Assembly (NCBI GenBank): GCA_902500805.1
Contig: CABVSA010000010.1
Span: 1-64,000, forward strand
Reading direction: 5' to 3'
Source of the DNA: an uncultured Nitrospira sp.
GTDB taxonomy: Bacteria; Nitrospirota; Nitrospiria; Nitrospirales; Nitrospiraceae
DNA: 64,000 nt
This document shows, piece after piece, positions 1-64,000 of the stretch; the first letter of the stretch is position 1, and every line of letters starts with the position of its first letter. The position numbers and the translations under genes were made by a program. The notes under the pieces are model-generated. The model searched no databases and was not told the DNA's origin. It worked only from the letters and a program-made list of their open reading frames with translations.

Positions 1-535
1 AACTAAATGGCGCTTTGAAAAACTGCGGCGGATTGTCCGGGAACAACGTCTCAATAGTTTTGTGGACAACTAAGCCCCATGGATTGGCCTCCATCCGATC
101 CCACACACTCACGGTAAGCATCCCTCCATTGACCAAGACTCGGCGCATTTCACGAAACGCGCGGTCTTTATCGGGCACGAACATGAGTCCGAACTGACAC
201 GCCGCCAGGTTAAACGATGCGTCGGGAAACGGCAGGTTCGCAATGTCCGCCTGTCGCCAGTTGATTCCCTTCACGTCTTTCAGCTTCCTCCGCGCGTAAT
301 CGAGCATCCCCGGATTAATGTCGGTAGCCGTCAGAGCAACAGTGTGTTTCAGATGAGTGCGGAGCTGTCGCGTGACAATCCCAGTCCCACAGGCCATCTC
401 GAGCACCGCGTCCACTGCACAGTCAGCCACACGGCGCCCGATATCGATGGCGTAGGGCTCGAACAAGGTCGGCCCAAGATACCGATCATACAGATCGCAA
501 ACGGGGGCGTAATCATGTTCGATGGGACTGTCCAT
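1..535 (-). CDS. class I SAM-dependent methyltransferase (C-terminus outside window)
   Basis: Reading leftward from an ATG at 535, an open frame runs off the left edge, giving about 178 residues and no stop. The translation carries the class I methyltransferase pattern: motif I as VLEMACGTG near residue 43, an acidic post-I strand (TATDINPGML), the ADIANLPFPDASFN segment, and FREMRRVLVNGGML typical of the Methyltransf_11/UbiE group. It should transfer a methyl group from S-adenosylmethionine to an unidentified small molecule in the cytoplasm. It lies 11 bases downstream of the MBL-fold gene on the same strand and may be co-transcribed with it. The substrate cannot be inferred. Confidence 0.85.
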   Translation of the reverse strand, partial: MDSPIEHDYAPVCDLYDRYLGPTLFEPYAIDIGRRVADCAVDAVLEMACGTGIVTRQLRTHLKHTVALTATDINPGMLDYARRKLKDVKGINWRQADIANLPFPDASFNLAACQFGLMFVPDKDRAFREMRRVLVNGGMLTVSVWDRMEANPWGLVVHKTIETLFPDNPPQFFKAPFS

Positions 536-546
536 TGTGCAATCTC

Positions 547-1320
547 TCAAAAGCTGTACGATTCACCGTCCTCAGGAACCAGCACCCGCGAATTCATTCG
601 ATGGTCAACAATAAATGCTCGCAGGTCTTCCCGTGAGAGCGAGGCATGGTTTACTGCCCCCATATGGCTCGCGATAATGGTGGCTAAGGGAGCAGCTTTA
701 TAGGCTTCATATACATCTTCTTTCCCCATGATGATGGATTCATTGGGAAGCACTTTGGCATCGCCACTGTTGAGGACCATAACATCAGGCTTGTACTGCT
801 TCAGATTCTGCTCCACACCCTGATACCAAACCGTGTCGCCAGCAATGTAGAGCGTTTTCTCACGTGGATGGGTGAAGACGATGCCGCAAACATTGCCCAG
901 GATATCTCCCATGAGTCCTTCTAGAATCTCACCACGGCCATGCTGTCCAGGGGTTTTATTTAACGTGATGCCGCCAAAATCATTGCGCTCCTCTAGCACC
1001 CACGTGTTGCGGAACCATGACATTTGGATATCCCATTGGTCTCTCGCATTCTGCGTGAAGATAGGCATGTCCTTAGGAATGGCCTCTTTAGCCGCATCAT
1101 CCCAGTGGTCCTGATGGGTATGGGTGACGATAACAGCATCGACATCGAGAATCTCGCTCAGAGGTAAGGGAAGGTCTACGGTGGGATTCGCAATGTGGCT
1201 ATTAATGGTGCCGGGAAACCCTGGAAAGGCTCCTTTCTTTGACAGCATAGGGTCAATGAGGAACTTTTTTCCTGCGTATTCCACTTTGAGCGTTGCGTTG
1301 CGAATCTGTGTGAGCTTCAT
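547..1320 (-). CDS. metallo-beta-lactamase-fold hydrolase (UlaG-like)
   Basis: A 257-residue cytoplasmic protein of the MBL-fold superfamily, UlaG/L-ascorbate-lactonase-like branch. The zinc-binding signature THTHQDH is at about residues 66-72, further ligands are likely in TPGQHGRG and IAGDTVW, and a late His lies in IIASHMGAVNH. Members hydrolyse lactones, phosphodiesters or other esters with one or two metal ions; the substrate here is unknown. A GGGAGA sequence lies upstream of the ATG at 1320. It sits between a methyltransferase and a SnoaL-like protein on the same strand, with short gaps, so a three-gene unit is likely. It is complete and of normal length. Confidence 0.85.
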   Translation of the reverse strand: MKLTQIRNATLKVEYAGKKFLIDPMLSKKGAFPGFPGTINSHIANPTVDLPLPLSEILDVDAVIVTHTHQDHWDDAAKEAIPKDMPIFTQNARDQWDIQMSWFRNTWVLEERNDFGGITLNKTPGQHGRGEILEGLMGDILGNVCGIVFTHPREKTLYIAGDTVWYQGVEQNLKQYKPDVMVLNSGDAKVLPNESIIMGKEDVYEAYKAAPLATIIASHMGAVNHASLSREDLRAFIVDHRMNSRVLVPEDGESYSF

Positions 1321-1349
1321 GATGATAAGTCTCCCATGCGTGATTAACT

Positions 1350-1754
1350 TTAGCTACTTGCTCCCTTGATTTGCCGTTCAAGATCAGCGGTGTCAAAGTT
1401 CCCAAATGATTCTGCGATCAAGCCATCCTCACCGATACGCCACGATTCGAAGCCACTGAAGCGCACGCGCCGACCGGTTTCACCGTGCGTGCCTTCGAAG
1501 GTCCAATGATAGAGGATCTTTCCCTGTTTCTCGACCAGATCATCCATGAAAATATTAAGATCAGGGAAGGCGGTCATGAACCCCTGCGCGGCTTGAGTAA
1601 TCGCGCTTCGCCCCACCGATGGGGTGCCTCCATTAATCATGAGGGAACCACTCGGAGCAAAGAATTTTGAGACGTTGGCCGCATCCTGACTGCACCAAGC
1701 AGCGGTGTATCGAGTAGCAAAATCCCGAAGCTGAGTCATCCGATCTTTCGTCAT
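1350..1754 (-). CDS. SnoaL-like / NTF2-fold protein
   Basis: A 134-residue protein with the layout of the SnoaL/ketosteroid-isomerase-like NTF2 fold: an N-terminal helix (RDFATRYTAAWCSQDA), a segment about the protein's 'active' state (FFAPSGSLMINGG), then beta strands with YHWTFEGTHGETGRRVRFSGFESWRI. Members are cone-shaped alpha+beta barrels that act as small isomerases, hydrolases or ligand-binding proteins; no catalytic assignment is safe. The start at 1754 is well supported by AGGAGGAG just upstream. It is the first gene of a probable unit with the MBL-fold hydrolase 29 bases downstream. Confidence 0.75.
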   Translation of the reverse strand: MTKDRMTQLRDFATRYTAAWCSQDAANVSKFFAPSGSLMINGGTPSVGRSAITQAAQGFMTAFPDLNIFMDDLVEKQGKILYHWTFEGTHGETGRRVRFSGFESWRIGEDGLIAESFGNFDTADLERQIKGASS

Positions 1755-1958
1755 AGCTCCTCCTCATAATTTAATCGTACAACGAACTCATGCTGACGTT
1801 TGGCAGAGGGATCCACATAGCCCTTGTTGTTCCAGACGAGAGAGAAATCGGTGCTCTTCTTGTACTGCAGTATTGAGGCCAGGATGGTCACACGGCCGAA
1901 TTGACGGAATATCGGCGGGTTAGAACCAAAAGAAAAAACGAGCTACTTCTGAGATCTG

Positions 1959-1981
1959 AAAAACTCGCGAAATCTCACGAG
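1959..1981 (-). terminator. candidate intrinsic terminator downstream of the sigma54 regulator
   Basis: Read on the minus strand, a six-pair stem (CTCGTG / CGCGAG, one wobble pair) with a six-base loop is followed directly by five T residues. It lies about 80 bases past the stop of the sigma54-dependent regulator. The surrounding 1755-2062 gap otherwise shows no coding signal. A second weak inverted repeat (CGAAAT at 1968 / ATTTCG at 1994) overlaps it. Confidence 0.45.
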
Positions 1982-2062
1982 AGGTTTTTTGAAATTTCGT
2001 TAGCTCTCACGATGAACGGTCGAGGAAGCGCATTGAAGAGAAGTGCCCACTTGGATGTGGGT

Positions 2063-4090
2063 TCAGCCTGGTTTCTGAATCTTCAACGTCTTTATGCGAG
2101 ACGCAAGGGTGGAGGCGTTGAGTCCGAGTAGTGACGCCGCACCCTTCTCACCGGATACTTTCCACTTGGCGGTCCCAAGGGCTCTCAAGATATTGCTCCG
2201 TTCCAGTTCCTCGAGTTCCTTTGCCGAAAGAATGGCATCGCGAAGGGGAGCGGTTCCGTCGGTCGGACACCGATGAACTGATGGCGTCTCCGGCAAGGCT
2301 CGATCGAGATTGAGGTTACCTGCTTCTGCCGTAATCACGGCCCGCTCGATCACGTTTTGAAGCTCTCGGACGTTCCCCGGCCAATGATAGGCTTGAAGCC
2401 GACGAGCAGCATCGGCAGGCAGCGGTGCAAGCGTCCGTCCCATCTTCACGGCGAATCGTTGGGCAAAGACGGAAGCAAGCCGCACCACATCATCGCCCCG
2501 CTCGCGCAACAACGGCAACCGGATCGGAAACACATTCAACCGGTAGTAGAGATCCTCGCGGAACGTGCCCTGCTTAATCGCGGCGGTAAGATCACGATTG
2601 GTCGCGGCAAGCACCCGGACATCGACTTTCCTGGTCCTCGAACTGCCAACCGGATCGAACTCGCCTTCTTGCAGCACGCGAAGCAATTTGGCCTGTAACT
2701 CAAGCGGTAATTCGCCGATTTCATCGAGAAAAATTGTCCCCTTGTCGGCTAAGGAAAATCGACCTTCGCGCTTCTTGGTGGCCCCGGTAAAGGCACCTTG
2801 TTCATGGCCGAACAGCTCACTTTCAATGAGTGTCGCAGGCATTGCGGCGCAGTTCACAGTCACCAATGGACGGTCCCGGCGCGTACTGGCCGTATGGATG
2901 GCACGGGCCACGAGCTCTTTGCCGGTTCCAGTTTCTCCCGTGATAAGCACCGTTGCACCAGTCTTGGCAACTTGTGCGATATCCTGAAGCACCCGTCGAA
3001 ATGCCGGACTCTCACCGAGCAAGGCATCATCCTGATGAAGCGACTGCAATTCCTCTCGTAGGAGTTCCGCTTCGGCCGTGAGCGACTGGATTTGCTCCTC
3101 TGCCTTCACTCGATCATGGATATTGCGAAGAATAAGGGTCGTGAATTTTCGACGATCTAATTCAAACCGGGACAGTGTTGCCTCCGCGGGAAATGATTGG
3201 CCTTCCGGACAACAGCCAGTGAGCCCCCCGGGAATCCACATTGATCGCTGCCCCTCGGAGCGACTGTCCAGCTCCTCTGTCAGCACGATCAACCGATCGG
3301 CGTCCTCAGGGCACAGGAAACATCGAAAGTCTTGACCGATCATCTTCTCCGCGCAGCATTGAAAGGTCTTTTCGGTCGCAGGGTTCACGTGTGTGATGTA
3401 GAACCGGTGATCCAGCTCAATGATCGCGTCCATGGCGCTGCTGAGAAGTCGGCTCACCTTTTCTTCACGCTCCCGCACCGCAGCTTCCGCCCGTAACCGC
3501 CGCAATTCCGCCGCGGCCCGCGCGGCAAAGATCTGAAACACCGCGTGGATGCGTGGCTCCACAGGAATCGGCCGCCGGTCGATCACCGCCATATGGCCGA
3601 GAATCTCCCCATCCGTGTCTTGTAACGGGACACCCATATAGCTGGCCGCTCCAGCAGCCCTCAATTCCTCCCTGTGAGGGAAAATATCCAGAATGCGATC
3701 GGGAAAGTGCACGAGTTTGGCCGTATCGATCACACGCTCACAGGGGGTTCCAGCAATGTCCATCTCATAGTCCATGATCCACTGACCGTCCAGCCAGAAG
3801 GCGAGGGCCCGCAGACGACGTGTTTCGTGAAGATACTCCGTCACCCATGCCCCGTGCGTTCCAAGTACCGAGGTCAGGTTCTGGACCAACGCTGTGAAAA
3901 ACTGTTGCCCGGTTTCGGTTGCGGTACCCTTAAGAATTGCGCGCAAGGCGGCGTCGACTTCAAGGTTCTGGAGAGGTGTGGAGTGACCAGATGGAGGAGA
4001 TGTCATGAGATGAAAGTATGGGGTGAGATGGGCGACAGATGCAAGAGGCACCAGCGGAATGGTTCTAAAACGGTTTATTGCATCATTCAA
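2063..4090 (-). CDS. sigma54-dependent transcriptional regulator with GAF and Cys-rich PAS domains
   Basis: A 675-residue bacterial enhancer-binding protein. Order: GAF-like sensor (about 50-200), PAS (about 210-330), AAA+ sigma54-activation domain (about 355-585) and a C-terminal Fis-type helix-turn-helix. The AAA+ part has Walker A GETGTGKE, the intact sigma54-contact loop GAFTGA in ELFGHEQGAFTGATKK, Walker B GTIFLDEIGE and an arginine-finger region. It should remodel RNA polymerase-sigma54 in response to a ligand or redox cue. The PAS domain has paired cysteines (QCC, RCFLC, GCC), unusual for a simple small-molecule PAS. The 4090 start is a TTG preceded by a weak AGGT; an ATG at 4006 is an alternative that removes 28 residues. 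It is divergent from the flavoprotein at 4116. Targets are not identifiable here. Confidence 0.93.
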   Translation of the reverse strand: MNDAINRFRTIPLVPLASVAHLTPYFHLMTSPPSGHSTPLQNLEVDAALRAILKGTATETGQQFFTALVQNLTSVLGTHGAWVTEYLHETRRLRALAFWLDGQWIMDYEMDIAGTPCERVIDTAKLVHFPDRILDIFPHREELRAAGAASYMGVPLQDTDGEILGHMAVIDRRPIPVEPRIHAVFQIFAARAAAELRRLRAEAAVREREEKVSRLLSSAMDAIIELDHRFYITHVNPATEKTFQCCAEKMIGQDFRCFLCPEDADRLIVLTEELDSRSEGQRSMWIPGGLTGCCPEGQSFPAEATLSRFELDRRKFTTLILRNIHDRVKAEEQIQSLTAEAELLREELQSLHQDDALLGESPAFRRVLQDIAQVAKTGATVLITGETGTGKELVARAIHTASTRRDRPLVTVNCAAMPATLIESELFGHEQGAFTGATKKREGRFSLADKGTIFLDEIGELPLELQAKLLRVLQEGEFDPVGSSRTRKVDVRVLAATNRDLTAAIKQGTFREDLYYRLNVFPIRLPLLRERGDDVVRLASVFAQRFAVKMGRTLAPLPADAARRLQAYHWPGNVRELQNVIERAVITAEAGNLNLDRALPETPSVHRCPTDGTAPLRDAILSAKELEELERSNILRALGTAKWKVSGEKGAASLLGLNASTLASRIKTLKIQKPG

Positions 4091-4115
4091 TGCGACCTCG
4101 TATCATGCGCTCACC

Positions 4116-4844
4116 ATGAACAATCCAAGCCGCATTAAGACCAAAACAGCGAGTCCCTATACACTCATCCATATCGAAACAGACACCCACGACACCAAGA
4201 CCTTCCGGTTTCAGCTACCTGAGGATGCCACGCTCGACATGCTGCCCGGTGACTTTCTCTACGTCCATGCAACAGTCAACGGCAAACAAGTCAAGCGCGC
4301 CTATACACCCTCTTCACTGCCGGGTATTACAGGCTCCTTCGATGTGACGGTGAAGCGCTACGAAACCGGTACCATCTCAAAATATCTGCATGAACAGAAA
4401 ATCGGGGATACGGTCCTGATGAGTGGGCCGAATACCGGTGGGCATTGGGTCGATGGTATGGCCAAACGAGTGGGCTTCGTGGCTGGAGGCACCGGCATCA
4501 CCCCGATGATCTCCATTATTCGGTGGATTCTGACTAAGAAGATTGATGCCGAGCTATCTTTGATTTTTGCCAATAAAACCGAGCAAGACATTATCTTCCG
4601 GCAGGAGTGGGACCGATACGTCCGGGACTATCCGAACTTCCACTGCTACTATCTACTCGAACAGCCGCCTGCGGGATGGACCGGCAACACTGGCCGAATC
4701 ACACCGGACCTTCTGCGCCAATACCTCCCCTCACCAGGCCCTGATGCGTGCGTGTTTCTCTGCGGTCCACCGCCAATGATCGATGCGGTGGAAGCCACCC
4801 TCAAGGAATTCGGCTACCCCGAACAAGGGATTATCCTGCCATAG
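4116..4844 (+). CDS. FAD/NAD(P)-binding oxidoreductase, ferredoxin-NADP reductase family
   Basis: A 242-residue protein made of the FAD-binding and NAD(P)-binding domains of the FNR/cytochrome b5 reductase superfamily. The FAD motif is RAYTPSS near residue 59, the nucleotide-binding motif is GGTGITPM, and the C-terminal CGPPPMI is typical of NAD(P)H-binding members. No 2Fe-2S ferredoxin domain is attached, so it must pass electrons to or from a separate partner. An in-frame ATG exists at 4023, but that would overlap the divergent regulator and adds a tail without family similarity, so ATG 4116 is preferred. It converges on the haem genes. The partner protein is unknown; soluble NADH-dependent electron transfer is the safest role. 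Confidence 0.85.
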   Translation: MNNPSRIKTKTASPYTLIHIETDTHDTKTFRFQLPEDATLDMLPGDFLYVHATVNGKQVKRAYTPSSLPGITGSFDVTVKRYETGTISKYLHEQKIGDTVLMSGPNTGGHWVDGMAKRVGFVAGGTGITPMISIIRWILTKKIDAELSLIFANKTEQDIIFRQEWDRYVRDYPNFHCYYLLEQPPAGWTGNTGRITPDLLRQYLPSPGPDACVFLCGPPPMIDAVEATLKEFGYPEQGIILP

Positions 4845-4896
4845 CGCGACGACAGTTTATCCAGCTCACTCAAGCACGGTTCCTCATACTATTCCC

Positions 4897-4919
4897 TTGG
4901 GGTAGGGCGTTTGCCCCAA
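4897..4919. terminator. weak stem-loop between convergent genes
   Basis: TTGGGG at 4897-4902 can pair with CCCCAA at 4914-4919 across an 11-base loop, in the 86-base gap between the flavoprotein stop and the hemY stop. There is no strong U tract, so it is at best a weak bidirectional terminator. Confidence 0.3.
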
Positions 4920-4930
4920 CAGAACTGTTG

Positions 4931-6388
4931 CTATTCACGGCCAGGATGGACTTTGCCCAGGAGATCCCGCACCACCTGCCCAGCCGCGACGGCTCCATCA
5001 CGAATGCAGTCCGGAATACCAACTCCTCGATAGGCAGCACCGGTCAGAACCAGTCCTGGATAGCGGCTGAGTGCCGCATCCAATTGTACCAACCGATCCA
5101 GATGGCCGATCATGTATTGCGGCATCGCCTTCCACCACCGATTCACCTCGGTATAAATTGGTTCCGCTTTGATGCCACATATATTCGCCAGCTCTTCTCT
5201 GACGGTTGCAACAAGTGCCTGGTCCTCTCGTTGAAGAATGTCTTCTCGCCCGACACCACCCACATAGCAGCGTACGAGTAACTGATCCGTGGGAGCGCGA
5301 TGAGGCCACTTGAGCGACGTCCAAGTTGCGGCAATCAAGTGCCGCTGCTCCCGTCTCGGAATGATAAACCCAAACCCGTCAATGGCACTTGTAAGAGTTC
5401 GTGGGAATGCCATCGCGATGGTGGCGGTCGAGGCATAAGGAATAAGATCCAGTAGTCCACCGGCTATGGGCGTCAACGGACGCAACAGGTCCGCTGACAC
5501 ATAGGCCGGTGTGGCGAAAACCACGCTTTCGGCGGAAAGTGCGGAGCCATCCTGCAGAATGAGGTCATACATCCAGCGACCCAGTTCGTGCGACCTCACT
5601 CTGAGCGCATCGACTCGAACTCCTGCACGGAGCTCCACGCCCTGTTGCATTAACCGCGTTGTGAGCGCAGTCACCAGCTCACTGAGACCATTCTTGAGGC
5701 TGACAAACATCGTCCGTCGTGGTGGGGAAGACGCAGTTGATAAGGCTGATTTCTTGGCCGCCATCATGCCCCGAATAATGCTGCCATGCTGCTGCTCGAG
5801 CTCAAAGAACCGTGGAAACGTCGCCCGTAGACTCATCTGCTCGGCATCTCCGGCATAGATACCTGCCATCAACGGCTCTAACACCCGCTCATAGGCCTGA
5901 ACTCCAAATCGACGACGGAGGAACGCGGCCAAGGACTCATCGTCTCTAGGAGAACCGGGAGGAACTGCGAATTCAAGTCCCATCCTCGCCAGCCCCGACC
6001 AACTGAGTAGTCCGCTATGGAGGAACGACCCCAGTTGCTTTGGAACAAACGAGAGGAGTCCTTCGGGTAAATCCTGCAGCCGCCCGCGGTGGAGGACACA
6101 GGCCTTCTTTCCTGTTTCGTTGGTATTGATCAGCTGGTCGGCAAGCCCCAGTTTCATGCACAGATCGAGACCGGCCTGCTTTTGAGAAAGAAACGAATCC
6201 GGTCCGGCTTCAGTTACGATGTCACCGATCCGATGCGTGACAATTTTCCCTCCCCAGGACGGGTCGGATTCCAGAATGGTGCAGCGGATGGAGAGGCCTG
6301 CTTGGGCAGCTTGTTCTTGCAGCGCAAATGCGGTGGCGAGACCGGAAATCCCACCCCCGACAATCACGACTGTACGCGATCGAGTCAC
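4931..6388 (-). CDS. hemY: protoporphyrinogen/coproporphyrinogen III oxidase
   Basis: A 485-residue FAD-dependent oxidase of the HemY/CgoX family, which removes six electrons from proto- or coproporphyrinogen III using oxygen. The N-terminal dinucleotide-binding motif is VVIVGGGISGLATAFAL (about 8-24), followed by GGKIVTHRIGDIVTEAGPD. The C-terminal FAD contact is LTGAAYRGVGIPDCI. It is the last gene of hemE-hemH-hemY, and its ATG overlaps the hemH stop by four bases, so translation is probably coupled. Sequence inspection cannot separate the protoporphyrin from the coproporphyrin branch; no hemQ/chdC is next to it. The symbol hemG is often used for the same family. Confidence 0.93.
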   Translation of the reverse strand: MTRSRTVVIVGGGISGLATAFALQEQAAQAGLSIRCTILESDPSWGGKIVTHRIGDIVTEAGPDSFLSQKQAGLDLCMKLGLADQLINTNETGKKACVLHRGRLQDLPEGLLSFVPKQLGSFLHSGLLSWSGLARMGLEFAVPPGSPRDDESLAAFLRRRFGVQAYERVLEPLMAGIYAGDAEQMSLRATFPRFFELEQQHGSIIRGMMAAKKSALSTASSPPRRTMFVSLKNGLSELVTALTTRLMQQGVELRAGVRVDALRVRSHELGRWMYDLILQDGSALSAESVVFATPAYVSADLLRPLTPIAGGLLDLIPYASTATIAMAFPRTLTSAIDGFGFIIPRREQRHLIAATWTSLKWPHRAPTDQLLVRCYVGGVGREDILQREDQALVATVREELANICGIKAEPIYTEVNRWWKAMPQYMIGHLDRLVQLDAALSRYPGLVLTGAAYRGVGIPDCIRDGAVAAGQVVRDLLGKVHPGRE

Positions 6389-7335
6389 GACGGAAGACAG
6401 GGAATGGATTCGTGTGCAGTCAAGACGTCTCGTAACGTCTGAAGTATCGCGGCAGAATCGTTTAACATCGCCATACGCTCCAGATGCAGCCCCTTGCTCA
6501 CAGCCAATTGCCTGAGCTCAATGTCGATGTCAAACAGCGTTTCCACATGGTCACAGATAAAACCGATGGGCGCCACCAGCACGTGGCGATGCCCGGCCTG
6601 CTGGATGGCCCCCAACATGGCTTCGACCGTCGGCCCTAGCCATGGCTCATTGGAGCGTCCCTGACTTTGATAGGCGAAATACGTCGGTTGGTTACCTAAG
6701 GCGTTGGTGACCGCCTCGACCGTTCCCTTCACCTCATCCGGATAGGGATCCTTCATCGCCACGATTCGTTCAGGCAAGCTATGCGCGGTGAACAACACCG
6801 GCACCGTTGCACGCACATCGGCAGGAAACCTCTGAAGTCCTTGCCGAATATTCTCAACAAGTGCGGCAACCAGTCGCGGATGTTGGTTCCAACTCCCGAC
6901 ATAGGTCACGGGAGTCTGGTCTGCTAAACCAGTCCTCGCTTCCTCAACCTTTTTCCGATAGGCCCCCGTACTGAGCGACGATTGTTGTGGAGCCATACAG
7001 ACTCCGATGATCTGTTCCGGCGACTCCTTCAGCAGCTCAGCATAGGTCTCTTTGATAAAAGGATGCCAATGCCGCAACCCGACGTAGACCCGGTATCGAC
7101 CATCACTGGAGTCATTGAGTTGTTGTTCCAGCTTCTTGGCAACTTCTTGTGTGATCCCGACGGCCGGTGACTTTCCACCGGTGGCACGGTAGCGTTCGCG
7201 AATTTCTTCAACCAACTCGGGAGGTGTCGGTCGCCCTCCACGCACATCGAGCAAAAATGGCTCGACATTTTCCAGACAATCGGGCCCGCCCATCGCCATC
7301 AGAAGAACAGCCGTATGTCGTCGTGATTCAGACAT
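6385..7335 (-). CDS. hemH: ferrochelatase
   Basis: A 316-residue ferrochelatase (HemH/CpfC), which inserts Fe2+ into a porphyrin. The family motifs are plain: LLMAMGGP at the N-terminus, VGLRHWHPFI, the catalytic histidine segment FTAHSLPERI, and the second acidic/His cluster ICDHVETLFDIDIE. Length is normal for the soluble short form without a C-terminal extension. It sits between hemE and hemY and overlaps hemY by four bases. The substrate could be protoporphyrin IX or coproporphyrin III, depending on which branch this organism uses. Confidence 0.95.
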   Translation of the reverse strand: MSESRRHTAVLLMAMGGPDCLENVEPFLLDVRGGRPTPPELVEEIRERYRATGGKSPAVGITQEVAKKLEQQLNDSSDGRYRVYVGLRHWHPFIKETYAELLKESPEQIIGVCMAPQQSSLSTGAYRKKVEEARTGLADQTPVTYVGSWNQHPRLVAALVENIRQGLQRFPADVRATVPVLFTAHSLPERIVAMKDPYPDEVKGTVEAVTNALGNQPTYFAYQSQGRSNEPWLGPTVEAMLGAIQQAGHRHVLVAPIGFICDHVETLFDIDIELRQLAVSKGLHLERMAMLNDSAAILQTLRDVLTAHESIPCLPS

Positions 7336-7348
7336 TGATCAGCGCCAA

Positions 7349-7434
7349 TAGCTGATGGCTTATAGCAGATAGTGAAACAACGAGCGCCACGGACCGGATG
7401 TAGCTCCTACCGCCAGCCATTTGCCATATGCTCT
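7349..7434. repeat. imperfect inverted repeat between hemH and hemE
   Basis: The left arm GCTGATGGCTTATAGCAGAT (7351-7370) and the right arm around 7411-7434 (CGCCAGCCATTTGCCATATG) are imperfect reverse complements separated by about 40 bases. Both arms are built from reiterated GCTGAT/GGCTGAT-like words. It fills most of the 104-base hemH-hemE gap. It resembles in design, though not in wording, the GTTTC and GAGTCC hairpins elsewhere in the window. Confidence 0.5.
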
Positions 7435-7439
7435 TCATT

Positions 7440-8465
7440 CTATCGTTGGCTGAGCTTATGGACCATATCGATCGTCGCAGCCACGTGATCGACCGGTGTC
7501 GTCGGCAGGATACCGTGACCAAGATTGAAGATATGACCGAGACGCCCCCCGGCTCGACGCAAGATATCTTCAACACGGCGTTCAATTTCGTGGAGTGGCG
7601 CAAAGAGAGCAAGCGGGTCAAGATTACCTTGTACGGCACGATCATGCCCGATCATGGTCCAGGCTTCATCCAGATGAACACGCCAGTCGACCCCGATCAC
7701 GTCACCGCCCGCCTCACGCATCTGACGGAGGATCGCTGTCGTCCCGGTGCCGAAATGAATCATCGGCACCCCTTCATGTTTGAGTCCCTCGAAGATCCGT
7801 TGGACATGCGGCATCACATATTCGACATAGTCGCCGGCAGACAGACACCCGACCCAACTGTCGAACAGCTGAATGGCTTGCGCCCCCGCCTTGATCTGTC
7901 GACGGAGATACCCCGTCAGCACACGAGCAAACTTATCCATGAGCCGATGCCAGGCCGTGGGATCGCTATACATCATCTGCTTGGTGTTCAAGTAGTTACG
8001 CGACCCACCACCTTCAATGGCATAACTCGCCAATGTGAACGGCGCGCCGGCAAATCCAATAAGCGGCACCCGCCCGTCCAGGGCACGCCGTGTTTGCCTG
8101 ATAGCCTCCGCCACATAGTTCAGCTCGTCACCGTCGATGACTTTCAGTTGATCCACCGCCGCCCGATCGCGTACCGGATTGTGGATAACCGGGCCCTCGC
8201 CTGCCGCGAACTCAAGATTGAGGCCCATCGGCTCCAACGGCAGTAAGATATCAGCAAAGATAATGGCCGCATCCAGAGGGAATCGATCAATGGGCTGAAG
8301 TGTGACCTGAGCCGCCAATTCAGGCGTCTTGCACATCTCCAAGATTGAGTGTTTCGCGCGCAGGGTCCGATACTCGGACATATACCGTCCGGCCTGGCGC
8401 ATAAACCACACAGGGGTACAGTCAACTGGCTCTCGACGACATGCTTTGAGAAATCGATCATTCAT
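7440..8465 (-). CDS. hemE: uroporphyrinogen decarboxylase
   Basis: A 341-residue HemE, converting uroporphyrinogen III to coproporphyrinogen III by removing four carboxylates. Signature 1 appears as TPVWFMRQAGRYMSEYR near residue 18 and signature 2 as GFAGAPFTLASYAIEGG in the middle; GVDWRVHLDEAW and GNLDPLALFAP are also family-typical. Length matches the family. It is the promoter-proximal gene of hemE-hemH-hemY; a 104-base gap with an inverted repeat separates it from hemH. It is divergent from the desaturase gene across a 285-base region. No strong Shine-Dalgarno sequence is visible before the ATG at 8465. Confidence 0.96.
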   Translation of the reverse strand: MNDRFLKACRREPVDCTPVWFMRQAGRYMSEYRTLRAKHSILEMCKTPELAAQVTLQPIDRFPLDAAIIFADILLPLEPMGLNLEFAAGEGPVIHNPVRDRAAVDQLKVIDGDELNYVAEAIRQTRRALDGRVPLIGFAGAPFTLASYAIEGGGSRNYLNTKQMMYSDPTAWHRLMDKFARVLTGYLRRQIKAGAQAIQLFDSWVGCLSAGDYVEYVMPHVQRIFEGLKHEGVPMIHFGTGTTAILRQMREAGGDVIGVDWRVHLDEAWTMIGHDRAVQGNLDPLALFAPLHEIERRVEDILRRAGGRLGHIFNLGHGILPTTPVDHVAATIDMVHKLSQR

Positions 8466-8600
8466 GGTGGCGGCATTTTAGTGACGCAGGAGGAGTCCTG
8501 TCAAACAGCCATAGAAGCCTCGCTGCTTCTTCTTTCGGCAACTTCTGCCACAGGGACAGCCCGCAACGCTCGTGAGGAACACGATAACCTGCACGGCTTA

Positions 8601-8642
8601 GTAAAAAATCCGGTTTTACTTTCCTCAGATTCTCTGTATAAT
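8601..8642 (+). promoter_or_regulatory. candidate sigma70 promoter and overlapping operator for the desaturase
   Basis: A perfect -10 hexamer TATAAT (8637-8642) is preceded at 17 bases by TTTTAC (8614-8619). That -35 candidate is also the right arm of a perfect 6-bp inverted repeat GTAAAA (8601-8606) / TTTTAC with a seven-base spacer. An operator over the -35 would suit repression of a fatty-acid gene, but the regulator is unknown. The site lies 109 bases upstream of the desaturase ATG. Confidence 0.5.
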
Positions 8643-8750
8643 AAACTACCAACCTAATCGGGACGATCAACACAGTGTAACCGGGACCACGACTCCCTGT
8701 CTCTCACCACAGTGAAGTTGCCGATCCCCCGACCTATTGAGGAGAATTGT

Positions 8751-9806
8751 ATGTCCGACGAGGAAACGCTTCAACCGACCCACTCCTTGGGTATCTGGTA
8801 TTCCTTTCTACGCTGGTTCGATTCCTGGGCAGGACTTGAACTCACAAAATCAGACGGGCCTCCCAAGGTAGATTGGGTTCGCAGCGTGCCATTTATCGCG
8901 TTGCATCTGATGTGCTTGGGCGTGTTGTGGGTCGGATGGAGCTGGACTGCGGTCGCCGTCACCATCGCCTTCTATTACATTCGCATGTTTGCGATTACCG
9001 GGTGGTATCATCGCTACTTTTCGCACCGCACGTTCAAGACGTCTCGAACCGTCCAGTTTCTCTTTGCCCTATTAGGCAGCAGCTGCACCCAGCGTGGTCC
9101 CCTCTGGTGGGCCGGCCATCATCGTCATCATCACATTGCCTCCGACACTCCGGAGGATGTGCATTCCCCTCGACAAGGGGGATTTTTTTGGTCGCACATG
9201 GGCTGGATTATGTCGCAGACCTTTTATGCGCCAAGGTTGAAGAGCATCACGGATTTCGCCAAGTTTCCGGAACTGCGTTTCCTGGACCGCTATGATGTCC
9301 TCGTTCCCACCTTGACCGGTTTCGGGATGTTCGGATTTGGCAAATTGTTGGAAACCTATGCCCCGGAACTTGGGACCAACGGCCCCCAAATGCTGATCTG
9401 GGGATTTTTCATTTCGACCGTCGCGCTCTTTCATGGAACCTGTACCATTAATTCTTTATCCCACGTGTATGGCTCACAACGGTACGAGACCGGTGACGAC
9501 AGCCGAAACAACTTCTTCCTAGCCCTGATCACCATGGGAGAAGGGTGGCATAACAACCACCACTATTACCCGGCCTCAACCAGGCAAGGGTTCTACTGGT
9601 GGGAAATCGACATGACCTACTATTGCCTGAAGGGGCTTGAGTGGCTGGGGCTGGTCTGGGATATCCGTGATGTCCCGTCCTATGTACGCGAGGGAAAAAC
9701 CAGACAGGATTCAGACCGCAGTGTCCTCAAAAAGAAGATTGAATCTGCGGTACAATCAGCGGAACTTCCAGCGACGCAACCGCAATTGGAACTCACACGT
9801 CCTTAA
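8751..9806 (+). CDS. membrane fatty acid desaturase (acyl-CoA/acyl-lipid delta-9 type)
   Basis: A 351-residue integral membrane desaturase of the stearoyl-CoA desaturase-like group, which introduces a cis double bond using a di-iron centre and O2. The three histidine boxes are intact: HRYFSH, HHRHHH and HNNHH. Hydrophobic stretches (VPFIALHLMCLGVLWVGW, TAVAVTIAFYY, QFLFALLG and one near FFISTVALF) fit four membrane helices. The ATG at 8751 is chosen because TTGAGGAG ends six bases upstream; an in-frame ATG at 8712 lacks this. The last four bases overlap the convergent gene at 9803. It likely adjusts membrane fluidity; the electron donor is not encoded nearby. Confidence 0.93.
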   Translation: MSDEETLQPTHSLGIWYSFLRWFDSWAGLELTKSDGPPKVDWVRSVPFIALHLMCLGVLWVGWSWTAVAVTIAFYYIRMFAITGWYHRYFSHRTFKTSRTVQFLFALLGSSCTQRGPLWWAGHHRHHHIASDTPEDVHSPRQGGFFWSHMGWIMSQTFYAPRLKSITDFAKFPELRFLDRYDVLVPTLTGFGMFGFGKLLETYAPELGTNGPQMLIWGFFISTVALFHGTCTINSLSHVYGSQRYETGDDSRNNFFLALITMGEGWHNNHHYYPASTRQGFYWWEIDMTYYCLKGLEWLGLVWDIRDVPSYVREGKTRQDSDRSVLKKKIESAVQSAELPATQPQLELTRP

Positions 9807-10273
9807 ACCCAATCAGATTCAGTCTGAGACCTTGGTTGATCAACAAACTGATCAGCCAAGGTCTCCCGAATCCGGCGGCTCTCCGCCTCGATTTCCTTTC
9901 GTTCCTCATCGGACACCACCCACGCATCACCGGCACTCAATTGAAACCGATAGTGGTCTTCGTAGAGCGTAAACCACTCGACATACGGATGTGGCTCCAG
10001 GTTCGGATGCGGGTCGAGTGAAATAAGGTTCACGGTGCCGATCTGAGGATTGGCCATATCGCCGATGACTTGCCCCGCCACCTCATCATCTTCAAAACGG
10101 CTATTTCGAAATCGAATCACCTCGCCCGCGATATCAGGCTTAAAATTGCCGCGCAAATAGAAATCTACTGGCCCAACAACCGCAAATACGACCTGTCCAA
10201 CAACTGTCCCGTCGACACGGTTATCAAGAAATCCTTCACGCACCCACCGTCCATTGCCAAACTTTTGTGCCAT
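9803..10273 (-). CDS. conserved hypothetical protein
   Basis: A 156-residue protein with no recognised family. It starts at an ATG with GGGGAGG upstream. The first half is rich in beta-prone segments (GKFVV-like repeats such as TVVGQVVFAVVGPVDFYLRGNF), the second contains VEWFTLYEDHYRFQLSAGD and a charged C-terminal helix. No signal peptide or membrane helix is visible, so it is probably cytoplasmic. It overlaps the desaturase stop by four bases in convergent orientation and is followed 26 bases later (on its own upstream side) by the DMT transporter gene on the same strand. No function is assigned. Confidence 0.7.
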   Translation of the reverse strand: MAQKFGNGRWVREGFLDNRVDGTVVGQVVFAVVGPVDFYLRGNFKPDIAGEVIRFRNSRFEDDEVAGQVIGDMANPQIGTVNLISLDPHPNLEPHPYVEWFTLYEDHYRFQLSAGDAWVVSDEERKEIEAESRRIRETLADQFVDQPRSQTESDWV

Positions 10274-10299
10274 ATGCCTCCCCGCTTCTTAGGGAACGA

Positions 10300-11124
10300 T
10301 CAGCCGCCGAACGCTCCAATGATAACCGCCAATAAGATCAGCGCGCTGCCGATCCAGCCTTGGACATCTAACGTCTCTCCAAGAAAGTACCACGAAAGCC
10401 AAGCCGCATAGGCCGGCTCGGATGCAAAGAGAAGCGCCACCTGTTGGGCCGGAACCAGTTGCTGCGCCCACATCTGCACGGCGAATGCAAGCGTGGCCAA
10501 CACGCCCGTCACCACAAGGCCGGTCAATAGAACAGGTGTAGGCGAAAACGCACTCCCTGAAACATCTTCCCACCATGGAGCCGGAAGAAACAATAGCGTC
10601 ATCGCCACCATCTGCCACACAAGGAGCGACGGGGCATCGACTTGGCGGGTAAATCGCTCAAGACAAATGATATGTCCCGCAAACGCCACGGCGCACCCCA
10701 ACGTCATAAGGTCGCCTCGACTCATGGATGTGCTGGGCTTGACGAGGAGCCACAATCCGACCACCGCGACCACCGTGGCCAAGACCGCACGCCGGTCGAC
10801 CCGCAGGAGAATCAACGGCACAAAGACCACATAGAGTGCGGTGAGAAAGGCTGAATTGGACGCAGTCGTGTACGAGAGCCCAACAGTTTGGAGCAGATAC
10901 CCAAGAAACAGAAACACCGTCGAGAGTGCAGCGGCTGCCAACACCGCACGATCATGATGTAATCGACGGCGGCTGACACCAAACCACAAGAGGATGAGCA
11001 GGGTCCCAATGAAAAACCGAAGGAACAGGAACGAGAGCGGGGGAATCTGTTCCAATGCCGCTTTCGTGGCCGGAAAGGTCGCACCCCAGATGAAGGTGGT
11101 CAATAGGAGGGCGAGTCGCGGCAT
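10300..11124 (-). CDS. EamA/DMT-family transporter
   Basis: A 274-residue polytopic membrane protein of the drug/metabolite transporter superfamily. Two EamA repeats are visible, the first beginning LLLTTFIWGATFPATKAAL and the second LMTLGCAVAFAGHIICLERF, with about ten hydrophobic helices and the characteristic C-terminal ASEPAYAAWLSWYFLGE. Such proteins export or import amino acids and other small metabolites across the inner membrane; the substrate is unknown. The hypothetical gene 9803-10273 follows it on the same strand after 26 bases. Its upstream region carries a word-repetitive inverted repeat. Confidence 0.9.
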   Translation of the reverse strand: MPRLALLLTTFIWGATFPATKAALEQIPPLSFLFLRFFIGTLLILLWFGVSRRRLHHDRAVLAAAALSTVFLFLGYLLQTVGLSYTTASNSAFLTALYVVFVPLILLRVDRRAVLATVVAVVGLWLLVKPSTSMSRGDLMTLGCAVAFAGHIICLERFTRQVDAPSLLVWQMVAMTLLFLPAPWWEDVSGSAFSPTPVLLTGLVVTGVLATLAFAVQMWAQQLVPAQQVALLFASEPAYAAWLSWYFLGETLDVQGWIGSALILLAVIIGAFGG

Positions 11125-11131
11125 GAATCAG

Positions 11132-11214
11132 CAGTGCTGAGTCCTGAGTCGTGAGTTCTGAGTGTACAGGCCCGGATGAACAGGCTCAGCACTGAGCACT
11201 CAGGACCCAGCACT
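11132..11214. repeat. word-repetitive inverted repeat (GAGTCCTGAGT type)
   Basis: The left arm contains GTGCTGAGTCCTGAGTC and GTGAGTTCTGAGT, the right arm CAGCACTGAGCACTCAGGAC and CCAGCACTG. They are near reverse complements around a spacer of about 20 bases, so a long hairpin is possible. It occupies nearly all of the gap between the transporter and the 67-residue gene. No open frame spans it. Confidence 0.6.
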
Positions 11215-11219
11215 GCGTT

Positions 11220-11423
11220 CTACGGTTTGCAAAGAGGACATAGCCGCTGCCGATTCACTCCAGCCTGTTCCATCGCCAGGGTCGCCCGTTCCTTATCAGG
11301 GTAATCGAACCATCCGCCTTCCCAAAAGTCGCTGGAGGTGGCGGTCGATGGCACCTCCGAACACCGGTCTCGGTGGAGCGTCACACGGTCGATGGCACGG
11401 GCAATATGCAACCAGTAGATCAT
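11220..11423 (-). CDS. small hypothetical protein with C-terminal CPLC
   Basis: A 67-residue protein starting at an ATG at 11423. It has basic/aromatic N-terminal residues (IYWLHIARAIDRVTLHRDRC), a WEGGWFDYPDKERATLAMEQAG centre and ends in RLCPLCKP. The CxxC near the C-terminus and another Cys at about residue 20 suggest possible metal binding, but no family is recognised. The WFDYPDKERA-type segment looks like a real folded core rather than random frame. It is preceded on the same strand by another small gene (11497-11673). Confidence 0.5.
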   Translation of the reverse strand: MIYWLHIARAIDRVTLHRDRCSEVPSTATSSDFWEGGWFDYPDKERATLAMEQAGVNRQRLCPLCKP

Positions 11424-11496
11424 GCTAGCCGGTGCGGGTAAAGGGTGAGTGGCAAGGAGCGTTCACGATCGCGCCTTACTCCTGTCCTTGACCGGT

Positions 11497-11673
11497 TCAC
11501 GGGAGGAGCTGCCATTCATCCTTCTCGATGAAGCACTTCACGCCGGTCTGTAGCTTTTTGACATCGTCCTTCTCGAAAAGCCGCATATAGCGATCGATTC
11601 GATCATCCTCGTCGATTCGTTCTTCCTGCATCACACCGTTGTTCCCCTTGTACCGTCGAATCAGCACTGGCAT
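11497..11673 (-). CDS. small basic/acidic hypothetical protein (58 aa)
   Basis: A 58-residue frame starting at ATG 11673 with a strong AGGAGG six bases upstream; the stop is TGA at 11497-11499. The translation begins MPVLIRRYKGNNGVMQEE and ends in IEKDEWQLLP. It is highly charged, with a DEDDRIDRY run and no hydrophobic segment, so it is a small soluble protein. The strong ribosome binding site and compact length are the evidence that it is real. It may be co-transcribed with the 67-residue gene 73 bases downstream. No family is recognised. Confidence 0.6.
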   Translation of the reverse strand: MPVLIRRYKGNNGVMQEERIDEDDRIDRYMRLFEKDDVKKLQTGVKCFIEKDEWQLLP

Positions 11674-11956
11674 CGAAACCCTCCTCTGGAGCTAGCAGTT
11701 GCGCTGCGTAAGTTGTTAGAATGAGCAGAATATCGTAAGCTGATCAGCATCGCTTGCAGAAGGGCTGTTTGTCAAGATCTGAACGGCTCCATTGGTTGGA
11801 GCGAAGACTCGGCGAACTGCAATCATGATCATCTGTGAGCAGGCTCGACTGAGTCGATAGCACTACGATCCCGCAAATGCTTCATCCGGGTACATGTCTC
11901 TGACAACCTGGCTGCAGAAGGGAACGCAGGCGAGCAAAGAGAAAGGATGCGATCCT

Positions 11957-12277
11957 ATGCCACTCTATGAATACCGTTGTGGACAGTGTGAGAAACAGTT
12001 TGAAGCCACCCAGTCCGTCTATGCCAGAGTAGAAGACACTGAGTGTCCCCATTGCCATGCGAAGGAGGCGACGCGCCTTCTCTCGGCCTTTTCATCCAAC
12101 GTGGTCGGCGCTCGCAAACCCGGATTTACCGAGAGCAAAGCCAAGGCCATGAACCAGGAACGGATGGAGCGATTCGTCAAATTGCCGCCGTTGAACGCAA
12201 AACGCAATGTCCCACCACCAAACATGGCTGCCGAATCCGAGCCCTCTTCGGCAGACCGAACCACGTCCGAATCGTAA
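11957..12277 (+). CDS. FmdB-family zinc ribbon protein
   Basis: A 106-residue protein whose N-terminus is the FmdB/CxxC_CxxC_SSSS zinc ribbon: MPLYEYRCGQCEKQFEATQ, then a second knuckle ECPHCHAKEATRLLSAFSS. The remaining half is low-complexity, rich in Lys, Pro and Ser. ATG 11957 is chosen over an in-frame ATG at 11894 because the family always begins MPxYEY. FmdB-type proteins are small putative regulators whose molecular role is not settled. It is followed by the PstS-like protein gene on the same strand after 76 bases. Confidence 0.85.
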   Translation: MPLYEYRCGQCEKQFEATQSVYARVEDTECPHCHAKEATRLLSAFSSNVVGARKPGFTESKAKAMNQERMERFVKLPPLNAKRNVPPPNMAAESEPSSADRTTSES

Positions 12278-12353
12278 ACATGGTACACCGTCATCTTTCT
12301 GTCTGGTTACACCGCAGGAGTCATCAAGCCCTTGGTCGTGGTGGAGAGCGTCC

Positions 12354-13175
12354 GTGACAGGACGATCATTGATCACTCAGCTGTGCATGGGCCTGATGCT
12401 CATCATCTCCCCTCTTCCGGCCTCAGCTCAGATTGCCGGAACGTTGGTCATCGCCGGCAATGGCCCTGAACAAGCGACCATCGAAGCGCTGGCACGGGCC
12501 TTCGAAAAAGCCAATCCCCGTGCCTATATCGATATCCTCTGGGACGAGGACTCCACACCGGTGCAGTTAGTCCAGACCGGCCAGGCCCAGATTGCCGTCA
12601 CCGGTACGAAGGACGCAACACTGACGGCCTCCCAAATCGGATGGGATGGCCTCGGGATTCTCGTGCATCTCTCGAACTTCACCAAGGAAGTCACGACGCA
12701 ACAGCTCGCCGATGTGTTCGCTGGAAAGGTCCGAGAATGGTCTGAATTGGGTGGCCCCGAAACGAAAATCTTGCTGATTGACCGCTCCCGCACCCAGAAT
12801 ATCCGTGAGACGTTTGAGTCCCTCCTCGGGATCACCGGAAAGATTCCTGGAACCGCAAAGGTCATTGGACCGGACGATACGGTCGTCAAGACCATCGTCG
12901 GCACCCTTCCGCCGCTCTCTGCCGTCGCATATGTGTCACTGAGTACCGGCCTCTCCGCCGTCTCTAATGGGGTGGCCGTCCGTCTGCTGCCGGTCGATAA
13001 GATCGAAGCAGAGGTGCCAACGGTCCGGGACGGGCGCTACAGTCTGCGACGCCCGCTGCTCCTTCTCTCGAAACAAGAAGCGAACCCTCTTGTTGAAACC
13101 TTTATCGCATTTGCGCTATCTCCTCCAGGTCAAGCCATTGTTGGAGAACTCTATGTGGCCATGCCGACTAAATAG
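12354..13175 (+). CDS. PstS-like periplasmic substrate-binding protein
   Basis: A 273-residue exported protein of the phosphate-binding-protein-like (PBP) domain family. A hydrophobic signal peptide ends in LPASAQ, followed by GTLVIAGNGPEQATIEALARAFEKANP, the usual start of PstS-like domains; QIAVTGTKDA, FAGKVREWSELGG and RSRTQNIRETFE are also family-like. It probably binds an anion or acts as a signalling receptor; no PstCAB genes adjoin it. I use GTG 12354 because GGAG lies seven bases upstream; the frame is open back to 12207 but that would overlap the FmdB gene. It is followed 22 bases later by an IPT/TIG protein. Confidence 0.85.
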   Translation: MTGRSLITQLCMGLMLIISPLPASAQIAGTLVIAGNGPEQATIEALARAFEKANPRAYIDILWDEDSTPVQLVQTGQAQIAVTGTKDATLTASQIGWDGLGILVHLSNFTKEVTTQQLADVFAGKVREWSELGGPETKILLIDRSRTQNIRETFESLLGITGKIPGTAKVIGPDDTVVKTIVGTLPPLSAVAYVSLSTGLSAVSNGVAVRLLPVDKIEAEVPTVRDGRYSLRRPLLLLSKQEANPLVETFIAFALSPPGQAIVGELYVAMPTK

Positions 13176-13197
13176 GTCCACACTCAAGGAGGTCCCT

Positions 13198-13650
13198 ATG
13201 ACTCCCCCTATCCAATCTTCGTTCCTGATGCTCTCATTACTCGCACTAATTGGCCTCCCACTTCACTCACTTGCTGAGGAGGGAGTGATCGTCGAAGGTG
13301 CCGGGTATACACTGCATGACGCAGAATCGATCAAAGGACATGACGAACAACAACTGGAAAAGGACCCCGTTTGCGATAGCAGCCGAAAGCCGAAAATCCT
13401 GCGTGTGGATCCGGACGAGGCCAAGCCCGGGCAAACCATTATGCTCAAGGGTGAGAACTTCGGAACAAGAGACTGTTTCCGAGGCGTGGCGTTCAGTGCG
13501 GCAGGACCCACCAAAATCGATTACAAGTTTGTGAACGATACGATATTAGAGGTCACCGTGCCTGACATCCAACCTGGCATGTCATTCATCGATGTCGTGG
13601 CCGGCGGCGGGAATGCCCGTTCGAAGGCATTTTTGGTGCAACCAAAATAA
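13198..13650 (+). CDS. exported IPT/TIG-domain protein
   Basis: A 150-residue protein with an N-terminal signal peptide (hydrophobic SSFLMLSLLALIGLPLHSLA) and one IPT/TIG immunoglobulin-like domain at about 60-150. The domain signature is PKILRVDPDEAKPGQTIMLKGENFG, then DTILEVTVPDIQPGMSFIDVV. Such domains mediate protein or carbohydrate binding in secreted and surface proteins. The start at 13198 has AAGGAGG five bases upstream. It lies 22 bases after the PstS-like gene and is probably co-transcribed with it. No membrane anchor is visible, so a periplasmic location is likely. Confidence 0.85.
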   Translation: MTPPIQSSFLMLSLLALIGLPLHSLAEEGVIVEGAGYTLHDAESIKGHDEQQLEKDPVCDSSRKPKILRVDPDEAKPGQTIMLKGENFGTRDCFRGVAFSAAGPTKIDYKFVNDTILEVTVPDIQPGMSFIDVVAGGGNARSKAFLVQPK

Positions 13651-13704
13651 CACGCTGCCTCCCCGCCGATCGAAGAGTGTCCGAGACCCTATCCGGGTAA
13701 CCGA

Positions 13705-14595
13705 TCACTCGGCGGCCTGTTGGCGGACGGCTTTGGCAAGATTGTCGGGTGTCCCGATATCTAGATAGCGGTCGTGCGGAAACGTGACACTCTGTATCCG
13801 AAGGCCAGCCTTGAGAGCCTGCTGAAACACCACCCCGACGGCCAAGTCCCCTCCAGGATCATTGGCAGTGTTTGCCAATTGCCCCATCTTTCGCATGGTC
13901 TCATCCGCACGTAGAAACTGATGGAGAAACTCGGAAAAGACCGGGGTCCAGACGGCAAAACACCAGCCGAACGTGAGCGTCGTCGAAGCGGGCTTCATCA
14001 CAATCTCACGAATCCATCCCTCGCTATCACAATCCACCATGTCCCAGATTCGAGGATCTTCAATGCGATGCAGACCAAGCACCACATCCGCACCCGTTTG
14101 TTCCTGTTGCTCAATGAGTCGCCGATAGGCATCCGGTGGACCGAACAGAATATCGGGGAAGCCGAATGCAATCCGGTACTGAGACACGAATGAATACGCG
14201 CGATCAAGCGTGTCAGGAGGCCCAAGCGAGCCTGGAATCACGAGATAGGCGAGCGACATCCCTACCCCCACGCCCTCCTGAAAATAGTTCGGAATGTCCC
14301 ATTTCCCTTCACGAATCACGATGAACGTCTTGGACAGCCCCGCCGTTTTGAATTTCTCCAGCAAATACTGCGACGCCACTTTGGGTCGTGGCATCCCTGT
14401 CCTCGGATCGTTCGTGAAGCCGACCGGAAACAACTCCTTGCTGCATGGAAACGGTTGAAGACGCTTGGCCTGTCCAGCAGCAGGAATGAGCCCGACGACT
14501 TCCGGCCAGGAGCGAGGCTGTGGATCAGGAGCAGTCATGAGAGCGGCATTATCGCCGGATTCACGTGATGAGTCCAGGAGATGTTGAGTCGCCAC
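13705..14595 (-). CDS. sugar-phosphate nucleotidyltransferase family protein
   Basis: A 296-residue protein of the NTP_transferase (RmlA/GalU-like) family. The nucleotide-binding segment is GLIPAAGQAKRLQPFPCSKELFPVG at about 34-58 (split motif GxGxxxR...PK is recognisable), followed by FGFPDILFGP and the C-terminal YLDIGTPDNLAKA. It should join a nucleoside triphosphate and a sugar 1-phosphate to make an NDP-sugar in the cytoplasm; the exact sugar is unclear. An ATG at 14538 (residue 20) is a plausible alternative start, since residues 1-19 are not family-like. It stands alone on its strand. Confidence 0.85.
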   Translation of the reverse strand: MATQHLLDSSRESGDNAALMTAPDPQPRSWPEVVGLIPAAGQAKRLQPFPCSKELFPVGFTNDPRTGMPRPKVASQYLLEKFKTAGLSKTFIVIREGKWDIPNYFQEGVGVGMSLAYLVIPGSLGPPDTLDRAYSFVSQYRIAFGFPDILFGPPDAYRRLIEQQEQTGADVVLGLHRIEDPRIWDMVDCDSEGWIREIVMKPASTTLTFGWCFAVWTPVFSEFLHQFLRADETMRKMGQLANTANDPGGDLAVGVVFQQALKAGLRIQSVTFPHDRYLDIGTPDNLAKAVRQQAAE

Positions 14596-14780
14596 GAAAA
14601 GATGTCATCTCTCATGTCAGGAAATACGTGGGGTACACAACTGTGAGAAACCATCCTGGGTGGACCAGGGCCTATCTGTTTCCGGATCTCTCGACAAGAG
14701 AAGGCAAGATCGTGTAGCCTAGAGCTATGTTGATGGATGCCTTTTCTCTCGCGAACATGTCACGAAAGAGAGTTCGCCCG

Positions 14781-15155
14781 ATGTCATTCTCTTGGTCTCA
14801 ACAAGCGCTCTCTGCCGCATTCCTTGCTATGAGTATATTCATCTCCCTCCAAGCTTCGGCCGCGCCACCAGTCAAGGAGCGTCTTCCCTTGACGATGAGT
14901 GGAGCCGGTTGCAGCGAGAAAGAAGCCGAGATCAGCAAGGTCTTGCAGGCCATGCCTGGCGTCATCAGTGTCGATTTCAACCGTGTCCCCAACCATGTGC
15001 TTGTGGATATCACCCCCAGCACCGTAAAATCGGTGGATGTGATCAATCGCGTCAACGAGGCTGCGTCCTCCTGGCAGTGCAAGGTTGAGTTCATTGAGGG
15101 CTGCATTTCGGCTACCATGCCGACAGCCTCAGCTGCCCCACACGAACACGAATAG
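14781..15155 (+). CDS. exported HMA-like protein without CxxC
   Basis: A protein of about 124 residues with a signal peptide (SQQALSAAFLAMSIFISLQASA) and a ferredoxin-like betaalphabeta core resembling heavy-metal-associated domains: LPLTMSGAGCSEKEAEISKVL then GVISVDFNRVPNHVLVDITPS. In metal-binding HMA domains the loop carries CxxC; here it is GAGCS with a single Cys, plus QCKVEFIEGC later. It ends in a His/Glu tail (PHEHE). In-frame ATGs at 14727 and 14757 exist; 14781 is preferred because GAGAG lies upstream and the signal peptide begins cleanly. It may bind copper or another ion in the periplasm through a non-classical site. Confidence 0.65.
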   Translation: MSFSWSQQALSAAFLAMSIFISLQASAAPPVKERLPLTMSGAGCSEKEAEISKVLQAMPGVISVDFNRVPNHVLVDITPSTVKSVDVINRVNEAASSWQCKVEFIEGCISATMPTASAAPHEHE

Positions 15156-15261
15156 TGACCCATCCAAATAAAGCCGCAGCAAGCAGCCGCTTCGCACCGC
15201 TCCATTCCGGAAGGGGGTTGTGAGGCTGTTGCGGCCAGTCGCGGGAACCCGGAACCACCCT

Positions 15262-16305
15262 CTATCCCTGCGCCGATTGGTCCGTTGTCGGCATCGTTCG
15301 AAACTCTTGAACGAAGTTCCACACTCGCAGGACATCGACAGTCAGCGCTGCGCCATAGGAGGGGCCATAGTCTCGCTCCGAGAGATGCCCCATGCTGTCA
15401 TTCCAGGTTTCGAAGCGCACAGGCCCTGCTGAGGCCGCGAGTGACCACGCGAACTGTTTTTGGCTCTGCCCCACGGAATTCACGAAGATCCCTGAATCCC
15501 ACATCAGTGCCAATTCGATTTCCCAGGTTGGAATCGTTTCCCCAGTGGCCGTTGTCCGATACTGTCCGATGGCAATTGCCGGCTGAACCAACCCCGCCGT
15601 GCTTCTGACGGAGTGGAGCACCGCACCGTTGCTCTGATAGCTGATCCGACCCATCGCGGACACCCGAACGTTGATATCGCCCCACTTCTCCGAATGCCAC
15701 ACCGACGGGGTGATTTGCAGTCGACGGATGCCGCCCCGCAGAAACCCCTGTTGGTAAATAGTTCCAACGGAAAAGCCTCCACCGGCAAACATGACCTTCC
15801 GATCAAACAGCGACATCCACCGAGTGATAGACCCATCGATCATGACATCGGTTTCCTTCCGAGGGTCCACCGTGGGCACCGACGGCAGTTGGCGCAGTTG
15901 ATGGACCACTTTATTCTGGAAGTATTGTGAAGGTTCATCACTGGTGGGACTGACCCCAGCCGTGAGGTTGGTGCTCCAATTTTTCCACAACCAACTCGTT
16001 CCCGAATAGTCCCAATGTTTCGTCCAGCTGAGTGTGATGAGGTTGAAGCCGAGCGTATTGCCTACCGTGGAGTCATATTTATTCCCGATGCCATCAACCG
16101 GGGTAAACCGATTGAGCGTCAGTCCCGAGGTGACGGTCGAATATTGATCCGGGAACGCCGCGCTCCCCCAATGCACCGACGGGGCAGGATTTTCACTCCA
16201 GGCAGGAGCGGAGAGGCCTCCGACGAGCAGAAGAACGCCACCAATGACTGTTGCGTTTCGTCGCCCCAACCATGCTGCATTTCCTAAAGACACCTTCCTC
16301 TTCAT
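15262..16305 (-). CDS. putative outer-membrane beta-barrel protein
   Basis: A 347-residue protein with a signal peptide (RNATVIGGVLLLVGGLSAPAWSE). The rest lacks long hydrophobic helices and is rich in alternating polar/aromatic strands, such as NKYDSTVGNTLGFNLITLSW, WLWKNWSTNLTAG and QKQFAWSLAASAG, as expected of an outer-membrane barrel. It ends without a clear terminal aromatic. The family was not identified. Its neighbours give no functional clue: an HMA-like protein is convergent at 15155 and pycA lies divergent at 16601. The 16306-16600 gap contains an AT-rich run near 16433-16460 that could hold promoters for both genes. Confidence 0.65.
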   Translation of the reverse strand: MKRKVSLGNAAWLGRRNATVIGGVLLLVGGLSAPAWSENPAPSVHWGSAAFPDQYSTVTSGLTLNRFTPVDGIGNKYDSTVGNTLGFNLITLSWTKHWDYSGTSWLWKNWSTNLTAGVSPTSDEPSQYFQNKVVHQLRQLPSVPTVDPRKETDVMIDGSITRWMSLFDRKVMFAGGGFSVGTIYQQGFLRGGIRRLQITPSVWHSEKWGDINVRVSAMGRISYQSNGAVLHSVRSTAGLVQPAIAIGQYRTTATGETIPTWEIELALMWDSGIFVNSVGQSQKQFAWSLAASAGPVRFETWNDSMGHLSERDYGPSYGAALTVDVLRVWNFVQEFRTMPTTDQSAQG

Positions 16306-16600
16306 CGATACCGATCCCTTTCATAAGAACATCTGACCTTACTACTATCAAGCTCAGCACGAACATGCTCAGGATGTTGAGCTACCATCAAGTAGCGAAT
16401 TCTACCTGACTCGCCCAGTGGTCGCGACTAAATTTAATTAAATATATTGATAACCGATACCGACCAATCCTTCCTCTTGTGTGGCGCACGCTGACTGATT
16501 TGTCCTCGCATCTCTCGACAGGCCTCTCGATCCTATGCTAGCTTACGCGCTTGTTTTTCTATACCCATTTCTTTCGACACGAGAGCCCACAGGCGAAGAC

Positions 16601-18019
16601 ATGTTTAAGAAGATCTTAGTCGCCAATCGCGGCGAAATCGCCATGCGCATCATCCGCGCCTGCCGGGAATTGAACATTGCCACTGCGGCTATTTATTCCG
16701 AAGCGGATTCAACCGGCATCTACGTCAAGAAGGCCGACGAGTCGTATCTGGTCGGACCGGGGCCGGTGAAAGGCTTCCTCGACAGCAAACAGATCGTGGA
16801 CCTCGCCACGCGCATCGGTGCAGATGCAATCCATCCAGGCTACGGATTTCTCTCGGAGAACGCAGAGTTTGCCGAACTCTGCCACGCATCTAATATTACA
16901 TTCATCGGCCCGTCTACCCATGCCATTACCCTGATGGGCAGCAAGGTCAAGGCTCGCGAACTTGCCGAATCAGCAGGCGTGCCGATCGTGCCCGGTACGG
17001 ACGGTGCCATTACCAACGTCAAAGAAGCCCTCGCCTTCGCCCACAAAGCCGGCTATCCGGTGATGATCAAGGCAAGCGCCGGTGGGGGCGGGCGCGGGTT
17101 ACGTGTGGTCCGGTCCGATGAGGAGCTTCGCGAAAACATGGAAGTCGCGGCACGCGAGGCCCAAGCATCTTTTGGCGACGGCAGCGTGTTCATCGAAAAA
17201 TATATCGAGCGGCCGCATCATATTGAATTCCAGATTCTGGGAGACCGGCACGGCAACATTATTCATCTCGGAGAACGGGATTGCTCGATCCAGCGACGCC
17301 ATCAGAAGTTGATCGAGATCGCTCCATCCTTGATCTTGACGCAGGAGCTCCGTGAAGAGATGGGCAACGCCGCCATCGCCATCGCCCGCGCAGTGAACTA
17401 TGACAACGCGGGAACTGTGGAATTTCTCCTCGATCAAGAGGGCAAGTTCTACTTCATCGAGATGAATCCACGACTCCAAGTCGAGCACACCGTGACCGAG
17501 CAGATCACGGCGATTGACATCGTACGGAATCAAATTAAGATCGCGGCGGGCCTTCCACTCAGCATCCAGCAGAAAGACGTCATCTTGCAAGGTCATGCCA
17601 TTCAATGTCGGATCAATGCGGAAGACCCCAAAAACAATTTCCTGCCTTGCACAGGAACCGTGACGGCGTATTTGTCTCCCGGCGGAATCGGCGTGCGCAT
17701 CGACGGAGCGGTCTACAAGGATTACACCGTCCCGCCCTACTATGACGCCCTGTTGGCCAAGCTGACAGTCCGAGGCCGTACATGGGAAGAAACCGTCAGT
17801 CGCATGAGACGCTCTCTCGAAGAATACGTTATTCGTGGACTTAAAACGACGATCCCGTTTATGGAAGCGATCATGCAGGAGCCAGATTTTATTGCAGGGC
17901 GGTTCGACACGTCCTACCTGGATACCCACCAGGACTTGTATGCGTACCCCGAATTTGAGCCACCGGAAGATCTGGTCCTAGCGCTGTCGGCTGCGATCGC
18001 CGCCTACGAAGGGCTCTAA
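16601..18019 (+). CDS. pycA: pyruvate carboxylase subunit A (biotin carboxylase)
   Basis: A 472-residue biotin carboxylase, which uses ATP and bicarbonate to carboxylate biotin. The start MFKKILVANRGEIAMRIIRA is family-typical and fixes the ATG at 16601; the frame is open to 16535 but the extra residues are not conserved. Further motifs: HPGYGFLSENAEFA, KASAGGGGRGLR (ATP grasp loop), QRRHQKLIEIAPS and FIEMNPRLQVEHTVTE. The biotin carrier and carboxyltransferase are on the next gene at 18264, so this is the two-subunit pyruvate carboxylase. AccC of acetyl-CoA carboxylase has the same fold; pairing with a carboxyltransferase-BCCP gene favours PycA. A 120-bp inverted-repeat element lies between them. 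Confidence 0.93.
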   Translation: MFKKILVANRGEIAMRIIRACRELNIATAAIYSEADSTGIYVKKADESYLVGPGPVKGFLDSKQIVDLATRIGADAIHPGYGFLSENAEFAELCHASNITFIGPSTHAITLMGSKVKARELAESAGVPIVPGTDGAITNVKEALAFAHKAGYPVMIKASAGGGGRGLRVVRSDEELRENMEVAAREAQASFGDGSVFIEKYIERPHHIEFQILGDRHGNIIHLGERDCSIQRRHQKLIEIAPSLILTQELREEMGNAAIAIARAVNYDNAGTVEFLLDQEGKFYFIEMNPRLQVEHTVTEQITAIDIVRNQIKIAAGLPLSIQQKDVILQGHAIQCRINAEDPKNNFLPCTGTVTAYLSPGGIGVRIDGAVYKDYTVPPYYDALLAKLTVRGRTWEETVSRMRRSLEEYVIRGLKTTIPFMEAIMQEPDFIAGRFDTSYLDTHQDLYAYPEFEPPEDLVLALSAAIAAYEGL

Positions 18020-18020
18020 C

Positions 18021-18140
18021 AGGATGCTGAAACAGTCTCCCAACGCCGTTCTCGCATCGCTCAGAGACTTAACGTATCGAAGTGTACGCCTCGCCTCTTC
18101 GCTCGCTGAGGCCTTGCTGGACAGCCTCTTTGAGCACCCT
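18021..18140 (+). repeat. 120-bp terminal-inverted-repeat element, copy 1
   Basis: Begins AGGATGCTGAAACAGTC one base after the pycA stop codon and ends with a partly complementary CTCTTTGAGCACCCT. The inner part TCGTTCTCGCATCGCTCAGA and GCCTCGCCTCTTC matches copies at 49951 and 51051. This copy is the most diverged of the full-length ones. The rest of the 18141-18263 gap shows no gene. Confidence 0.75.
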
Positions 18141-18263
18141 GATAGTCGTCTCACGTTAGCCTCATACAGGCATTTCCAGCCATATTGTCGGCATCAACCG
18201 AGTTTTACCGCAGCCTACTACGTCGGGCAAACCCACTGACTCTGAAGAAACACACTACCCATC

Positions 18264-20219
18264 ATGGCAAAAAGACGACCACCAACAAAGAGACCGCAAA
18301 AAAAGACCAAACAATCGGCTCCCACGAGTAAAGCGGTAAAGGCGCTCCGCTCACATCCCAGCGAATTCACCATCACGCCGGCCGTCGGCAAACCAGTCTT
18401 GATCACCGACGTCGCCCTGCGAGACGGGCACCAATCCCTACTGGCCACGCGGATGCGGACCGAGGATATGTTGCCCATCGCCCAAAAACTGGACGCGGTC
18501 GGCTATTGGTCCCTGGAGGTGTGGGGTGGAGCTACCTTCGATACCTGTCTCCGATTTTTAAAGGAAGATCCCTGGGAGCGACTTCGAGCGTTGCGGGCGG
18601 CTATGCCCAATACCAAGCTCCAGATGTTGTTACGGGGCCAGAATCTGGTCGGCTATCGCCATTACGCCGACGATGTCGTGGAGCGGTTTATTGAGCGATC
18701 GGCGACGAACGGCATTGACGTCTTCCGCATCTTCGACGCGCTCAATGACGTACGGAATCTTGATCGAGCCGTGAGTGAAGTGAAGGCCTGCGGGAAACAT
18801 GCGGAAGCCACGATCTGCTATACGGTCAGCCCGGTCCATAGCATCGATCGGTTTGTGGATTTGGCCAAGAAGCTGGAAGATCTTGGAACGGACACGATTT
18901 GCATCAAGGATATGGCCGGATTGCTGGCTCCGCTTGATGCCTATCACCTGGTGCGTCGACTGAAATCCGCCGTGAAGGTTCCGCTTCATCTTCATTCGCA
19001 TTACACATCCGGGATGGCGTCTATGGCCTCGCTTATGGCGATCCTTGGGGGCCTCGACATGCTTGATACCTCCATCTCCCCATTGGCAGGTGGAACCTCT
19101 CATCCAGCGACGGAAACGTTGGTGGCCTCACTCCAAAACACCCCTTACGACACAGGGTTGGATCTCACGAGTTTTCAACCGATCACCGAACACTTCCGAA
19201 CGGTTCGCCGAAAATATCGCCAGTTTGAGAGCGATTTTACCGGAGTCGATGCAGAAATTCTCACCTCGCAGATTCCCGGCGGTATGCTGTCAAACTTGGC
19301 GGCCCAGTTAACGGAGCAAAACGCGCTCGACCGGATGAAAGAAGTGCTTGACGAGGTTCCACGCGTGCGAAAAGAAATGGGCTACCCTCCGTTGGTCACC
19401 CCGACCAGCCAAATCGTCGGCACGCAGGCGACTCTCAATGTGCTGACCGGTGAGCGGTACAAAGTCATCACCACTGAGACCAAGAACTATTTCTTGGGAC
19501 TGTACGGCCGTGCGCCTGGACAGGCCGATCTCGATGTCATGGCACGTGCCACCGGTGACGAAACTCCGATCAAGACCAGGCCGGCAGATCGGCTGGAGCC
19601 GGAACTGGATGAGGCCAAGAAAGAACTGCCGGCTTCGGCTCAGAGCGCCGAGGACCAGCTCTCATTTGTGCTGTTCCCCGCTATTGCGTCTGACTTTTTT
19701 GAGGCACGTGAGAAGGGTGACCTGACCCCAGAGCCGTTGGACGTCGGATCAGCAAAAGGCCCTTCGACTGCACATGAGTTACATTTGGCTCCGGTAGAAT
19801 TCAATGTCACGGTTCATGGTGAGACCTATCATGTGAAAGTCTCAGGCTCCGGTCGCAAGGTTGATGGCCGCAAACCCTACTACATCCGTGTCAACGATAA
19901 GCTGGAAGAAGTCTCGCTAGAACCGATCCAGGAAGTGCTCGCCGGTGTTCCGGAATCTCCGGAGATCGGGACGGCAGGAAAACCCAAACGCCCCAGACCT
20001 GCAAAACCAGGTGATGTGGCTCCTCCCATGCCCGGTCGCGTCGTAAAGGTTCTTGTTGCCGTGAATGACTGCGTGAAGGCCGGTGACCCGTTATTGATCA
20101 TCGAAGCGATGAAGATGGAAAGCCGGGTACCGGCACCGATTGACGGAAAGGTCTCTGCGATCTTGGTGAACGACGGCGACAACGTCAAAACGGATGAGAC
20201 GGTCATTCAACTGGAGTGA
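18264..20219 (+). CDS. pycB: pyruvate carboxylase subunit B (carboxyltransferase plus biotin carrier)
   Basis: A 651-residue protein. After a basic, low-complexity N-terminal 40 residues comes the HMGL-like carboxyltransferase barrel (LITDVALRDGHQSLLATRMR, WGGATFDTCLRFL, PLHLHSHYTSGMA with the metal-binding His pair), then the PYC_OADA conserved domain, a Pro/Lys-rich linker, and a biotinyl domain with the biotinylation lysine in EAMKMES near the C-terminus. It transfers CO2 from biotin to pyruvate to make oxaloacetate. A membrane-bound sodium-pumping decarboxylase would need beta and gamma subunits, which are absent, so the pyruvate carboxylase role with PycA is preferred. It would serve anaplerosis or the reductive TCA cycle. 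Confidence 0.93.
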   Translation: MAKRRPPTKRPQKKTKQSAPTSKAVKALRSHPSEFTITPAVGKPVLITDVALRDGHQSLLATRMRTEDMLPIAQKLDAVGYWSLEVWGGATFDTCLRFLKEDPWERLRALRAAMPNTKLQMLLRGQNLVGYRHYADDVVERFIERSATNGIDVFRIFDALNDVRNLDRAVSEVKACGKHAEATICYTVSPVHSIDRFVDLAKKLEDLGTDTICIKDMAGLLAPLDAYHLVRRLKSAVKVPLHLHSHYTSGMASMASLMAILGGLDMLDTSISPLAGGTSHPATETLVASLQNTPYDTGLDLTSFQPITEHFRTVRRKYRQFESDFTGVDAEILTSQIPGGMLSNLAAQLTEQNALDRMKEVLDEVPRVRKEMGYPPLVTPTSQIVGTQATLNVLTGERYKVITTETKNYFLGLYGRAPGQADLDVMARATGDETPIKTRPADRLEPELDEAKKELPASAQSAEDQLSFVLFPAIASDFFEAREKGDLTPEPLDVGSAKGPSTAHELHLAPVEFNVTVHGETYHVKVSGSGRKVDGRKPYYIRVNDKLEEVSLEPIQEVLAGVPESPEIGTAGKPKRPRPAKPGDVAPPMPGRVVKVLVAVNDCVKAGDPLLIIEAMKMESRVPAPIDGKVSAILVNDGDNVKTDETVIQLE

Positions 20220-21204
20220 TTCCATCACTAGTTCAATCCTCGGCCCATCCAGACGCTGTCGGTCGGCACTGCTCATCCTCGGCTTCGTCTCTTCCCTCAT
20301 GAGCGCATGCACCACTCCGCCACCAATTCCACCCTACTTTGAAACACTGGAACGCTCCCCAAGCACGCGCATCCCGATCAGCACCGTACTTGTCCGTGAT
20401 CAACGGATCGCCTATCTTGACGTCGGTACAGGACAACCCGTCATTCTGATCCACGGCTTTGGCGGATCCATGTGGCAATGGGAACATCAACAGCACGACT
20501 TGTCTCAACATTTCCGTACGCTGACGCTTGATCTCCCTGGTTCTGGCTTATCCGACAAGCCGGACATTGACTACCTACCGAATCAGATGTTGGACTTTTG
20601 TGTCGGATTTATGGATGCCCTTCATATCGAAAAAGCTACGTTGGTCGGCAATTCAATGGGAGCTGGCTTGGCCATTGGTACCGCACTGACACACCCAACC
20701 CGCGTCGACAAACTCGTGTTGATCGATGGCTTACCATCGAATGTTCTCGCCAAACTCACCAGTCCCTCGTTCAGGGGCGCAGTGGAATCGCAAGCTCCAT
20801 GGTGGCTGATGTCGTTTGGGAACTGGCTGTTCGGGGGTCTCGCCACCAACTCCGTCCTGAAGGAGGTCATCCATGACCACAGCCTCCTGACACCGGCCGT
20901 CCTTGAACGCTCCAACCGTAATCGCCGACGCCCGGGTATCATCAAACCCCTCATGGCCATAAAAAAGACCCTCCCATCCTGGGAAACCGAGTTTGCCCCG
21001 CGCATCAGCGACATCTCGCACCCCACCCTGATTATCTGGGGCGAGCAGGATCGAGTCTTTCCAGCAGCGGTGGGAGCAGAGCTTCACCATCGAATTCGGG
21101 GCTCAACACTCGTCATCATCCCCAAGGCTGGACATATGCCGCAATGGGAACGGCCGGAGCTGGTGAACCGCTCGCTGATCGAGTATATTCACTCGTCACC
21201 CTGA
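20194..21204 (+). CDS. alpha/beta-fold hydrolase lipoprotein
   Basis: A 336-residue protein with a hydrophobic N-terminus ending in a lipobox-like LMSAC (about residue 39), then a classic alpha/beta hydrolase: HGFGGSMWQWE oxyanion segment, nucleophile elbow GNSMGAG, acid in IIWGEQDRVFP, and catalytic histidine in GHMPQWE. It is therefore probably a membrane-anchored periplasmic or outer-membrane esterase. The frame starts at ATG 20194 and overlaps the pycB end by 26 bases; the true start may lie slightly later. It is followed after 54 bases by another lipoprotein. The substrate is unknown. Confidence 0.85.
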   Translation: MRRSFNWSDSITSSILGPSRRCRSALLILGFVSSLMSACTTPPPIPPYFETLERSPSTRIPISTVLVRDQRIAYLDVGTGQPVILIHGFGGSMWQWEHQQHDLSQHFRTLTLDLPGSGLSDKPDIDYLPNQMLDFCVGFMDALHIEKATLVGNSMGAGLAIGTALTHPTRVDKLVLIDGLPSNVLAKLTSPSFRGAVESQAPWWLMSFGNWLFGGLATNSVLKEVIHDHSLLTPAVLERSNRNRRRPGIIKPLMAIKKTLPSWETEFAPRISDISHPTLIIWGEQDRVFPAAVGAELHHRIRGSTLVIIPKAGHMPQWERPELVNRSLIEYIHSSP

Positions 21205-21258
21205 ACACAGTCTTGCAAGTGGGATCTCCCCACTTACAGCATCAGAAAGGAGTGCACT

Positions 21259-21915
21259 ATGCGAATGAGGTCTTTGGCTATCATGGTTACGCTGATCTGT
21301 CTCCCACTTGGGCTCGCCGGGTGTCAGACGACCGCACACAACACGTTCTTGTACAAAGATATGCCCGTATCCAACGGCACGGCCGTCGCGGGCGAAGGCA
21401 ACAAGATCCTCTTCAAGGGCAACCAGCTGGCACTCGCCGGGAGCGGGGTGAAAATCGGCGATACACTCCGTGATGTGAAGGTGGCACAGAATGACTTGTC
21501 CCTTGTGAACATTGCAGAGACCAAAGGCTCGGGGAAAGTCCGTATCATCAGCGTGGTGCCGTCGCTCGATACCCCGGTCTGCGAACAACAGACCCACATT
21601 CTGAGCGAGCGGAATAAAGGCCTTGATAGGATGGTAGAACTAATCACCGTCAGCATCGATACGCCCTTCGCTCAAAAGCGATTCGCCGGGGAAGCTAAGA
21701 TCGCCAACGTGACCTTCCTGTCCGATTATCGTGGAGCTGAATTTGGGAAAACCCATGGCCTCTTTTTGGAAGGACCATCCCTCCTCACCAGGGCTGTCAT
21801 GGTCATCGACAAGACCAATACCGTTCGCTATCTCCAAATCACCCCTGAGCTCACCCAGCTACCGGATATGGAAGAAGCCTTCCAGTTCGCCCGTCGCTTG
21901 GTCACGGAGAGCTGA
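21259..21915 (+). CDS. lipoprotein thiol peroxidase (Tpx family) lacking the resolving cysteine
   Basis: A 218-residue protein with a lipoprotein signal (LICLPLGLAGC, lipid-acylated Cys at 22) followed by a peroxiredoxin of the Tpx subfamily. The peroxidatic site SLDTPVCEQQ (Cys108) is intact, and TPFAQKRFAGEAKIANV matches Tpx. In E. coli Tpx the RFCG cysteine is the resolving residue; here it is RFAG, and no further Cys follows Cys108. So it would work as a 1-Cys enzyme with an external reductant. The ATG follows AAAGGAG. Tpx is normally cytoplasmic or periplasmic-soluble; the lipid anchor implies an envelope role. Confidence 0.88.
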   Translation: MRMRSLAIMVTLICLPLGLAGCQTTAHNTFLYKDMPVSNGTAVAGEGNKILFKGNQLALAGSGVKIGDTLRDVKVAQNDLSLVNIAETKGSGKVRIISVVPSLDTPVCEQQTHILSERNKGLDRMVELITVSIDTPFAQKRFAGEAKIANVTFLSDYRGAEFGKTHGLFLEGPSLLTRAVMVIDKTNTVRYLQITPELTQLPDMEEAFQFARRLVTES

Positions 21916-21990
21916 GAGAGAAGCAGTTGAGGTTTGAGGGGCACGCATTTCTGTTCTCCTCAACCTCAGCCTTCCTCTTTCCTAAAATCC

Positions 21991-23394
21991 ATGCCTCACT
22001 ATGATTTACTCGTCATCGGGACGGGGCCGGCAGGGCAGAAGGCGGCCATTCAGGCGGCCAAACTCGGCAAGAAAGTCGGGATCCTCGAGCGCAAGACGGT
22101 CCTCGGCGGCGTTTGCATCAATACGGGGACGATTCCCAGCAAATCCCTCCGTGAAGCCGTCCTTTACCTGTCCGGATTTCGACAACGCAGCATCTACGGA
22201 GGCGAATACCGGCTAAAAAAGACGATCACGATCGAAGACCTGGCCTTCCGCGCTAATCACGTCATCAAACACGAAATTCAGATCGTTCAGCAGCAGATGG
22301 CCCGTAACCAAGTGGATATGTATTTTGGAACGGCCAGTTTTCTCGACCCACATCGGCTTCATGTACAGACCCCCCGTGGGGCGCTAGAACTGACGGCAGA
22401 CTTCTTCGTCATTGCCGTGGGAACCGAGCCCGCTCGGCCTTCTGAGGTTCCCTTCGATGACCATACGATTATTGATACGGACGGACTTCTATCCTTGCGA
22501 CATATTCCCAAATCCCTCGTCATTGTCGGGGGAGGCGTGATCGGGACCGAGTATGCGTCGATGCTTGCAGCCTTGGGAGTGCCCGTCACGCTCATCGACA
22601 AACGCCCACGGCTATTGGAATTCGTCGATACCGAGATCATTGAGACTCTCCAACAGCAGATGAAAGAATTAGGCGTCACCCTGTATCACGATGAAGAAGT
22701 GGTCGCAATTACCAGGAAGGGAGAGCAGGCGGTCCAAGTCTCCTTAAGGAATCATGCGCCGCTTCACACTGCTACACTCCTGTATGCCACCGGCCGCGTC
22801 GGAGCGACCGCAGCCCTGCATCTAGAATCGATCGGTCTCCAACCTGATGCCCGTGGAAGACTGACCGTGAATGAACATTTCCAAACTACGCTTCCTCACG
22901 TCTATGCAGCCGGTGATGTCATCGGATTCCCGGCTCTGGCTTCGACATCCATGCAACAGGGTCGCCACGCAGCCAGCCATGCCTTCGGCCATCCGGATCG
23001 CATGGATACCGCACTCCTCCCTTACGGCATTTATGCCATTCCGGAAATCTCCATGGTCGGGAGGAACGAGGAAGAGCTCAAACGGGCCGATGTGCCCTAC
23101 GGCGTCGGCATTGCGCATTATAAAGAAATCGCACGTGGACAGTTGATCGGTGACGAAGCCGGCATGGTCAAGCTGCTGTTTCATCGGCACACTCGACATC
23201 TCTTGGGTGTGCATGCCATTGGGGAAGGCGCCACCGAACTGATCCACATCGGGCAGGCCGTGATGGCCTTTCATGGTAAGATCGATTACTTTATCGATAC
23301 GGTCTTCAACTATCCCACCTTGGCCGAGTGCTACAAGGTCGCAGCATTAGATGGGATGAACCGTCTCCCCAGACCCTGGATTCCGTTTCTGTAA
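21991..23394 (+). CDS. sthA: soluble pyridine nucleotide transhydrogenase (Si-specific)
   Basis: A 467-residue flavoprotein of the class I disulphide reductase fold. It begins MPHYDLLVIGTGPAGQKAAI with the FAD motif. The redox site is GGVCINTGTIPSKSLREA: the second cysteine of the CxxxxC of lipoamide dehydrogenases is replaced by Thr, which is the hallmark of SthA. A second dinucleotide motif VIVGGGVIGTEYAS, the YAAGDVIG segment and the dimerisation domain follow. It interconverts NADH and NADPH. ATG 21991 is chosen because the family starts here; an earlier ATG at 21934 adds an unrelated tail. It is 75 bases after the thiol peroxidase. Confidence 0.9.
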   Translation: MPHYDLLVIGTGPAGQKAAIQAAKLGKKVGILERKTVLGGVCINTGTIPSKSLREAVLYLSGFRQRSIYGGEYRLKKTITIEDLAFRANHVIKHEIQIVQQQMARNQVDMYFGTASFLDPHRLHVQTPRGALELTADFFVIAVGTEPARPSEVPFDDHTIIDTDGLLSLRHIPKSLVIVGGGVIGTEYASMLAALGVPVTLIDKRPRLLEFVDTEIIETLQQQMKELGVTLYHDEEVVAITRKGEQAVQVSLRNHAPLHTATLLYATGRVGATAALHLESIGLQPDARGRLTVNEHFQTTLPHVYAAGDVIGFPALASTSMQQGRHAASHAFGHPDRMDTALLPYGIYAIPEISMVGRNEEELKRADVPYGVGIAHYKEIARGQLIGDEAGMVKLLFHRHTRHLLGVHAIGEGATELIHIGQAVMAFHGKIDYFIDTVFNYPTLAECYKVAALDGMNRLPRPWIPFL

Positions 23395-23537
23395 TGGAAT
23401 GTCTGGAGCTAAACCTGCAATTATAGATTGTGAGTGTTACGTTTTTCGCGACCACTCAAGACGAACAACTCAAAACCAGAACCTACGTACTTTGCGCCGA
23501 GACACGAACAAGGCGTACGTCTGTAGAAAGGATTGCT

Positions 23538-24206
23538 ATGTCCTTTTCCAGTCACCTTCGTAAACTCGCCACTTCCATCTGGGATGCACAATTATCCCAT
23601 CCTTTTGTCGTGGCACTCGGCGATGGAACGTTGTCTGAAGAGAAGTTCAAGTACTACATCCTGCAAGATGCACGATTTCTCGGCGATCTCGCTCGTGTAT
23701 TTTCTGCCGCAGCCGTCAAGACCCCTGACTCAGAGAGTGGACTGCGCTTCAACAGATTGGCAGAGGAGACGATCGTCGTCGAGCGCAGCCTGCACGAGAA
23801 TTACGGTAAACGTTGGAACATGACCGCAAAACAGATGACGTCCGTTCCCATGGCACCGACGAACTATGCCTACACCCGGCATATGCTGGCCGTAGCCGCT
23901 GCGGGAACTGCGACGGAAATCACCGTCGTCACCCTCCCCTGCGCCTGGGTCTATTGTGTCGTGGGACAACATTTGTTGAGGAAAGGCCCACCGGCCAAGA
24001 ACCATCCGTACCGTGATTGGCTCATGCTCTATGCGTCTCCTGAGTTTGCGGAAGTCCAGGTATGGATGCGAAAGAAGGTGGATCAGTGGGCCAAGACAGC
24101 CGGAAAAGACGAATTACGGCGAATGGAAGACTCCTTCATCATCAGTTCACGATACGAATGGATGTTCTGGGACATGGCCTGGCGCGAAGAAAAGTGGCCG
24201 GTGTAG
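23538..24206 (+). CDS. tenA: TenA-family thiaminase II
   Basis: A 222-residue all-helical protein of the TenA/THI-4/PqqC-like family. Motifs: HPFVVALGDGTLSEEKFKYYILQDARFL, the family's active-site segment near LPCAWVYCVVG with the catalytic cysteine, and YASPEFAEVQVWMRKKV. TenA hydrolyses aminopyrimidine degradation products of thiamine for salvage to HMP. ATG 23538 follows GAAAGGATTGC and is the start that matches the family; the frame is open further upstream. It is followed after only 3 bases by a SemiSWEET gene. Confidence 0.88.
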   Translation: MSFSSHLRKLATSIWDAQLSHPFVVALGDGTLSEEKFKYYILQDARFLGDLARVFSAAAVKTPDSESGLRFNRLAEETIVVERSLHENYGKRWNMTAKQMTSVPMAPTNYAYTRHMLAVAAAGTATEITVVTLPCAWVYCVVGQHLLRKGPPAKNHPYRDWLMLYASPEFAEVQVWMRKKVDQWAKTAGKDELRRMEDSFIISSRYEWMFWDMAWREEKWPV

Positions 24207-24209
24207 GAA

Positions 24210-24464
24210 GTGGACGGAGTCACGGCGCTGGGACTGACAGCCGGAACATTGACCACGATCGCCTTCATTCCCCAGATCGTGAAGGCGTGGCAGTCTAAAT
24301 CAACCGGCGATCTGTCATGGGGAATGGTGACGACATTCAGCACGGGTGTGCTGCTGTGGCTCATCTACGGCATCTGGATTGATTCGCTACCCGTCATTCT
24401 CGCGAACGCAGTCACCCTCCTGCTCCAGTGTGGAATTATTGCACTGAAAATCAGGTACGGATAA
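24210..24464 (+). CDS. SemiSWEET small membrane transporter
   Basis: An 84-residue protein with three hydrophobic helices (GLTAGTLTTIAFIPQIVKAW, MVTTFSTGVLLWLIYGIW, VILANAVTLLLQCGIIAL) and a PQ-loop motif FIPQIVKAWQSKSTGDLS. This is the SemiSWEET (MtN3-half) family, which dimerises to transport sugars or related small molecules. The start is GTG at 24210, almost abutting the tenA stop; the two genes are probably translated together. Whether the pairing implies transport of a thiamine precursor is unproven. Confidence 0.88.
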   Translation: MDGVTALGLTAGTLTTIAFIPQIVKAWQSKSTGDLSWGMVTTFSTGVLLWLIYGIWIDSLPVILANAVTLLLQCGIIALKIRYG

Positions 24465-24493
24465 TAACAAGAAGCTCCACTGGTGATCATGCA

Positions 24494-25063
24494 GTGAACC
24501 AGAAGCGGCTAAAGATTGAACAACTATCTCTTAGTCATGCTCGACTTAAAGAATCGCTGCTACCGGTCCTCCGTGGAAATGTATTCCATGTGACCACACG
24601 CGCTGGGTTTCTGGGAGTTACCAAAGATGGCTTCATTCGGAATAATAAGAACGGACTTTATACCTACTCGTTCCCACAATCGAACCGAAGCTATGCACGC
24701 AACAGAGGGTGGGTTTCTCTGTTCGACCTACGAACCCTATCCGAAGATCAAGTTGAAAGAGCTCTTGAGAATTTTCATTTCCTGAACCCTCCCTACACAG
24801 AAAACAATCCTTTCTTCCTGTTTCTCTCTGAATCCCTCCATCACAAACTCGTTCCGTGGACTCACACAAGAGATGAACAGGCATGGCAAGAGATGTTCAT
24901 TCCAATAGTTGAGGGTTTCTACCCGGAAGACATCCCGATTACATGTATCAGCAGAGTTGTGGCTGTGCGGGTCAGACAAGCCAGAACCATGCAGAGTGAG
25001 CTCACAAAACAAATAGATGAGGCTGTTCGAACCATTTACACGCGCAACTTGAAACCACTTTAG
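24494..25063 (+). CDS. hypothetical protein, possibly ADP-ribosyltransferase-like fold
   Basis: A 189-residue protein (GTG 24494; an in-frame start at 24428 would overlap the SemiSWEET gene). A N-terminal helical segment is followed by VFHVTTRAGFLGVTKDGFIRNN, a pattern seen at the start of ART-like folds such as RNA 2'-phosphotransferases and DarT (aromatic-His-x-Thr then 'I-x-G-I/L'). Then comes YARNRGWVSLFDLR and a C-terminal IPIVEGFYPEDIPITCISRVVAV. I do not recognise a named family. Base composition looks more AT-rich than the neighbours by eye, hinting at lateral acquisition. It is cytoplasmic by sequence. The ART call is inference only. Confidence 0.6.
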   Translation: MNQKRLKIEQLSLSHARLKESLLPVLRGNVFHVTTRAGFLGVTKDGFIRNNKNGLYTYSFPQSNRSYARNRGWVSLFDLRTLSEDQVERALENFHFLNPPYTENNPFFLFLSESLHHKLVPWTHTRDEQAWQEMFIPIVEGFYPEDIPITCISRVVAVRVRQARTMQSELTKQIDEAVRTIYTRNLKPL

Positions 25064-25152
25064 ATACCTAGGCTTCTAAACCAGAACTCGCAATAGAAAT
25101 GGAGGTCCAAATGTTCTTGGTAAATTCCAATGGTCGTCAATGTCGAAAGACA

Positions 25153-27567
25153 CTAAGCCTTCTGTCTTGCCTTGGCTAGCGCCATGGCCATGGCGCTGAG
25201 CGGCTGAGACGGTTGTGCGGTCTGAGCCGATCCCGATTCTCCTCGCCCACGTTGAGTACCGGCGGTATTGTTGCTCGACTGTGCTGAAGAACTCGCACGA
25301 CTTGCGGTATCATCAAGGCGCATCGTTAACGCGATACGCTGGCGTTTCAGATCGACGTCGATCACCTTCACCTTGACGACCTGCCCCGGCTTCACCACCT
25401 CATGAGGATCCTTGATGAAGCGATTAGCCAATGCAGACACATGCACCAGTCCATCTTGATGCACCCCGATGTCAACGAAGGCTCCGAATGCCGCGACATT
25501 CGTGACCACTCCTTCAAGCACCATACCCGGCTGTAAGTCACTCACCGATTCAACCCCGTCACGGAACGTCGCCGTCTTGAATTCAGGCCGAGGATCGCGG
25601 CCGGGCTTTTCCAGTTCGCTAAAAATATCTCGCACCGTCAGCAGGCCAAACTTCTCATCGGTAAAGTCCTCTGCCGAGACCCCCTTCAATACCGCCGACT
25701 TTCCCATCACCTCGGCTATCCCCGTTCCTAACTTGGTCAGAATCCGTTCAACCACCGGATAGGCCTCTGGGTGGACGGCAGAACAGTCTAACGGATTGTC
25801 ACCATCCGGAATGCGCAGGAAGCCTGCCGCTTGCTCGAACGTCTTGTCACCAAGACGAGGGACCTTGCGGATCGCCGTCCGATTGGGAAACGGTCCGTTT
25901 GTATTGCGATACTCCACAATGTTTCGAGCCAAGGCTTTATTGAGCCCTGATACGCGTTCCAGCAACGGGACCGATGCCGTATTCACATTGACTCCGACGG
26001 CGTTGACGCAATCCTCGACCGTGGCATCGAGCGATCTCGCCAAGGCCTTCTGATCCACGTCATGCTGATACTGCCCGACCCCGATCGCCTTCGGCTCGAT
26101 CTTGACCAACTCAGCGAGCGGATCCTGCAGCCGTCGCGCAATGGACACGGCCCCTCGTAAACTGACATCCAGCTCAGGAAACTCCGCCGCGGCAAACGCC
26201 GACGCAGAATAGACCGATGCCCCTGCTTCGCTCACGACGATTTTAGCCAGCTTATGTTCAGGCTTTTGCGCAGCGACCACTTTGATAACCTCCGCCGCCA
26301 ATTTGTCCGTCTCCCGGCTCGCGGTGCCGTTGCCAATCGCCACCAAGTTCACGCCATGCTGAACAATCAGCCGAATCAGGGTCCCCAATGCCCCTTGCCA
26401 ATCGTTACGCGGTTGGTGAGGATAGATTGTCTCTGTGTCCAACAACTTTCCTGTCGCATCAACGACAGCCACTTTGCACCCGGTGCGAATCCCCGGATCG
26501 AGACCAAGAATGGCCTTGGGCCCGGCCGGGGCCGCCAACAACAACTCATGGAGATTCTTTGCAAAAATTCTGATCGCCTCCGCCTCAGCAGATTCTCGCA
26601 ATTGCACGAGCAGCTCCGCACTGATGGTCAGATGCATTTTGACACGCCAGGTCCAGTCACAGACGGTCGCCAACCACTTATCGGCCGGTCGACCACGATC
26701 GGCAATGCCGGCATAAGCGGCAATCAAGGCGACACAGGGATGTGGAACCATGGCCTCGAGGCCCTCTCCCAACCCCAGCTCGAGCTTTAACACCCCGAGA
26801 GTACGACCTCTGAACAGCGCCAAAGCCCGATGCGACGGAATATTCTTGATGGGTTCCGAATAGGCATAGTAGTCACGAAACTTTTCCTCTTCAGCCGTTT
26901 CTTTGTCTTTCATCACCGTCGAAGTCAACACGCCCTCGTTCCATAGGCGCGTTCGTATCGCGGCCAAGAGATCGGCGGTTTCTGCAAACCGCTCCATTAA
27001 GATGTCCCGAGCCCCTTCGAGTGCGGCTTTCACATCCGGCACATTGACGGCCTCCACTCCTTCCGAAGCCGGTACCACGCGAATGTACTTGAGTGCCTCC
27101 TGTTCAGGAATCAACAGAGGATCGGCTAACAGGGCATCCGCCAACGGCTCGAGCCCCGCTTCACGAGCGATTTGTGCGCGCGTGCGTCGTTTCGGTTTGA
27201 AAGGAAGATACAGATCTTCGACGGCCTGTTTAGTCATGGCCGCCTCAAGACTCGAGCGCAAGGCGTCGGTGAGCTTCCCCTGTTCCTCAATGGAAGCCAA
27301 CACAGCCGCGCGCCGCTCCTCCAGCTCACGCAGATAGCGCAGTCGCTCTTCCAGCGTCCTGAGTTGCGTGTCGTCTAGATTCCCTGTCGCCTCTTTCCGA
27401 TATCGCGCAATAAAAGGAACCGTCGCTCCTTCATCGAGCAATGCTACCGCAGCGGCTACTTGCGAGCCTCCAACGCCGAGTTCCTTGGCGATGCTCGGAA
27501 CAATCTTGCGCTGCAGGACATCGGATGGGATGTGAGTTGTGTCGGTTGTCTCCGTCGTCATCGGCAT
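25153..27567 (-). CDS. tex: Tex family RNA-binding transcription/RNA-decay protein
   Basis: An 804-residue Tex protein. Order: Tex N-terminal helical domain, YqgF/RNase H-like domain with [18 protein letters not shown] (about 355), two helix-hairpin-helix motifs around [23 protein letters not shown], and an S1 RNA-binding domain at about 680-745 ([27 protein letters not shown]). Residues at the C-terminus are low-complexity. Tex is a conserved nucleic-acid binding protein affecting transcription and stress/toxin gene expression. The start could be GTG 27570, ATG 27567 or ATG 27561; the first ATG is used. It is monocistronic by context. Confidence 0.93.
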
Positions 27568-27696
27568 CACACGTCTATCTTTCCGAACGCGGCATCAGTC
27601 CGCGCTCTCTGAGAGTTGAAGAAGAGAACGTCATTGTACGTAGGACAATCGTTCATGTGCAGGAGAACAGAACAAGACGCGAGAATAGTCCACAGG

Positions 27697-28407
27697 CTAG
27701 TGTGAAAGGGTTCCAAACGCGGCAAACAACTGCCCAGCCAGATAATGGGTCCCCATGCCGTCACTAAACCGCTTGCGGCGAAGGAAGTCGTTGAAGACTC
27801 GCCCATCGGCCGTCTTGTGGATATCGGGATGCTGCAGATTCATCCGATAGCGTTCAATCCCACGTGACAGTGAACTGACGAAGAGCACGGTGCCGTCGGG
27901 CTCGACCTTCTCCACCACTCCAATATGTGTGAGTGGATCGTTGGGTAAGCCGTCTCCGTTGAAATCCCACGTGTTATGAAAAAAGACCAAGTCCCCTGGA
28001 TGAACGGTCGGGCCATAATGAATCCGCCCATGCTCCATCACATGGGTGTAAATGCGTCCCACCCCGTTTCCACCATCCAGTTCTCCTAATCCACTATAGA
28101 GATCGACGCGCTGCGACGCATAGACGCCTCGCACAAAACCAGAACAATCCGGATTGAAACTTCGGCCCCCGATCTGAATTCGAGATTGCCCAACAAATCG
28201 TACGGCTGTTTTGGCGAGTGCCGCCTGCCGTGGCATTGCCTTCGCCATGGCACAACACGACATGCCCCGCGTTCCCATGGTGGGAATCATCGTCCGATCA
28301 GAGGTGGCTGTGTGACGAGTTCCGGTAACGCAGCCGGAAACTGTCCCGGCGATCAGCAAGACGAGAACACGGCTTGTCCAAGGAGAATAGGACGAGGCTC
28401 GACTCAT
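27697..28407 (-). CDS. NlpC/P60-family lipoprotein
   Basis: A 236-residue protein with a lipoprotein signal (VLVLLIAGTVSGC) and an NlpC/P60-type cysteine peptidase domain. The catalytic Cys is in PDCSGFVRGVYA, PGDLVFFHN forms the next strand, and the catalytic His is in LTHIGVVEKV. Members cleave peptidoglycan stem peptides. It should act in the envelope on muropeptides. The domain is complete but slightly longer than minimal NlpC/P60 domains, with an insertion of HNTWDFNGDGLPND. It is located upstream of tex on the same strand, probably not in one operon. Confidence 0.85.
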   Translation of the reverse strand: MSRASSYSPWTSRVLVLLIAGTVSGCVTGTRHTATSDRTMIPTMGTRGMSCCAMAKAMPRQAALAKTAVRFVGQSRIQIGGRSFNPDCSGFVRGVYASQRVDLYSGLGELDGGNGVGRIYTHVMEHGRIHYGPTVHPGDLVFFHNTWDFNGDGLPNDPLTHIGVVEKVEPDGTVLFVSSLSRGIERYRMNLQHPDIHKTADGRVFNDFLRRKRFSDGMGTHYLAGQLFAAFGTLSH

Positions 28408-28563
28408 TGTCCTTCAGTATACAGATCCGCTGCTGGAAGACAAGACTCGCTCTCTCATCTCACCACCTCCCACACTGCCTGCTGGCCCACGTGGTTCAGG
28501 CCTATGCCACGGATCAACACTTCCGCAGGACACTGCGCTGCTCATAGCGTCTGTACGCTTTCA

Positions 28564-30000
28564 TTACCCTCCCGCACTGCCTACCGGCCCGCCAGGCTCC
28601 GTCATGCGCCATGGATCCAGAAGCTCCCCAAGCCGCTTCTCTGATAACACCTTCTGCTCTTTTGCCACCTGCCGAACAGTCTTCCCGGACTTGTAGGCGT
28701 CCTTTGCCAGTTTCGCCGCGGCTTCATACCCGATCTCCGGCGCCAACGCCGTGCACATGGCCAGACTTTCTTCAATGAGACTCTTGCAACGCTCTTCATT
28801 CGCCTTGATGCCTTCAATACATTTTGCAGAAAAGTTATTCGACGCCGTCGCGAGCAGTTCGATCGACTGGAGCAGGTTATAGGCCATGACCGGCATCATC
28901 ACAATCAGTTCAAAATTCGCCGCCTGCCCACCCACCGTTACCGTGACATCGTTTCCAATGACCTGGGCACAGACCATCGTCACAGACTCGGCAATGACGG
29001 GATTGACCTTCCCCGGCATGATGGATGACCCTGGTTGCGTCTCCGGCAGATTGATTTCCCCGAGCCCACAACGAGGACCGGACCCGAGCCAGCGAATGTC
29101 ATTGGCAATCTTCATCAAGCTCACCGCGACGTTTCGCAACTGCCCGCTTGCCTCAACCAGCGAGTCTTGCGCTGATTGAGCTTCAAAGTGATTCTTAGCT
29201 TCTTTGAATGAACAGCCGGTCTCCTTCGAAATAATCGACATCACCTTTGCAGAAAACTTCGGATGACAGTTCAGCCCTGTCCCCACTGCAGTTCCACCCA
29301 AGGCCACTTCACTCAAAGCTGCCTGAGCTTGTGTGACGCGCTGAATACCGAGCTCAATCTGACGCGCATAACCACCGAATTCTTGTCCTAGGCGAACCGG
29401 GGTGGCGTCTTGGAGGTGCGTCCGTCCAATCTTGACGATCTTGTCGAACTCCTTCGCTTTGTTCTTCAAGGCCTTGTGCAGCCGAGTCAAGGCAGGAAGA
29501 AGCTGATGTTGCATCATCTCCGACGCGGCGATATGAATGGCCGTGGGGATCACGTCGTTGCTCGACTGGCCGAGATTGACATGGTCGTTCGGATGCACCA
29601 GCTTGCTGCCTCGCGCACCACCAAGCAATTCCGTGGCACGATTTGAGATAACCTCGTTGGTGTTCATGTTTGTGGACGTGCCGGAACCGGTCTGAAAAAT
29701 ATCCACGGGAAACTCGACGTCCAGCTTGCCATCGACCACTTCCGTGGCCGCTCGTTTAATCGCCTCCGCCGGCTGTTTGTCCAACAACCCAAGGGCGTGG
29801 TTCACGGTCGCAGCCGCCCGTTTGATCATGCCCATGGCCCGAATGACGGATCGCGGCATCCGAAGCGTGCTGATCGGAAAATTCTCGATGGCGCGGGCAG
29901 TCTGCACTCCATAGTAGGCTTCGGCGGGAACAGCCAACTCCCCCATCGTATCGCGTTCCATCCTGGTTGCAGACGCGGGAAGACTCTGATTCGTTTTCAT
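28564..30000 (-). CDS. fumC: class II fumarate hydratase
   Basis: A 478-residue member of the fumarase/aspartase superfamily. TGSGTSTNMNTNEVI and the signature GSSIMPGKVNP (with Gly, as in fumarases, rather than the Ala of aspartases) identify fumarase. It reversibly hydrates fumarate to malate; in a reductive TCA cycle it would run toward fumarate. ATG 30000 is used because GGAG lies eight bases upstream; a GTG at 30009 overlaps that sequence. Length fits. It is monocistronic and the 30001-30424 region upstream shows no gene I can support. Confidence 0.9.
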   Translation of the reverse strand: MKTNQSLPASATRMERDTMGELAVPAEAYYGVQTARAIENFPISTLRMPRSVIRAMGMIKRAAATVNHALGLLDKQPAEAIKRAATEVVDGKLDVEFPVDIFQTGSGTSTNMNTNEVISNRATELLGGARGSKLVHPNDHVNLGQSSNDVIPTAIHIAASEMMQHQLLPALTRLHKALKNKAKEFDKIVKIGRTHLQDATPVRLGQEFGGYARQIELGIQRVTQAQAALSEVALGGTAVGTGLNCHPKFSAKVMSIISKETGCSFKEAKNHFEAQSAQDSLVEASGQLRNVAVSLMKIANDIRWLGSGPRCGLGEINLPETQPGSSIMPGKVNPVIAESVTMVCAQVIGNDVTVTVGGQAANFELIVMMPVMAYNLLQSIELLATASNNFSAKCIEGIKANEERCKSLIEESLAMCTALAPEIGYEAAAKLAKDAYKSGKTVRQVAKEQKVLSEKRLGELLDPWRMTEPGGPVGSAGG

Positions 30001-30424
30001 GCGTGGCACTCCATTATTGTAAGGGTGTCATACTCCTTGCGGGCGCCATGATAAACTCAGTACGTCGATTTTCACAAGTGCATGGACGGCAAACTCACCG
30101 CTGAGCCGTCAGCAGGCGTTAAAGAAACATCCCTGCGGAACTCGCACTCATCACAGTCTGATCGTCGACAGACTGGCAGTGCTGGCCAATCGCCTCTGGG
30201 AAATATCTCCAGCCTAAGTATGCTCATCCAAACCAGCAATCAGAAGGCTCTGCAAGCTAAGATATTATATGGAGGGAAACGGCTGAAGAGTGCGCACGGC
30301 ATGGGTGGAGGGTAATAGGCACTGAGATACCAGACTCATGGCCAGCAATCTCACCATATTGTTTTGGACACGAGCGCTCAGTTGCGAGACCGTACCCGAC
30401 GAGTCTGGTTCTGCTCGCTAACTC

Positions 30425-30688
30425 TCACATCTGAGTCACGTCTTGTTCAGCCCGATTGCCGCTCTCGACCTCTGGCTGAAACGCAAATGTGGTTTTGGGT
30501 GTCACAACCTGGAATAGCTGCAGAATGTCGATACTCATCCCGACCAAGGCAAGAGACCATCCACCGACGATCATCCACCAGACCAATGAAAACATGTCCG
30601 AAGGCTGATCGAAGTTGAAGACCGCCACGACCCCTCCAAGCGCCAGCACCATCCCAACCGTCATCAGCACGTAGCAGAGAATTTTCAT
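30425..30688 (-). CDS. small two-helix inner-membrane protein
   Basis: An 87-residue protein starting at ATG 30688, with AGGAGG five bases upstream. Two hydrophobic stretches are clear: ILCYVLMTVGMVLALGGVVAVF and a second around WWMIVGGWSLALVGMSIDIL. The C-terminal 30 residues are polar (PEVESGNRAEQDVTQM) and probably cytoplasmic. No family is recognised. The strong ribosome binding site is the best evidence that it is a real gene. It stands alone between fumC and the secretion locus. Confidence 0.65.
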   Translation of the reverse strand: MKILCYVLMTVGMVLALGGVVAVFNFDQPSDMFSLVWWMIVGGWSLALVGMSIDILQLFQVVTPKTTFAFQPEVESGNRAEQDVTQM

Positions 30689-30694
30689 CCTCAC

Positions 30695-31225
30695 CTCCTC
30701 AAACCGGTCAAGTGTATGAACCAGTTCAACAATCGAACGGAGAACCTACCTACCTACCTCCCTTCCCAGCGCCTGCACGGCGAACGACGCACGACACCTA
30801 TTGGAGATTCGGGTGACCGCGAGACACGAAGTACCAACGGCACTCTACTCGATTTCACCACCGTTGCAATCCAGCAGAATGCCCCTACCCCATAGATCTG
30901 ATTGGATCAGGATGGTCCTTGGACTGAATAGCCCAACCTACATCAAGGCGAGGACACTTCTGCGGAGGAAATATTCATCGTCCATGAACTGTGACGCGTA
31001 TCTCGTCATCTGGAACAATTGTTTCAGGTAGGGGGTTCAAGTTTCACGTTGCGTGGGAGCATTCTCCCCAAACTTGAAACGAGAAACCCAAAACTCGAAA
31101 CTGGCTAACAGAAGTACACTTCACGAACAACGGTTTGTACTTTACACGCCTCGTTGCCTACAGCGGAAGACACCTACCGCACAGAGGCTGAGAAGCTCAT
31201 GTTGAGGCGTACTGACAGAGATAGC
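30695..31225. other. gene-free stretch with one hairpin repeat
   Basis: No convincing gene. Frames present lack ribosome binding sites and family resemblance. The GTTTC-type hairpin at 31035-31103 occupies part of it; a short Thr/Pro-like run of ACCTACCT words lies near 30748. The TolC gene terminates at its right edge. Confidence 0.5.
31035..31103. repeat. GTTTC/GAAAC hairpin repeat, copy a
   Basis: The left arm TTCAAGTTTCACGTTGCGTG (31036-31055) pairs imperfectly with AACTTGAAACGAGAAACCC (31071-31089). It shares the core GTTTCACGTTGC, a TGGGAG block and CTTGAAAC with copy g at 54673. Confidence 0.7.
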
Positions 31226-32644
31226 TTACGGGTTGCGCAATTCCTCTATTCGTCCTTTCGCCCTGGCAAGATTCACCCGCGAGGCATGCACGCGGAACAG
31301 GGCATCAATCATGTTGTCTTTCGCCCGGACAAGGGAGAACAACGCATTCGACAACTCCAATGTATTCGAGCTCAAGGTTCGGATACGCTCGCGAGCCAGC
31401 CCCACTTCGGTCATGGAGGCTTTGAGACCATCTTTCGCGATCCGCTGCTGTTCGAGTGAGGCCTTCAGGGTCACCAGCGCGTCCCGAACTTCCATCCCGA
31501 TCTGGTTCTTCACCAGATCTAGTTTGTAGGCCTCCTGGTTATATTCACTCACACTCTGCCCGATGCGGCCTTCCCGTTGTCCTCCGTCAAAAATCGGAAT
31601 CGACAGCTGAACTCCGACGTTGTAGGTCCCGGTATTGTTTTCAAATCGATTGCCGATCAATCCGTAATTGCCTTCCGCCGACAGCGAGGGAAGCCGCTCC
31701 CCTTTGATCGAACGCAGACCCAATTCCGCCGTTCTGATCCGTTGCACCTGGGCCTTAAGCTCAGGTCGCTCGGTGCCGGCTGCCTCCAACGCACCGTGAA
31801 GTGAGGGAAGCGCCCCTTCGTAGGCCTTCAGTGAATCCGTGAGTTGAAGCGACAGGTCATATCCGATCCCGATGGAGTTCAGCAGCATGAACTTGGCCCG
31901 CTCGACCTCGCCCTTGGCCAATTCAAGGCGCTGCCGTTCATTCTCGAGTTGTGATTCCAATCGCGCCGCGTCGAGGCCGGTTGCCATCCCACCCACCTGC
32001 CGGTTTTTGACGAACGCCACCAGGTCCTCATAGAGGGCCACATTGGCCGTTCGCGCATCGACCGTGTCCTGGTAGCGCAGCACCTCGAAGTAGGACAGAG
32101 CTACCTTCGCCACCGTGTCGTTCTCGGTGGTGGCTGAATCCAGCTCGGCCACCTGTAGGGCGGACCGCGAGGCCCGCCACCGTTCGATCAAACTTAAACT
32201 GAACAGGGACTGAGTAAAGGAGGCGCGGCCGTCGACGATATCGAATGGGTCGGTCCTCACCGGCCTTCCACCGATGGTACCGAGGAAAAACGTTTGGTGG
32301 TTGTACTTACCAGCGGCGGCCACATTCGGAAGAAGCGCACCCAATTGCGTGCGGGTGGCCGCGCGCGCGGCCTCAATTTTTTCTCGATATAAACGGATGT
32401 TGGGACTCTTGCCGAGCGCCAACTCGATAGCCTCCGCCAGCGACATCTTCAGCACCGGCGGATTCTCTGGCGGCAGCGGAAGCGCAACACCCTCTTGCGC
32501 CCGTACCGCCATACCGGTCGCGCACAGCCACGTCAGGACGACAATACCCATGAGGGCTCGACGAGGAATAATGAGCCCCCATGTTCGTCCCCGCGATGAT
32601 TCCACCCCTCGGCCCGTCACCCGAGATGGCGCTCTGCCTCTCAT
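31226..32644 (-). CDS. TolC-family outer-membrane channel protein
   Basis: A 472-residue TolC/outer membrane efflux protein. After a signal-like stretch (MGIVVLTWLCATGMAVRAQ) come two OEP repeats: the first around MSLAEAIELALGKSPNIRLYREKIEAARAATRTQLG and the second around VQLSIPIFDGGQREGRI, with long heptad-rich helices between them. Such trimers form the outer-membrane duct of secretion and efflux systems. AGGAGGGAG precedes the ATG. It is the last gene of the secretion locus, 12 bases after the adaptor gene. Confidence 0.93.
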   Translation of the reverse strand: MRGRAPSRVTGRGVESSRGRTWGLIIPRRALMGIVVLTWLCATGMAVRAQEGVALPLPPENPPVLKMSLAEAIELALGKSPNIRLYREKIEAARAATRTQLGALLPNVAAAGKYNHQTFFLGTIGGRPVRTDPFDIVDGRASFTQSLFSLSLIERWRASRSALQVAELDSATTENDTVAKVALSYFEVLRYQDTVDARTANVALYEDLVAFVKNRQVGGMATGLDAARLESQLENERQRLELAKGEVERAKFMLLNSIGIGYDLSLQLTDSLKAYEGALPSLHGALEAAGTERPELKAQVQRIRTAELGLRSIKGERLPSLSAEGNYGLIGNRFENNTGTYNVGVQLSIPIFDGGQREGRIGQSVSEYNQEAYKLDLVKNQIGMEVRDALVTLKASLEQQRIAKDGLKASMTEVGLARERIRTLSSNTLELSNALFSLVRAKDNMIDALFRVHASRVNLARAKGRIEELRNP

Positions 32645-32656
32645 CGAGTCTCCCTC

Positions 32657-33547
32657 CTATTTCGCCGTCTGAAATTTCACGGTGCAGGCCAGTCCAGCCG
32701 GCAAGGCGTTATTGGGATTCGGCATTTCCAACCGAACCCCGAACGTACCGCTCGCGCTGTCGACCACGCGATTCACCACGGTCACATGCGCTTGATAGGT
32801 GGCTGAGCCGCCGCCTTCCGGATGTACGTCCGCTTTCATGCCGAGTGTGATTTTCCCCAGCAGGCTCAACGGCGCAAAGACTTCGATGCGCAGCGGATTG
32901 ATCTGCGCCAACTTCAAGATCGGCGTTTTGCCGGCCAATTCACCGGGAGACAAGAGCCGGTCGACGACGACACCAGTCAGCGGGCTGGAAATGGTACGGA
33001 GCTGCAACGCCGCCGTAGCTCGTTGCCACTCCAGTCCATCGATCTGTTTCCTTTCCGTCGCCTCTAGATATGCAATGTCCGCAAGATTTCGTTCCGTCTC
33101 GGCTTCATCGAGTTCATGCTTTGCAATGGAGTTTGACTTAAACAGATCCGTCGCCCGACCAAGCTTTCTTTCACTGAAGGCCATCTTGGCCTGCGTGCTT
33201 TTGATCGTCGCCTCCGCTTCTGCCTTCGCCTTCGCCAGCGCAACCGTGGACTTTTCCACGCTCGCCTCCAGTGCGACCACAGCTTGCCCCTTCGTCACCC
33301 AATCGCCCCGTTCGACATGCACCGTCTGGATGATGCCTTCGACCGGTGATCCAATGGACACTTCCATAAAGGGTTTCATGATGCAGGCCAGATTGTCGGA
33401 GGCGTCACTCGCCGTAAGCCCGCCACACCACCCGATAACCAGACAGAGTGAAACCCGTATGACGGAGCCACAAGGACGCAACCCGTTCCTGACAGATCTG
33501 ACGAACGACTCTGAATCCATCCTCACCATCGCATTCGCCCCCATCAT
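32657..33547 (-). CDS. periplasmic adaptor (HlyD/membrane-fusion type)
   Basis: A 296-residue adaptor. It has an N-terminal hydrophobic segment (VIRVSLCLVIGWCGGLTAS), a biotinyl-lipoyl-like half (GSPVEGIIQTVHVERGDWVTKGQAVVAL), a coiled-coil hairpin (AKAKAEAEATIKSTQAKMAFSERKL) and the second lipoyl half plus beta-barrel (LTGVVVDRLLSPGELAGKTPILKL). It should bridge inner-membrane components and TolC. Its ATG overlaps the SecA-like stop in the arrangement ATGA, and the TolC gene follows after 12 bases, so the three are almost certainly co-translated. Confidence 0.92.
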   Translation of the reverse strand: MMGANAMVRMDSESFVRSVRNGLRPCGSVIRVSLCLVIGWCGGLTASDASDNLACIMKPFMEVSIGSPVEGIIQTVHVERGDWVTKGQAVVALEASVEKSTVALAKAKAEAEATIKSTQAKMAFSERKLGRATDLFKSNSIAKHELDEAETERNLADIAYLEATERKQIDGLEWQRATAALQLRTISSPLTGVVVDRLLSPGELAGKTPILKLAQINPLRIEVFAPLSLLGKITLGMKADVHPEGGGSATYQAHVTVVNRVVDSASGTFGVRLEMPNPNNALPAGLACTVKFQTAK

Positions 33548-35535
33548 TCCACCCGTCCCGAAAACGCCAGCGTGGATTCGAGTTGGTCTTCATGCTGAAG
33601 CAATTCCCGGCGCATACGGGCATGCAGCCGTTCCGCCGACCGTTGGGCCACACGCACGAGCCATTGCGCTGGCCATCCTTGCAAGGGTGTCCCTGGTTTC
33701 AGGAGCAGTGAGGCAACCCACCGGATGACCGCCCCCCGAGAGGCGACCAACAGTTCATCTTCCAAGGACGTCACGGTTTCGTAACTGCCGGGATCTCCTT
33801 GCCGGCCGGTCCGCCCGTAGAGCTGCCGATCGATCCGTGCGGCTTCGTGCCGTTCCGTCGCGATCACATGCAGCCCGCCGGCCTGGGCCACGGAACGAAG
33901 CAGTTTGATATCAGTACCGCGCCCCGCCATGTTCGTCGCCACCGTGACTCGTCCGGACTCACCGGCTGCGGCCACGACCCCAGCCTCCTCCTGATCTTGC
34001 CTCGCATTGAGTACGACATGCCCAATCTTCGCTCTGGTTAAGTGTTCACTCAGAATCTCAGAGGCCTCAACCGACCTTGTGCCGACAAGAACCGGGCGTC
34101 CCTGTTCCCGCAAGGCTCGGATCCGCTCCACAACCGCTTCCCACTTCTGGTCCGCCGTGGCGAACAAGCGCTCCCCCATCCACCGGCGCTGAAGCGGGCG
34201 ATTCGTCGGAACCCTCACGGTCGCAAGTCGATAGACGGCCCATAGTTCACCGGCCACCTCCTGTGCGGTGCCGGTCATGCCGGAAAGCCAGAGATAACGC
34301 CGAAAAAATCGCTGATAGGTGATGCGCGCCAGCGGCCTGTTCATCGGCGTCACCGGACATCCTTCCTTCAACTCGATCATTTGGTGCAGCCCATGTTCCC
34401 AGGACCGATCTCCCATGACACGTCCTGTATATTCATCGATGATCTGCACCTTCTCACCGCGGACAAGATAGTGCACATCGCGTTGAAACAGATGGAGCGC
34501 CGTCAACGCCTGCCGAACCAGCTCTTCCCTCCGCCTCGGTCCCGACCAGAGACCTGTGAGCCCTACCGCCCGAGTGGTGAGTGTGGTTTGCCCGCTTGAC
34601 GTGAGCCGGATGGTTCGCTCTCGTCCGTCCAGAGAGAAATCCTGCCCCCTCACCAAGCCGCGAGCCAGCGTCAACGCCGTCTCATAAATATCCCTTTCCG
34701 GCACGTCACCCCCGACCCCGGAAATGATCAAGGGCACCCGCGCTTCATCTACCAATACACTATCGGCTTCATCGACGATGCCGAAACACAAGCCCCGCAA
34801 GACCAACTGCCGCACCCGCGCCGCATCGCCGTACAGTTGCTCCAATTGAAGTTGGATACGATTCGGCTGCCGCCCGACCGCCAACCGGTCTCGGAGATAG
34901 TCGAACGCCAGTTCTTTATTGCAGCAGTACGTCACGTTGCAGCCATACGCACTCCGTCGCGCGACCGGATTGAGCTCATGGATCACGGCTCCGACGCTGA
35001 GTCCGAGCATCTCATAGAGCGGAGCCATCTCACGGGCATCCCGGCCCGTCAGGTAGTCGTTGACTGTGATCACATGGACCGGCACCCCAGCCATCGCAAC
35101 GGTTGCCGCGGCCAAGGTCGCGGTGAGCGTCTTGCCCTCTCCCGTCGCCATTTCCGCGATGCAACCGTTCAGCAAGACCCACCCACCAAGAATCTGCACG
35201 TCATAGTGCCGTTGCCCGAGCGTGCGGTGCGCCACTTCCCGGATCAGGGCGAAGGATCGACACACCCGCTCCTCCAAAAGACCATCCCGCCGCAAACTTT
35301 GACGCAATTGCGTCGCTCGTTCAGTGAGCTGCTCATCCGACAGCCTTACAAGCTCGCGGCCCTGCGTGGCCACCTGTTCGACAATCGTTGTGTTTCGACA
35401 CAGTCGCACTCGATGCCGACGCAGTAGTGGACTGACCACGCGAGCCCCTTGCCGGTCGAACCAACCCTCCTGGGGGACAGATCGTTCCGGGTAAGCACTG
35501 TGTAACGCCGTGCGTTCGCGCGCCAGATCAAACAT
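33544..35535 (-). CDS. SecA-like ATPase lacking the two-helix finger and C-terminal domains
   Basis: A 663-residue SecA paralogue. Walker A is MATGEGKTLTATLAA (about 129-143), then ITVNDYLTGRDAREM, DEADSVLVDEAR (DEAD box at 255), QIIDEYTGRVMGDR, SGMTGTA, LVGTRSVEASE, NMAGRGTDI and ERHEAARIDRQLYGRTGRQGDPG. So both RecA-like domains are complete. A somewhat shortened preprotein-crosslinking region lies at 274-348. After LEDELL only about 65 residues remain; SecA's helical wing, two-helix finger and zinc-binding tail are missing. Housekeeping SecA is normally 830-900 residues. Its start overlaps the M50 gene by eight bases and its stop overlaps the adaptor ATG. Confidence 0.93.
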   Translation of the reverse strand: MFDLARERTALHSAYPERSVPQEGWFDRQGARVVSPLLRRHRVRLCRNTTIVEQVATQGRELVRLSDEQLTERATQLRQSLRRDGLLEERVCRSFALIREVAHRTLGQRHYDVQILGGWVLLNGCIAEMATGEGKTLTATLAAATVAMAGVPVHVITVNDYLTGRDAREMAPLYEMLGLSVGAVIHELNPVARRSAYGCNVTYCCNKELAFDYLRDRLAVGRQPNRIQLQLEQLYGDAARVRQLVLRGLCFGIVDEADSVLVDEARVPLIISGVGGDVPERDIYETALTLARGLVRGQDFSLDGRERTIRLTSSGQTTLTTRAVGLTGLWSGPRRREELVRQALTALHLFQRDVHYLVRGEKVQIIDEYTGRVMGDRSWEHGLHQMIELKEGCPVTPMNRPLARITYQRFFRRYLWLSGMTGTAQEVAGELWAVYRLATVRVPTNRPLQRRWMGERLFATADQKWEAVVERIRALREQGRPVLVGTRSVEASEILSEHLTRAKIGHVVLNARQDQEEAGVVAAAGESGRVTVATNMAGRGTDIKLLRSVAQAGGLHVIATERHEAARIDRQLYGRTGRQGDPGSYETVTSLEDELLVASRGAVIRWVASLLLKPGTPLQGWPAQWLVRVAQRSAERLHARMRRELLQHEDQLESTLAFSGRVE

Positions 35536-37675
35536 TGAATCGCGCCAGGAAGAGCTGACGTCCCTGCCGATACCATTGAGCTGCTAACGATGCTCGTCCG
35601 TGATCGAATCGCACATAGACGCGCCCACCGACGTTGAGAAGGCCATGCTGCAGCGGCAGCGCCACATCGATCTGGAACAGTTTCTTCATCGCCGTGTGCC
35701 CCTTCGCATCCTGTGGATCCAGCGGCACCTGTCCCCCACCTTCGCTGCCCAAGGCCGGACTCGGCAGCTCGTCGCTGGCCGCCGGCACCAGGCGTGAGAT
35801 CGTCGCCAGCATCGGGTCGGTCAACCGCTCCGTCAGTCGCACTTCCACGGCATGGGTCTGATGCCGAATCAAGTCAATATCACCCTGATCGACAACCGTA
35901 CGGACGGTCATCGTCTTGAGGTCCACGACATGAGCCAGCACATCACCTCGCTTCACAAATCGCCCTGGCAGATCCTCAGCCTTCGGAAGAATGAACGTCC
36001 CTGCCACCTGACTTCTGATTTCCAGTTCCGACTGTCGCTCCTTCGCCCGAGCCAAACGCTCTTCGATGTACCGCTGCTCTTCTTCCAGCATTTTGGCCTT
36101 CACCAGGTTGTCGACGAGTTGCTCTCGCACCCGCGCTTTGATCTCTCGCAGTTGCCCCTCAAGCACCTTCACATCTGTATGGACCACGGGGTCTGAGCAG
36201 ACCACGAGCAGATCGCCAGGGTGGACCGGTGAACCAGGCGCCGCCACGACCCGTTCAACAAACCCATCGACCTGAGCTCGCACAAAGGCCTCATCGGGAA
36301 TCCACACCACACCCTCGGCTCTAGTCCGGAACGGCGCCGGAAGAAGCGTCAGCACGACCATCACCCCGGCGACCAGCGCCAGGCTGGCGGCCACGGCTCG
36401 CCCACGCACCCGTCTGATCCTGGGGCTGGTGAACAAATAGTGGATGCCCTTCCCAAGCGGGAGCACAAACCAGGTGCCGGCCGTCACGACCGCGAAGATG
36501 ACACCCAAGAAAAATAACTGGGCCGTGAGATAGAGGAGAATGGCGACGACGACCACCACCCGATAGATGAAGGATGACACGGCGTAGGTGATGAACCATG
36601 CCCGCTCGCCTTGGGTCGCCTGAGGCACCGGCGCATCGTCTCGCCCGAACAGGTATCGCTCACAGAGATACCCGAGATACGTATTGGCACGTTGACGGAG
36701 ATTCGGAATTTCCAGAAAGTCCGCGAGAATGTAATAGCCGTCAAAGCGCAGGAGTGGATTGGCGTTGAAGATGACCGTCGAGATGCCGGCGATAAAGATG
36801 GTGTTGTAGGCGAGCGTTCTGACCGTACCCGGTTCGACGCTGACCCACACATAGACGGCCATCGCGGCCAGCACCAATTCCACGATCATCCCTGCGGCTC
36901 CGACGACCACGCGCTGCCATTTATCGGCGAACGCGGACGAGGCGGAGGCCTCCACATAGGGCACCGGTGAGAGGACCAGGAGCATGATCCCCATGTCATG
37001 CACCTCACCCCCGAACACTTTTACGGCGAAGGCATGGCCGAATTCATGCAGCGCTTTGATCACCGGAAAGAGCAGCCATAACAGGACAAGATTCTGCGGC
37101 GCGGTGACACGATCAATCAGATCCGCAGTGAGGTCGGACCAGTGCGCGGCACCGAGTAAAACAGCCGGGCCGACGATCAGACACCAGAGGACCGCACCCC
37201 ACCAGGAAAAGAAGGGGCGGACAAGCGGGGCCCCCTGCTGCAAAAACCGTTCAGGGTCAACGAGGGGAAACTGCCAAGCGAAGATACTCATCAACCGCTT
37301 CTGCCACTTCCGCTGTTGCTGTTTATCATGGCGAGCCAAGAGCTCGGATGTATCTGGAGGAATGTCACACTGCAACACATCCGCGGCATGAAGTTGACTC
37401 AGCAGTTGGACCACATCCGGTTGAGTCGGCGCATGGTCTCCAAGCTTGGTCGAGCAACGCTCCCATAGGTCCTGGACGGAGTGCGTGCCGTCCATCAGGC
37501 CGATGAAGGCGAACGCGGCCGGAGTAAACCGGTGGAATCGCTCGTTCGCTCTGTCTTGTAGTACATACCAAATCCGTCCGCGATAGCGATGCCGATGCAG
37601 CACAGCATGACTACGAAGCCGCGGGGTCAGGGACGCTACGCGATACCAGGAGGGACTAAATAACGCTTCAGACAT
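35528..37675 (-). CDS. PqqD-like / M50 membrane metallopeptidase-like / HlyD fusion protein
   Basis: A 715-residue membrane protein. Residues about 15-105 look like a PqqD/RRE-type peptide-binding domain (RGRIWYVLQDRANERFHRF, a LMDGTHSVQDLWE helix). Residues about 155-420 form a polytopic M50 (site-2 protease-like) core with HEFGHA at 210-215 and NANPLLRFDG at 304-313, so zinc ligands appear intact. After another helix near 430-445 comes an HlyD-type adaptor: lipoyl half GFVERVVAAPGSPVHPGDLLVV, a coiled coil at 505-555, a second lipoyl half. The ATG has no Shine-Dalgarno; a hairpin repeat ends three bases upstream. It overlaps the SecA-like gene by eight bases. Confidence 0.92.
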   Translation of the reverse strand: MSEALFSPSWYRVASLTPRLRSHAVLHRHRYRGRIWYVLQDRANERFHRFTPAAFAFIGLMDGTHSVQDLWERCSTKLGDHAPTQPDVVQLLSQLHAADVLQCDIPPDTSELLARHDKQQQRKWQKRLMSIFAWQFPLVDPERFLQQGAPLVRPFFSWWGAVLWCLIVGPAVLLGAAHWSDLTADLIDRVTAPQNLVLLWLLFPVIKALHEFGHAFAVKVFGGEVHDMGIMLLVLSPVPYVEASASSAFADKWQRVVVGAAGMIVELVLAAMAVYVWVSVEPGTVRTLAYNTIFIAGISTVIFNANPLLRFDGYYILADFLEIPNLRQRANTYLGYLCERYLFGRDDAPVPQATQGERAWFITYAVSSFIYRVVVVVAILLYLTAQLFFLGVIFAVVTAGTWFVLPLGKGIHYLFTSPRIRRVRGRAVAASLALVAGVMVVLTLLPAPFRTRAEGVVWIPDEAFVRAQVDGFVERVVAAPGSPVHPGDLLVVCSDPVVHTDVKVLEGQLREIKARVREQLVDNLVKAKMLEEEQRYIEERLARAKERQSELEIRSQVAGTFILPKAEDLPGRFVKRGDVLAHVVDLKTMTVRTVVDQGDIDLIRHQTHAVEVRLTERLTDPMLATISRLVPAASDELPSPALGSEGGGQVPLDPQDAKGHTAMKKLFQIDVALPLQHGLLNVGGRVYVRFDHGRASLAAQWYRQGRQLFLARFNV

Positions 37676-37678
37676 ACA

Positions 37679-37756
37679 GTTTCACGTTTCAAGTTTCATG
37701 TCTCAAGTGACCGGCACGTTCCCCAACCTGAAACCAGAAACATGAAACACGAAACT
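37679..37756. repeat. GTTTC/GAAAC hairpin repeat, copy b
   Basis: The left arm GTTTCACGTTTCAAGTTTCA and the right arm CTGAAACCAGAAACATGAAA can form a long imperfect hairpin. It fills most of the 115-base gap between the GAF-HlyD stop and the M50-HlyD start, ending three bases before the M50-HlyD ATG (minus strand). Confidence 0.75.
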
Positions 37757-37790
37757 CCTCCGCCGAATGCGCTTCACAGCCGTTCCCATA

Positions 37791-39698
37791 TTAGGGTAGC
37801 CACGTCCAGAGAGTGAGTCGCATCCAATCCACAACCTGATGTGTCCAGATCCAGATCAACGAACGCCGATCGATTTCGATCTTCCCTGCGCCTTCCATCG
37901 CCGGACGCAAGCGGTCATGCGGCTGATCGAGGGCCGCTTCCACACGGAAGAAATTGCGCCCATCCTTTGCCGTCGAGACGGGTGTCATCTTGGCAACCGT
38001 GACCCCCACCGGGTCAGACGGAAAGGCCGAGAGCAACAGCTGCCCGTGCTGGCCCACCTGCACATCGGCAATGTCGCGCTCGTCGACCTCCAGCACCACT
38101 CGATAGCGGTCGAGCGGGGCAATCTCGAACAGCACCTTGCCCTTTTCAACCGGTGAACCCAGCGACTGGCTCAGGTCTCCGCTGACGATGATCCCATCGA
38201 ACGGCGCCAGCAGGCGCGTGTGTGCGAGTTGATCATCAACGAGGGCAAGTTCCGACTCCACCTGATGCATCTGCGCGGTGGCAATCTCGACCTTGGCGGC
38301 CTCCCGCTCGGCCATCGCCTTGTGATACTCCTTGCGATACTCTTCGAGCTTGCTCGCAGACTTCAGACGTTCAAGCCGTAATTCTCGATCATCGAGCGTA
38401 CAGAGGACATCGCCCACACGCACCATGTCGCCAGCTCGAAGAGGCGCCTCTCGGATATAGCCGTTGAAGGGAGCCGCAGCCGTCCGTTGAACGATCGGCT
38501 CCAAGACCGTCTTGGTCGAGACACGATAGTCGCCCTCCGCTAGCAGATAGAAGAGCACGAGGCCTGCGAGAGTCACGGTCGTCAGCTTCAACGCCACATA
38601 ACTGGGGCCCAGCAGGTCGTGACCATAGCGAGTGAGAGCATCCCAAACTTTGGCCCCGATCCACCGATCGTCACGACGATGGATCTCCAGCACCGGACCG
38701 GTGAGCGCCGCTACCGACCGGCAGAGCACCACACTCTTGTCGTCGAACGGTCGTTCCTCCGGCCGTTCCAGCAAGAGGGCGCCGACGACCTGCCCGCTCG
38801 CTTCCAACGGCACGCACAACAGTGCGCCGCTCCCATGGTCTTTGGCAAACGCCTCGTGGGCCAGCATCACAACCGATGCTCCTTCTGCCGGCGGAGGGAA
38901 GACGATCGTTTCACGTTGATCAATCGCCTCATCCATCGCTTCGGCCAACCCACGAATCACATTGGTCTGGGCTTTGAATTCAGCACTATGGGACACCGCG
39001 GCCACGCAGGCGTGGCCGCTCTTGACGAACCCGAGACTCACCCGGTCGCAGGCAAGGCTTGTTGCCAGCGCATTCACCAACGCCATGGCTGAGGCGTAAA
39101 ACCGGTCATGCCCGACGGCCGTGGCGACCAGATCCAGCGCCGCTTGAATTCGCTCACGTGTGTGTATTTCGAGCGCCACCGTTTCCCGCGCGAACAACAG
39201 TTCGAGCCAGGCAGCCCCCCACTGCAGCCGTCGCATCAGCTTCTCAAGTTCGGTCCCTGATCTCGGCGTAACTTCCAGCACAACGGCGCCATGGAGCGAA
39301 CCGCAGACCTCGATGGGATAGCCGAGTTCGCTGGGGCCGTTCTGCGTCCCTCCCTCAGTCGGCTCACCACACACAACAAGACGCCGCCGTTCTGCCAACG
39401 TGCGCTCAGCGGTATGGGTGAGCTGTGTCAGATGCTGAAGCTCTACTGGCCAGATCGCTACGGGAGAGAAGGGACCACGATCAGCCGGGCCGAAGAGCAC
39501 CATGCCCGCCTGTACGCCCTCGATCATTCGGCATTGCAACGCCAGCCAGTTCCGGCAAAAGTCCTCAATGGTAGTGGCCTTGGCAAAGGCAGCCCAGAGC
39601 GCCTCCTCCTGGGTTGCATCGGCTTGCGCCAGCGTGGCGACAGACGCGTTCGCTTCCACCTTCTGACTTACACGCTGTGAGCTGACCTGTTCATTCAT
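37791..39698 (-). CDS. tandem-GAF sensor fused to HlyD-type adaptor
   Basis: A 635-residue protein. Residues about 40-165 are GAF-like, and about 185-340 form a clearer GAF domain (YASAMALVNALATSLACDRVSLGFV, ALLCVPLEASGQVVGALLLE). A single membrane helix at about 367-386 (VALKLTTVTLAGLVLFYLL) separates these from an HlyD adaptor: lipoyl half FNGYIREAPLRAGDMVRVGD, a coiled coil at 440-490, second lipoyl half LLAPFDGIIVSGDLSQ, and a barrel domain. GAF domains would be cytosolic, the adaptor periplasmic. This architecture suggests a ligand- or redox-gated secretion component. The M50-HlyD gene follows. Confidence 0.9.
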   Translation of the reverse strand: MNEQVSSQRVSQKVEANASVATLAQADATQEEALWAAFAKATTIEDFCRNWLALQCRMIEGVQAGMVLFGPADRGPFSPVAIWPVELQHLTQLTHTAERTLAERRRLVVCGEPTEGGTQNGPSELGYPIEVCGSLHGAVVLEVTPRSGTELEKLMRRLQWGAAWLELLFARETVALEIHTRERIQAALDLVATAVGHDRFYASAMALVNALATSLACDRVSLGFVKSGHACVAAVSHSAEFKAQTNVIRGLAEAMDEAIDQRETIVFPPPAEGASVVMLAHEAFAKDHGSGALLCVPLEASGQVVGALLLERPEERPFDDKSVVLCRSVAALTGPVLEIHRRDDRWIGAKVWDALTRYGHDLLGPSYVALKLTTVTLAGLVLFYLLAEGDYRVSTKTVLEPIVQRTAAAPFNGYIREAPLRAGDMVRVGDVLCTLDDRELRLERLKSASKLEEYRKEYHKAMAEREAAKVEIATAQMHQVESELALVDDQLAHTRLLAPFDGIIVSGDLSQSLGSPVEKGKVLFEIAPLDRYRVVLEVDERDIADVQVGQHGQLLLSAFPSDPVGVTVAKMTPVSTAKDGRNFFRVEAALDQPHDRLRPAMEGAGKIEIDRRSLIWIWTHQVVDWMRLTLWTWLP

Positions 39699-39824
39699 GA
39701 TTTCGGCATCAACTCCTCGACCACTTTCGCAAATCCCATCTCACTGGCGATCCCGACGTCCGCAACCACACGCTAGTTCCTCCGACTGCTTGACAGCAAT
39801 CTCATATTGAGATACCCTTGCAAC

Positions 39825-40112
39825 GTGCACGTCATCACGCGGAGGAGACTGGTCGAATTCGCAAAGGTTCATCCGGATGCGCGGACTCCGCTGCAACACT
39901 GGCTTGCGATCGTCCGAAAGACCGCCTATGAGTCCTTTGCCGGTCTGCGGGTCACATTCCCATCCGCGGATCAAGTAGGCCGGTTTACCGTGTTTAATAT
40001 CGGCGGCAATAAGTTTCGGCTTATCACCGCCATCCATTACAACCGGCAGAAGGTCTACATCCGGCATGTGCTCACGCATGCCGAGTACGACCGAGGCGCC
40101 TGGAGAACCTGA
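39825..40112 (+). CDS. higB: HigB-family toxin (mRNA interferase)
   Basis: A 95-residue RelE-superfamily HigB protein. It begins VHVITRRRLVEFAKVHPDA, has the central GRFTVFNIGGNKFRLIT segment and ends in IRHVLTHAEYDRGAW, all family-typical. HigB cleaves ribosome-bound mRNA. The start is GTG 39825; a TTG at 39807 gives six more residues that do not fit the family. The antitoxin gene starts three bases after its stop, toxin first as in HigBA. It is on the plus strand, between the GAF-HlyD gene and the LEPR-XLL gene of the minus-strand locus. Confidence 0.9.
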   Translation: MHVITRRRLVEFAKVHPDARTPLQHWLAIVRKTAYESFAGLRVTFPSADQVGRFTVFNIGGNKFRLITAIHYNRQKVYIRHVLTHAEYDRGAWRT

Positions 40113-40115
40113 TTG

Positions 40116-40586
40116 ATGCTCGCTAAATACATCCACGACGTCAACACCAAGTACCGTCGCATTCGTCAACGAATTCCTTTGGGCCGGTTGCATACTAAAG
40201 AGGAATACGACCGAGCAGTGACCGTCCTCGATGCCATTCTGGACGAAATCGGCGAGCAGGAAACCCACCCCCTCGCCGACTTGGCTGAGACCTTGGCCCT
40301 CTCGATCGAGGCCTACGAAGACACGCACGTTGCCATACCCGACGCCTCAGGACCTGACATTCTCCGCGGCCTGATGGCGGAACATGACCTCGCGCAAACC
40401 GACATGCCCGAGATCGGCAGCCAGGGTGTGGTGTCGGAAATCCTCTCCGGTAAACGCGATCTGAACGTCCGTCAAATTGCCCGGCTCGCGGTACGGTTTG
40501 GAGTGTCGCCCGCTCTGTTCATACCATCCTCTCCCGTCACACCTCGACGCAGCAGGACCAAAAAACTCAACAGGCGCGTCAGCTAG
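40116..40586 (+). CDS. higA: HigA-family antitoxin
   Basis: A 156-residue protein. A long N-terminal region (AKYIHDVNTKYRRIRQRIPLG, DEIGEQETHPLADLAETLAL) binds HigB in this family; the C-terminal XRE-type helix-turn-helix lies at about 85-140 (LRGLMAEHDLAQTDMPEIG, VSEILSGKRDLNVRQIARLA). It neutralises HigB and represses its own promoter. ATG 40116 is used; a TTG at 40113 also fits. The gene follows higB directly. Confidence 0.9.
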   Translation: MLAKYIHDVNTKYRRIRQRIPLGRLHTKEEYDRAVTVLDAILDEIGEQETHPLADLAETLALSIEAYEDTHVAIPDASGPDILRGLMAEHDLAQTDMPEIGSQGVVSEILSGKRDLNVRQIARLAVRFGVSPALFIPSSPVTPRRSRTKKLNRRVS

Positions 40587-40806
40587 TCCAACGCTTCTCT
40601 CAATACTTGCAAACCAGGCCTCTTGAGAGACGCTTCACCTTGCTTCATCGGGTAGGCGCGTTCGGACGGGGACCAACACCAGGCGCAAACGCCGGGACGG
40701 GTGTCAGTCCCCTTGTCTCGCTTCACGAGATACGCTTCACCGTTCAGCCGTTCGACAAGCTCATGGCCCTGAGCATTATCGAAGGGCACTTCCTGCCCCG
40801 AGTCCC

Positions 40807-40919
40807 AAGTTTCAGGTTTCTCGTTCGAGTGTCGGGTTTCAAGCTTTCAGACAACTTCAAACTCCCACGCTTCTCGCGTGGCGCTTCCCGCTTCACGAAC
40901 GACGCATCACGCTTCACGT
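40807..40919. repeat. GTTTC hairpin (copy c) and GCTTCACG words
   Basis: The 40587-40926 gap between higA and the LEPR-XLL gene has no gene. It contains CAAGTTTCAGGTTTCTCGTT and GGGTTTCAAGCTTTCAGACA, partner-like to other GTTTC hairpins but poorly paired, and reiterated CGCTTCACG words (40719-40740, 40889-40919), also seen next to the copy at 54673. Confidence 0.55.
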
Positions 40920-40926
40920 CTTCTCC

Positions 40927-43743
40927 TCACGCCGTCACGGTAATCGTCACCGTCGCCAGGTTGGACTGGAGGGCACCATCGCTAGCTCGGTAGGTGAAGG
41001 TATCCGTACCAATGAATCCTGCATTGGGCCGATAGGTGAACGTGCCGTTGGCATTCAACGTCAGCGTGCCCTTGGTCGGACCAGTCACCAGCGCAGCCGT
41101 TATCGGATTGCCGTTCGGATCGCGATCGTTGGACAGGACATTGCCGTTGAGAAGAGCATTGGCCTGCCCCCCGACCTTCCAAAGCTCATACCCAGTGCTA
41201 GCCTGATAACCACGGAAGAAAACAGTGCCGTTCACATTGATAAGTTCCTCCAGTTGTACTCCAGCCATGACCTGCTTGGTCCCGGCCACTGTGCCATCAC
41301 TCTTCCATAGTTCACTTCCAGTAGTGTAGAAAGCTATTCCATTGACATTGATAATCCCAGTGGCAAAACTTCCCGGACCACCAGGAGAAGTCAGTGCAAC
41401 AGTCCCCGCCTCGGTCCCATTGCTAACCCACAAGACTGAGTAGCCAAACGTATTGGTACTCCTGAAAAAGAGTTTTCCACCTACGTTACTTAGGGTATCG
41501 GGGAACGCCGGAAGTGAACTGGGTGTCCCAGGATTAATGTCCTTGACCAGGACTGTTCCCGCTGCCGTCCCATTGCTCTTCCACAATTCCCGCCCATTGA
41601 TACCATTATCGGCGGTGAAGAACAGCGTGCCGTTCATATTCGTGAACTGGGTAGGAGTCGAAGTTTGAAACCCAGTCCAAATATCTTTGACCAGAACAGT
41701 CCCCGCAGCTGTACCGTTGCTTTTCCAGAGCTCATACCCTCCTACTCCATCATCAGCAGCGAAGAACAATGTCCCGTTGACAGCAGTCAGCTCTCTTGGA
41801 CTCGAACTGCTCCCAGAAGCAATATCTTTCACCAGTACCGTACCCGCTGCTGTCCCATCACTCTTCCAAAGTTCTAAGCCACTAGAGTTATTAAATCCTG
41901 CGAAGTAGAGCGTGCCATTGATATTCACGATGGTGAAATCCGGCAGAACGAAGAGTCCATCTCCCAACCCCAGACTGATATCCTTAACCATGACCGTCCC
42001 AGCCGCCGTGCCGTTGCTCTTCCAGAGTTCGTGGCCATTGAGCCCATTATTTCCAGCGAAGTAAAGTGTGCCGTTGACATTGATAAAGGCATTGGGCACA
42101 CGCATGAACCCAGACCCGGCCCCAGGATTGATATCCTTAACCAGCACCGTGCCAGCCGCCGTCCCGTTGCTCTTCCACAATTCCCGCCCATGGGCCGCCG
42201 TTTGGGCGGTGAAGAACAACGTACCATTCACATTCGTGAGATGCATAGGGTCCGAGCCGCTGGTCCCAGCCACAATATCCTTCACCAGCACCGTGCCAGC
42301 CGCCGTCCCGTCGCTCTTCCAGAGTTCGTTGCCAATTCCATCCTTAAATGCCGTAAAATAAAGCGTGCCATTGATATCCACGAGATCAGTCACTAAATTG
42401 GTAGGGGGAAAACCTATCGGCCTGGAACCAGCCGGACCAGGGTTGATGTCTTTGACAAGCCCTGACGCCCCACCTTTTGACAGCGTAAACGCATCATTCG
42501 CCGCGATAGGTGCTAGATTCGTCAAATTGGTCACGAAGTGGCTATCCCCCGTAGTGCTCTTCGTCTGCCCCGCGAGCAGATAGGTCGTTGGCTTCGTCGG
42601 CGAAATGAAACGACTGTCCGCACTCAGTGTCCCTTGAATCTTGATGCTGCCGATCCCAGTGGGCGTGCCGGTGACAAACCGGTCATTCCCATTGCCAAAG
42701 GTCCCATCCACCGGGTTGACGCTGACCCGCACCGTACTCCCGGTCATTGAGCCGGTCAACACGAGCGCACCAAGACGCCCCAGGCCATAGGTATCGAGAT
42801 TGGTGCTCGTCCCGCCCAGCTTCCCATCTTGCCCCAACGTCGTTCCAATATAGAGCTTCGCGTTCGTCAGATTGCGCGCGGTGAAGGTGGTGATGGATTT
42901 GGCGGCAACGTTCCCGCCGAGTACATCGCCGAGCGTGAGCGTCGTGATGGTCCCATTGATCGCCACCGTCCCGTTCACATCGGTCGTCGCAGCGGTGAAC
43001 GAGGCGAGCGGTGCCACGGCATTCACATCATTCAGCAGCACCCGCCCATTGCCACCGCTGGTGGTAATCAAAACCGCAGAGGTGGTCGTCGTACCGGTAA
43101 GCTTCAGATCCCAGTTCGTGCCGTCTTTGACGACGGTGCCCACGCCTGGGCCCGTCAGTCGAAACGTCACGGCGGTGCCATCGGCATCACGCAGCGTGAG
43201 CACGGTGTTGCCGGTTCGCCCTGGGACCGCCCCGAATTGCCAGGCCACAGTAAAGGTCGGCCCCACCTTTACATTGTTGGCCTCTCCAACCGTACCTTCG
43301 GCCACGACGTTGGTCGCATCCACCCGCGAGAGTAACTTATACGTCCCGGCGGCCAAGGTATTGGGCATCGCCAGGTTGACCAGCACATTACGAGACGATC
43401 CGGCACTGAGGGCAGTGGTGGTCGTCGTGCCGAGCAAGACATCCGACGTGCTGAACGTACTATCGGTCGAGGCATAGACGCGGACTTGCGTCGACACAGT
43501 GGCCGCCGTTGTTCCTTGGTTCTTCACTTGAACCGTCGCCGTTTCAACGTTCGTCGGCACGCTGGGATCCGCCAGCGTATGGGCGGTCACGAGACCGGTC
43601 AAATCGGCCGCGAGCAAGATGCGGCCTTCCAGCGCTTCCACCGTGTACTCTGACTCTGGCCGTGGTGCCGCAGCTGGCCGCGTCCCCCGTTGTAACCCTG
43701 CGACCCATTTTCGGATTCTTGAACCCACCGTCACATCGTGCAT
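40927..43743 (-). CDS. secreted LEPR-XLL protein with ELWxxDGT repeats
   Basis: A 938-residue protein. A basic N-terminus leads to the LEPR-XLL motif as LEGRILLAAD (38-47). Residues about 50-167 form a CARDB-like domain, about 168-405 a beta-rich region. Residues 409-425 (NLAPIAANDAFTLSKGG) start a cadherin-like/tandem-95 domain whose remainder is at 860-938 (LLNGNVLSNDRDPNGNPITA). Between them lies a block of ELWKSDGTAAGT repeats starting near 473, 521, 572, 624, 671, 719, 780, 811 and 853. There is no ordinary signal peptide. It is likely an exported surface or released protein. AAGGAG lies six bases before the ATG. It is the upstream gene of the secretion locus. Confidence 0.9.
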   Translation of the reverse strand: MHDVTVGSRIRKWVAGLQRGTRPAAAPRPESEYTVEALEGRILLAADLTGLVTAHTLADPSVPTNVETATVQVKNQGTTAATVSTQVRVYASTDSTFSTSDVLLGTTTTTALSAGSSRNVLVNLAMPNTLAAGTYKLLSRVDATNVVAEGTVGEANNVKVGPTFTVAWQFGAVPGRTGNTVLTLRDADGTAVTFRLTGPGVGTVVKDGTNWDLKLTGTTTTSAVLITTSGGNGRVLLNDVNAVAPLASFTAATTDVNGTVAINGTITTLTLGDVLGGNVAAKSITTFTARNLTNAKLYIGTTLGQDGKLGGTSTNLDTYGLGRLGALVLTGSMTGSTVRVSVNPVDGTFGNGNDRFVTGTPTGIGSIKIQGTLSADSRFISPTKPTTYLLAGQTKSTTGDSHFVTNLTNLAPIAANDAFTLSKGGASGLVKDINPGPAGSRPIGFPPTNLVTDLVDINGTLYFTAFKDGIGNELWKSDGTAAGTVLVKDIVAGTSGSDPMHLTNVNGTLFFTAQTAAHGRELWKSNGTAAGTVLVKDINPGAGSGFMRVPNAFINVNGTLYFAGNNGLNGHELWKSNGTAAGTVMVKDISLGLGDGLFVLPDFTIVNINGTLYFAGFNNSSGLELWKSDGTAAGTVLVKDIASGSSSSPRELTAVNGTLFFAADDGVGGYELWKSNGTAAGTVLVKDIWTGFQTSTPTQFTNMNGTLFFTADNGINGRELWKSNGTAAGTVLVKDINPGTPSSLPAFPDTLSNVGGKLFFRSTNTFGYSVLWVSNGTEAGTVALTSPGGPGSFATGIINVNGIAFYTTGSELWKSDGTVAGTKQVMAGVQLEELINVNGTVFFRGYQASTGYELWKVGGQANALLNGNVLSNDRDPNGNPITAALVTGPTKGTLTLNANGTFTYRPNAGFIGTDTFTYRASDGALQSNLATVTITVTA
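41167..42468 (-). repeat. tandem ELWxxDGT-encoding repeats nested in a tandem-95 domain
   Basis: About eight copies plus a degenerate ninth, mostly 47-52 codons apart, encode FTAxxGxxGxELWKSxGTAAGTVLVKDI-like units. Copies keep high DNA similarity in the ELWKS-GTAAGT-LVKDI part, for example AGTGTGCCATT and CCAGCCGCCGTCCC words on the plus strand. The block interrupts the sequence of a cadherin-like domain. Confidence 0.85.
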
Positions 43744-43953
43744 CGGTCACTCCTTTTTTTGATCATCCAAACACGAATCATGTCTAGGACGGAATTCTTG
43801 GGCGTACGAATTTCAACCGCACTCAGAAGCACAGCCGATGCACAAGTCCCATGGCAACCCGCCACGTCGGCCCCTTGCATCGGCCTTTCGAATCGCGATC
43901 TGTTTTTACAACAGTCGCATTCATCGCGGAAAGAAAAATCGTGTAGAAATTCC

Positions 43954-43967
43954 ATTTCTGAAGAAAT
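43954..43967. promoter_or_regulatory. AT-rich palindrome upstream of the LEPR-XLL gene
   Basis: ATTTCTGAAGAAAT is a perfect inverted repeat with a two-base centre, flanked by a wider AGAAATT / AATTTCT pair. It lies about 210 bases upstream of the LEPR-XLL start in the divergent intergenic region, as an operator might. Confidence 0.3.
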
Positions 43968-44296
43968 TTCTGTTCGGAACATGTAGCGCGGGAACCAGCA
44001 CGCATCTTGCTTTATTCACCGTGTGAATGCCGGCGCGTATCGCTGCAAACGGCATTCCGGTCATCGCTCGATAGCTGAGACGTACCCATCGGCATCTTGC
44101 CATGGCAACTCATCATGCCGCAAAAGAACAGAATCACCTGATTGGGAGCGGCCTATGGCAGGATTTCATTTCTCGTGTTGAGATGAAGTTGATCGTGACC
44201 CTTTCGAGATTTCACCCTCAGGTCGCAGAGACTTGTATCTAATTGGATGCAGTATCTTTTTTGATTCACCTAACCATCGCTCGTTCCTGCGATTGT

Positions 44297-44362
44297 AAGT
44301 TTCAGGTTTCATGTTCAACGTCTCAAGGTAGGTAGACCAGAAAGTGGAAATTTGAAATCTAC
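44297..44362. repeat. GTTTC/GAAAC hairpin repeat, copy d
   Basis: AAGTTTCAGGTTTCATGTTC (44298-44317) and GAAATTTGAAATC (44347-44359) form a weak, decayed version of the family hairpin. Confidence 0.5.
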
Positions 44363-45085
44363 ACGTTGACTAAACCACTTCACACAATCCGCCGGGGGTG
44401 AAGGCTCAACGAGGCCTGGAGCCCCTGAGAGTGTGTCCGTCATGCACTACAGCAAGATCCAACCTCACTGATTCACTTAATCCCGGCACTCGACACCTTC
44501 GCCCTCAGACGAACTCACCCTCTGCACCCGGAGAAACCATCAGAGGAAGAATCGCGCTTCTGACACAATGACTTCGGACCGCAATCTCTCCCCCCAGACA
44601 ACTGCGCCGTTTCTTTTGCCGTTCACCCAATCACTCCACAGCTCACCGCTCAGCATCAGCCTCTGTCAGTACCGCATCGTCTCCTCCTATCCTGCCATGA
44701 CCTGCATCCCTCTAAGGGGCTTCCCTCGCTGGTCAAAAACATTTAGACTGTTGAATTGTGTAAGAGCATGATCAGGACCAATCCCCTCGTTGATCGCATC
44801 TCATCACGTCATCGAGGATGTCACGAGATACTGGCTATTCGTGCAATGACTCTCGCAGTTAACGGCAACATCTCCTGCATCCTTGTCCAACCCACTGCAT
44901 CCTGTTACGGATTGCCTGCTTATCGATAGATCCTCACATGAGCAAGAGATACCTGCGAGGGGTGGTGCATCATGCAGGATTCCCCAGAACGAATTATTCA
45001 AACGAGATGATGTAGTCCGACATGCGGCGACCGGTGTGTAACGACGACATACATAATCGCGGCAGCTTATAAGAAGGAGAAGTAG

Positions 45086-46312
45086 ATGAGGGAAAGATTA
45101 TCTTCTGTCACACAACTGATCATGATACTTGGTTGTACCCTGACTATCGCGGCCACATCCGTACAGGCTCAAGAAGTCATCACCAAAGGCGGCGCGACAG
45201 GGGTGAAGGTCACTCCAGGGAATACACAGAAGCTCGACTTTATCACAGCCAGGGTACGTACCCTTCCCAAAGCTCCCATGAGCGTCTCGGCACAGGCGGA
45301 ACAGGATCTCATTCAAAATCTGGTTAATCAATTCCACTCACCCGCTCAAGCCTCCGCCGATGGCGATATCGGTGAAGCCCCTGGATTCGAAGGTGATGGG
45401 ACCACCGATCCTGTCGAACTTGGCACTCCGCTGCTCGCAGGTGATCCCCAGGAGGGGCTGGATTTCCAATCCCAACAGTTCGGCCAATCCAACTATCCCT
45501 TTACAACCGCACGAGCGGATCTTGCTTCAGGTCTGACGAACGTTCCGACTCCGACGAATACGATGTATCCCTATCGAGCCACCGGCAAACTATTCTTCAA
45601 GATCGGCTCTGACACATTTGTGTGCTCCGGTTCACTGATCAAGCGGGGTCTGGTTGTCACCGCAGCCCACTGTGTCACCGACTATGGAACGAAGAAACTC
45701 TTTACAAACTTTAAATTTGTCCCGGGGTATCGGCAAGGGCAAGCTCCCTACCGCGTATGGTCCGCGTCGCGAGTATGGGTCCCAACCAGATATTTCAACG
45801 GTGCGGCGACTCAATGTGCCCCTACGGCTCCCGGTGTGGTCTGCAAAGATGATGTTGCGGTCATCGAATTAGCTCCCCAAACAAATCCCACCTATCCCGG
45901 CACAAGTACGGGGTGGTATGGCTACAGGTGGAACCAGTGGGGGTTCACCAGTGCGGGCCTTACGCAAGTGACACAACTCGGCTATCCCGTCGCCCTTGAC
46001 GGAGGACTTTTGATGCAAAGAACCGACTCACAGGGATTTGTCGCATCGACCACACTCATGAGCAACACAATCATTGGGTCTTTGATGACAGGCGGGGCAA
46101 GCGGTGGACCATGGCTCAACAATTTTGGCATTCAGCCCGTGGGTACCGGACCAGCAGGCACCTATGCCACTCCAAACATTGTGATAGGAGTGACCAGTTG
46201 GGGCTACACCGATGCTACGATCAAACAGCAGGGAGCCAGTCCGTTCGCGAGCTCGAATATCGTGACATTAGTCAACAACGCCTGCGCCGGCTCCGACCCA
46301 CGTTGTTTGTGA
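45086..46312 (+). CDS. secreted trypsin-like (S1) serine protease
   Basis: A 408-residue protein with a signal peptide (LIMILGCTLTIAATSVQAQ), a pro-like region to about 160 and a chymotrypsin-fold domain. The catalytic triad appears complete: His195 in VTAAHC, Asp256 in CKDDVAVIEL, Ser339 in TGGASGGPW. Cysteine pairs (180/196 and others) fit disulphides in an exported protein. It should be exported by Sec and act in the periplasm or outside. AAGGAGAAG precedes the ATG by three bases. It is divergent from the LEPR-XLL gene, so it could act on secreted or surface proteins, but no direct link is shown. Confidence 0.9.
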   Translation: MRERLSSVTQLIMILGCTLTIAATSVQAQEVITKGGATGVKVTPGNTQKLDFITARVRTLPKAPMSVSAQAEQDLIQNLVNQFHSPAQASADGDIGEAPGFEGDGTTDPVELGTPLLAGDPQEGLDFQSQQFGQSNYPFTTARADLASGLTNVPTPTNTMYPYRATGKLFFKIGSDTFVCSGSLIKRGLVVTAAHCVTDYGTKKLFTNFKFVPGYRQGQAPYRVWSASRVWVPTRYFNGAATQCAPTAPGVVCKDDVAVIELAPQTNPTYPGTSTGWYGYRWNQWGFTSAGLTQVTQLGYPVALDGGLLMQRTDSQGFVASTTLMSNTIIGSLMTGGASGGPWLNNFGIQPVGTGPAGTYATPNIVIGVTSWGYTDATIKQQGASPFASSNIVTLVNNACAGSDPRCL

Positions 46313-46464
46313 GCGACAGATTGCGGACTGATGCAGAGTAGTTGCCAGTCTAGCTGTCTCGTTGCTTTCGACGATAAGCCGTCTAAAGCGCTGGTGGGAT
46401 CCCTCCAGGAAATCAGGAAACCACGTCTTTTTGACAAGGATGACGCCATTGAGGAGTGAAACGA

Positions 46465-46494
46465 CAACGGCCCGCCTTTCCAGGCGGGCCGTTG
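46465..46494. terminator. perfect GC-rich stem-loop
   Basis: CAACGGCCCGCC (46465-46476) and GGCGGGCCGTTG (46483-46494) form a perfect 12-bp stem with a six-base loop. It lies just past the hsp20 remnant (minus strand) and after the protease gene (plus strand). It has the same layout as the stem at 47607-47636 downstream of the intact hsp20. Confidence 0.7.
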
Positions 46495-46520
46495 CTTGAG
46501 AAAACCGCTTGAGAGCAACC

Positions 46521-46700
46521 CTACGCCACCTTCACCCCGATAGCCGTCGGTTTCGATTTCTCCGACTTCGGCAGATGGAGATTCAGCACCCCATTCTTGA
46601 ACTCAGCCTTGACCTTCTCCTCATCGATCACATCGGGCAGCGAAGAGGTCCGGACAAAGCTCCCGTACGAGCGCTCGATTCGATGAACCGCATTCTCTCC
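46521..46700 (-). pseudogene. C-terminal remnant of an hsp20 paralogue
   Basis: The minus-strand translation ending at TAG 46521 reads HRIERSYGSFVRTSSLPDV, then IDEEKVKAEFKNGVLNLHLP and ends AIGVKVA. It matches the last 57 residues of the Hsp20 encoded at 47662-48111 with few changes. Upstream in the same frame a TGA occurs before any start, and the N-terminal half of the alpha-crystallin domain is missing. Similarity stops near 46695. It is therefore a broken duplicate that kept its terminator. Confidence 0.85.
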
Positions 46701-46803
46701 ATTTTCTCATGAGGCCGCGTTCGGAACACCCGCCGGAATGAAGAGCTCCGTTTGACCATCTGCTTTCAATCGTGTACTCTTTCGTCACACACGAGAGGAC
46801 GTT

Positions 46804-47091
46804 ATGAAATTCATTACAGTCAGAGAGTTGCGCGGACGTTCAGGCCAAGTCTGGAACAAGCTCGCCCGCGAGCGAGACATGATCCTGACCTCGAACGGGA
46901 AGCCCATTGCCATTCTCACCGCCGTATCTGAAGAAACGCTGGAAGAGTCACTGGCAGCGGTGCGACGTGCCCGAGCAGTGGCCGCTGTAGAACACCTGCA
47001 GCGCCAGTCAGTTCGGGCCGGTACCGATAAGTTGTCACCCGCAGAAATCGCTACTGAAATCCGGGCATCCCGCAAGGCGCGCCGGCGGTGA
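46804..47091 (+). CDS. Phd/YefM-type antitoxin
   Basis: A 95-residue protein. The N-terminus FITVRELRGRSGQVWNKL and MILTSNGKPIAILTAVSEE are typical of Phd/YefM DNA-binding antitoxins (the second segment is the family's hallmark strand pair). The C-terminal basic tail (RASRKARRR) follows a helix that would bind the toxin. It overlaps the PIN-domain gene by four bases, giving a standard toxin-antitoxin operon. No promoter element is marked, but autorepression would be usual. Confidence 0.88.
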   Translation: MKFITVRELRGRSGQVWNKLARERDMILTSNGKPIAILTAVSEETLEESLAAVRRARAVAAVEHLQRQSVRAGTDKLSPAEIATEIRASRKARRR

Positions 47092-47516
47092 AAGTGGTGG
47101 TGGACACCAATGTCCTGGTGGCTGGGCTTTTATCTCCGTTCGGCCCTCCCGGTGAGATCGTTCGGATGATCGCGTCGGGTGCCCTATGCGTCTGCATCGA
47201 CGCCAGAATCCTGACGGAATATGCAGATGTCCTGACCAGAGCTAAGTTTCACTTTGAGCCCGAACAGGTTCAGACACTGCTCAAACAGATCAGAATGGAT
47301 GGACTCGGCGTGGCAGGCATTCCTCTCGCAAGCCAACTTCCTGATCCCACAGATGAGCCCTTCTTGGAGGCAGCGCTCGCCGGTGACGCCGTCTGTGTGA
47401 TCACAGGAAACTCAAAACACTTCCCTCTAACGAAACGGCAGGGGATGACCGTGGTCTCACCGGCCGAATTCCTCGACCTCTACCGGAACCAATCTCGACG
47501 ACGGAAGCGACCATAA
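47088..47516 (+). CDS. PIN-domain toxin
   Basis: A 142-residue PIN-domain protein of the putative toxin-antitoxin nuclease group. It begins VKVVVDTNVLVAGLL with the first catalytic Asp, has a middle acidic residue in DARILTEYADVL, and ends with DPTDEPFLEAALAGDAVCVITGNSKHF containing further acidic catalytic positions. PIN toxins cleave RNA with Mg2+. It starts at GTG 47088 and overlaps its antitoxin gene. The pair lies between the hsp20 remnant and the intact hsp20. Confidence 0.88.
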   Translation: MKVVVDTNVLVAGLLSPFGPPGEIVRMIASGALCVCIDARILTEYADVLTRAKFHFEPEQVQTLLKQIRMDGLGVAGIPLASQLPDPTDEPFLEAALAGDAVCVITGNSKHFPLTKRQGMTVVSPAEFLDLYRNQSRRRKRP

Positions 47517-47606
47517 CAGAACACGCCACCCGCCGTCACAGTGACGGAACCGGTCAGTCACCCTCCCTAGCCGCCATGGTCGGAACCGTATAGTTCGACA
47601 AGAACA

Positions 47607-47636
47607 CAATAGCCCGCCTGGGGAGGCGGGCTATTG
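47607..47636 (-). terminator. intrinsic-type terminator of hsp20
   Basis: CAATAGCCCGCC (47607-47618) pairs perfectly with GGCGGGCTATTG (47625-47636) around a six-base loop; on the minus strand it is followed by TGTTCTTG. It lies 26 bases beyond the hsp20 stop. It may also stop transcription from the toxin gene. Confidence 0.75.
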
Positions 47637-47661
47637 CTCTCAGAGATCAATTGGACCCGAC

Positions 47662-48111
47662 TTACGCCACCTTCACGTCGATGGCCTTCGGTTTCGCTTT
47701 CTCCGACTTCGGGAGATGGAGATTCAACACCCCATCCTTGAACTCGGCCTTGACCTTCTCCTCATCGATCACATCGGGCAGCGAGAAGGTCCGGACGAAG
47801 CTCCCGTACGAGCGTTCGATCCGATGGTACTTTTTCCCCTTCTCTTCCTTCTCGTATTTCCGTTCACCCTGGATCGTGAGCACGCCGTCCTCCAGCGTCA
47901 CCTTCACGTCCTCTTTCTTCACATCAGGGATTTCGGCTTTGATCTGATACTCCCCTTCTGTCTCACTGATATCGACCGACGGCGTCCAATCCGCCACGAC
48001 CATGGTTTCCTTACCAGTGGTACGCGGCGTGGCCGGACGGGCAAACATGCGATTCAACCGATCTGACACTTCTTCCAATTCTCGAAACGGATCCCATCGT
48101 ACGAGCGTCAT
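47662..48111 (-). CDS. small heat shock protein Hsp20
   Basis: A 149-residue alpha-crystallin-domain chaperone. The N-terminal LVRWDPFRELEEVSDRLNRMF is typical of bacterial class A small heat shock proteins, then the core DISETEGEYQIKAEIPDVKKEDVKVTLEDGVLTIQGERK and the C-terminal GVLNLHLPKSE. It binds unfolding proteins without ATP in the cytoplasm. AAGGAGG lies six bases before the ATG. A partial copy of its 3' end lies 1.1 kb away at 46521. No sigma32 or CIRCE element was identified with confidence in the 124-base upstream gap. Confidence 0.95.
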   Translation of the reverse strand: MTLVRWDPFRELEEVSDRLNRMFARPATPRTTGKETMVVADWTPSVDISETEGEYQIKAEIPDVKKEDVKVTLEDGVLTIQGERKYEKEEKGKKYHRIERSYGSFVRTFSLPDVIDEEKVKAEFKDGVLNLHLPKSEKAKPKAIDVKVA

Positions 48112-48235
48112 AGCACCCTCCTTGATTAGACTGCTTGTTGTTTGCGCTAGCGCTGCGCCGATTCACCTGCTTGGTCAAGAGATAAATCGATCCAGGGAGA
48201 AGTCAAGAGCCGGAAGAGCCTTGAGAATACAGGGA

Positions 48236-49369
48236 TTACCGCTGACTCAACGGAATATAGGGCCGGTTATGCTCTCCTGCATAGATTTGGTCTGGCCTGA
48301 ATAGTTTGTTTTCTCGCAACTGCTCTAACCAGTGGGCCAGCCAGCCCGACACCCGTGCCATGGCAAAAAGCGGCGTAAAGAGATCGACATCGATTCCCAT
48401 CTTGTCGTAGACGATGCCGGAGTAGAAATCGACGTTTGGATAGATGCCCTTCTTATTCAGTAATTCGCCCGCCGTCTGCTCGACCTCCAGGGCTACTTCG
48501 TACAGTGGAGAGGTGCCACATTCTTGAAACAACCGCCTACAGAGCTCCTGTAGGACCGTAGCCCGCGGATCTTTGACTTTATAGACGCGGTGGCCAAACC
48601 CCATCAACTTCTTCTTATTCTGCAGCGCTCGCTCGACATATGTCCGTGCATTCTCAATCGTGCCGATCTCCTTCAGCATCATCACCACTTCTTCGTTCGC
48701 TCCTCCGTGCAGAGGCCCCTTCAGGGCACCGATCGACGAAGCCACGACGGTATAGGGATCGGCAAGCGTGGACGCCGTGACCAGCCCTGTAAAGGTGGAG
48801 GCATTCATGGTGTGCTCAGCATGAAGAATCAGACAGTCATCGAAGATTTGCCCCCACAATGGCGCCGTGACTGACTCCGTCAGCATATACAAAAAGTTTT
48901 CACTGAACCCGAGATCATCCCGTGGCGGAATGGGATCGTCACCATGACGCAGACGCGCCCAGGCCGCCACGATCGTCGGCAGCTTCGCCACAAGTCGGAC
49001 CGCGCTCCAATAGTTGTTCTCGACGTCCTTGACGTTGCGACCAGGATAAAACATCCCGAGTGCCGCCACGGCTGCCTGCAGCGCATCCATGGGATGCCCT
49101 GTTTCGGGGAGACACTTCAGTAGATCGATGATGCGAAACTTGATGCGCCGATGATGGATAACATCGTCCGTCCATTGTTGAAATTCGCTCTTCGAAGGCA
49201 GATGGCCGAACAGGAGGAGATAGGCTGTTTCCAGGTACGATGAGTTCGAGCAGAGTGTTTCCACTCGAATCCCACGATATTCAAGAATCCCACGCTGACC
49301 GTCGACATCGCTGATTGATGAGGTGGCGGCCGGCACTCCGGCAAGACCTGGCATAAAATCATGTGGCAT
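48236..49369 (-). CDS. citrate synthase family protein
   Basis: A 377-residue citrate/2-methylcitrate synthase. Catalytic segments HAEHTMNASTFTG, GPLHGGANEEVV and GFGHRVYKVKDPRA are intact, as is VDFYSGIVYDKMGI. It condenses acetyl-CoA (or propionyl-CoA) with oxaloacetate; the short, dimeric-type length fits Gram-positive/archaeal-like enzymes. In an organism running the reductive TCA cycle its direction and use are open, for example reversible cleavage or assimilatory citrate synthesis. GGGAGG lies four bases upstream of the ATG. It stands alone on its strand after the hsp20 gene. Confidence 0.92.
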   Translation of the reverse strand: MPHDFMPGLAGVPAATSSISDVDGQRGILEYRGIRVETLCSNSSYLETAYLLLFGHLPSKSEFQQWTDDVIHHRRIKFRIIDLLKCLPETGHPMDALQAAVAALGMFYPGRNVKDVENNYWSAVRLVAKLPTIVAAWARLRHGDDPIPPRDDLGFSENFLYMLTESVTAPLWGQIFDDCLILHAEHTMNASTFTGLVTASTLADPYTVVASSIGALKGPLHGGANEEVVMMLKEIGTIENARTYVERALQNKKKLMGFGHRVYKVKDPRATVLQELCRRLFQECGTSPLYEVALEVEQTAGELLNKKGIYPNVDFYSGIVYDKMGIDVDLFTPLFAMARVSGWLAHWLEQLRENKLFRPDQIYAGEHNRPYIPLSQR

Positions 49370-49549
49370 AGGGCCTCCCTCAGACGTAACAAGAATAGAT
49401 GAATGCGACCGGTCTTCTTAACATCATACCGAAATCACCGCGATGCGTCATTCTTGCAATGGACCATGCTGCTTGGCATACTTCACATGTAGATAGACCC
49501 TCACCAACGTGGACAGCCGGCAAGATATGGGAAGGGAATTCGGACACCG

Positions 49550-49942
49550 ATGAACCGAGTGACCATCCTCATGGCAAGCCCTCTTCTCCTGGCCGCAAGC
49601 CTTGTGCCAACATTGCCCGCCTTGGCGGAAGAAGGTGTCCTTGCCTTCGCCGTCGTGAGCGAGGTTCCAAGGGACAGGACCCGGGTTCCGGCTAAAGTGG
49701 CCATCGAGGGATCGGTCACCGATATGACGCTCCTGGCCTCCGATCAGATCCTGTCGAATTTGGCCTGGAAGCAATTAGAATTCTGTCATGCCTTGAAGCT
49801 GGAAGGATACAAAACCCCTGAGGGGTTTCGCGTCCACACCGTGCGCGCCATTGATGGCGCCATGTTACCGATGGTTCTGCAGGGGGTTGAGGGAGATTGT
49901 CTATTGAAAAAGGCCTTGGATGTTGCTCCCTTTGTCGACTAA
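49550..49942 (+). CDS. exported hypothetical protein
   Basis: A 130-residue protein with a signal peptide (RVTILMASPLLLAASLVPTLPALA, cleavage after ALA). The mature part has no recognised domain; two cysteines (about 79 and 118) could form a disulphide in the periplasm. VPAKVAIEGSVTDMTLLASDQ and HALKLEGYKTPEGFRVHTV look like beta-rich segments. It is followed within eight bases of its stop by the left half of the inverted-repeat element. No role is proposed. Confidence 0.65.
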   Translation: MNRVTILMASPLLLAASLVPTLPALAEEGVLAFAVVSEVPRDRTRVPAKVAIEGSVTDMTLLASDQILSNLAWKQLEFCHALKLEGYKTPEGFRVHTVRAIDGAMLPMVLQGVEGDCLLKKALDVAPFVD

Positions 49943-49950
49943 CATCCCAC

Positions 49951-49994
49951 AGGATGTTGAAAAAGTCCTCCAGCGTCGTTCTCGCATCGCTTTC
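49951..49994 (+). repeat. terminal-inverted-repeat element, truncated copy 2
   Basis: AGGATGTTGAAAAAGTCCTC followed by CAGCGTCGTTCTCGCATCGC matches the left half of the element at 51051. The right half is missing and is replaced by a GTTTC-type hairpin beginning near 50023. Confidence 0.7.
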
Positions 49995-50022
49995 TGAAGG
50001 TGTGAAGCGGTTGAGGCAAACG

Positions 50023-50128
50023 GGTTCAAGTTCCAGATGCGGAGTTCAGAGTTTCATGTTTCAGGTTTCAAATTTTCCGACAACATGAAACTCGAAACCT
50101 GAAACTCGGGTCATGAAACCCGAAACTC
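50023..50128. repeat. GTTTC/GAAAC hairpin repeat, copy e
   Basis: The left arm TTTCATGTTTCAGGTTTCAA (50051-50070) and right arm AACATGAAACTCGAAACCTG (50082-50101) are near reverse complements, followed by a second set, ATGAAACCCGAAACTC. It is fused to the truncated element upstream and has no gene. Confidence 0.75.
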
Positions 50129-50182
50129 AGGATCGAAGGAACACACGACGAGATACGAGCCGGCGGCCGGAGACAATGCCGA

Positions 50183-50551
50183 TCAGGCTGCACAGTCGGG
50201 GCACTGCGTAGGTTCAGGATCGGATTCGCATTCTTCAGGCGTGAGAGGAAAGAGTATGTCACAGGACCGGCAAGGACGAATCTCAAAGTAGGGAACGCCC
50301 TGGTCATCGATTTCGGTCGGAAGGAGAAGTTCACTCGGATCATATCCTACCAGCGCCTCATCACTGAACTTCACGACAGCGAGGCGGTCGTTGAAGGCTT
50401 CAAAGGCAGCTTCCTGACCTTTGCGAGTCAACACATGTCCCTGGACAAACACCGGCTGCCCCCTGCGTTTGATGCGAAGGTCTTTGAGGGTTCGTTGAGA
50501 GGACATCGCACAGGCAAATTGGCCGGCAGAACTGGTTCCAACCCAGGGCAT
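50183..50551 (-). CDS. small protein with C-terminal zinc-ribbon-like cysteines
   Basis: A 122-residue protein starting at ATG 50551, with AGAGGG seven bases upstream. A frame further upstream is open to 50830 but would overlap the divergent gene. The N-terminal two-thirds are mixed alpha/beta; the C-terminal end carries CRSCDILFPLTPEECES and TQCPDC, two CxxC knuckles that would bind one Zn2+. No family is recognised. It faces away from the ArsC/Spx-like gene across a repeat-containing gap. Confidence 0.65.
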   Translation of the reverse strand: MPWVGTSSAGQFACAMSSQRTLKDLRIKRRGQPVFVQGHVLTRKGQEAAFEAFNDRLAVVKFSDEALVGYDPSELLLPTEIDDQGVPYFEIRPCRSCDILFPLTPEECESDPEPTQCPDCAA

Positions 50552-50562
50552 AGCAGAACCCT

Positions 50563-50632
50563 CTTTCAAGTTTGACGTGTGAGATTTTAAGTTATTCGGA
50601 AACCCAACACCCGAAACCTCACACTTGAAACC
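50563..50632. repeat. GTTTC/GAAAC hairpin repeat, copy f
   Basis: CTTTCAAGTTTGACGTGTGA (50562-50581) and CCTCACACTTGAAACCCGA (50617-50635) form the arms. It lies in the divergent gap between the zinc-ribbon gene and the ArsC/Spx-like gene. Confidence 0.6.
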
Positions 50633-50701
50633 CGACTGGTTGGGATCTACCATGGACTCAAAAACAACGTCAAGGCGGACACGTTTAACCAAGGAGGTAT
50701 T

Positions 50702-51052
50702 ATGGCGGATATCACGATCTATCACAAACCAACGTGCACAACCTGCCGACAGGCAGTGCAACGGCTGAAGGACAGCGGCACGCCCTTCACCGCCATCAAT
50801 TACTACGAACAATCGTTCACAAAATCTCAACTCAAGAAGCTGCTCAAGAAAGCCGGACTTTCTCCTCGAGATGTGCTTCGGACCAAGGAAGAGATCTATC
50901 AGGAGCTGGGACTCTCGAAAAAACAGCTGTCCGACGATGAATTACTTGATCTGATGGTCCAATATCCGGATTTGATTCAACGACCGATCGTCGAAAAAGG
51001 AGACCAGGCGATTCTGGCACGGCCGGCAGAATCGATCGAGAAACTCTTGTAG
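50702..51052 (+). CDS. ArsC/Spx-family thioredoxin-fold protein
   Basis: A 116-residue ArsC/Spx/MgsR-like protein. The N-terminal ITIYHKPTCTTCRQAV has the CxxC redox motif; the arsenate reductases of this family normally need the single Cys plus specific Arg residues, and Spx a CxxC. The C-terminal PIVEKGDQAILARPAE matches the family. It may reduce arsenate or serve as a redox-sensing regulator; sequence alone does not decide. AAGGAGG precedes the ATG. The stop codon TAG is shared with the first bases of the inverted-repeat element. Confidence 0.85.
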   Translation: MADITIYHKPTCTTCRQAVQRLKDSGTPFTAINYYEQSFTKSQLKKLLKKAGLSPRDVLRTKEEIYQELGLSKKQLSDDELLDLMVQYPDLIQRPIVEKGDQAILARPAESIEKLL

Positions 51053-51172
51053 GATGTTGAAAAAGTCCTCCAGCTTCGTTCTCGCATCGCTCAGAGGCTC
51101 AACATACAAAACAAAGTATGCCTCGCCTCTTCACTCGCTGCGGCCTTGCTGGAAGGCCTTTTTGAACATCCT
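51051..51172 (+). repeat. terminal-inverted-repeat element, full-length copy 3
   Basis: AGGATGTTGAAAAAGTCCTC at the left end is an imperfect inverted repeat of GGCCTTTTTGAACATCCT at the right. Its AG supplies the last two bases of the ArsC/Spx-like stop codon. The inner parts TCGTTCTCGCATCGCTCAGA and GCCTCGCCTCTTC match copy 1. The structure can also fold as a long hairpin. Confidence 0.8.
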
Positions 51173-51196
51173 GCGGCCACTCCGATGAAGTCTTAG

Positions 51197-52399
51197 TCAC
51201 TCGGTGGTCGGCTCAAAAGGCGACCACCGAATCGCGCGTGTGGTTGGGTCAACGGTAAAGGCCAGCTTCCCATCTAAGGCCCCGAGCAAAAGATCTCCGA
51301 CCAAGACTCGTCGCCACCCCTTGAGGAGCGGCAATTCCAACGTCGATCGGTTGACTTTGGCATCGACCAACTCTTGAAGGTCCGACGTCGTAGCCAAGAG
51401 CGTCGGTGCGATCTCTTCCTGCAACGCTCGCGCCTTCACGATCGCCTGCAGGAGCTCCACCAATCCATTGAATTCAGGCTCGGGCTTGCGCTCTTTATTG
51501 AGCACCGGCCAGGCCGTCGATGGAAGCGCGAGTGCAGCCTGAATCGTCGCGAAAATCGATTCTCCATTACGGTCAATCTCCGAACCGTGGAGCCCTCTGA
51601 CCTTGTGCAACTCATCCTGGTGCCGTGGCGGATGCCGCGCCAATTGGAGCAGGACTTCATCCCGGATGACTCGGCTTCGAGGCACATTGCGCCGCTTCGC
51701 TTCGCCTTCACGCCAAGCCGCGAGTTCCCGAAGAACAGCGGCTGCTCTCGGCTTCAGCTGATCCCATCCCCGTATCCGTTGATAGCGTTCCTGCGGTTCC
51801 CGCCGGGACTCGCCGACTGCCCCTTCCAGACGCGCGAACTCTTCATGGACCCACGGCAACCGGCCGAGTTTGGATAACTTGGCCTGCAGATGATCATGAA
51901 TCGCCAACAGAAACGTCACGTCTTCCAATGCATAGGCCAGTTGATCGTGAGACAGCGGGCGCGCACTCCAATTGGTGAACGTATGGGCCTTATCCAATCG
52001 TCTCCCATGCACCCGCTGAACAAGATTGGCATAGGCGACCTGCGGGCCAAAGCCCACCATGGCTGCGGCGATCTGGGTATCGAAGAACGGTTTCGGTATC
52101 TGGCCGGCATGGACCGCAAAGAGATCTAGGTCTTGTCGCCCAGCATGCACAACCTTCTGAACCCGCTCATCACAGACAACTTCCCAAAATTCATCAAGCC
52201 CCCCCTCCGACAAGACCGCTGGAAAATCGATAATAGCCGCCGTCTGTTCGGTCGCGACTTGGATAAGCTCCAGCTTGGGAACAAAACTGTCTTCCCCGAC
52301 AAATTCTGTGTCCAACGCCAAGCGGGGACTGTCACGGAGTTGCCGGCACAACTCGCCGAGCTCACTGGCACTCGTAATATACTGTGGTGGAGTGGACAT
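51197..52399 (-). CDS. rnd: ribonuclease D
   Basis: A 400-residue RNase D, a 3'-5' exoribonuclease of the DEDD family that trims tRNA and other RNAs. Exo I is LALDTEFVGED (about 28), Exo II lies in VVHAGRQDLDLF and Exo III in YALEDVTFLL (DEDDy type). An HRDC domain follows in the C-terminal half (ELAAWREGEAKRRNVPRSRVI). Length and layout are normal. It is followed 13 bases upstream on its strand by a J-domain gene, possibly an operon. Confidence 0.93.
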   Translation of the reverse strand: MSTPPQYITSASELGELCRQLRDSPRLALDTEFVGEDSFVPKLELIQVATEQTAAIIDFPAVLSEGGLDEFWEVVCDERVQKVVHAGRQDLDLFAVHAGQIPKPFFDTQIAAAMVGFGPQVAYANLVQRVHGRRLDKAHTFTNWSARPLSHDQLAYALEDVTFLLAIHDHLQAKLSKLGRLPWVHEEFARLEGAVGESRREPQERYQRIRGWDQLKPRAAAVLRELAAWREGEAKRRNVPRSRVIRDEVLLQLARHPPRHQDELHKVRGLHGSEIDRNGESIFATIQAALALPSTAWPVLNKERKPEPEFNGLVELLQAIVKARALQEEIAPTLLATTSDLQELVDAKVNRSTLELPLLKGWRRVLVGDLLLGALDGKLAFTVDPTTRAIRWSPFEPTTE

Positions 52400-52412
52400 T
52401 ATCCCTGATACA

Positions 52413-53042
52413 TCATTCCGAGGGGTTGTAGGGACGATCTGGCGGTCGCATCGGCTCTGTGTTGCTCAGACTGAGATATTCCTTGAGGAATTGGTAGGCT
52501 TCCAACATCCGGCGTAGCTCTGGTTCAGAACGACGATCCCCGTTGTTGGCATCCGGATGAAGCTGCTTGGCCTTCGTCCTGAAGGATGCCGTCACATCCG
52601 CCAGCGAGCTCCCAAACTCAACCCCCATGATGGCATAGGCATCCACCGCGTTGTTTACCCCGGTCGGATTCTCCGACAAGGGTCCCGATCCGCTGGCGGC
52701 TTTCAACATGTCGGCCAGACTCACCCGCTTGCGCCGCCGCCGCGGGCGTTCCCGAATTTCACTGTCAAACTCATCCCAGCGATCCTCGACGAACTCCAAC
52801 CGTGACTCCAACCGCATGGCGCCGCTCAGATCCCGAATGACCTCCAACTCTTCTTCAATTTCGACCAGCGACTTGATGACCTCCTCCAGGCCATGTTCCA
52901 CCTGAAAAAACCCGTCTACCCGTTCCTCCATCATGGTCTCGACCGCCACGTCCAGACTCTCCTCGGTTTTTGTGCGCAAGGACCCGATCCGCTTTTGCAT
53001 CCCTGTTCGGAACTTCAAAAATTTGGCGGTTGAGAACGGCAT
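52413..53042 (-). CDS. J-domain protein
   Basis: A 209-residue protein. The N-terminal 100 residues form a long, acidic coiled-coil-like region (VEHGLEEVIKSLVEIEEELEVIRDL). A C-terminal J-like domain at about 128-195 contains DAYAIMGVEFGSSLADVTASF and the Hsp70-activating HPD in KQLHPDANNGD. It should recruit an Hsp70, probably DnaK, to an unidentified client; the coiled coil may select the client. GGGAG precedes the ATG by four bases. It is close to rnd (13 bases) on the same strand. Confidence 0.85.
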   Translation of the reverse strand: MPFSTAKFLKFRTGMQKRIGSLRTKTEESLDVAVETMMEERVDGFFQVEHGLEEVIKSLVEIEEELEVIRDLSGAMRLESRLEFVEDRWDEFDSEIRERPRRRRKRVSLADMLKAASGSGPLSENPTGVNNAVDAYAIMGVEFGSSLADVTASFRTKAKQLHPDANNGDRRSEPELRRMLEAYQFLKEYLSLSNTEPMRPPDRPYNPSE

Positions 53043-53144
53043 GACACTCCCTTGATTTCCAAGGGGTGCATTCTACCACAGCGGATGCGCCGGTCTGAAG
53101 GCTCAAGAAACCTTGCAAAACCAGCCCGATAGAAGAATACGACA

Positions 53145-54593
53145 CTAATCAGGGAGGGGTGGCTCATCCGCTCGTGCCCGTCTTCTGGCGACGCCGCTCG
53201 CACGTGCTGCGGCCGCCACGGCCCGCGCAACCTGGGGAACGACTTCCTTGTCGAAGACGCTGGGAATAATATAATCCTCACCGAGCGTATGCTCCGGAAT
53301 CACATGGGCGATGGCCTGGGCCGCCGCCAACTTCATCGCCTCGTTGATCTCGCTCGCCTGCACATCGAGCGCCCCTCGAAAGATCCCCGGAAAGGCCAGT
53401 GCATTGTTGATCTGGTTCGGATAATCCGAGCGTCCCGTGGCAAAGATCGCGCTGTGGGCGCTGCCGACTTCCGGAGGCACTTCGGGATCCGGGTTTGCCA
53501 ACGCAAAGACGATTCGATCCGGCACCATCAAATCGAGATCGTCCGCCGTCACCACGTTACCGACAGACAGTCCGATAAAGACATCGGCACCTCTTAACGC
53601 ATCACGCAACGTGCCCTTCGGATGGTCCCTGGTCAAACAGGCACGAAGATCGGCTCGGCATGCTCGAAGTTGCTCAGCTTCCCCGAGGAGGATGATCCCC
53701 TCCTTGTCACAACCCAGTACATGCGCCGCACCGGCCGCCAGCAAGATGCGACAACAGGCCGTACCAGCTGCACCAAGCCCATTGACAACGATCCGAACCT
53801 GATCCAATTGCTTGCCCGTCACCCGGAGCGCGTTCGTCAACGCTGCGAGCAATACCACGGCCGTGCCATGCTGATCGTCATGCATCACAGGGATATCGAG
53901 GATTTGCTTTAACTTCTGTTCAATTTCAAAGCAACGCGGTGCGCTGATGTCTTCCAAATTAATCCCGCCAAACCCAGGGGCAATACCCTGGACGATTCGA
54001 ACAATGGCATCCGGCTCTTGCGTACTCACACAAATGGGCCAGGCATCGATCCCGGCAAGCTCTTTAAACAGCATCACCTTGCCTTCCATGACCGGAAGCG
54101 CCGCCTCCGGACCAAGATTCCCAAGCCCCAGTACAGCCGATCCATCCGAGACAACCGCGACAGTATTGCCCTTGCTCGTAAAGGTATACACTTTGGACTT
54201 TTCTTTCGCGATGGCCTGAGAAACCCGTCCCACTCCCGGCGTATAGACCATTGACAGCACATTTCTGGTACTGATCGGCACTTTACTCTCCACCCGAATC
54301 TTGCCACCAAGATGAAGGAGGAAAATCCGGTCGGAAGCCGATAGTACGGTGACATCGGGCAACGCATTCAACCGTGCCAAAACCTTTTCACCATGTTCTT
54401 CATTCTGGACGTCGAACGTAATGTCCCGCACCATGCGCGTCTTGGTCGCCGACACCAGGTCGACCGCTCCGAGATTCGCCTGTTCCTCCGCTAACAGCGC
54501 CGCAACGTGTGCAAAGATTCCTGGTTTATTCGCCAGCTCCAGTCGAACCGTCAAGCGGTAGTTCGAATATGGGCCAATCTCACTCAGAGACAC
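53145..54593 (-). CDS. NAD(P)-dependent malic enzyme with N-terminal ACT domain
   Basis: A 482-residue protein. An ACT regulatory domain (YRLTVRLELANKPGIFAHVA, about 10-80) precedes a malic enzyme: VYTPGVGRVSQAIA, DGSAVLGLGNLGPEAALPVMEGK, EDISAPRCFEIE, VMHDDQHGTAVV and the nucleotide motif VVNGLGAAGTAC. It oxidatively decarboxylates malate to pyruvate (reverse possible), balancing C4/C3 pools with the pycAB product. The ACT domain suggests allosteric control by an amino acid. GTG 54593 is preferred since GGGAGG lies six bases upstream; ATG 54629 is in frame but has no such sequence. Confidence 0.9.
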   Translation of the reverse strand: MSLSEIGPYSNYRLTVRLELANKPGIFAHVAALLAEEQANLGAVDLVSATKTRMVRDITFDVQNEEHGEKVLARLNALPDVTVLSASDRIFLLHLGGKIRVESKVPISTRNVLSMVYTPGVGRVSQAIAKEKSKVYTFTSKGNTVAVVSDGSAVLGLGNLGPEAALPVMEGKVMLFKELAGIDAWPICVSTQEPDAIVRIVQGIAPGFGGINLEDISAPRCFEIEQKLKQILDIPVMHDDQHGTAVVLLAALTNALRVTGKQLDQVRIVVNGLGAAGTACCRILLAAGAAHVLGCDKEGIILLGEAEQLRACRADLRACLTRDHPKGTLRDALRGADVFIGLSVGNVVTADDLDLMVPDRIVFALANPDPEVPPEVGSAHSAIFATGRSDYPNQINNALAFPGIFRGALDVQASEINEAMKLAAAQAIAHVIPEHTLGEDYIIPSVFDKEVVPQVARAVAAAARASGVARRRARADEPPLPD

Positions 54594-54672
54594 CGTGGTC
54601 CTCCCCTTCCTCTTGATGAAGCCTACCATAAACCGGTCGTTCGTGAACCCGAACCCTCTATCTGGTACAAGG

Positions 54673-54774
54673 CTTTCAGGTTGCTGGTTTCACGTTGCAT
54701 GGGAGGACTCCCCCGGAACTTGAAACAAGAAACCAAAAACTGAGTGACGAAATACGCTTCACACTTCACGAGAG
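54673..54774. repeat. GTTTC/GAAAC hairpin repeat, copy g
   Basis: CAGGTTGCTGGTTTCACGTT (54678-54697) and GGAACTTGAAACAAGAAACC (54715-54734) are the arms, with GTTGCATGGGAGGACTCCCC between. The core is closely similar to copy a at 31035. The reiterated TACGCTTCACACTTCACGAG follows. Confidence 0.7.
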
Positions 54775-54835
54775 ACATTTTGCCCGCGTCTCATCTCCGT
54801 TGACGCTCTTCTCGTCACGGTGCTAGGTTGAGCCT

Positions 54836-57800
54836 ATGTCATCGTCTTCCACAACTGGCAAGCCAAATCGGCTCATCCACGAAACAAGCCCCTACCTGCT
54901 TCAACATGCCTACAACCCGGTTGACTGGTATCCCTGGGGACCAGAAGCTCTCCAGCTTGCGAAAGAGAAGAAGCGTCCCATTCTCCTCTCGATCGGGTAC
55001 TCTGCCTGCCACTGGTGCCATGTCATGGAACGGGAGTCATTCGAGAACCAGACCATTGCAGAACTCATGAATCGGTGGTTTGTCTGCGTCAAGGTCGACC
55101 GGGAAGAGCGACCTGATCTCGATGAGATCTATATGGCTGCCACTGTCGCCATGAATCATGGGCAAGGTGGGTGGCCGATGACCGTCTTTCTGACACCGGA
55201 GCAGCAACCGTTTTTTGCCGGCACGTACTTTCCCCCTGAAGACCGTTGGGGGCGGCCCGGCTTCGGCTCCGTGTTGAAGAAGATTGCCGACTATTGGGAG
55301 ACACACCCCTCAGAGGTCCTGGAGCAAGCCAAAGAGTTGACCGCCCAATTGCAAGGCTCACGGCAGCACATCTCTCCTGTCTCGATCAGTGAAGCAGTCA
55401 TGGAAGAGGTGGTGACTCAGTTCAAAGACGAGTTCGACGAAACCCATGGCGGATTCGGAACAGCGCCGAAGTTTCCCCCCGCCATGGGATTATCATTACT
55501 CCTTCGCAGCCATCGACGATCGGGCGATGCTCACACACTTGCCATGGTCACCAAGACCCTCGATATGATGGCAGCCGGTGGGATCTACGACCATATCGGT
55601 GGCGGTTTCGCGCGTTACTCGACGGATGCCCGATGGCTGATCCCTCATTTTGAAAAGATGCTCTACGACAACGCGCTGCTGGCACGTGTGTATGTCGAAG
55701 CCTACCAAGTCACCAAGACGCCACGCTATCGCGACGTGGCGACTGATGTGCTGAATTATATCTGCCGTGAAATGACCGGGCCTGAAGGGGGATTTTACTC
55801 CTCGACTGATGCCGACTCAGAAGGCGTGGAAGGAAAGTTTTTCGTCTGGACTCCGACTCAGGTCCAGGAGGTGCTCCAGAACGACGAAGACAGTCGGCGA
55901 TTGTGCGCCTTGTACGACATCACGAAATCAGGCAATTGGGAACACACCAGCATCCCCAATCGTCTCCAACCCATTGAGGAAGTGGCGAGACAACTCCAGC
56001 TCACACCAGATGAGCTACTGAATACCGCCTCACGGGTGAAGCCCCTGCTGTATGAAGCCAGGCGGCAGCGTGTCCCTCCCGGACTTGATGACAAGATCAT
56101 CACCTCATGGAACGGGATGATGCTCTCGGCCATGGCTGAAGCCGCGCGAGTCTTTGTCGACGTTCGATATCTCCGTCAGGCTACCCAGACAGCCGACTAC
56201 TTACTCCGACACCATGCCAAGCCCGATGGACGCCTCTTCCGCACCTCACGAGCCGGTCGCGCACATCTCGACGCCTATCTGGAAGACTATGCCTACCTGG
56301 CCGAAGGCCTGGTGGATCTCTACGAAGCCGGCGCCGATGAATCCTATCTCCATGCCGCTGCACAATTAGCCGACCACCTCATGACGGATTTTCTGGACGA
56401 GGAGCAGGGCGGATTCTTCACCACGGCGAAACAGCACGAAGCACTCATCCTGCGCCACCGTGAGGGGACAGACAGTGCGACGCCAAGCGCCAACGCGGTG
56501 GCAGCATCTGCCCTAGCTCGACTGTCCTTTCACTTTGATCGAGACGACTGGCGCCGCGCCGCGACCGCCGCAATACGAGCCTACGGCCGGCAGATGACCC
56601 GCTATCCCCGCGCATTTGCCAAGAGTCTTGCGGTCGTTGACTTTTTGACCGAAGGTCCGGTGGAACTGGCTCTTATCGGTAATGCCGTGCAGGGATCGCT
56701 CAGCTCGCTTCAACAGGCCGTGGCCCAATGCTATCTGCCCAATCGCATTATCGCGGTAAGCTCACCATCGACACCGTCATCCTTGCCTCTTTTGAAAGAC
56801 AGGGCAACCGTTTCCGGTATGCCCAGCCTCTACATTTGCCGAAATTACACCTGCCGACAGCCGATCACGGATCCTCGTCTTGTGACGGAGGCCTTACAAA
56901 CCGATCAGTCCACCTCCTTGAACTTGCAGAATGAACCAAGGATGCTGAGCGGCACCCTGCTGCCTGGACAAGCGACCACACAGGGTACAGCGACTTACGC
57001 ATCCCGTGTACTGTTGCGGAGCGGACAGGCTCATCTGGCACAGGGGCTGACACCCCTCGGTACGACAGGCCTCACCACGACAAGGATTGGGTTCGGCACC
57101 TATCGGGTCGACACCCAGCATGCTGAGCATCGGGCTGCTCTCATACAGGCTCTACGAACCTCGTGCAACCTTATCGACACCTCTACAAACTACACGGACG
57201 GAGACAGCGAACGGTTGGTGGGCTCCGTGCTGGCTGAACTTGTTGCATCCGGTGAGGTTCAGCGCAATGAGATCATCGTGATCTCAAAAATTGGGTACCT
57301 CCAAGGACAGAATCTGAAGATCGCCGAAGCGAAGGAAAAGACTGGGCACCCGTACCCCGACGTGGTGAAGTACGGGGACGGGATTTGGCATTGCATTCAT
57401 CCGGAATTCTTGGCGGACCAGCTGACATCCTCACTCGATCGCCTTGGGCTGACTACGCTCGACGTCTGCCTGCTTCATAACCCGGAATATTTTCTCTTGG
57501 AGGCTCTGCATCGCGGCGTTGCAGATATCGAGAAGCTGCGTACCGAGTTCTACGATCGCCTGCAGCGAGCCTTTGCCTATTTTGAGACCCAGGTGGCGGC
57601 TGGACGCCTTCAACACTATGGTGTATCCTCGAACACGATCGCATCGTCCGCCGATGATCCAGAAGGGACATCCCTCTCGCTCATGGTGCAAGCAGCTGAA
57701 AAAGCCGCACGTTCCCTCGGGGCATCTCCCCATCACTTTCAGGTCGTACAGTGCCCGATGAATCTCTTCGAATCAGGGCCAGCCACACGAGCCAATACAG

Positions 57801-58516
57801 GCCCATTATGCGCACAGACCGTTCTTGCCTATGCCCGTCAGCACAACATTGCCGTGCTGGTGAATCGGCCGCTGAACGCCATGGTGGCACGAAACAAGAT
57901 GATCCGACTCGCAGAACTTCCCCTTGAGGACACATCGATTGCGCTCGCTCAGCAACTGAGCACCATCGAGGCACTTGAGCAGGAATACCGAGCCTCCCTG
58001 GCCCCACAGATCCAATCGACTGGAACTGAGATGTCGCCGAGCGACTATTTCAAGTGGGCCGGGGAGCTGCGCGGTATCCTTCCACAGATCCAAGGGCTCG
58101 AACATTGGGAACAGCTTGAGCATCACATGATTGCTCCCCGAGTGAATCAGATTCTCCAACTGCTTTCGCGCCAGCTCTCCGGGACCACTGCTGAGCAGTG
58201 GGAGCACTGGCGGCAACGCTATATTCCTGAGTTCCTGACTCTTCTCCGTGCATTCAGACATGAAGCAACCCTGCGGAGTCGAGCCCAGACCGAACAAATC
58301 ACCCGCGCCATTGGCCCGCTCTTGCCGGACGCACCGCGCGCCACCTCTCTCTCCCAGAACATGCTCTGGATACTCAGCAGCACACCTGGAGTGACCTGCG
58401 TCCTCAACGGCATGCGAACGCCATCGTATGTTGAAGATTCATTAGCCGTCTTGAACTGGACACCGATCAGCGAGCCCAGGCCGATCTATGAAGCCGCACA
58501 CGCACTCCTTCAGTGA
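54836..58516 (+). CDS. DUF255/thioredoxin-like N-acylglucosamine-epimerase-fold protein fused to aldo-keto reductase
   Basis: A 1226-residue fusion. Residues 1-735 match the YyaL/SSP411 (SPATA20) family: the thioredoxin-like start [20 protein letters not shown] and CHWC at 58-61, then a six-hairpin (alpha/alpha) barrel including [15 protein letters not shown] and [20 protein letters not shown]. Residues about 738-1226 are an aldo-keto reductase: [24 protein letters not shown] (catalytic Asp and Tyr), ISKIGY (Lys) and CLLHNPE (His), so the AKR tetrad is present. The two families are normally separate. AKR members reduce carbonyls with NADPH; the first domain's role is unsettled. No signal peptide; cytoplasmic. 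Confidence 0.9.
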
Positions 58517-58549
58517 CGGTCGGCATGCCCTTCACTCAAAGGCAGACCT

Positions 58550-59116
58550 ATGACACCGGTACGCAGTGTAACGCTCGTCAGTCTCTTCGGCCTGACCGTT
58601 CTGCTGATGCATGGATGTTCTTCTAAATCGGGCTCCCTCATTGGACAAGATCTGCGTGGGCAGGAAGAACGGATCGCTGAACCAGCGATTAAGGAGATCC
58701 CTCCGAATGATGCCCACCTCACCGGCTCACGTACACATCCTGCCATGCAGTCCGAACTGACGGCACGAAACGCCACCGGCTTCGATTCTGGAATGTTGGC
58801 TGACATCTTGTTTGATTTTGATCAAGAGGCAATCCAAGGGGATGCCCTACAAGCCTTGGAGTCCAATGCGAAACAGCTGCAGCAAGACAGCATCACCCAC
58901 CTCATCTTGGAGGGACGAGGCGATGACATCGGCACATCCGCCTACAATCTCGTGCTGGGCGAGCGTCGGGCCAAGAACGTCAAGTCCTCTCTTCGGCGAC
59001 TCGGTGTCTTGATAGACGTTTCAACGACCAGCTATGGGAAGGATCGTCCGCTCTGCTTCGAACACAACAACGAGTGTCGACAGAAAAATCGAAGTGTTCA
59101 TCTGGTCGTTCAGTAG
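58550..59116 (+). CDS. OmpA/Pal-like peptidoglycan-binding lipoprotein
   Basis: A 188-residue protein with a lipoprotein signal (LVSLFGLTVLLMHGC) and a C-terminal OmpA/Pal domain at about 80-185: DILFDFDQEAIQ, LILEGRGDDIGTSAYNLVLGE, RRAKNVKSSLRRLGV and SVHLVV. Such domains bind peptidoglycan. Position of the consensus 'E-G-H-A/C-D' His is GRGDD here, a small change. It should tether the outer membrane to the wall. It begins 34 bases after the fusion gene and may be co-transcribed with it. Confidence 0.85.
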   Translation: MTPVRSVTLVSLFGLTVLLMHGCSSKSGSLIGQDLRGQEERIAEPAIKEIPPNDAHLTGSRTHPAMQSELTARNATGFDSGMLADILFDFDQEAIQGDALQALESNAKQLQQDSITHLILEGRGDDIGTSAYNLVLGERRAKNVKSSLRRLGVLIDVSTTSYGKDRPLCFEHNNECRQKNRSVHLVVQ

Positions 59117-59245
59117 GCCATCAGATAGGACTGCGCCACGCTGGTAGATTCTCTCGCAGTTGTCACACATTGTTCACACTCTCCTTCTTGACAGACCGCT
59201 TGTGGTTCATTAAGGTCCCTACTAGCCTGCAGAAAAGGTCGTATC

Positions 59246-60799
59246 GTGTCCAAGCTCGCCGTCATCGATATCGGAACGAATTCCATTCACATGGTGCTGG
59301 CAGAGATTCTGCCTGATGCCAGCTTCAAGATTCTGGATCGGTTCAAGGACATGACCCGCTTGGGCAACGGTGTGTTCGCCACCAAACGCCTTTCCGACGA
59401 GTCCATGGCACGCGCGATGAACGTACTCAAGACATTGGTCACGCTTGCCCGCAACAAGGGGTTCGAACGTATCATCGCCGTGGCAACCAGCGCAGTGCGT
59501 GAATCCCAAAATGGTGGCGAGTTTGTTGCGATGATTCTGGAACAGATCGGCTTGCGAGTACGTGTGATCAGCGGGGTGGAAGAGGCCCGGCTCATCTTTC
59601 TCGGCGTCAAGCACAGTATCGCCCTCCCGGACGGACCGACGTTGGTCGTTGATATCGGCGGCGGATCGGTCGAGTTGATCGTGGGGAATCGAGACGGCCT
59701 GATACACGGCACCAGCCTCAAACTGGGGGCAATCCGGCTCACCGAGCAATGCCTTCCAAAGACGCCGCCATCGCAATCCATGATGCGCGAGCTCGAAACC
59801 GTCGTGACAACTCACCTCCGTGATGTCTTTGGATCTTTTAAGATGAAGAAGTTTCACTCACTCGTTGCCACCTCAGGCATGGCCGGCAACGTGGGCGAGG
59901 TCGTCCATCTCCGTCAAACGGGTCGCCCGCTGCCACAACACAACCTGGCAACTGTGCTCTTGAAGCATATCCGCAGCCTTGAAGCTGAGCTGGCCCGTTC
60001 ATCGGTGAAAGACCGCTTGACGATTCCAGGTCTGGATCCCAAACGAGTTGATACCTTGTTGCCTACGACCGTCGTGCTGCGATGTCTGCTCGAACTATCC
60101 GGCCTTCAGGAGATCACGCTCTGTGACAAGGCTATTCGAGAAGGAATCATCTATGACTTTATCGCCCGCCATCGCGAAGGGTTGAAGGCCGAACAGGATT
60201 TTCCTGACATCCGCCGCCGGAACGTGATCGGTCTAGCTCGTCGCTGCCATGCCCCAGAAGGCCATTCGCTCCATGTGGCCGGTTTGGCCTTGCAGCTGTT
60301 TGACCAAACCAAACGCGAGCATCACCTTGGAGAACAGGCTCGTACCTGGCTCGAATATGCCGCCATCCTGCACGACGTGGGGTATCACATCAATCCCAGG
60401 CAACATCACAAACACGCGTACTATCTCATCAAACACAGCGATCTTGGTGGATTGACGGCTGAGGATATTGATGTGGTCGCCAATATCGCCCGCTACCACC
60501 GACGAGCCTTGCCAACGTTCAAACACGAAGAATTCAACGGCCTGCCGCCTCGCCTCCAACGCACCGTCAAGATCCTCGCCTCACTGTTACGAATCGCGGA
60601 CGGACTTGACCGGACGCATTTCTCTCTGGTCCAACGCGTGCAGCTCAAGCTTGGAAAGCTGATTACCATTGACGTACACCTCACGGGCGATGCAGAGATG
60701 GAACTCTGGGCCGCAAAGAACCGGGCCGATCTCTTCGAACAGGTTTTCCGCCGGCGTGTTCAGGTCACCGGCGTGCCGATGGAACCAAAGAAATCATGA
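59246..60799 (+). CDS. Ppx/GppA phosphatase with HD-type domain
   Basis: A 517-residue exopolyphosphatase/guanosine pentaphosphatase family protein. The N-terminal Ppx/GppA domain has LAVIDIGTNSIHMVLAEI, VVDIGGGSVELIVGN and SLKLGAIRLTEQCLP; the C-terminal part is HD-like (ILHDVGYHINPRQHHKHA, then RIADGLDRTH). It hydrolyses polyphosphate or pppGpp. The start is GTG 59246, preceded by AAGG. The gene follows the OmpA-like gene after 130 bases. The specific substrate cannot be set by sequence alone. Confidence 0.9.
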   Translation: MSKLAVIDIGTNSIHMVLAEILPDASFKILDRFKDMTRLGNGVFATKRLSDESMARAMNVLKTLVTLARNKGFERIIAVATSAVRESQNGGEFVAMILEQIGLRVRVISGVEEARLIFLGVKHSIALPDGPTLVVDIGGGSVELIVGNRDGLIHGTSLKLGAIRLTEQCLPKTPPSQSMMRELETVVTTHLRDVFGSFKMKKFHSLVATSGMAGNVGEVVHLRQTGRPLPQHNLATVLLKHIRSLEAELARSSVKDRLTIPGLDPKRVDTLLPTTVVLRCLLELSGLQEITLCDKAIREGIIYDFIARHREGLKAEQDFPDIRRRNVIGLARRCHAPEGHSLHVAGLALQLFDQTKREHHLGEQARTWLEYAAILHDVGYHINPRQHHKHAYYLIKHSDLGGLTAEDIDVVANIARYHRRALPTFKHEEFNGLPPRLQRTVKILASLLRIADGLDRTHFSLVQRVQLKLGKLITIDVHLTGDAEMELWAAKNRADLFEQVFRRRVQVTGVPMEPKKS

Positions 60800-61333
60800 C
60801 AGAGCCCCCCACTGTTAACGCTGCACCGCACCTATGGTCACTCCCAAGGTTATACCTTGCTGAATAGGCCCAACCTACCACCTTACGTCACATATGCCTC
60901 CAAGCGATCAAAACGGTCCAACCTTCGGCCGGCAGCGGATCCACTCTTATCCGGTTGACACCGTTCGTTCGTGATGGACGTGTGAAAACGGTCTTTGAAC
61001 GACCACATCTTGATGGAACCGAGATGCACGTGGTGCCGACAGACTCCAGTCGGACTCCGCCAATACCACACACCGGCTGAGGCAACTGACATCCTCGATA
61101 CGCTTTAGGGATGCAGAGGGGAGACAACGGTTTAGCAGACTTCAGCGATATTGCTCATGATCGTCCAGGAGCGTCAGCGCATTCTTCTGGAGACACTCCT
61201 GTGAGACCTACCCACATTGGCCTGGAATCAAGCATTCCCGCTCGTCGATGATCTCAGCCGCAGGAAACTCATCAGCCGGCAACGGCGAGGATTTGACGAC
61301 GAACTGAGAGCCCCTACCAAATATGCCCAGGCC
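60800..61333. other. gene-free stretch between ppx-like and TPR genes
   Basis: No gene I can support: frames are short, without ribosome binding sites or family motifs. A minor 210-base frame on the minus strand is not convincing. No repeat of the families listed here is visible. Confidence 0.5.
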
Positions 61334-61762
61334 TTAGGTCTTCTTCGTAACAACAGCCGGACGTCTGATACTTAGGCATTCAATCCGCTCTGCCACATCC
61401 CGATAGTCCGGATCTTCCCGTCGAATCCACCGATAGGCCTCAAGTGTTTCCGCAATACGCCCTAATGATTCCAGCGTGCGACCAAGAACATAGAGGATCT
61501 GCACGGTTTCCTTTGATGAGGCCGTCGTTACATTCAACGCCTTTTGAAACGCCGGGACAGCCTCTTCATAGCAACCAGCCAGTTTATAGCACAGTCCGAT
61601 CTGTGCATACGCCTTCAATACCAATGCGGCTTCGACAGCAGCCATTTCAAACTGCTCGATCGCAGCCTTATGCAGTCCAGCCTGTTTGAGCGCAAGGCCT
61701 CGCTCATAGCGCTCTGCGGGACTGACGGACAGATCGGAGATATCCTGTGATGAATCAGACAT
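61334..61762 (-). CDS. tetratricopeptide repeat protein
   Basis: A 142-residue TPR protein with about three helix-pair repeats (AERYERGLALKQAGLHKAAIEQF, LKAYAQIGLCYKLAGCYEEAVPAF, LYVLGRTLESLGRIAETLEAY). It closely resembles the C-terminal TPR region of the ExeA-like ATPase encoded directly upstream (61801-63207), including the LYVLGRTLES / LYCLGRSLES and YRDVAxR endings. It probably serves as a protein-binding partner in the same locus. No signal peptide or transmembrane helix is seen. The two genes are 38 bases apart on the same strand. Confidence 0.85.
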   Translation of the reverse strand: MSDSSQDISDLSVSPAERYERGLALKQAGLHKAAIEQFEMAAVEAALVLKAYAQIGLCYKLAGCYEEAVPAFQKALNVTTASSKETVQILYVLGRTLESLGRIAETLEAYRWIRREDPDYRDVAERIECLSIRRPAVVTKKT

Positions 61763-61800
61763 GAAGGTCTTCGAGGATCACACTGAATGGTGGAACACAA

Positions 61801-63207
61801 TCACTTGTGGCTGCCAATAAGAAAACGCTGCACATTGTCAATCATTCCACTGAACCAAGAATGTCTGGCTGGAGCCTGACCGTCGACTTTCTCCGATCGC
61901 TTCGAAGACGTTCCCAGTTGTCTCAACCGACTGGGGACATCTCTATAAGATGGAGTGGACTGATTGATCCGGTCATACACCTCTCCAGCCTGATCGACCT
62001 TTCCAACGGATTCAAGACTGCGCCCCAAACAGTAAAGGACATCCGTGATCTCGTTCGGCGGCGCCATCGGATCATCCAGAGCGGTGCAAAAGGCTTGGAT
62101 CGCCGCCTGAGGCTCCCGCATCTTGACATAGCAAAAACCAACCTGCGCATTGGCCTTGAACCACAGGGACTTGTCCCTCGCAGCTGCATGAAAGAGTTCC
62201 ACGGCCTCTTTGAATTGCGCTTGCTCTTTTAAGACCATGGCTCGTTGATAGCTCTCCTCCGAAGACTGACTCAAAGCGGCTTCGGAAGGTTCATCGAGAA
62301 CTAGCTCCAATGAGAGCGTTCGGCTGGAACCTTGGTGTTCTGCGGGCTCATCCGGGGCCGATGCAAGGGCAACTAATTCTTCCGTGGCAGCGAGCGGAAG
62401 AATTTGCCCCTTGATCCGGTCAATGGCGGCCTGAGCGACCAACTTTGCGGTAATGGTTCGTGCTTGTTCAGCGTATCCATAGGTCAAGCTGATATCTGCG
62501 ACCTGATTAATCAGTCGTGGATTCCCTTGGCTCAATCGATGCACAAGCGCACAGGCCTGATCAGTAAAAAGCGTCGGACGCCCACCCGCGACATGGAGTC
62601 GATGGCGAATACAATTTGCCGTATCTGTTTCCGACAATGGCTTGAGATGATAGTCGACGACGATTCGCTGTGCGAATTGAGTCATATCGATCCGTTGAAG
62701 CAGCGTATAGAGATCGGGCTGACCCGAGAGGAGGATCTGCAGTCTTAATGTCTTCCCATCGTTCATATTCGACAATAATCGCAACTCTTCAAGCAACTCG
62801 GCACCCAAACTTTGAGCTTCATCGATGACGAGAATGACCCGTCGAGACCGTTTCGACTCTTGTGACAGAAACTCAGAAAACAGGTGGTAGGCTTCGATAG
62901 GATCAAGTCGTTTGTTGCTTAATCCGAGGGACAACAGAATCCATGGCAAGAGCTGTTCGATATCGTACCGCGCATTAGTCACCAACCCAATTTTGTGCCG
63001 AGTACCATGCTCAGCGATGAGTTTCTGGAGGAGGGAGGTCTTCCCGACACCGGGATCGCCCGTCAGCACCATAAACGGGGCCTCACTCAGAATGCCATAT
63101 TCCAATAGACTATAGGCCGCCTGATGCCCTGTACCCTGGTACAAAAAACTACTGTCCGGTAGGAGGGCGAATGGTTTAGCCTTGAGTCGATAGAAGGATT
63201 CGTACAT
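61801..63207 (-). CDS. ExeA-like AAA+ ATPase with C-terminal TPR
   Basis: A 468-residue protein. Residues 1-270 are the ExeA/GspA-like AAA+ ATPase of the XrtA/PEP-CTERM exopolysaccharide system: FYRLKAKPFALLPDSSFLY, Walker A GDPGVGKT (50-57) and Walker B VILVIDEAQSLG, with RIVVDYHLKPLSE later. A linker then leads to TPR repeats at about 320-435 (SYQRAMVLKEQAQFKEAVELF and the following). It belongs with the tyrosine kinase gene just upstream on the strand and may help assembly of a polysaccharide exporter. No membrane segment; cytoplasmic. Confidence 0.88.
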   Translation of the reverse strand: MYESFYRLKAKPFALLPDSSFLYQGTGHQAAYSLLEYGILSEAPFMVLTGDPGVGKTSLLQKLIAEHGTRHKIGLVTNARYDIEQLLPWILLSLGLSNKRLDPIEAYHLFSEFLSQESKRSRRVILVIDEAQSLGAELLEELRLLSNMNDGKTLRLQILLSGQPDLYTLLQRIDMTQFAQRIVVDYHLKPLSETDTANCIRHRLHVAGGRPTLFTDQACALVHRLSQGNPRLINQVADISLTYGYAEQARTITAKLVAQAAIDRIKGQILPLAATEELVALASAPDEPAEHQGSSRTLSLELVLDEPSEAALSQSSEESYQRAMVLKEQAQFKEAVELFHAAARDKSLWFKANAQVGFCYVKMREPQAAIQAFCTALDDPMAPPNEITDVLYCLGRSLESVGKVDQAGEVYDRINQSTPSYRDVPSRLRQLGTSSKRSEKVDGQAPARHSWFSGMIDNVQRFLIGSHK

Positions 63208-63240
63208 AGGGATCAGTCGATCTAGGCACGATAGTGCAGG

Positions 63241-64000
63241 CTAGGTGGCCAGCATGGCCTTCATGTCCGCAAGGGTCAAGGACGATCGTCCAGCCTTATT
63301 TAAGACCGTTCCTAGGACTGGGCGTGAGTTCTTGACCAACGAGAGAGCACGCTGCAATTCCTCGCCCGTCGTCTTTCCCTCCTCAACGACCATCAGAAGC
63401 GCATCCGTGTACGGAGAGAACGCCAAGACATCAGCCGTATGGAGCAATGGAGGGAGATCAAAAATTACGATTCGAGAGGGATAGCGATGCTTTAACTCCT
63501 CCACCAGCGCAACCATCTTCGGTGCGGTCAAGATTTCCGTGGAGTTTGAGATCGCGCGTCCTCCGGGCAACAAGACGAACCGCCCGATGCCAGGGTGCAA
63601 CAACAGATCCTCCACAGGCTGATCATCAAGCAAGTAGTCGGCCAGGCCAAGACAATCTTTCAAGCCAAAGACCTGGTGTACCGTGGGGTCTTGAAGGTCC
63701 GAATCCACCAACAACACGGTCTGCGTTGTTTCCATGGCGAGACTGACCGCCAAATTGACGGCCGTCAAAGTTTTCCCTTCTCCATACCCAGGACTCGTTA
63801 CACCGACGACATTCCATCCGTTTTCACGAAGTCGCTGTGTGACTTGGGTTCGAAGGATTTTATAGGCATCGACGAATGCCCCCTTCTTGTGTGCGGCCAT
63901 CACACGATGCCCACGCAAAACGGTGTGTGGAATGCTCAGCGATCTGGTCTTGGTATACGTAATCGGGGGCGGCACCGACTGGGTCGCCGTTCGCCCAGAG
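63241..64000 (-). CDS. CpsD/CapB-family tyrosine-protein kinase (5' end outside or at window edge)
   Basis: A protein of at least 244 residues, with the frame open to the right edge. It has the BY-kinase Walker A variant SPGYGEGKTLTAVNLA, Walker A' VLLVDSDLQDPTVHQVFG and Walker B IVIFDLPPLL. The N-terminal PPPITYTKTRSLSIPHTVLRGH is present in this group's XrtA-associated kinases. It should phosphorylate exopolysaccharide machinery. A GTG at 63975 could be its start, but an upstream start beyond the window cannot be excluded. It is followed by the ExeA-like ATPase gene after 33 bases, so this is the edge of a polysaccharide locus. Confidence 0.8.
   Translation of the reverse strand, partial: SGRTATQSVPPPITYTKTRSLSIPHTVLRGHRVMAAHKKGAFVDAYKILRTQVTQRLRENGWNVVGVTSPGYGEGKTLTAVNLAVSLAMETTQTVLLVDSDLQDPTVHQVFGLKDCLGLADYLLDDQPVEDLLLHPGIGRFVLLPGGRAISNSTEILTAPKMVALVEELKHRYPSRIVIFDLPPLLHTADVLAFSPYTDALLMVVEEGKTTGEELQRALSLVKNSRPVLGTVLNKAGRSSLTLADMKAMLAT

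Follow-up and report, generated by a model that had tools for sequence, protein, structure and literature searches.

What a cassette of export genes carries out of the cell, by which signal it recognizes its substrate and with which motor it moves it, are the questions raised by a locus in the window examined here, a stretch of 64,000 nt from a Nitrospira genome. Genes for a TolC-family channel, HlyD-type adaptors, an M50 membrane protein and an ATPase resembling SecA lie in this locus next to a gene for a large protein with a LEPR-XLL motif close to its N-terminus, and the evidence brought together below suggests that this motif probably addresses large surface proteins to a SecA-type protein exporter. 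The features on which the argument rests are the following, with positions in the window:

31226-32644, minus strand: TolC-family outer-membrane channel (OEP), 472 aa; open ORF and OEP profile
32657-33547, minus strand: HlyD/RND-type periplasmic adaptor, 296 aa; open ORF and HlyD profile
33544-35535, minus strand: SecA-like ATPase, 663 aa, with DEAD motor, PPXD, NBD2 and the start of the scaffold helix; SecA_DEAD, PPXD and SecA P-loop profiles
35528-37675, minus strand: PqqD-M50-HlyD protein (M50-HlyD), 715 aa, with seven predicted membrane helices and a MacA/MexA-like C-terminal adaptor domain
37346-37675, minus strand: PqqD-like N-terminal domain of M50-HlyD, residues 1-110, a candidate tag reader
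36740-37048, minus strand: M50 zinc-site region, residues 210-312 (HEFGH ... NANPLLRFDG)
37791-39698, minus strand: GAF-HlyD protein, 635 aa, with a GAF N-terminal part, a TM segment at about 365-388 and an HlyD C-terminal part
39807-40586, plus strand: HigB toxin gene and probable antitoxin, opposite to the cassette; HigB PF09907, 4e-30
40927-43743, minus strand: putative cargo, 938 aa, with a LEGRILLAAD tag, CARDB, 8 ELWxxDGT and a C-terminal Big_9
43588-43644, minus strand: LEPR-XLL tag of the cargo; 21.5 bits in the genome search

The six minus-strand genes singled out by an earlier, sequence-only reading of this DNA all correspond to open ORFs, and their domains were assigned through Pfam and NCBIfam profile searches. 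The coordinates also agree with the compact packing which that reading had described for the last four: the M50-HlyD and SecA-like genes overlap, as do the SecA-like and HlyD genes, and 12 bases separate HlyD from TolC. The GAF-HlyD gene lies 115 bases upstream of the M50-HlyD gene, and between it and the cargo gene stands the HigB/antitoxin pair; given this inverted locus, cargo and cassette do not form one transcript here and are only neighbours. An ORF at 39741-40328 on the minus strand, considered as a possible cassette gene, was rejected as the shadow of the inverted pair. The intergenic stretches 37680-37790 and 40640-40930 contain many imperfect short repeats, among them gtgaagcg and gaaacttgaaac. 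Domain profiles detected no ABC or RND/MFS family in the cassette or in the flanking window genes scanned, in keeping with the earlier remark that the locus has neither an ABC nor an RND gene, and no second SecY was seen within the cassette.

Machinery of this kind has been described before. In the part of their paper available to us, Kamneva, Poudel and Ward (2015, PMC4452313) report a conserved secondary SecA_DEAD / T1SS-related locus that comprises a truncated SecA, M50-HlyD, GAF-HlyD, HlyD/biotin_lipoyl and sometimes OEP proteins; in their proposal SecA was already the ATPase and M50 a possible pore, and they reported no ABC transporter and described the broader biological role as completely unknown. 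The published locus and that of the window share a SecA_DEAD protein without all or most of SecA_SW as well as M50-HlyD, GAF-HlyD and HlyD neighbours, and one published member is from Nitrospirae. The machinery model is thus a rediscovery of the 2015 proposal; the cargo link is absent from the available part of that description, in which cargo, tag, PqqD domain and SecA-less sister class are not named. What lies beyond both the sequence-only reading and the available text of PMC4452313 is a SecA-less sister class with its own tag, and a PqqD domain heading an M50 protein that has kept its zinc-protease residues. The literature searched, mostly without subscription papers and without bioRxiv preprints, held no earlier link involving LEPR-XLL, PqqD+M50+HlyD or SecA and giant proteins.

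An alignment of M50-HlyD proteins was used to scan an 84,980-species genome collection, and the loci with at least 43% identity yielded a set of 80, distributed over Nitrospirota, Rokubacteria, Methylomirabilota, Myxococcota, Thermodesulfobacteriota and Alpha-, Beta- and Gammaproteobacteria; the closest M50-HlyD among them, from Nitrospira sp. RSF12, is 90% identical. Gene order in related loci is usually [cargo], GAF-HlyD, M50-HlyD, SecA-like, HlyD and (TolC). The same gene content in most of the 80 loci, across several phyla, places the gene set far beyond chance, and the five-part set for which the sequence-only reading had proposed a search is thus conserved across phyla. Phyla are intermixed in the M50 tree, which suggests that the gene set has been transferred between lineages, and the distances of SecA-like and M50 proteins are correlated (r 0.85, 39 loci). 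The sequence-only reading had regarded a constantly present, unrelated ABC exporter as incompatible with its model; an ABC motif scan found no linked ABC exporter in more than 100 related loci, and the motif was present in only two of the 80, both times in separate genes. Cassettes of the window's type are called class A below, and those of the SecA-less sister class, class B.

The link between this cassette and LEPR-XLL cargo, originally drawn from one locus, extends to many genomes. Of 29 genomes with the system, 27 show LEPR-XLL matches, 26 of these exceeding the cut-off, and the ORFs concerned reach 19,202 aa; among 14 control genomes, 1 has a match. Deinobacterium chartae, taken as a control whatever its cassette status, gives a LEPR signal. 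When both profiles were searched over the same genome sample for each clade, LEPR-XLL was found in 29 of 43 Nitrospirota genomes with M50-HlyD versus 3 of 203 without (ORFs of at least 300 aa; p 7e-24) and in 27 of 52 versus 3 of 312 gammaproteobacterial genomes (at least 20 bits; p 3e-23), while in Alphaproteobacteria tagged giant ORFs of at least 1500 aa occur in 6 of 13 genomes with M50-HlyD versus 0 of 276 without (p 2e-9), it being understood that only a few candidates from each genome are scored in the first pass of the search, which could leave cassettes in 'negative' genomes undetected. Since the genomes are related, these Fisher p-values are too small, and the recurrence in three clades together with physical linkage is the stronger argument. 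Thirty of 45 LEPR hits in Nitrospirota lie at most 15 kb from an M50-HlyD gene, and among the 57 loci with enough upstream sequence 30 carry a same-strand ORF of at least 600 aa that ends no more than 2.5 kb upstream of GAF-HlyD; in nine the distance is at most 200 bases. Roughly a third to half of the genomes with the system lack a LEPR hit above the cut-off, and LEPR ORFs are also found where no cassette was detected, as in genomes G671 and G297 (contig-end cases), G267, G286 and several Alphaproteobacteria (below 1100 aa); the clearest counterexample is the gammaproteobacterial genome G806 (loci L235-L236), which encodes a protein of 7,373 aa with the tag LEQRLLLSTSPL and in which M50-HlyD went undetected. 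Taken together, enrichment in three clades, usually beside M50-HlyD, makes it very probable that tag and cassette constitute one functional export unit.

The tag of the window cargo is borderline when considered alone, the LEPR-XLL profile (NF012209) giving 16.9 bits in hmmscan and 21.5 in the genome search against a cut-off of 17. This protein has no hydrophobic signal peptide, and a profile search with this cargo identified Big_9 at its C-terminus and no RTX family match. Tags are found at residues 14-95, behind a basic stretch, mostly as LEPR-x-LLSAD with an acidic residue before it (class A consensus LExRxLLSAD), and the best 15-residue N-terminal hydropathy has a median of 1.18 in tagged proteins versus 2.08 in TolC proteins, with overlapping ranges. 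The strict motif occurs within the first 130 residues of 39 of 1,628 non-cassette ORFs, with 0.08 expected from shuffled N-termini; as this set, which includes a few duplicates, was fetched around cassette or LEPR hits, the figure speaks against a chance motif and not for a frequency of linkage. ELWxxDGT, put forward in the sequence-only reading as a possible marker of neighbouring genes, was dropped as a common cargo feature: it is specific to the window cargo, the giants examined have DUF4347, cadherin or Big repeats together with the tag, and it is the N-terminal tag that they share. DUF4347 (PF14252) stands behind the tag in one class B giant (L016) and one class A giant (L115), and its position in both classes indicates that it may form part of the export signal region.

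The structural model of M50-HlyD (pLDDT 85.6) begins with a beta3-alpha3 domain, continues with seven membrane-type helices and ends in a MacA/MexA-like domain (Z about 15), an arrangement that, with basic loops inside, would leave the N-terminus in the cytosol and the HlyD part in the periplasm. A fold search with the full model tested the HlyD end only, and PqqD was therefore tested by profile: PF05402 matches 52 of 52 M50-HlyD N-termini (best E 8e-9; the window copy, at 0.0015, is under the Pfam cut-off), and the top PDB hit of the N-terminal domain is the solved PqqD 3g2b (E 0.004). The profile match thus supports the PqqD label that the M50 protein had received from the letters alone. PqqD/RRE domains bind RiPP leader peptides, and by analogy there is about an even chance that the PqqD domain is the tag reader. 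The zinc site, H210, E211, H214 and D312 (HExxH and a distal Asp), is invariant in 62 sequences, while the M50 Pfam score of the window protein is 26.8 against a cut-off of 27.2. The curated M50 family that comes closest is the daptide protease, NF041824, which matches residues 18-404 of the window protein (4e-48; 164.5 bits, below its 300-bit cut-off) and class B M50-HlyD at 2e-46, with a LiaK family match at 4e-10. We know of no seven-helix M50 protein that serves as a protein-conducting channel. The invariance of the zinc site makes a plain 'conduit' role too simple, and points to M50 as the probable tag cutter or entry gate.

In the SecA-like protein, SecA_DEAD, PPXD and the P-loop are matched by Pfam/NCBIfam profiles and SecA_SW is absent; the alignment goes no further than the beginning of the scaffold helix, and the helical wing, the two-helix finger and the C-terminal tail are missing. 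Canonical SecA uses the two-helix finger and the wing, both of which engage SecY. The model of the SecA-like protein (pLDDT 85) superposes on substrate-engaged SecA 6itc over 595 residues (Z 42, rmsd 2.6 A), and GEGKT (Walker A) and DEAD are kept in nearly all full-length members, observations that incline us, with some reserve, to regard it as a motor in the SecA class. At a second locus of Thioclava pacifica DSM 10166 (L221, 3794-5533), a class A M50-HlyD gene has as its neighbour the gene of a 579 aa SecA-like protein (SecA_DEAD 6e-15) that has diverged and lacks GEGKT; this protein is possibly an inactive SecA-like partner.

The genome from which the window derives contains two further M50-HlyD genes, which introduce the sister class. 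At one (C75) the order is TolC, HlyD, HlyD, M50-HlyD, near a protein tagged LESRLMFDAA, and at the other (C199) M50-HlyD adjoins a protein with an MFDAA-type tag; three more giants of the same genome, of >2,000, 3,087 and 5,532 aa, bear the class B tag type, which is LExRxMFD[AG]A as opposed to the class A LExRxLLSAD. In the tree, the M50 proteins of class B branch as a group of their own with good support, no SecA-like gene and, by motif scan, no linked ABC was found in the class B cassettes examined, and class-B-only Nitrospirales genomes that were searched hold canonical SecA only. Loss of the SecA-like gene from class A loci without a linked copy was considered and rejected, as five of the six such genomes searched carry one elsewhere, a count that leaves out the gammaproteobacterial class A loci L238, L239, L241, L242 and L245, which likewise have no linked copy. 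The notion of SecA as a constant companion holds for class A save one genome (G083, a MAG) and is rejected for the whole family by class B. The existence of a sister class without SecA-like protein implies that SecA is not essential to the family as a whole, and class B, if working, works without it, so that there would be another motor, one that class A may use as well. The earlier suggestion of a SecA ATPase feeding an M50 conduit is therefore retained in part: the gene set and the lack of an ABC gene favour it, whereas SecA is not family-wide, the M50 zinc site is invariant, and the idea itself had appeared in the 2015 paper.

In all 41 linked proteins the tag is of the class of the cassette, class A cassettes being accompanied by SAD-like tags (25/25) and class B by FD[AG]A (16/16), and genomes with both cassettes, including that of the window, have both tags. 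Such class-matched tags look like a specificity code, although common ancestry of cargo and cassette within each class would yield part of this match. Related ORFs resembling sensor kinases lie behind class B giants on two contigs (L016, 188-2113; L018, 1-1686).

From the association, the gene set, the tag classes and the domain content we infer a series of steps that covers tag reading, cleavage, motor, path and TolC exit. The cargo, which has no Sec signal peptide and in whose sequence a basic N-terminus is followed by LExRxLLSAD, would be bound through this tag by the cytosolic PqqD domain of M50-HlyD, in the way that PqqD/RRE binds RiPP leaders. The seven-helix M50 protein would anchor the complex and probably either cut the tag or gate entry, while the SecA-like protein, reduced to a motor and a substrate clamp, would drive the chain across the inner membrane, by a path that may lead via the M50 protein or via borrowed SecYEG; the candidate mechanisms are an M50 complex driven by SecA and a complex that borrows SecYEG. 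The three HlyD-type parts, judging from their families, would bridge to TolC and allow the cargo to exit in one step. In class B, with its LExRxMFD[AG]A tag, the motor would be a different one. As an explanation of the whole, a dedicated exporter for large surface proteins with an N-terminal LEPR-XLL tag is the one that we consider likely. That it represents a distinct Gram-negative one-step secretion family, in which a PqqD/RRE-M50 membrane protease reads the leader, tags follow a class-specific code and one branch has a truncated SecA replacing the ABC transporter, is a more tentative proposal, to which we give slightly less than even weight.

The foremost alternative, which we hold to be rather doubtful, is that the cargo crosses the inner membrane by the housekeeping route of SecYEG and canonical SecA. 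The cassette would then supply no more than a periplasmic and outer-membrane conduit and a protease, and the SecA-like protein, as chaperone or targeting factor, would pass the tagged chain on. Class B cassettes without SecA-like and ABC, and the canonical SecA as sole SecA of the class-B-only genomes searched, would fit this arrangement, as would the missing two-helix finger and wing and the want of a channel precedent among M50 proteins; tagged N-termini, however, are without the hydrophobic core of Sec signal peptides, with the caveat of overlapping hydropathy ranges, and nearly all full-length SecA-like members keep GEGKT and DEAD, as a motor would. It is also conceivable, if unlikely, that M50-PqqD acts chiefly in maturation, as a protease comparable to the daptide and epipeptide (YydH/LiaK) M50 enzymes that would process the tagged N-terminus, and that HlyD and TolC export the product with a pump encoded elsewhere. 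Such a role would account for the NF041824 and LiaK family matches, the invariant zinc ligands and the PqqD domain, but the fusion of HlyD to the protease ties processing to transport, and no linked pump appeared in the ABC motif scan of over 100 loci.

A very improbable reading is that LEPR proteins and exporter merely cluster as members of an adhesion island, with no substrate relation between them. The inverted HigB locus that separates cargo and cassette in the window and the unlinked position of some LEPR genes are what one would expect from such an island; against it, tag class tracks cassette class in every linked pair, even where both classes share a genome, and tag and cassette co-occur at genome level in three clades. 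The dedicated exporter remains the reading that we prefer.

The proposed exporter can be placed among known systems. Like type I secretion (HlyB-HlyD-TolC), it combines an adaptor with TolC and concerns large, repeat-rich surface proteins without a Sec signal peptide, but it differs in having no ABC transporter, an N-terminal rather than C-terminal conserved element and a SecA-type motor. Accessory Sec systems (SecA2-only, SecA2-SecY2) similarly devote a second SecA to particular cargo, whereas the present locus is Gram-negative, is coupled to HlyD/TolC and has a SecA that breaks off once the scaffold helix has begun. With the RiPP M50 proteases that carry PqqD/RRE (daptide NF041824, YydH/LiaK) it shares an M50 membrane metalloprotease and an N-terminal, leader-like substrate element; unlike these, it has HlyD fused to the protease, and its substrates are large adhesin-like proteins and not short peptides. 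LEPR-XLL and DUF4347 giants have the same N-terminal motif on large repeat proteins, which is tied here to two cassette classes, while the literature searched gave no secretion route for them.

For a locus of which PMC4452313 called the role 'completely unknown', there is now a probable class of substrate, a probable signal, a candidate reader domain and a SecA-less sister. The findings suggest a route for a large class of giant surface proteins that have no Sec signals and whose open frames reach about 19,000 aa, and they make it possible to test if TolC-linked export can be powered by a SecA-family motor with no ABC pump involved.
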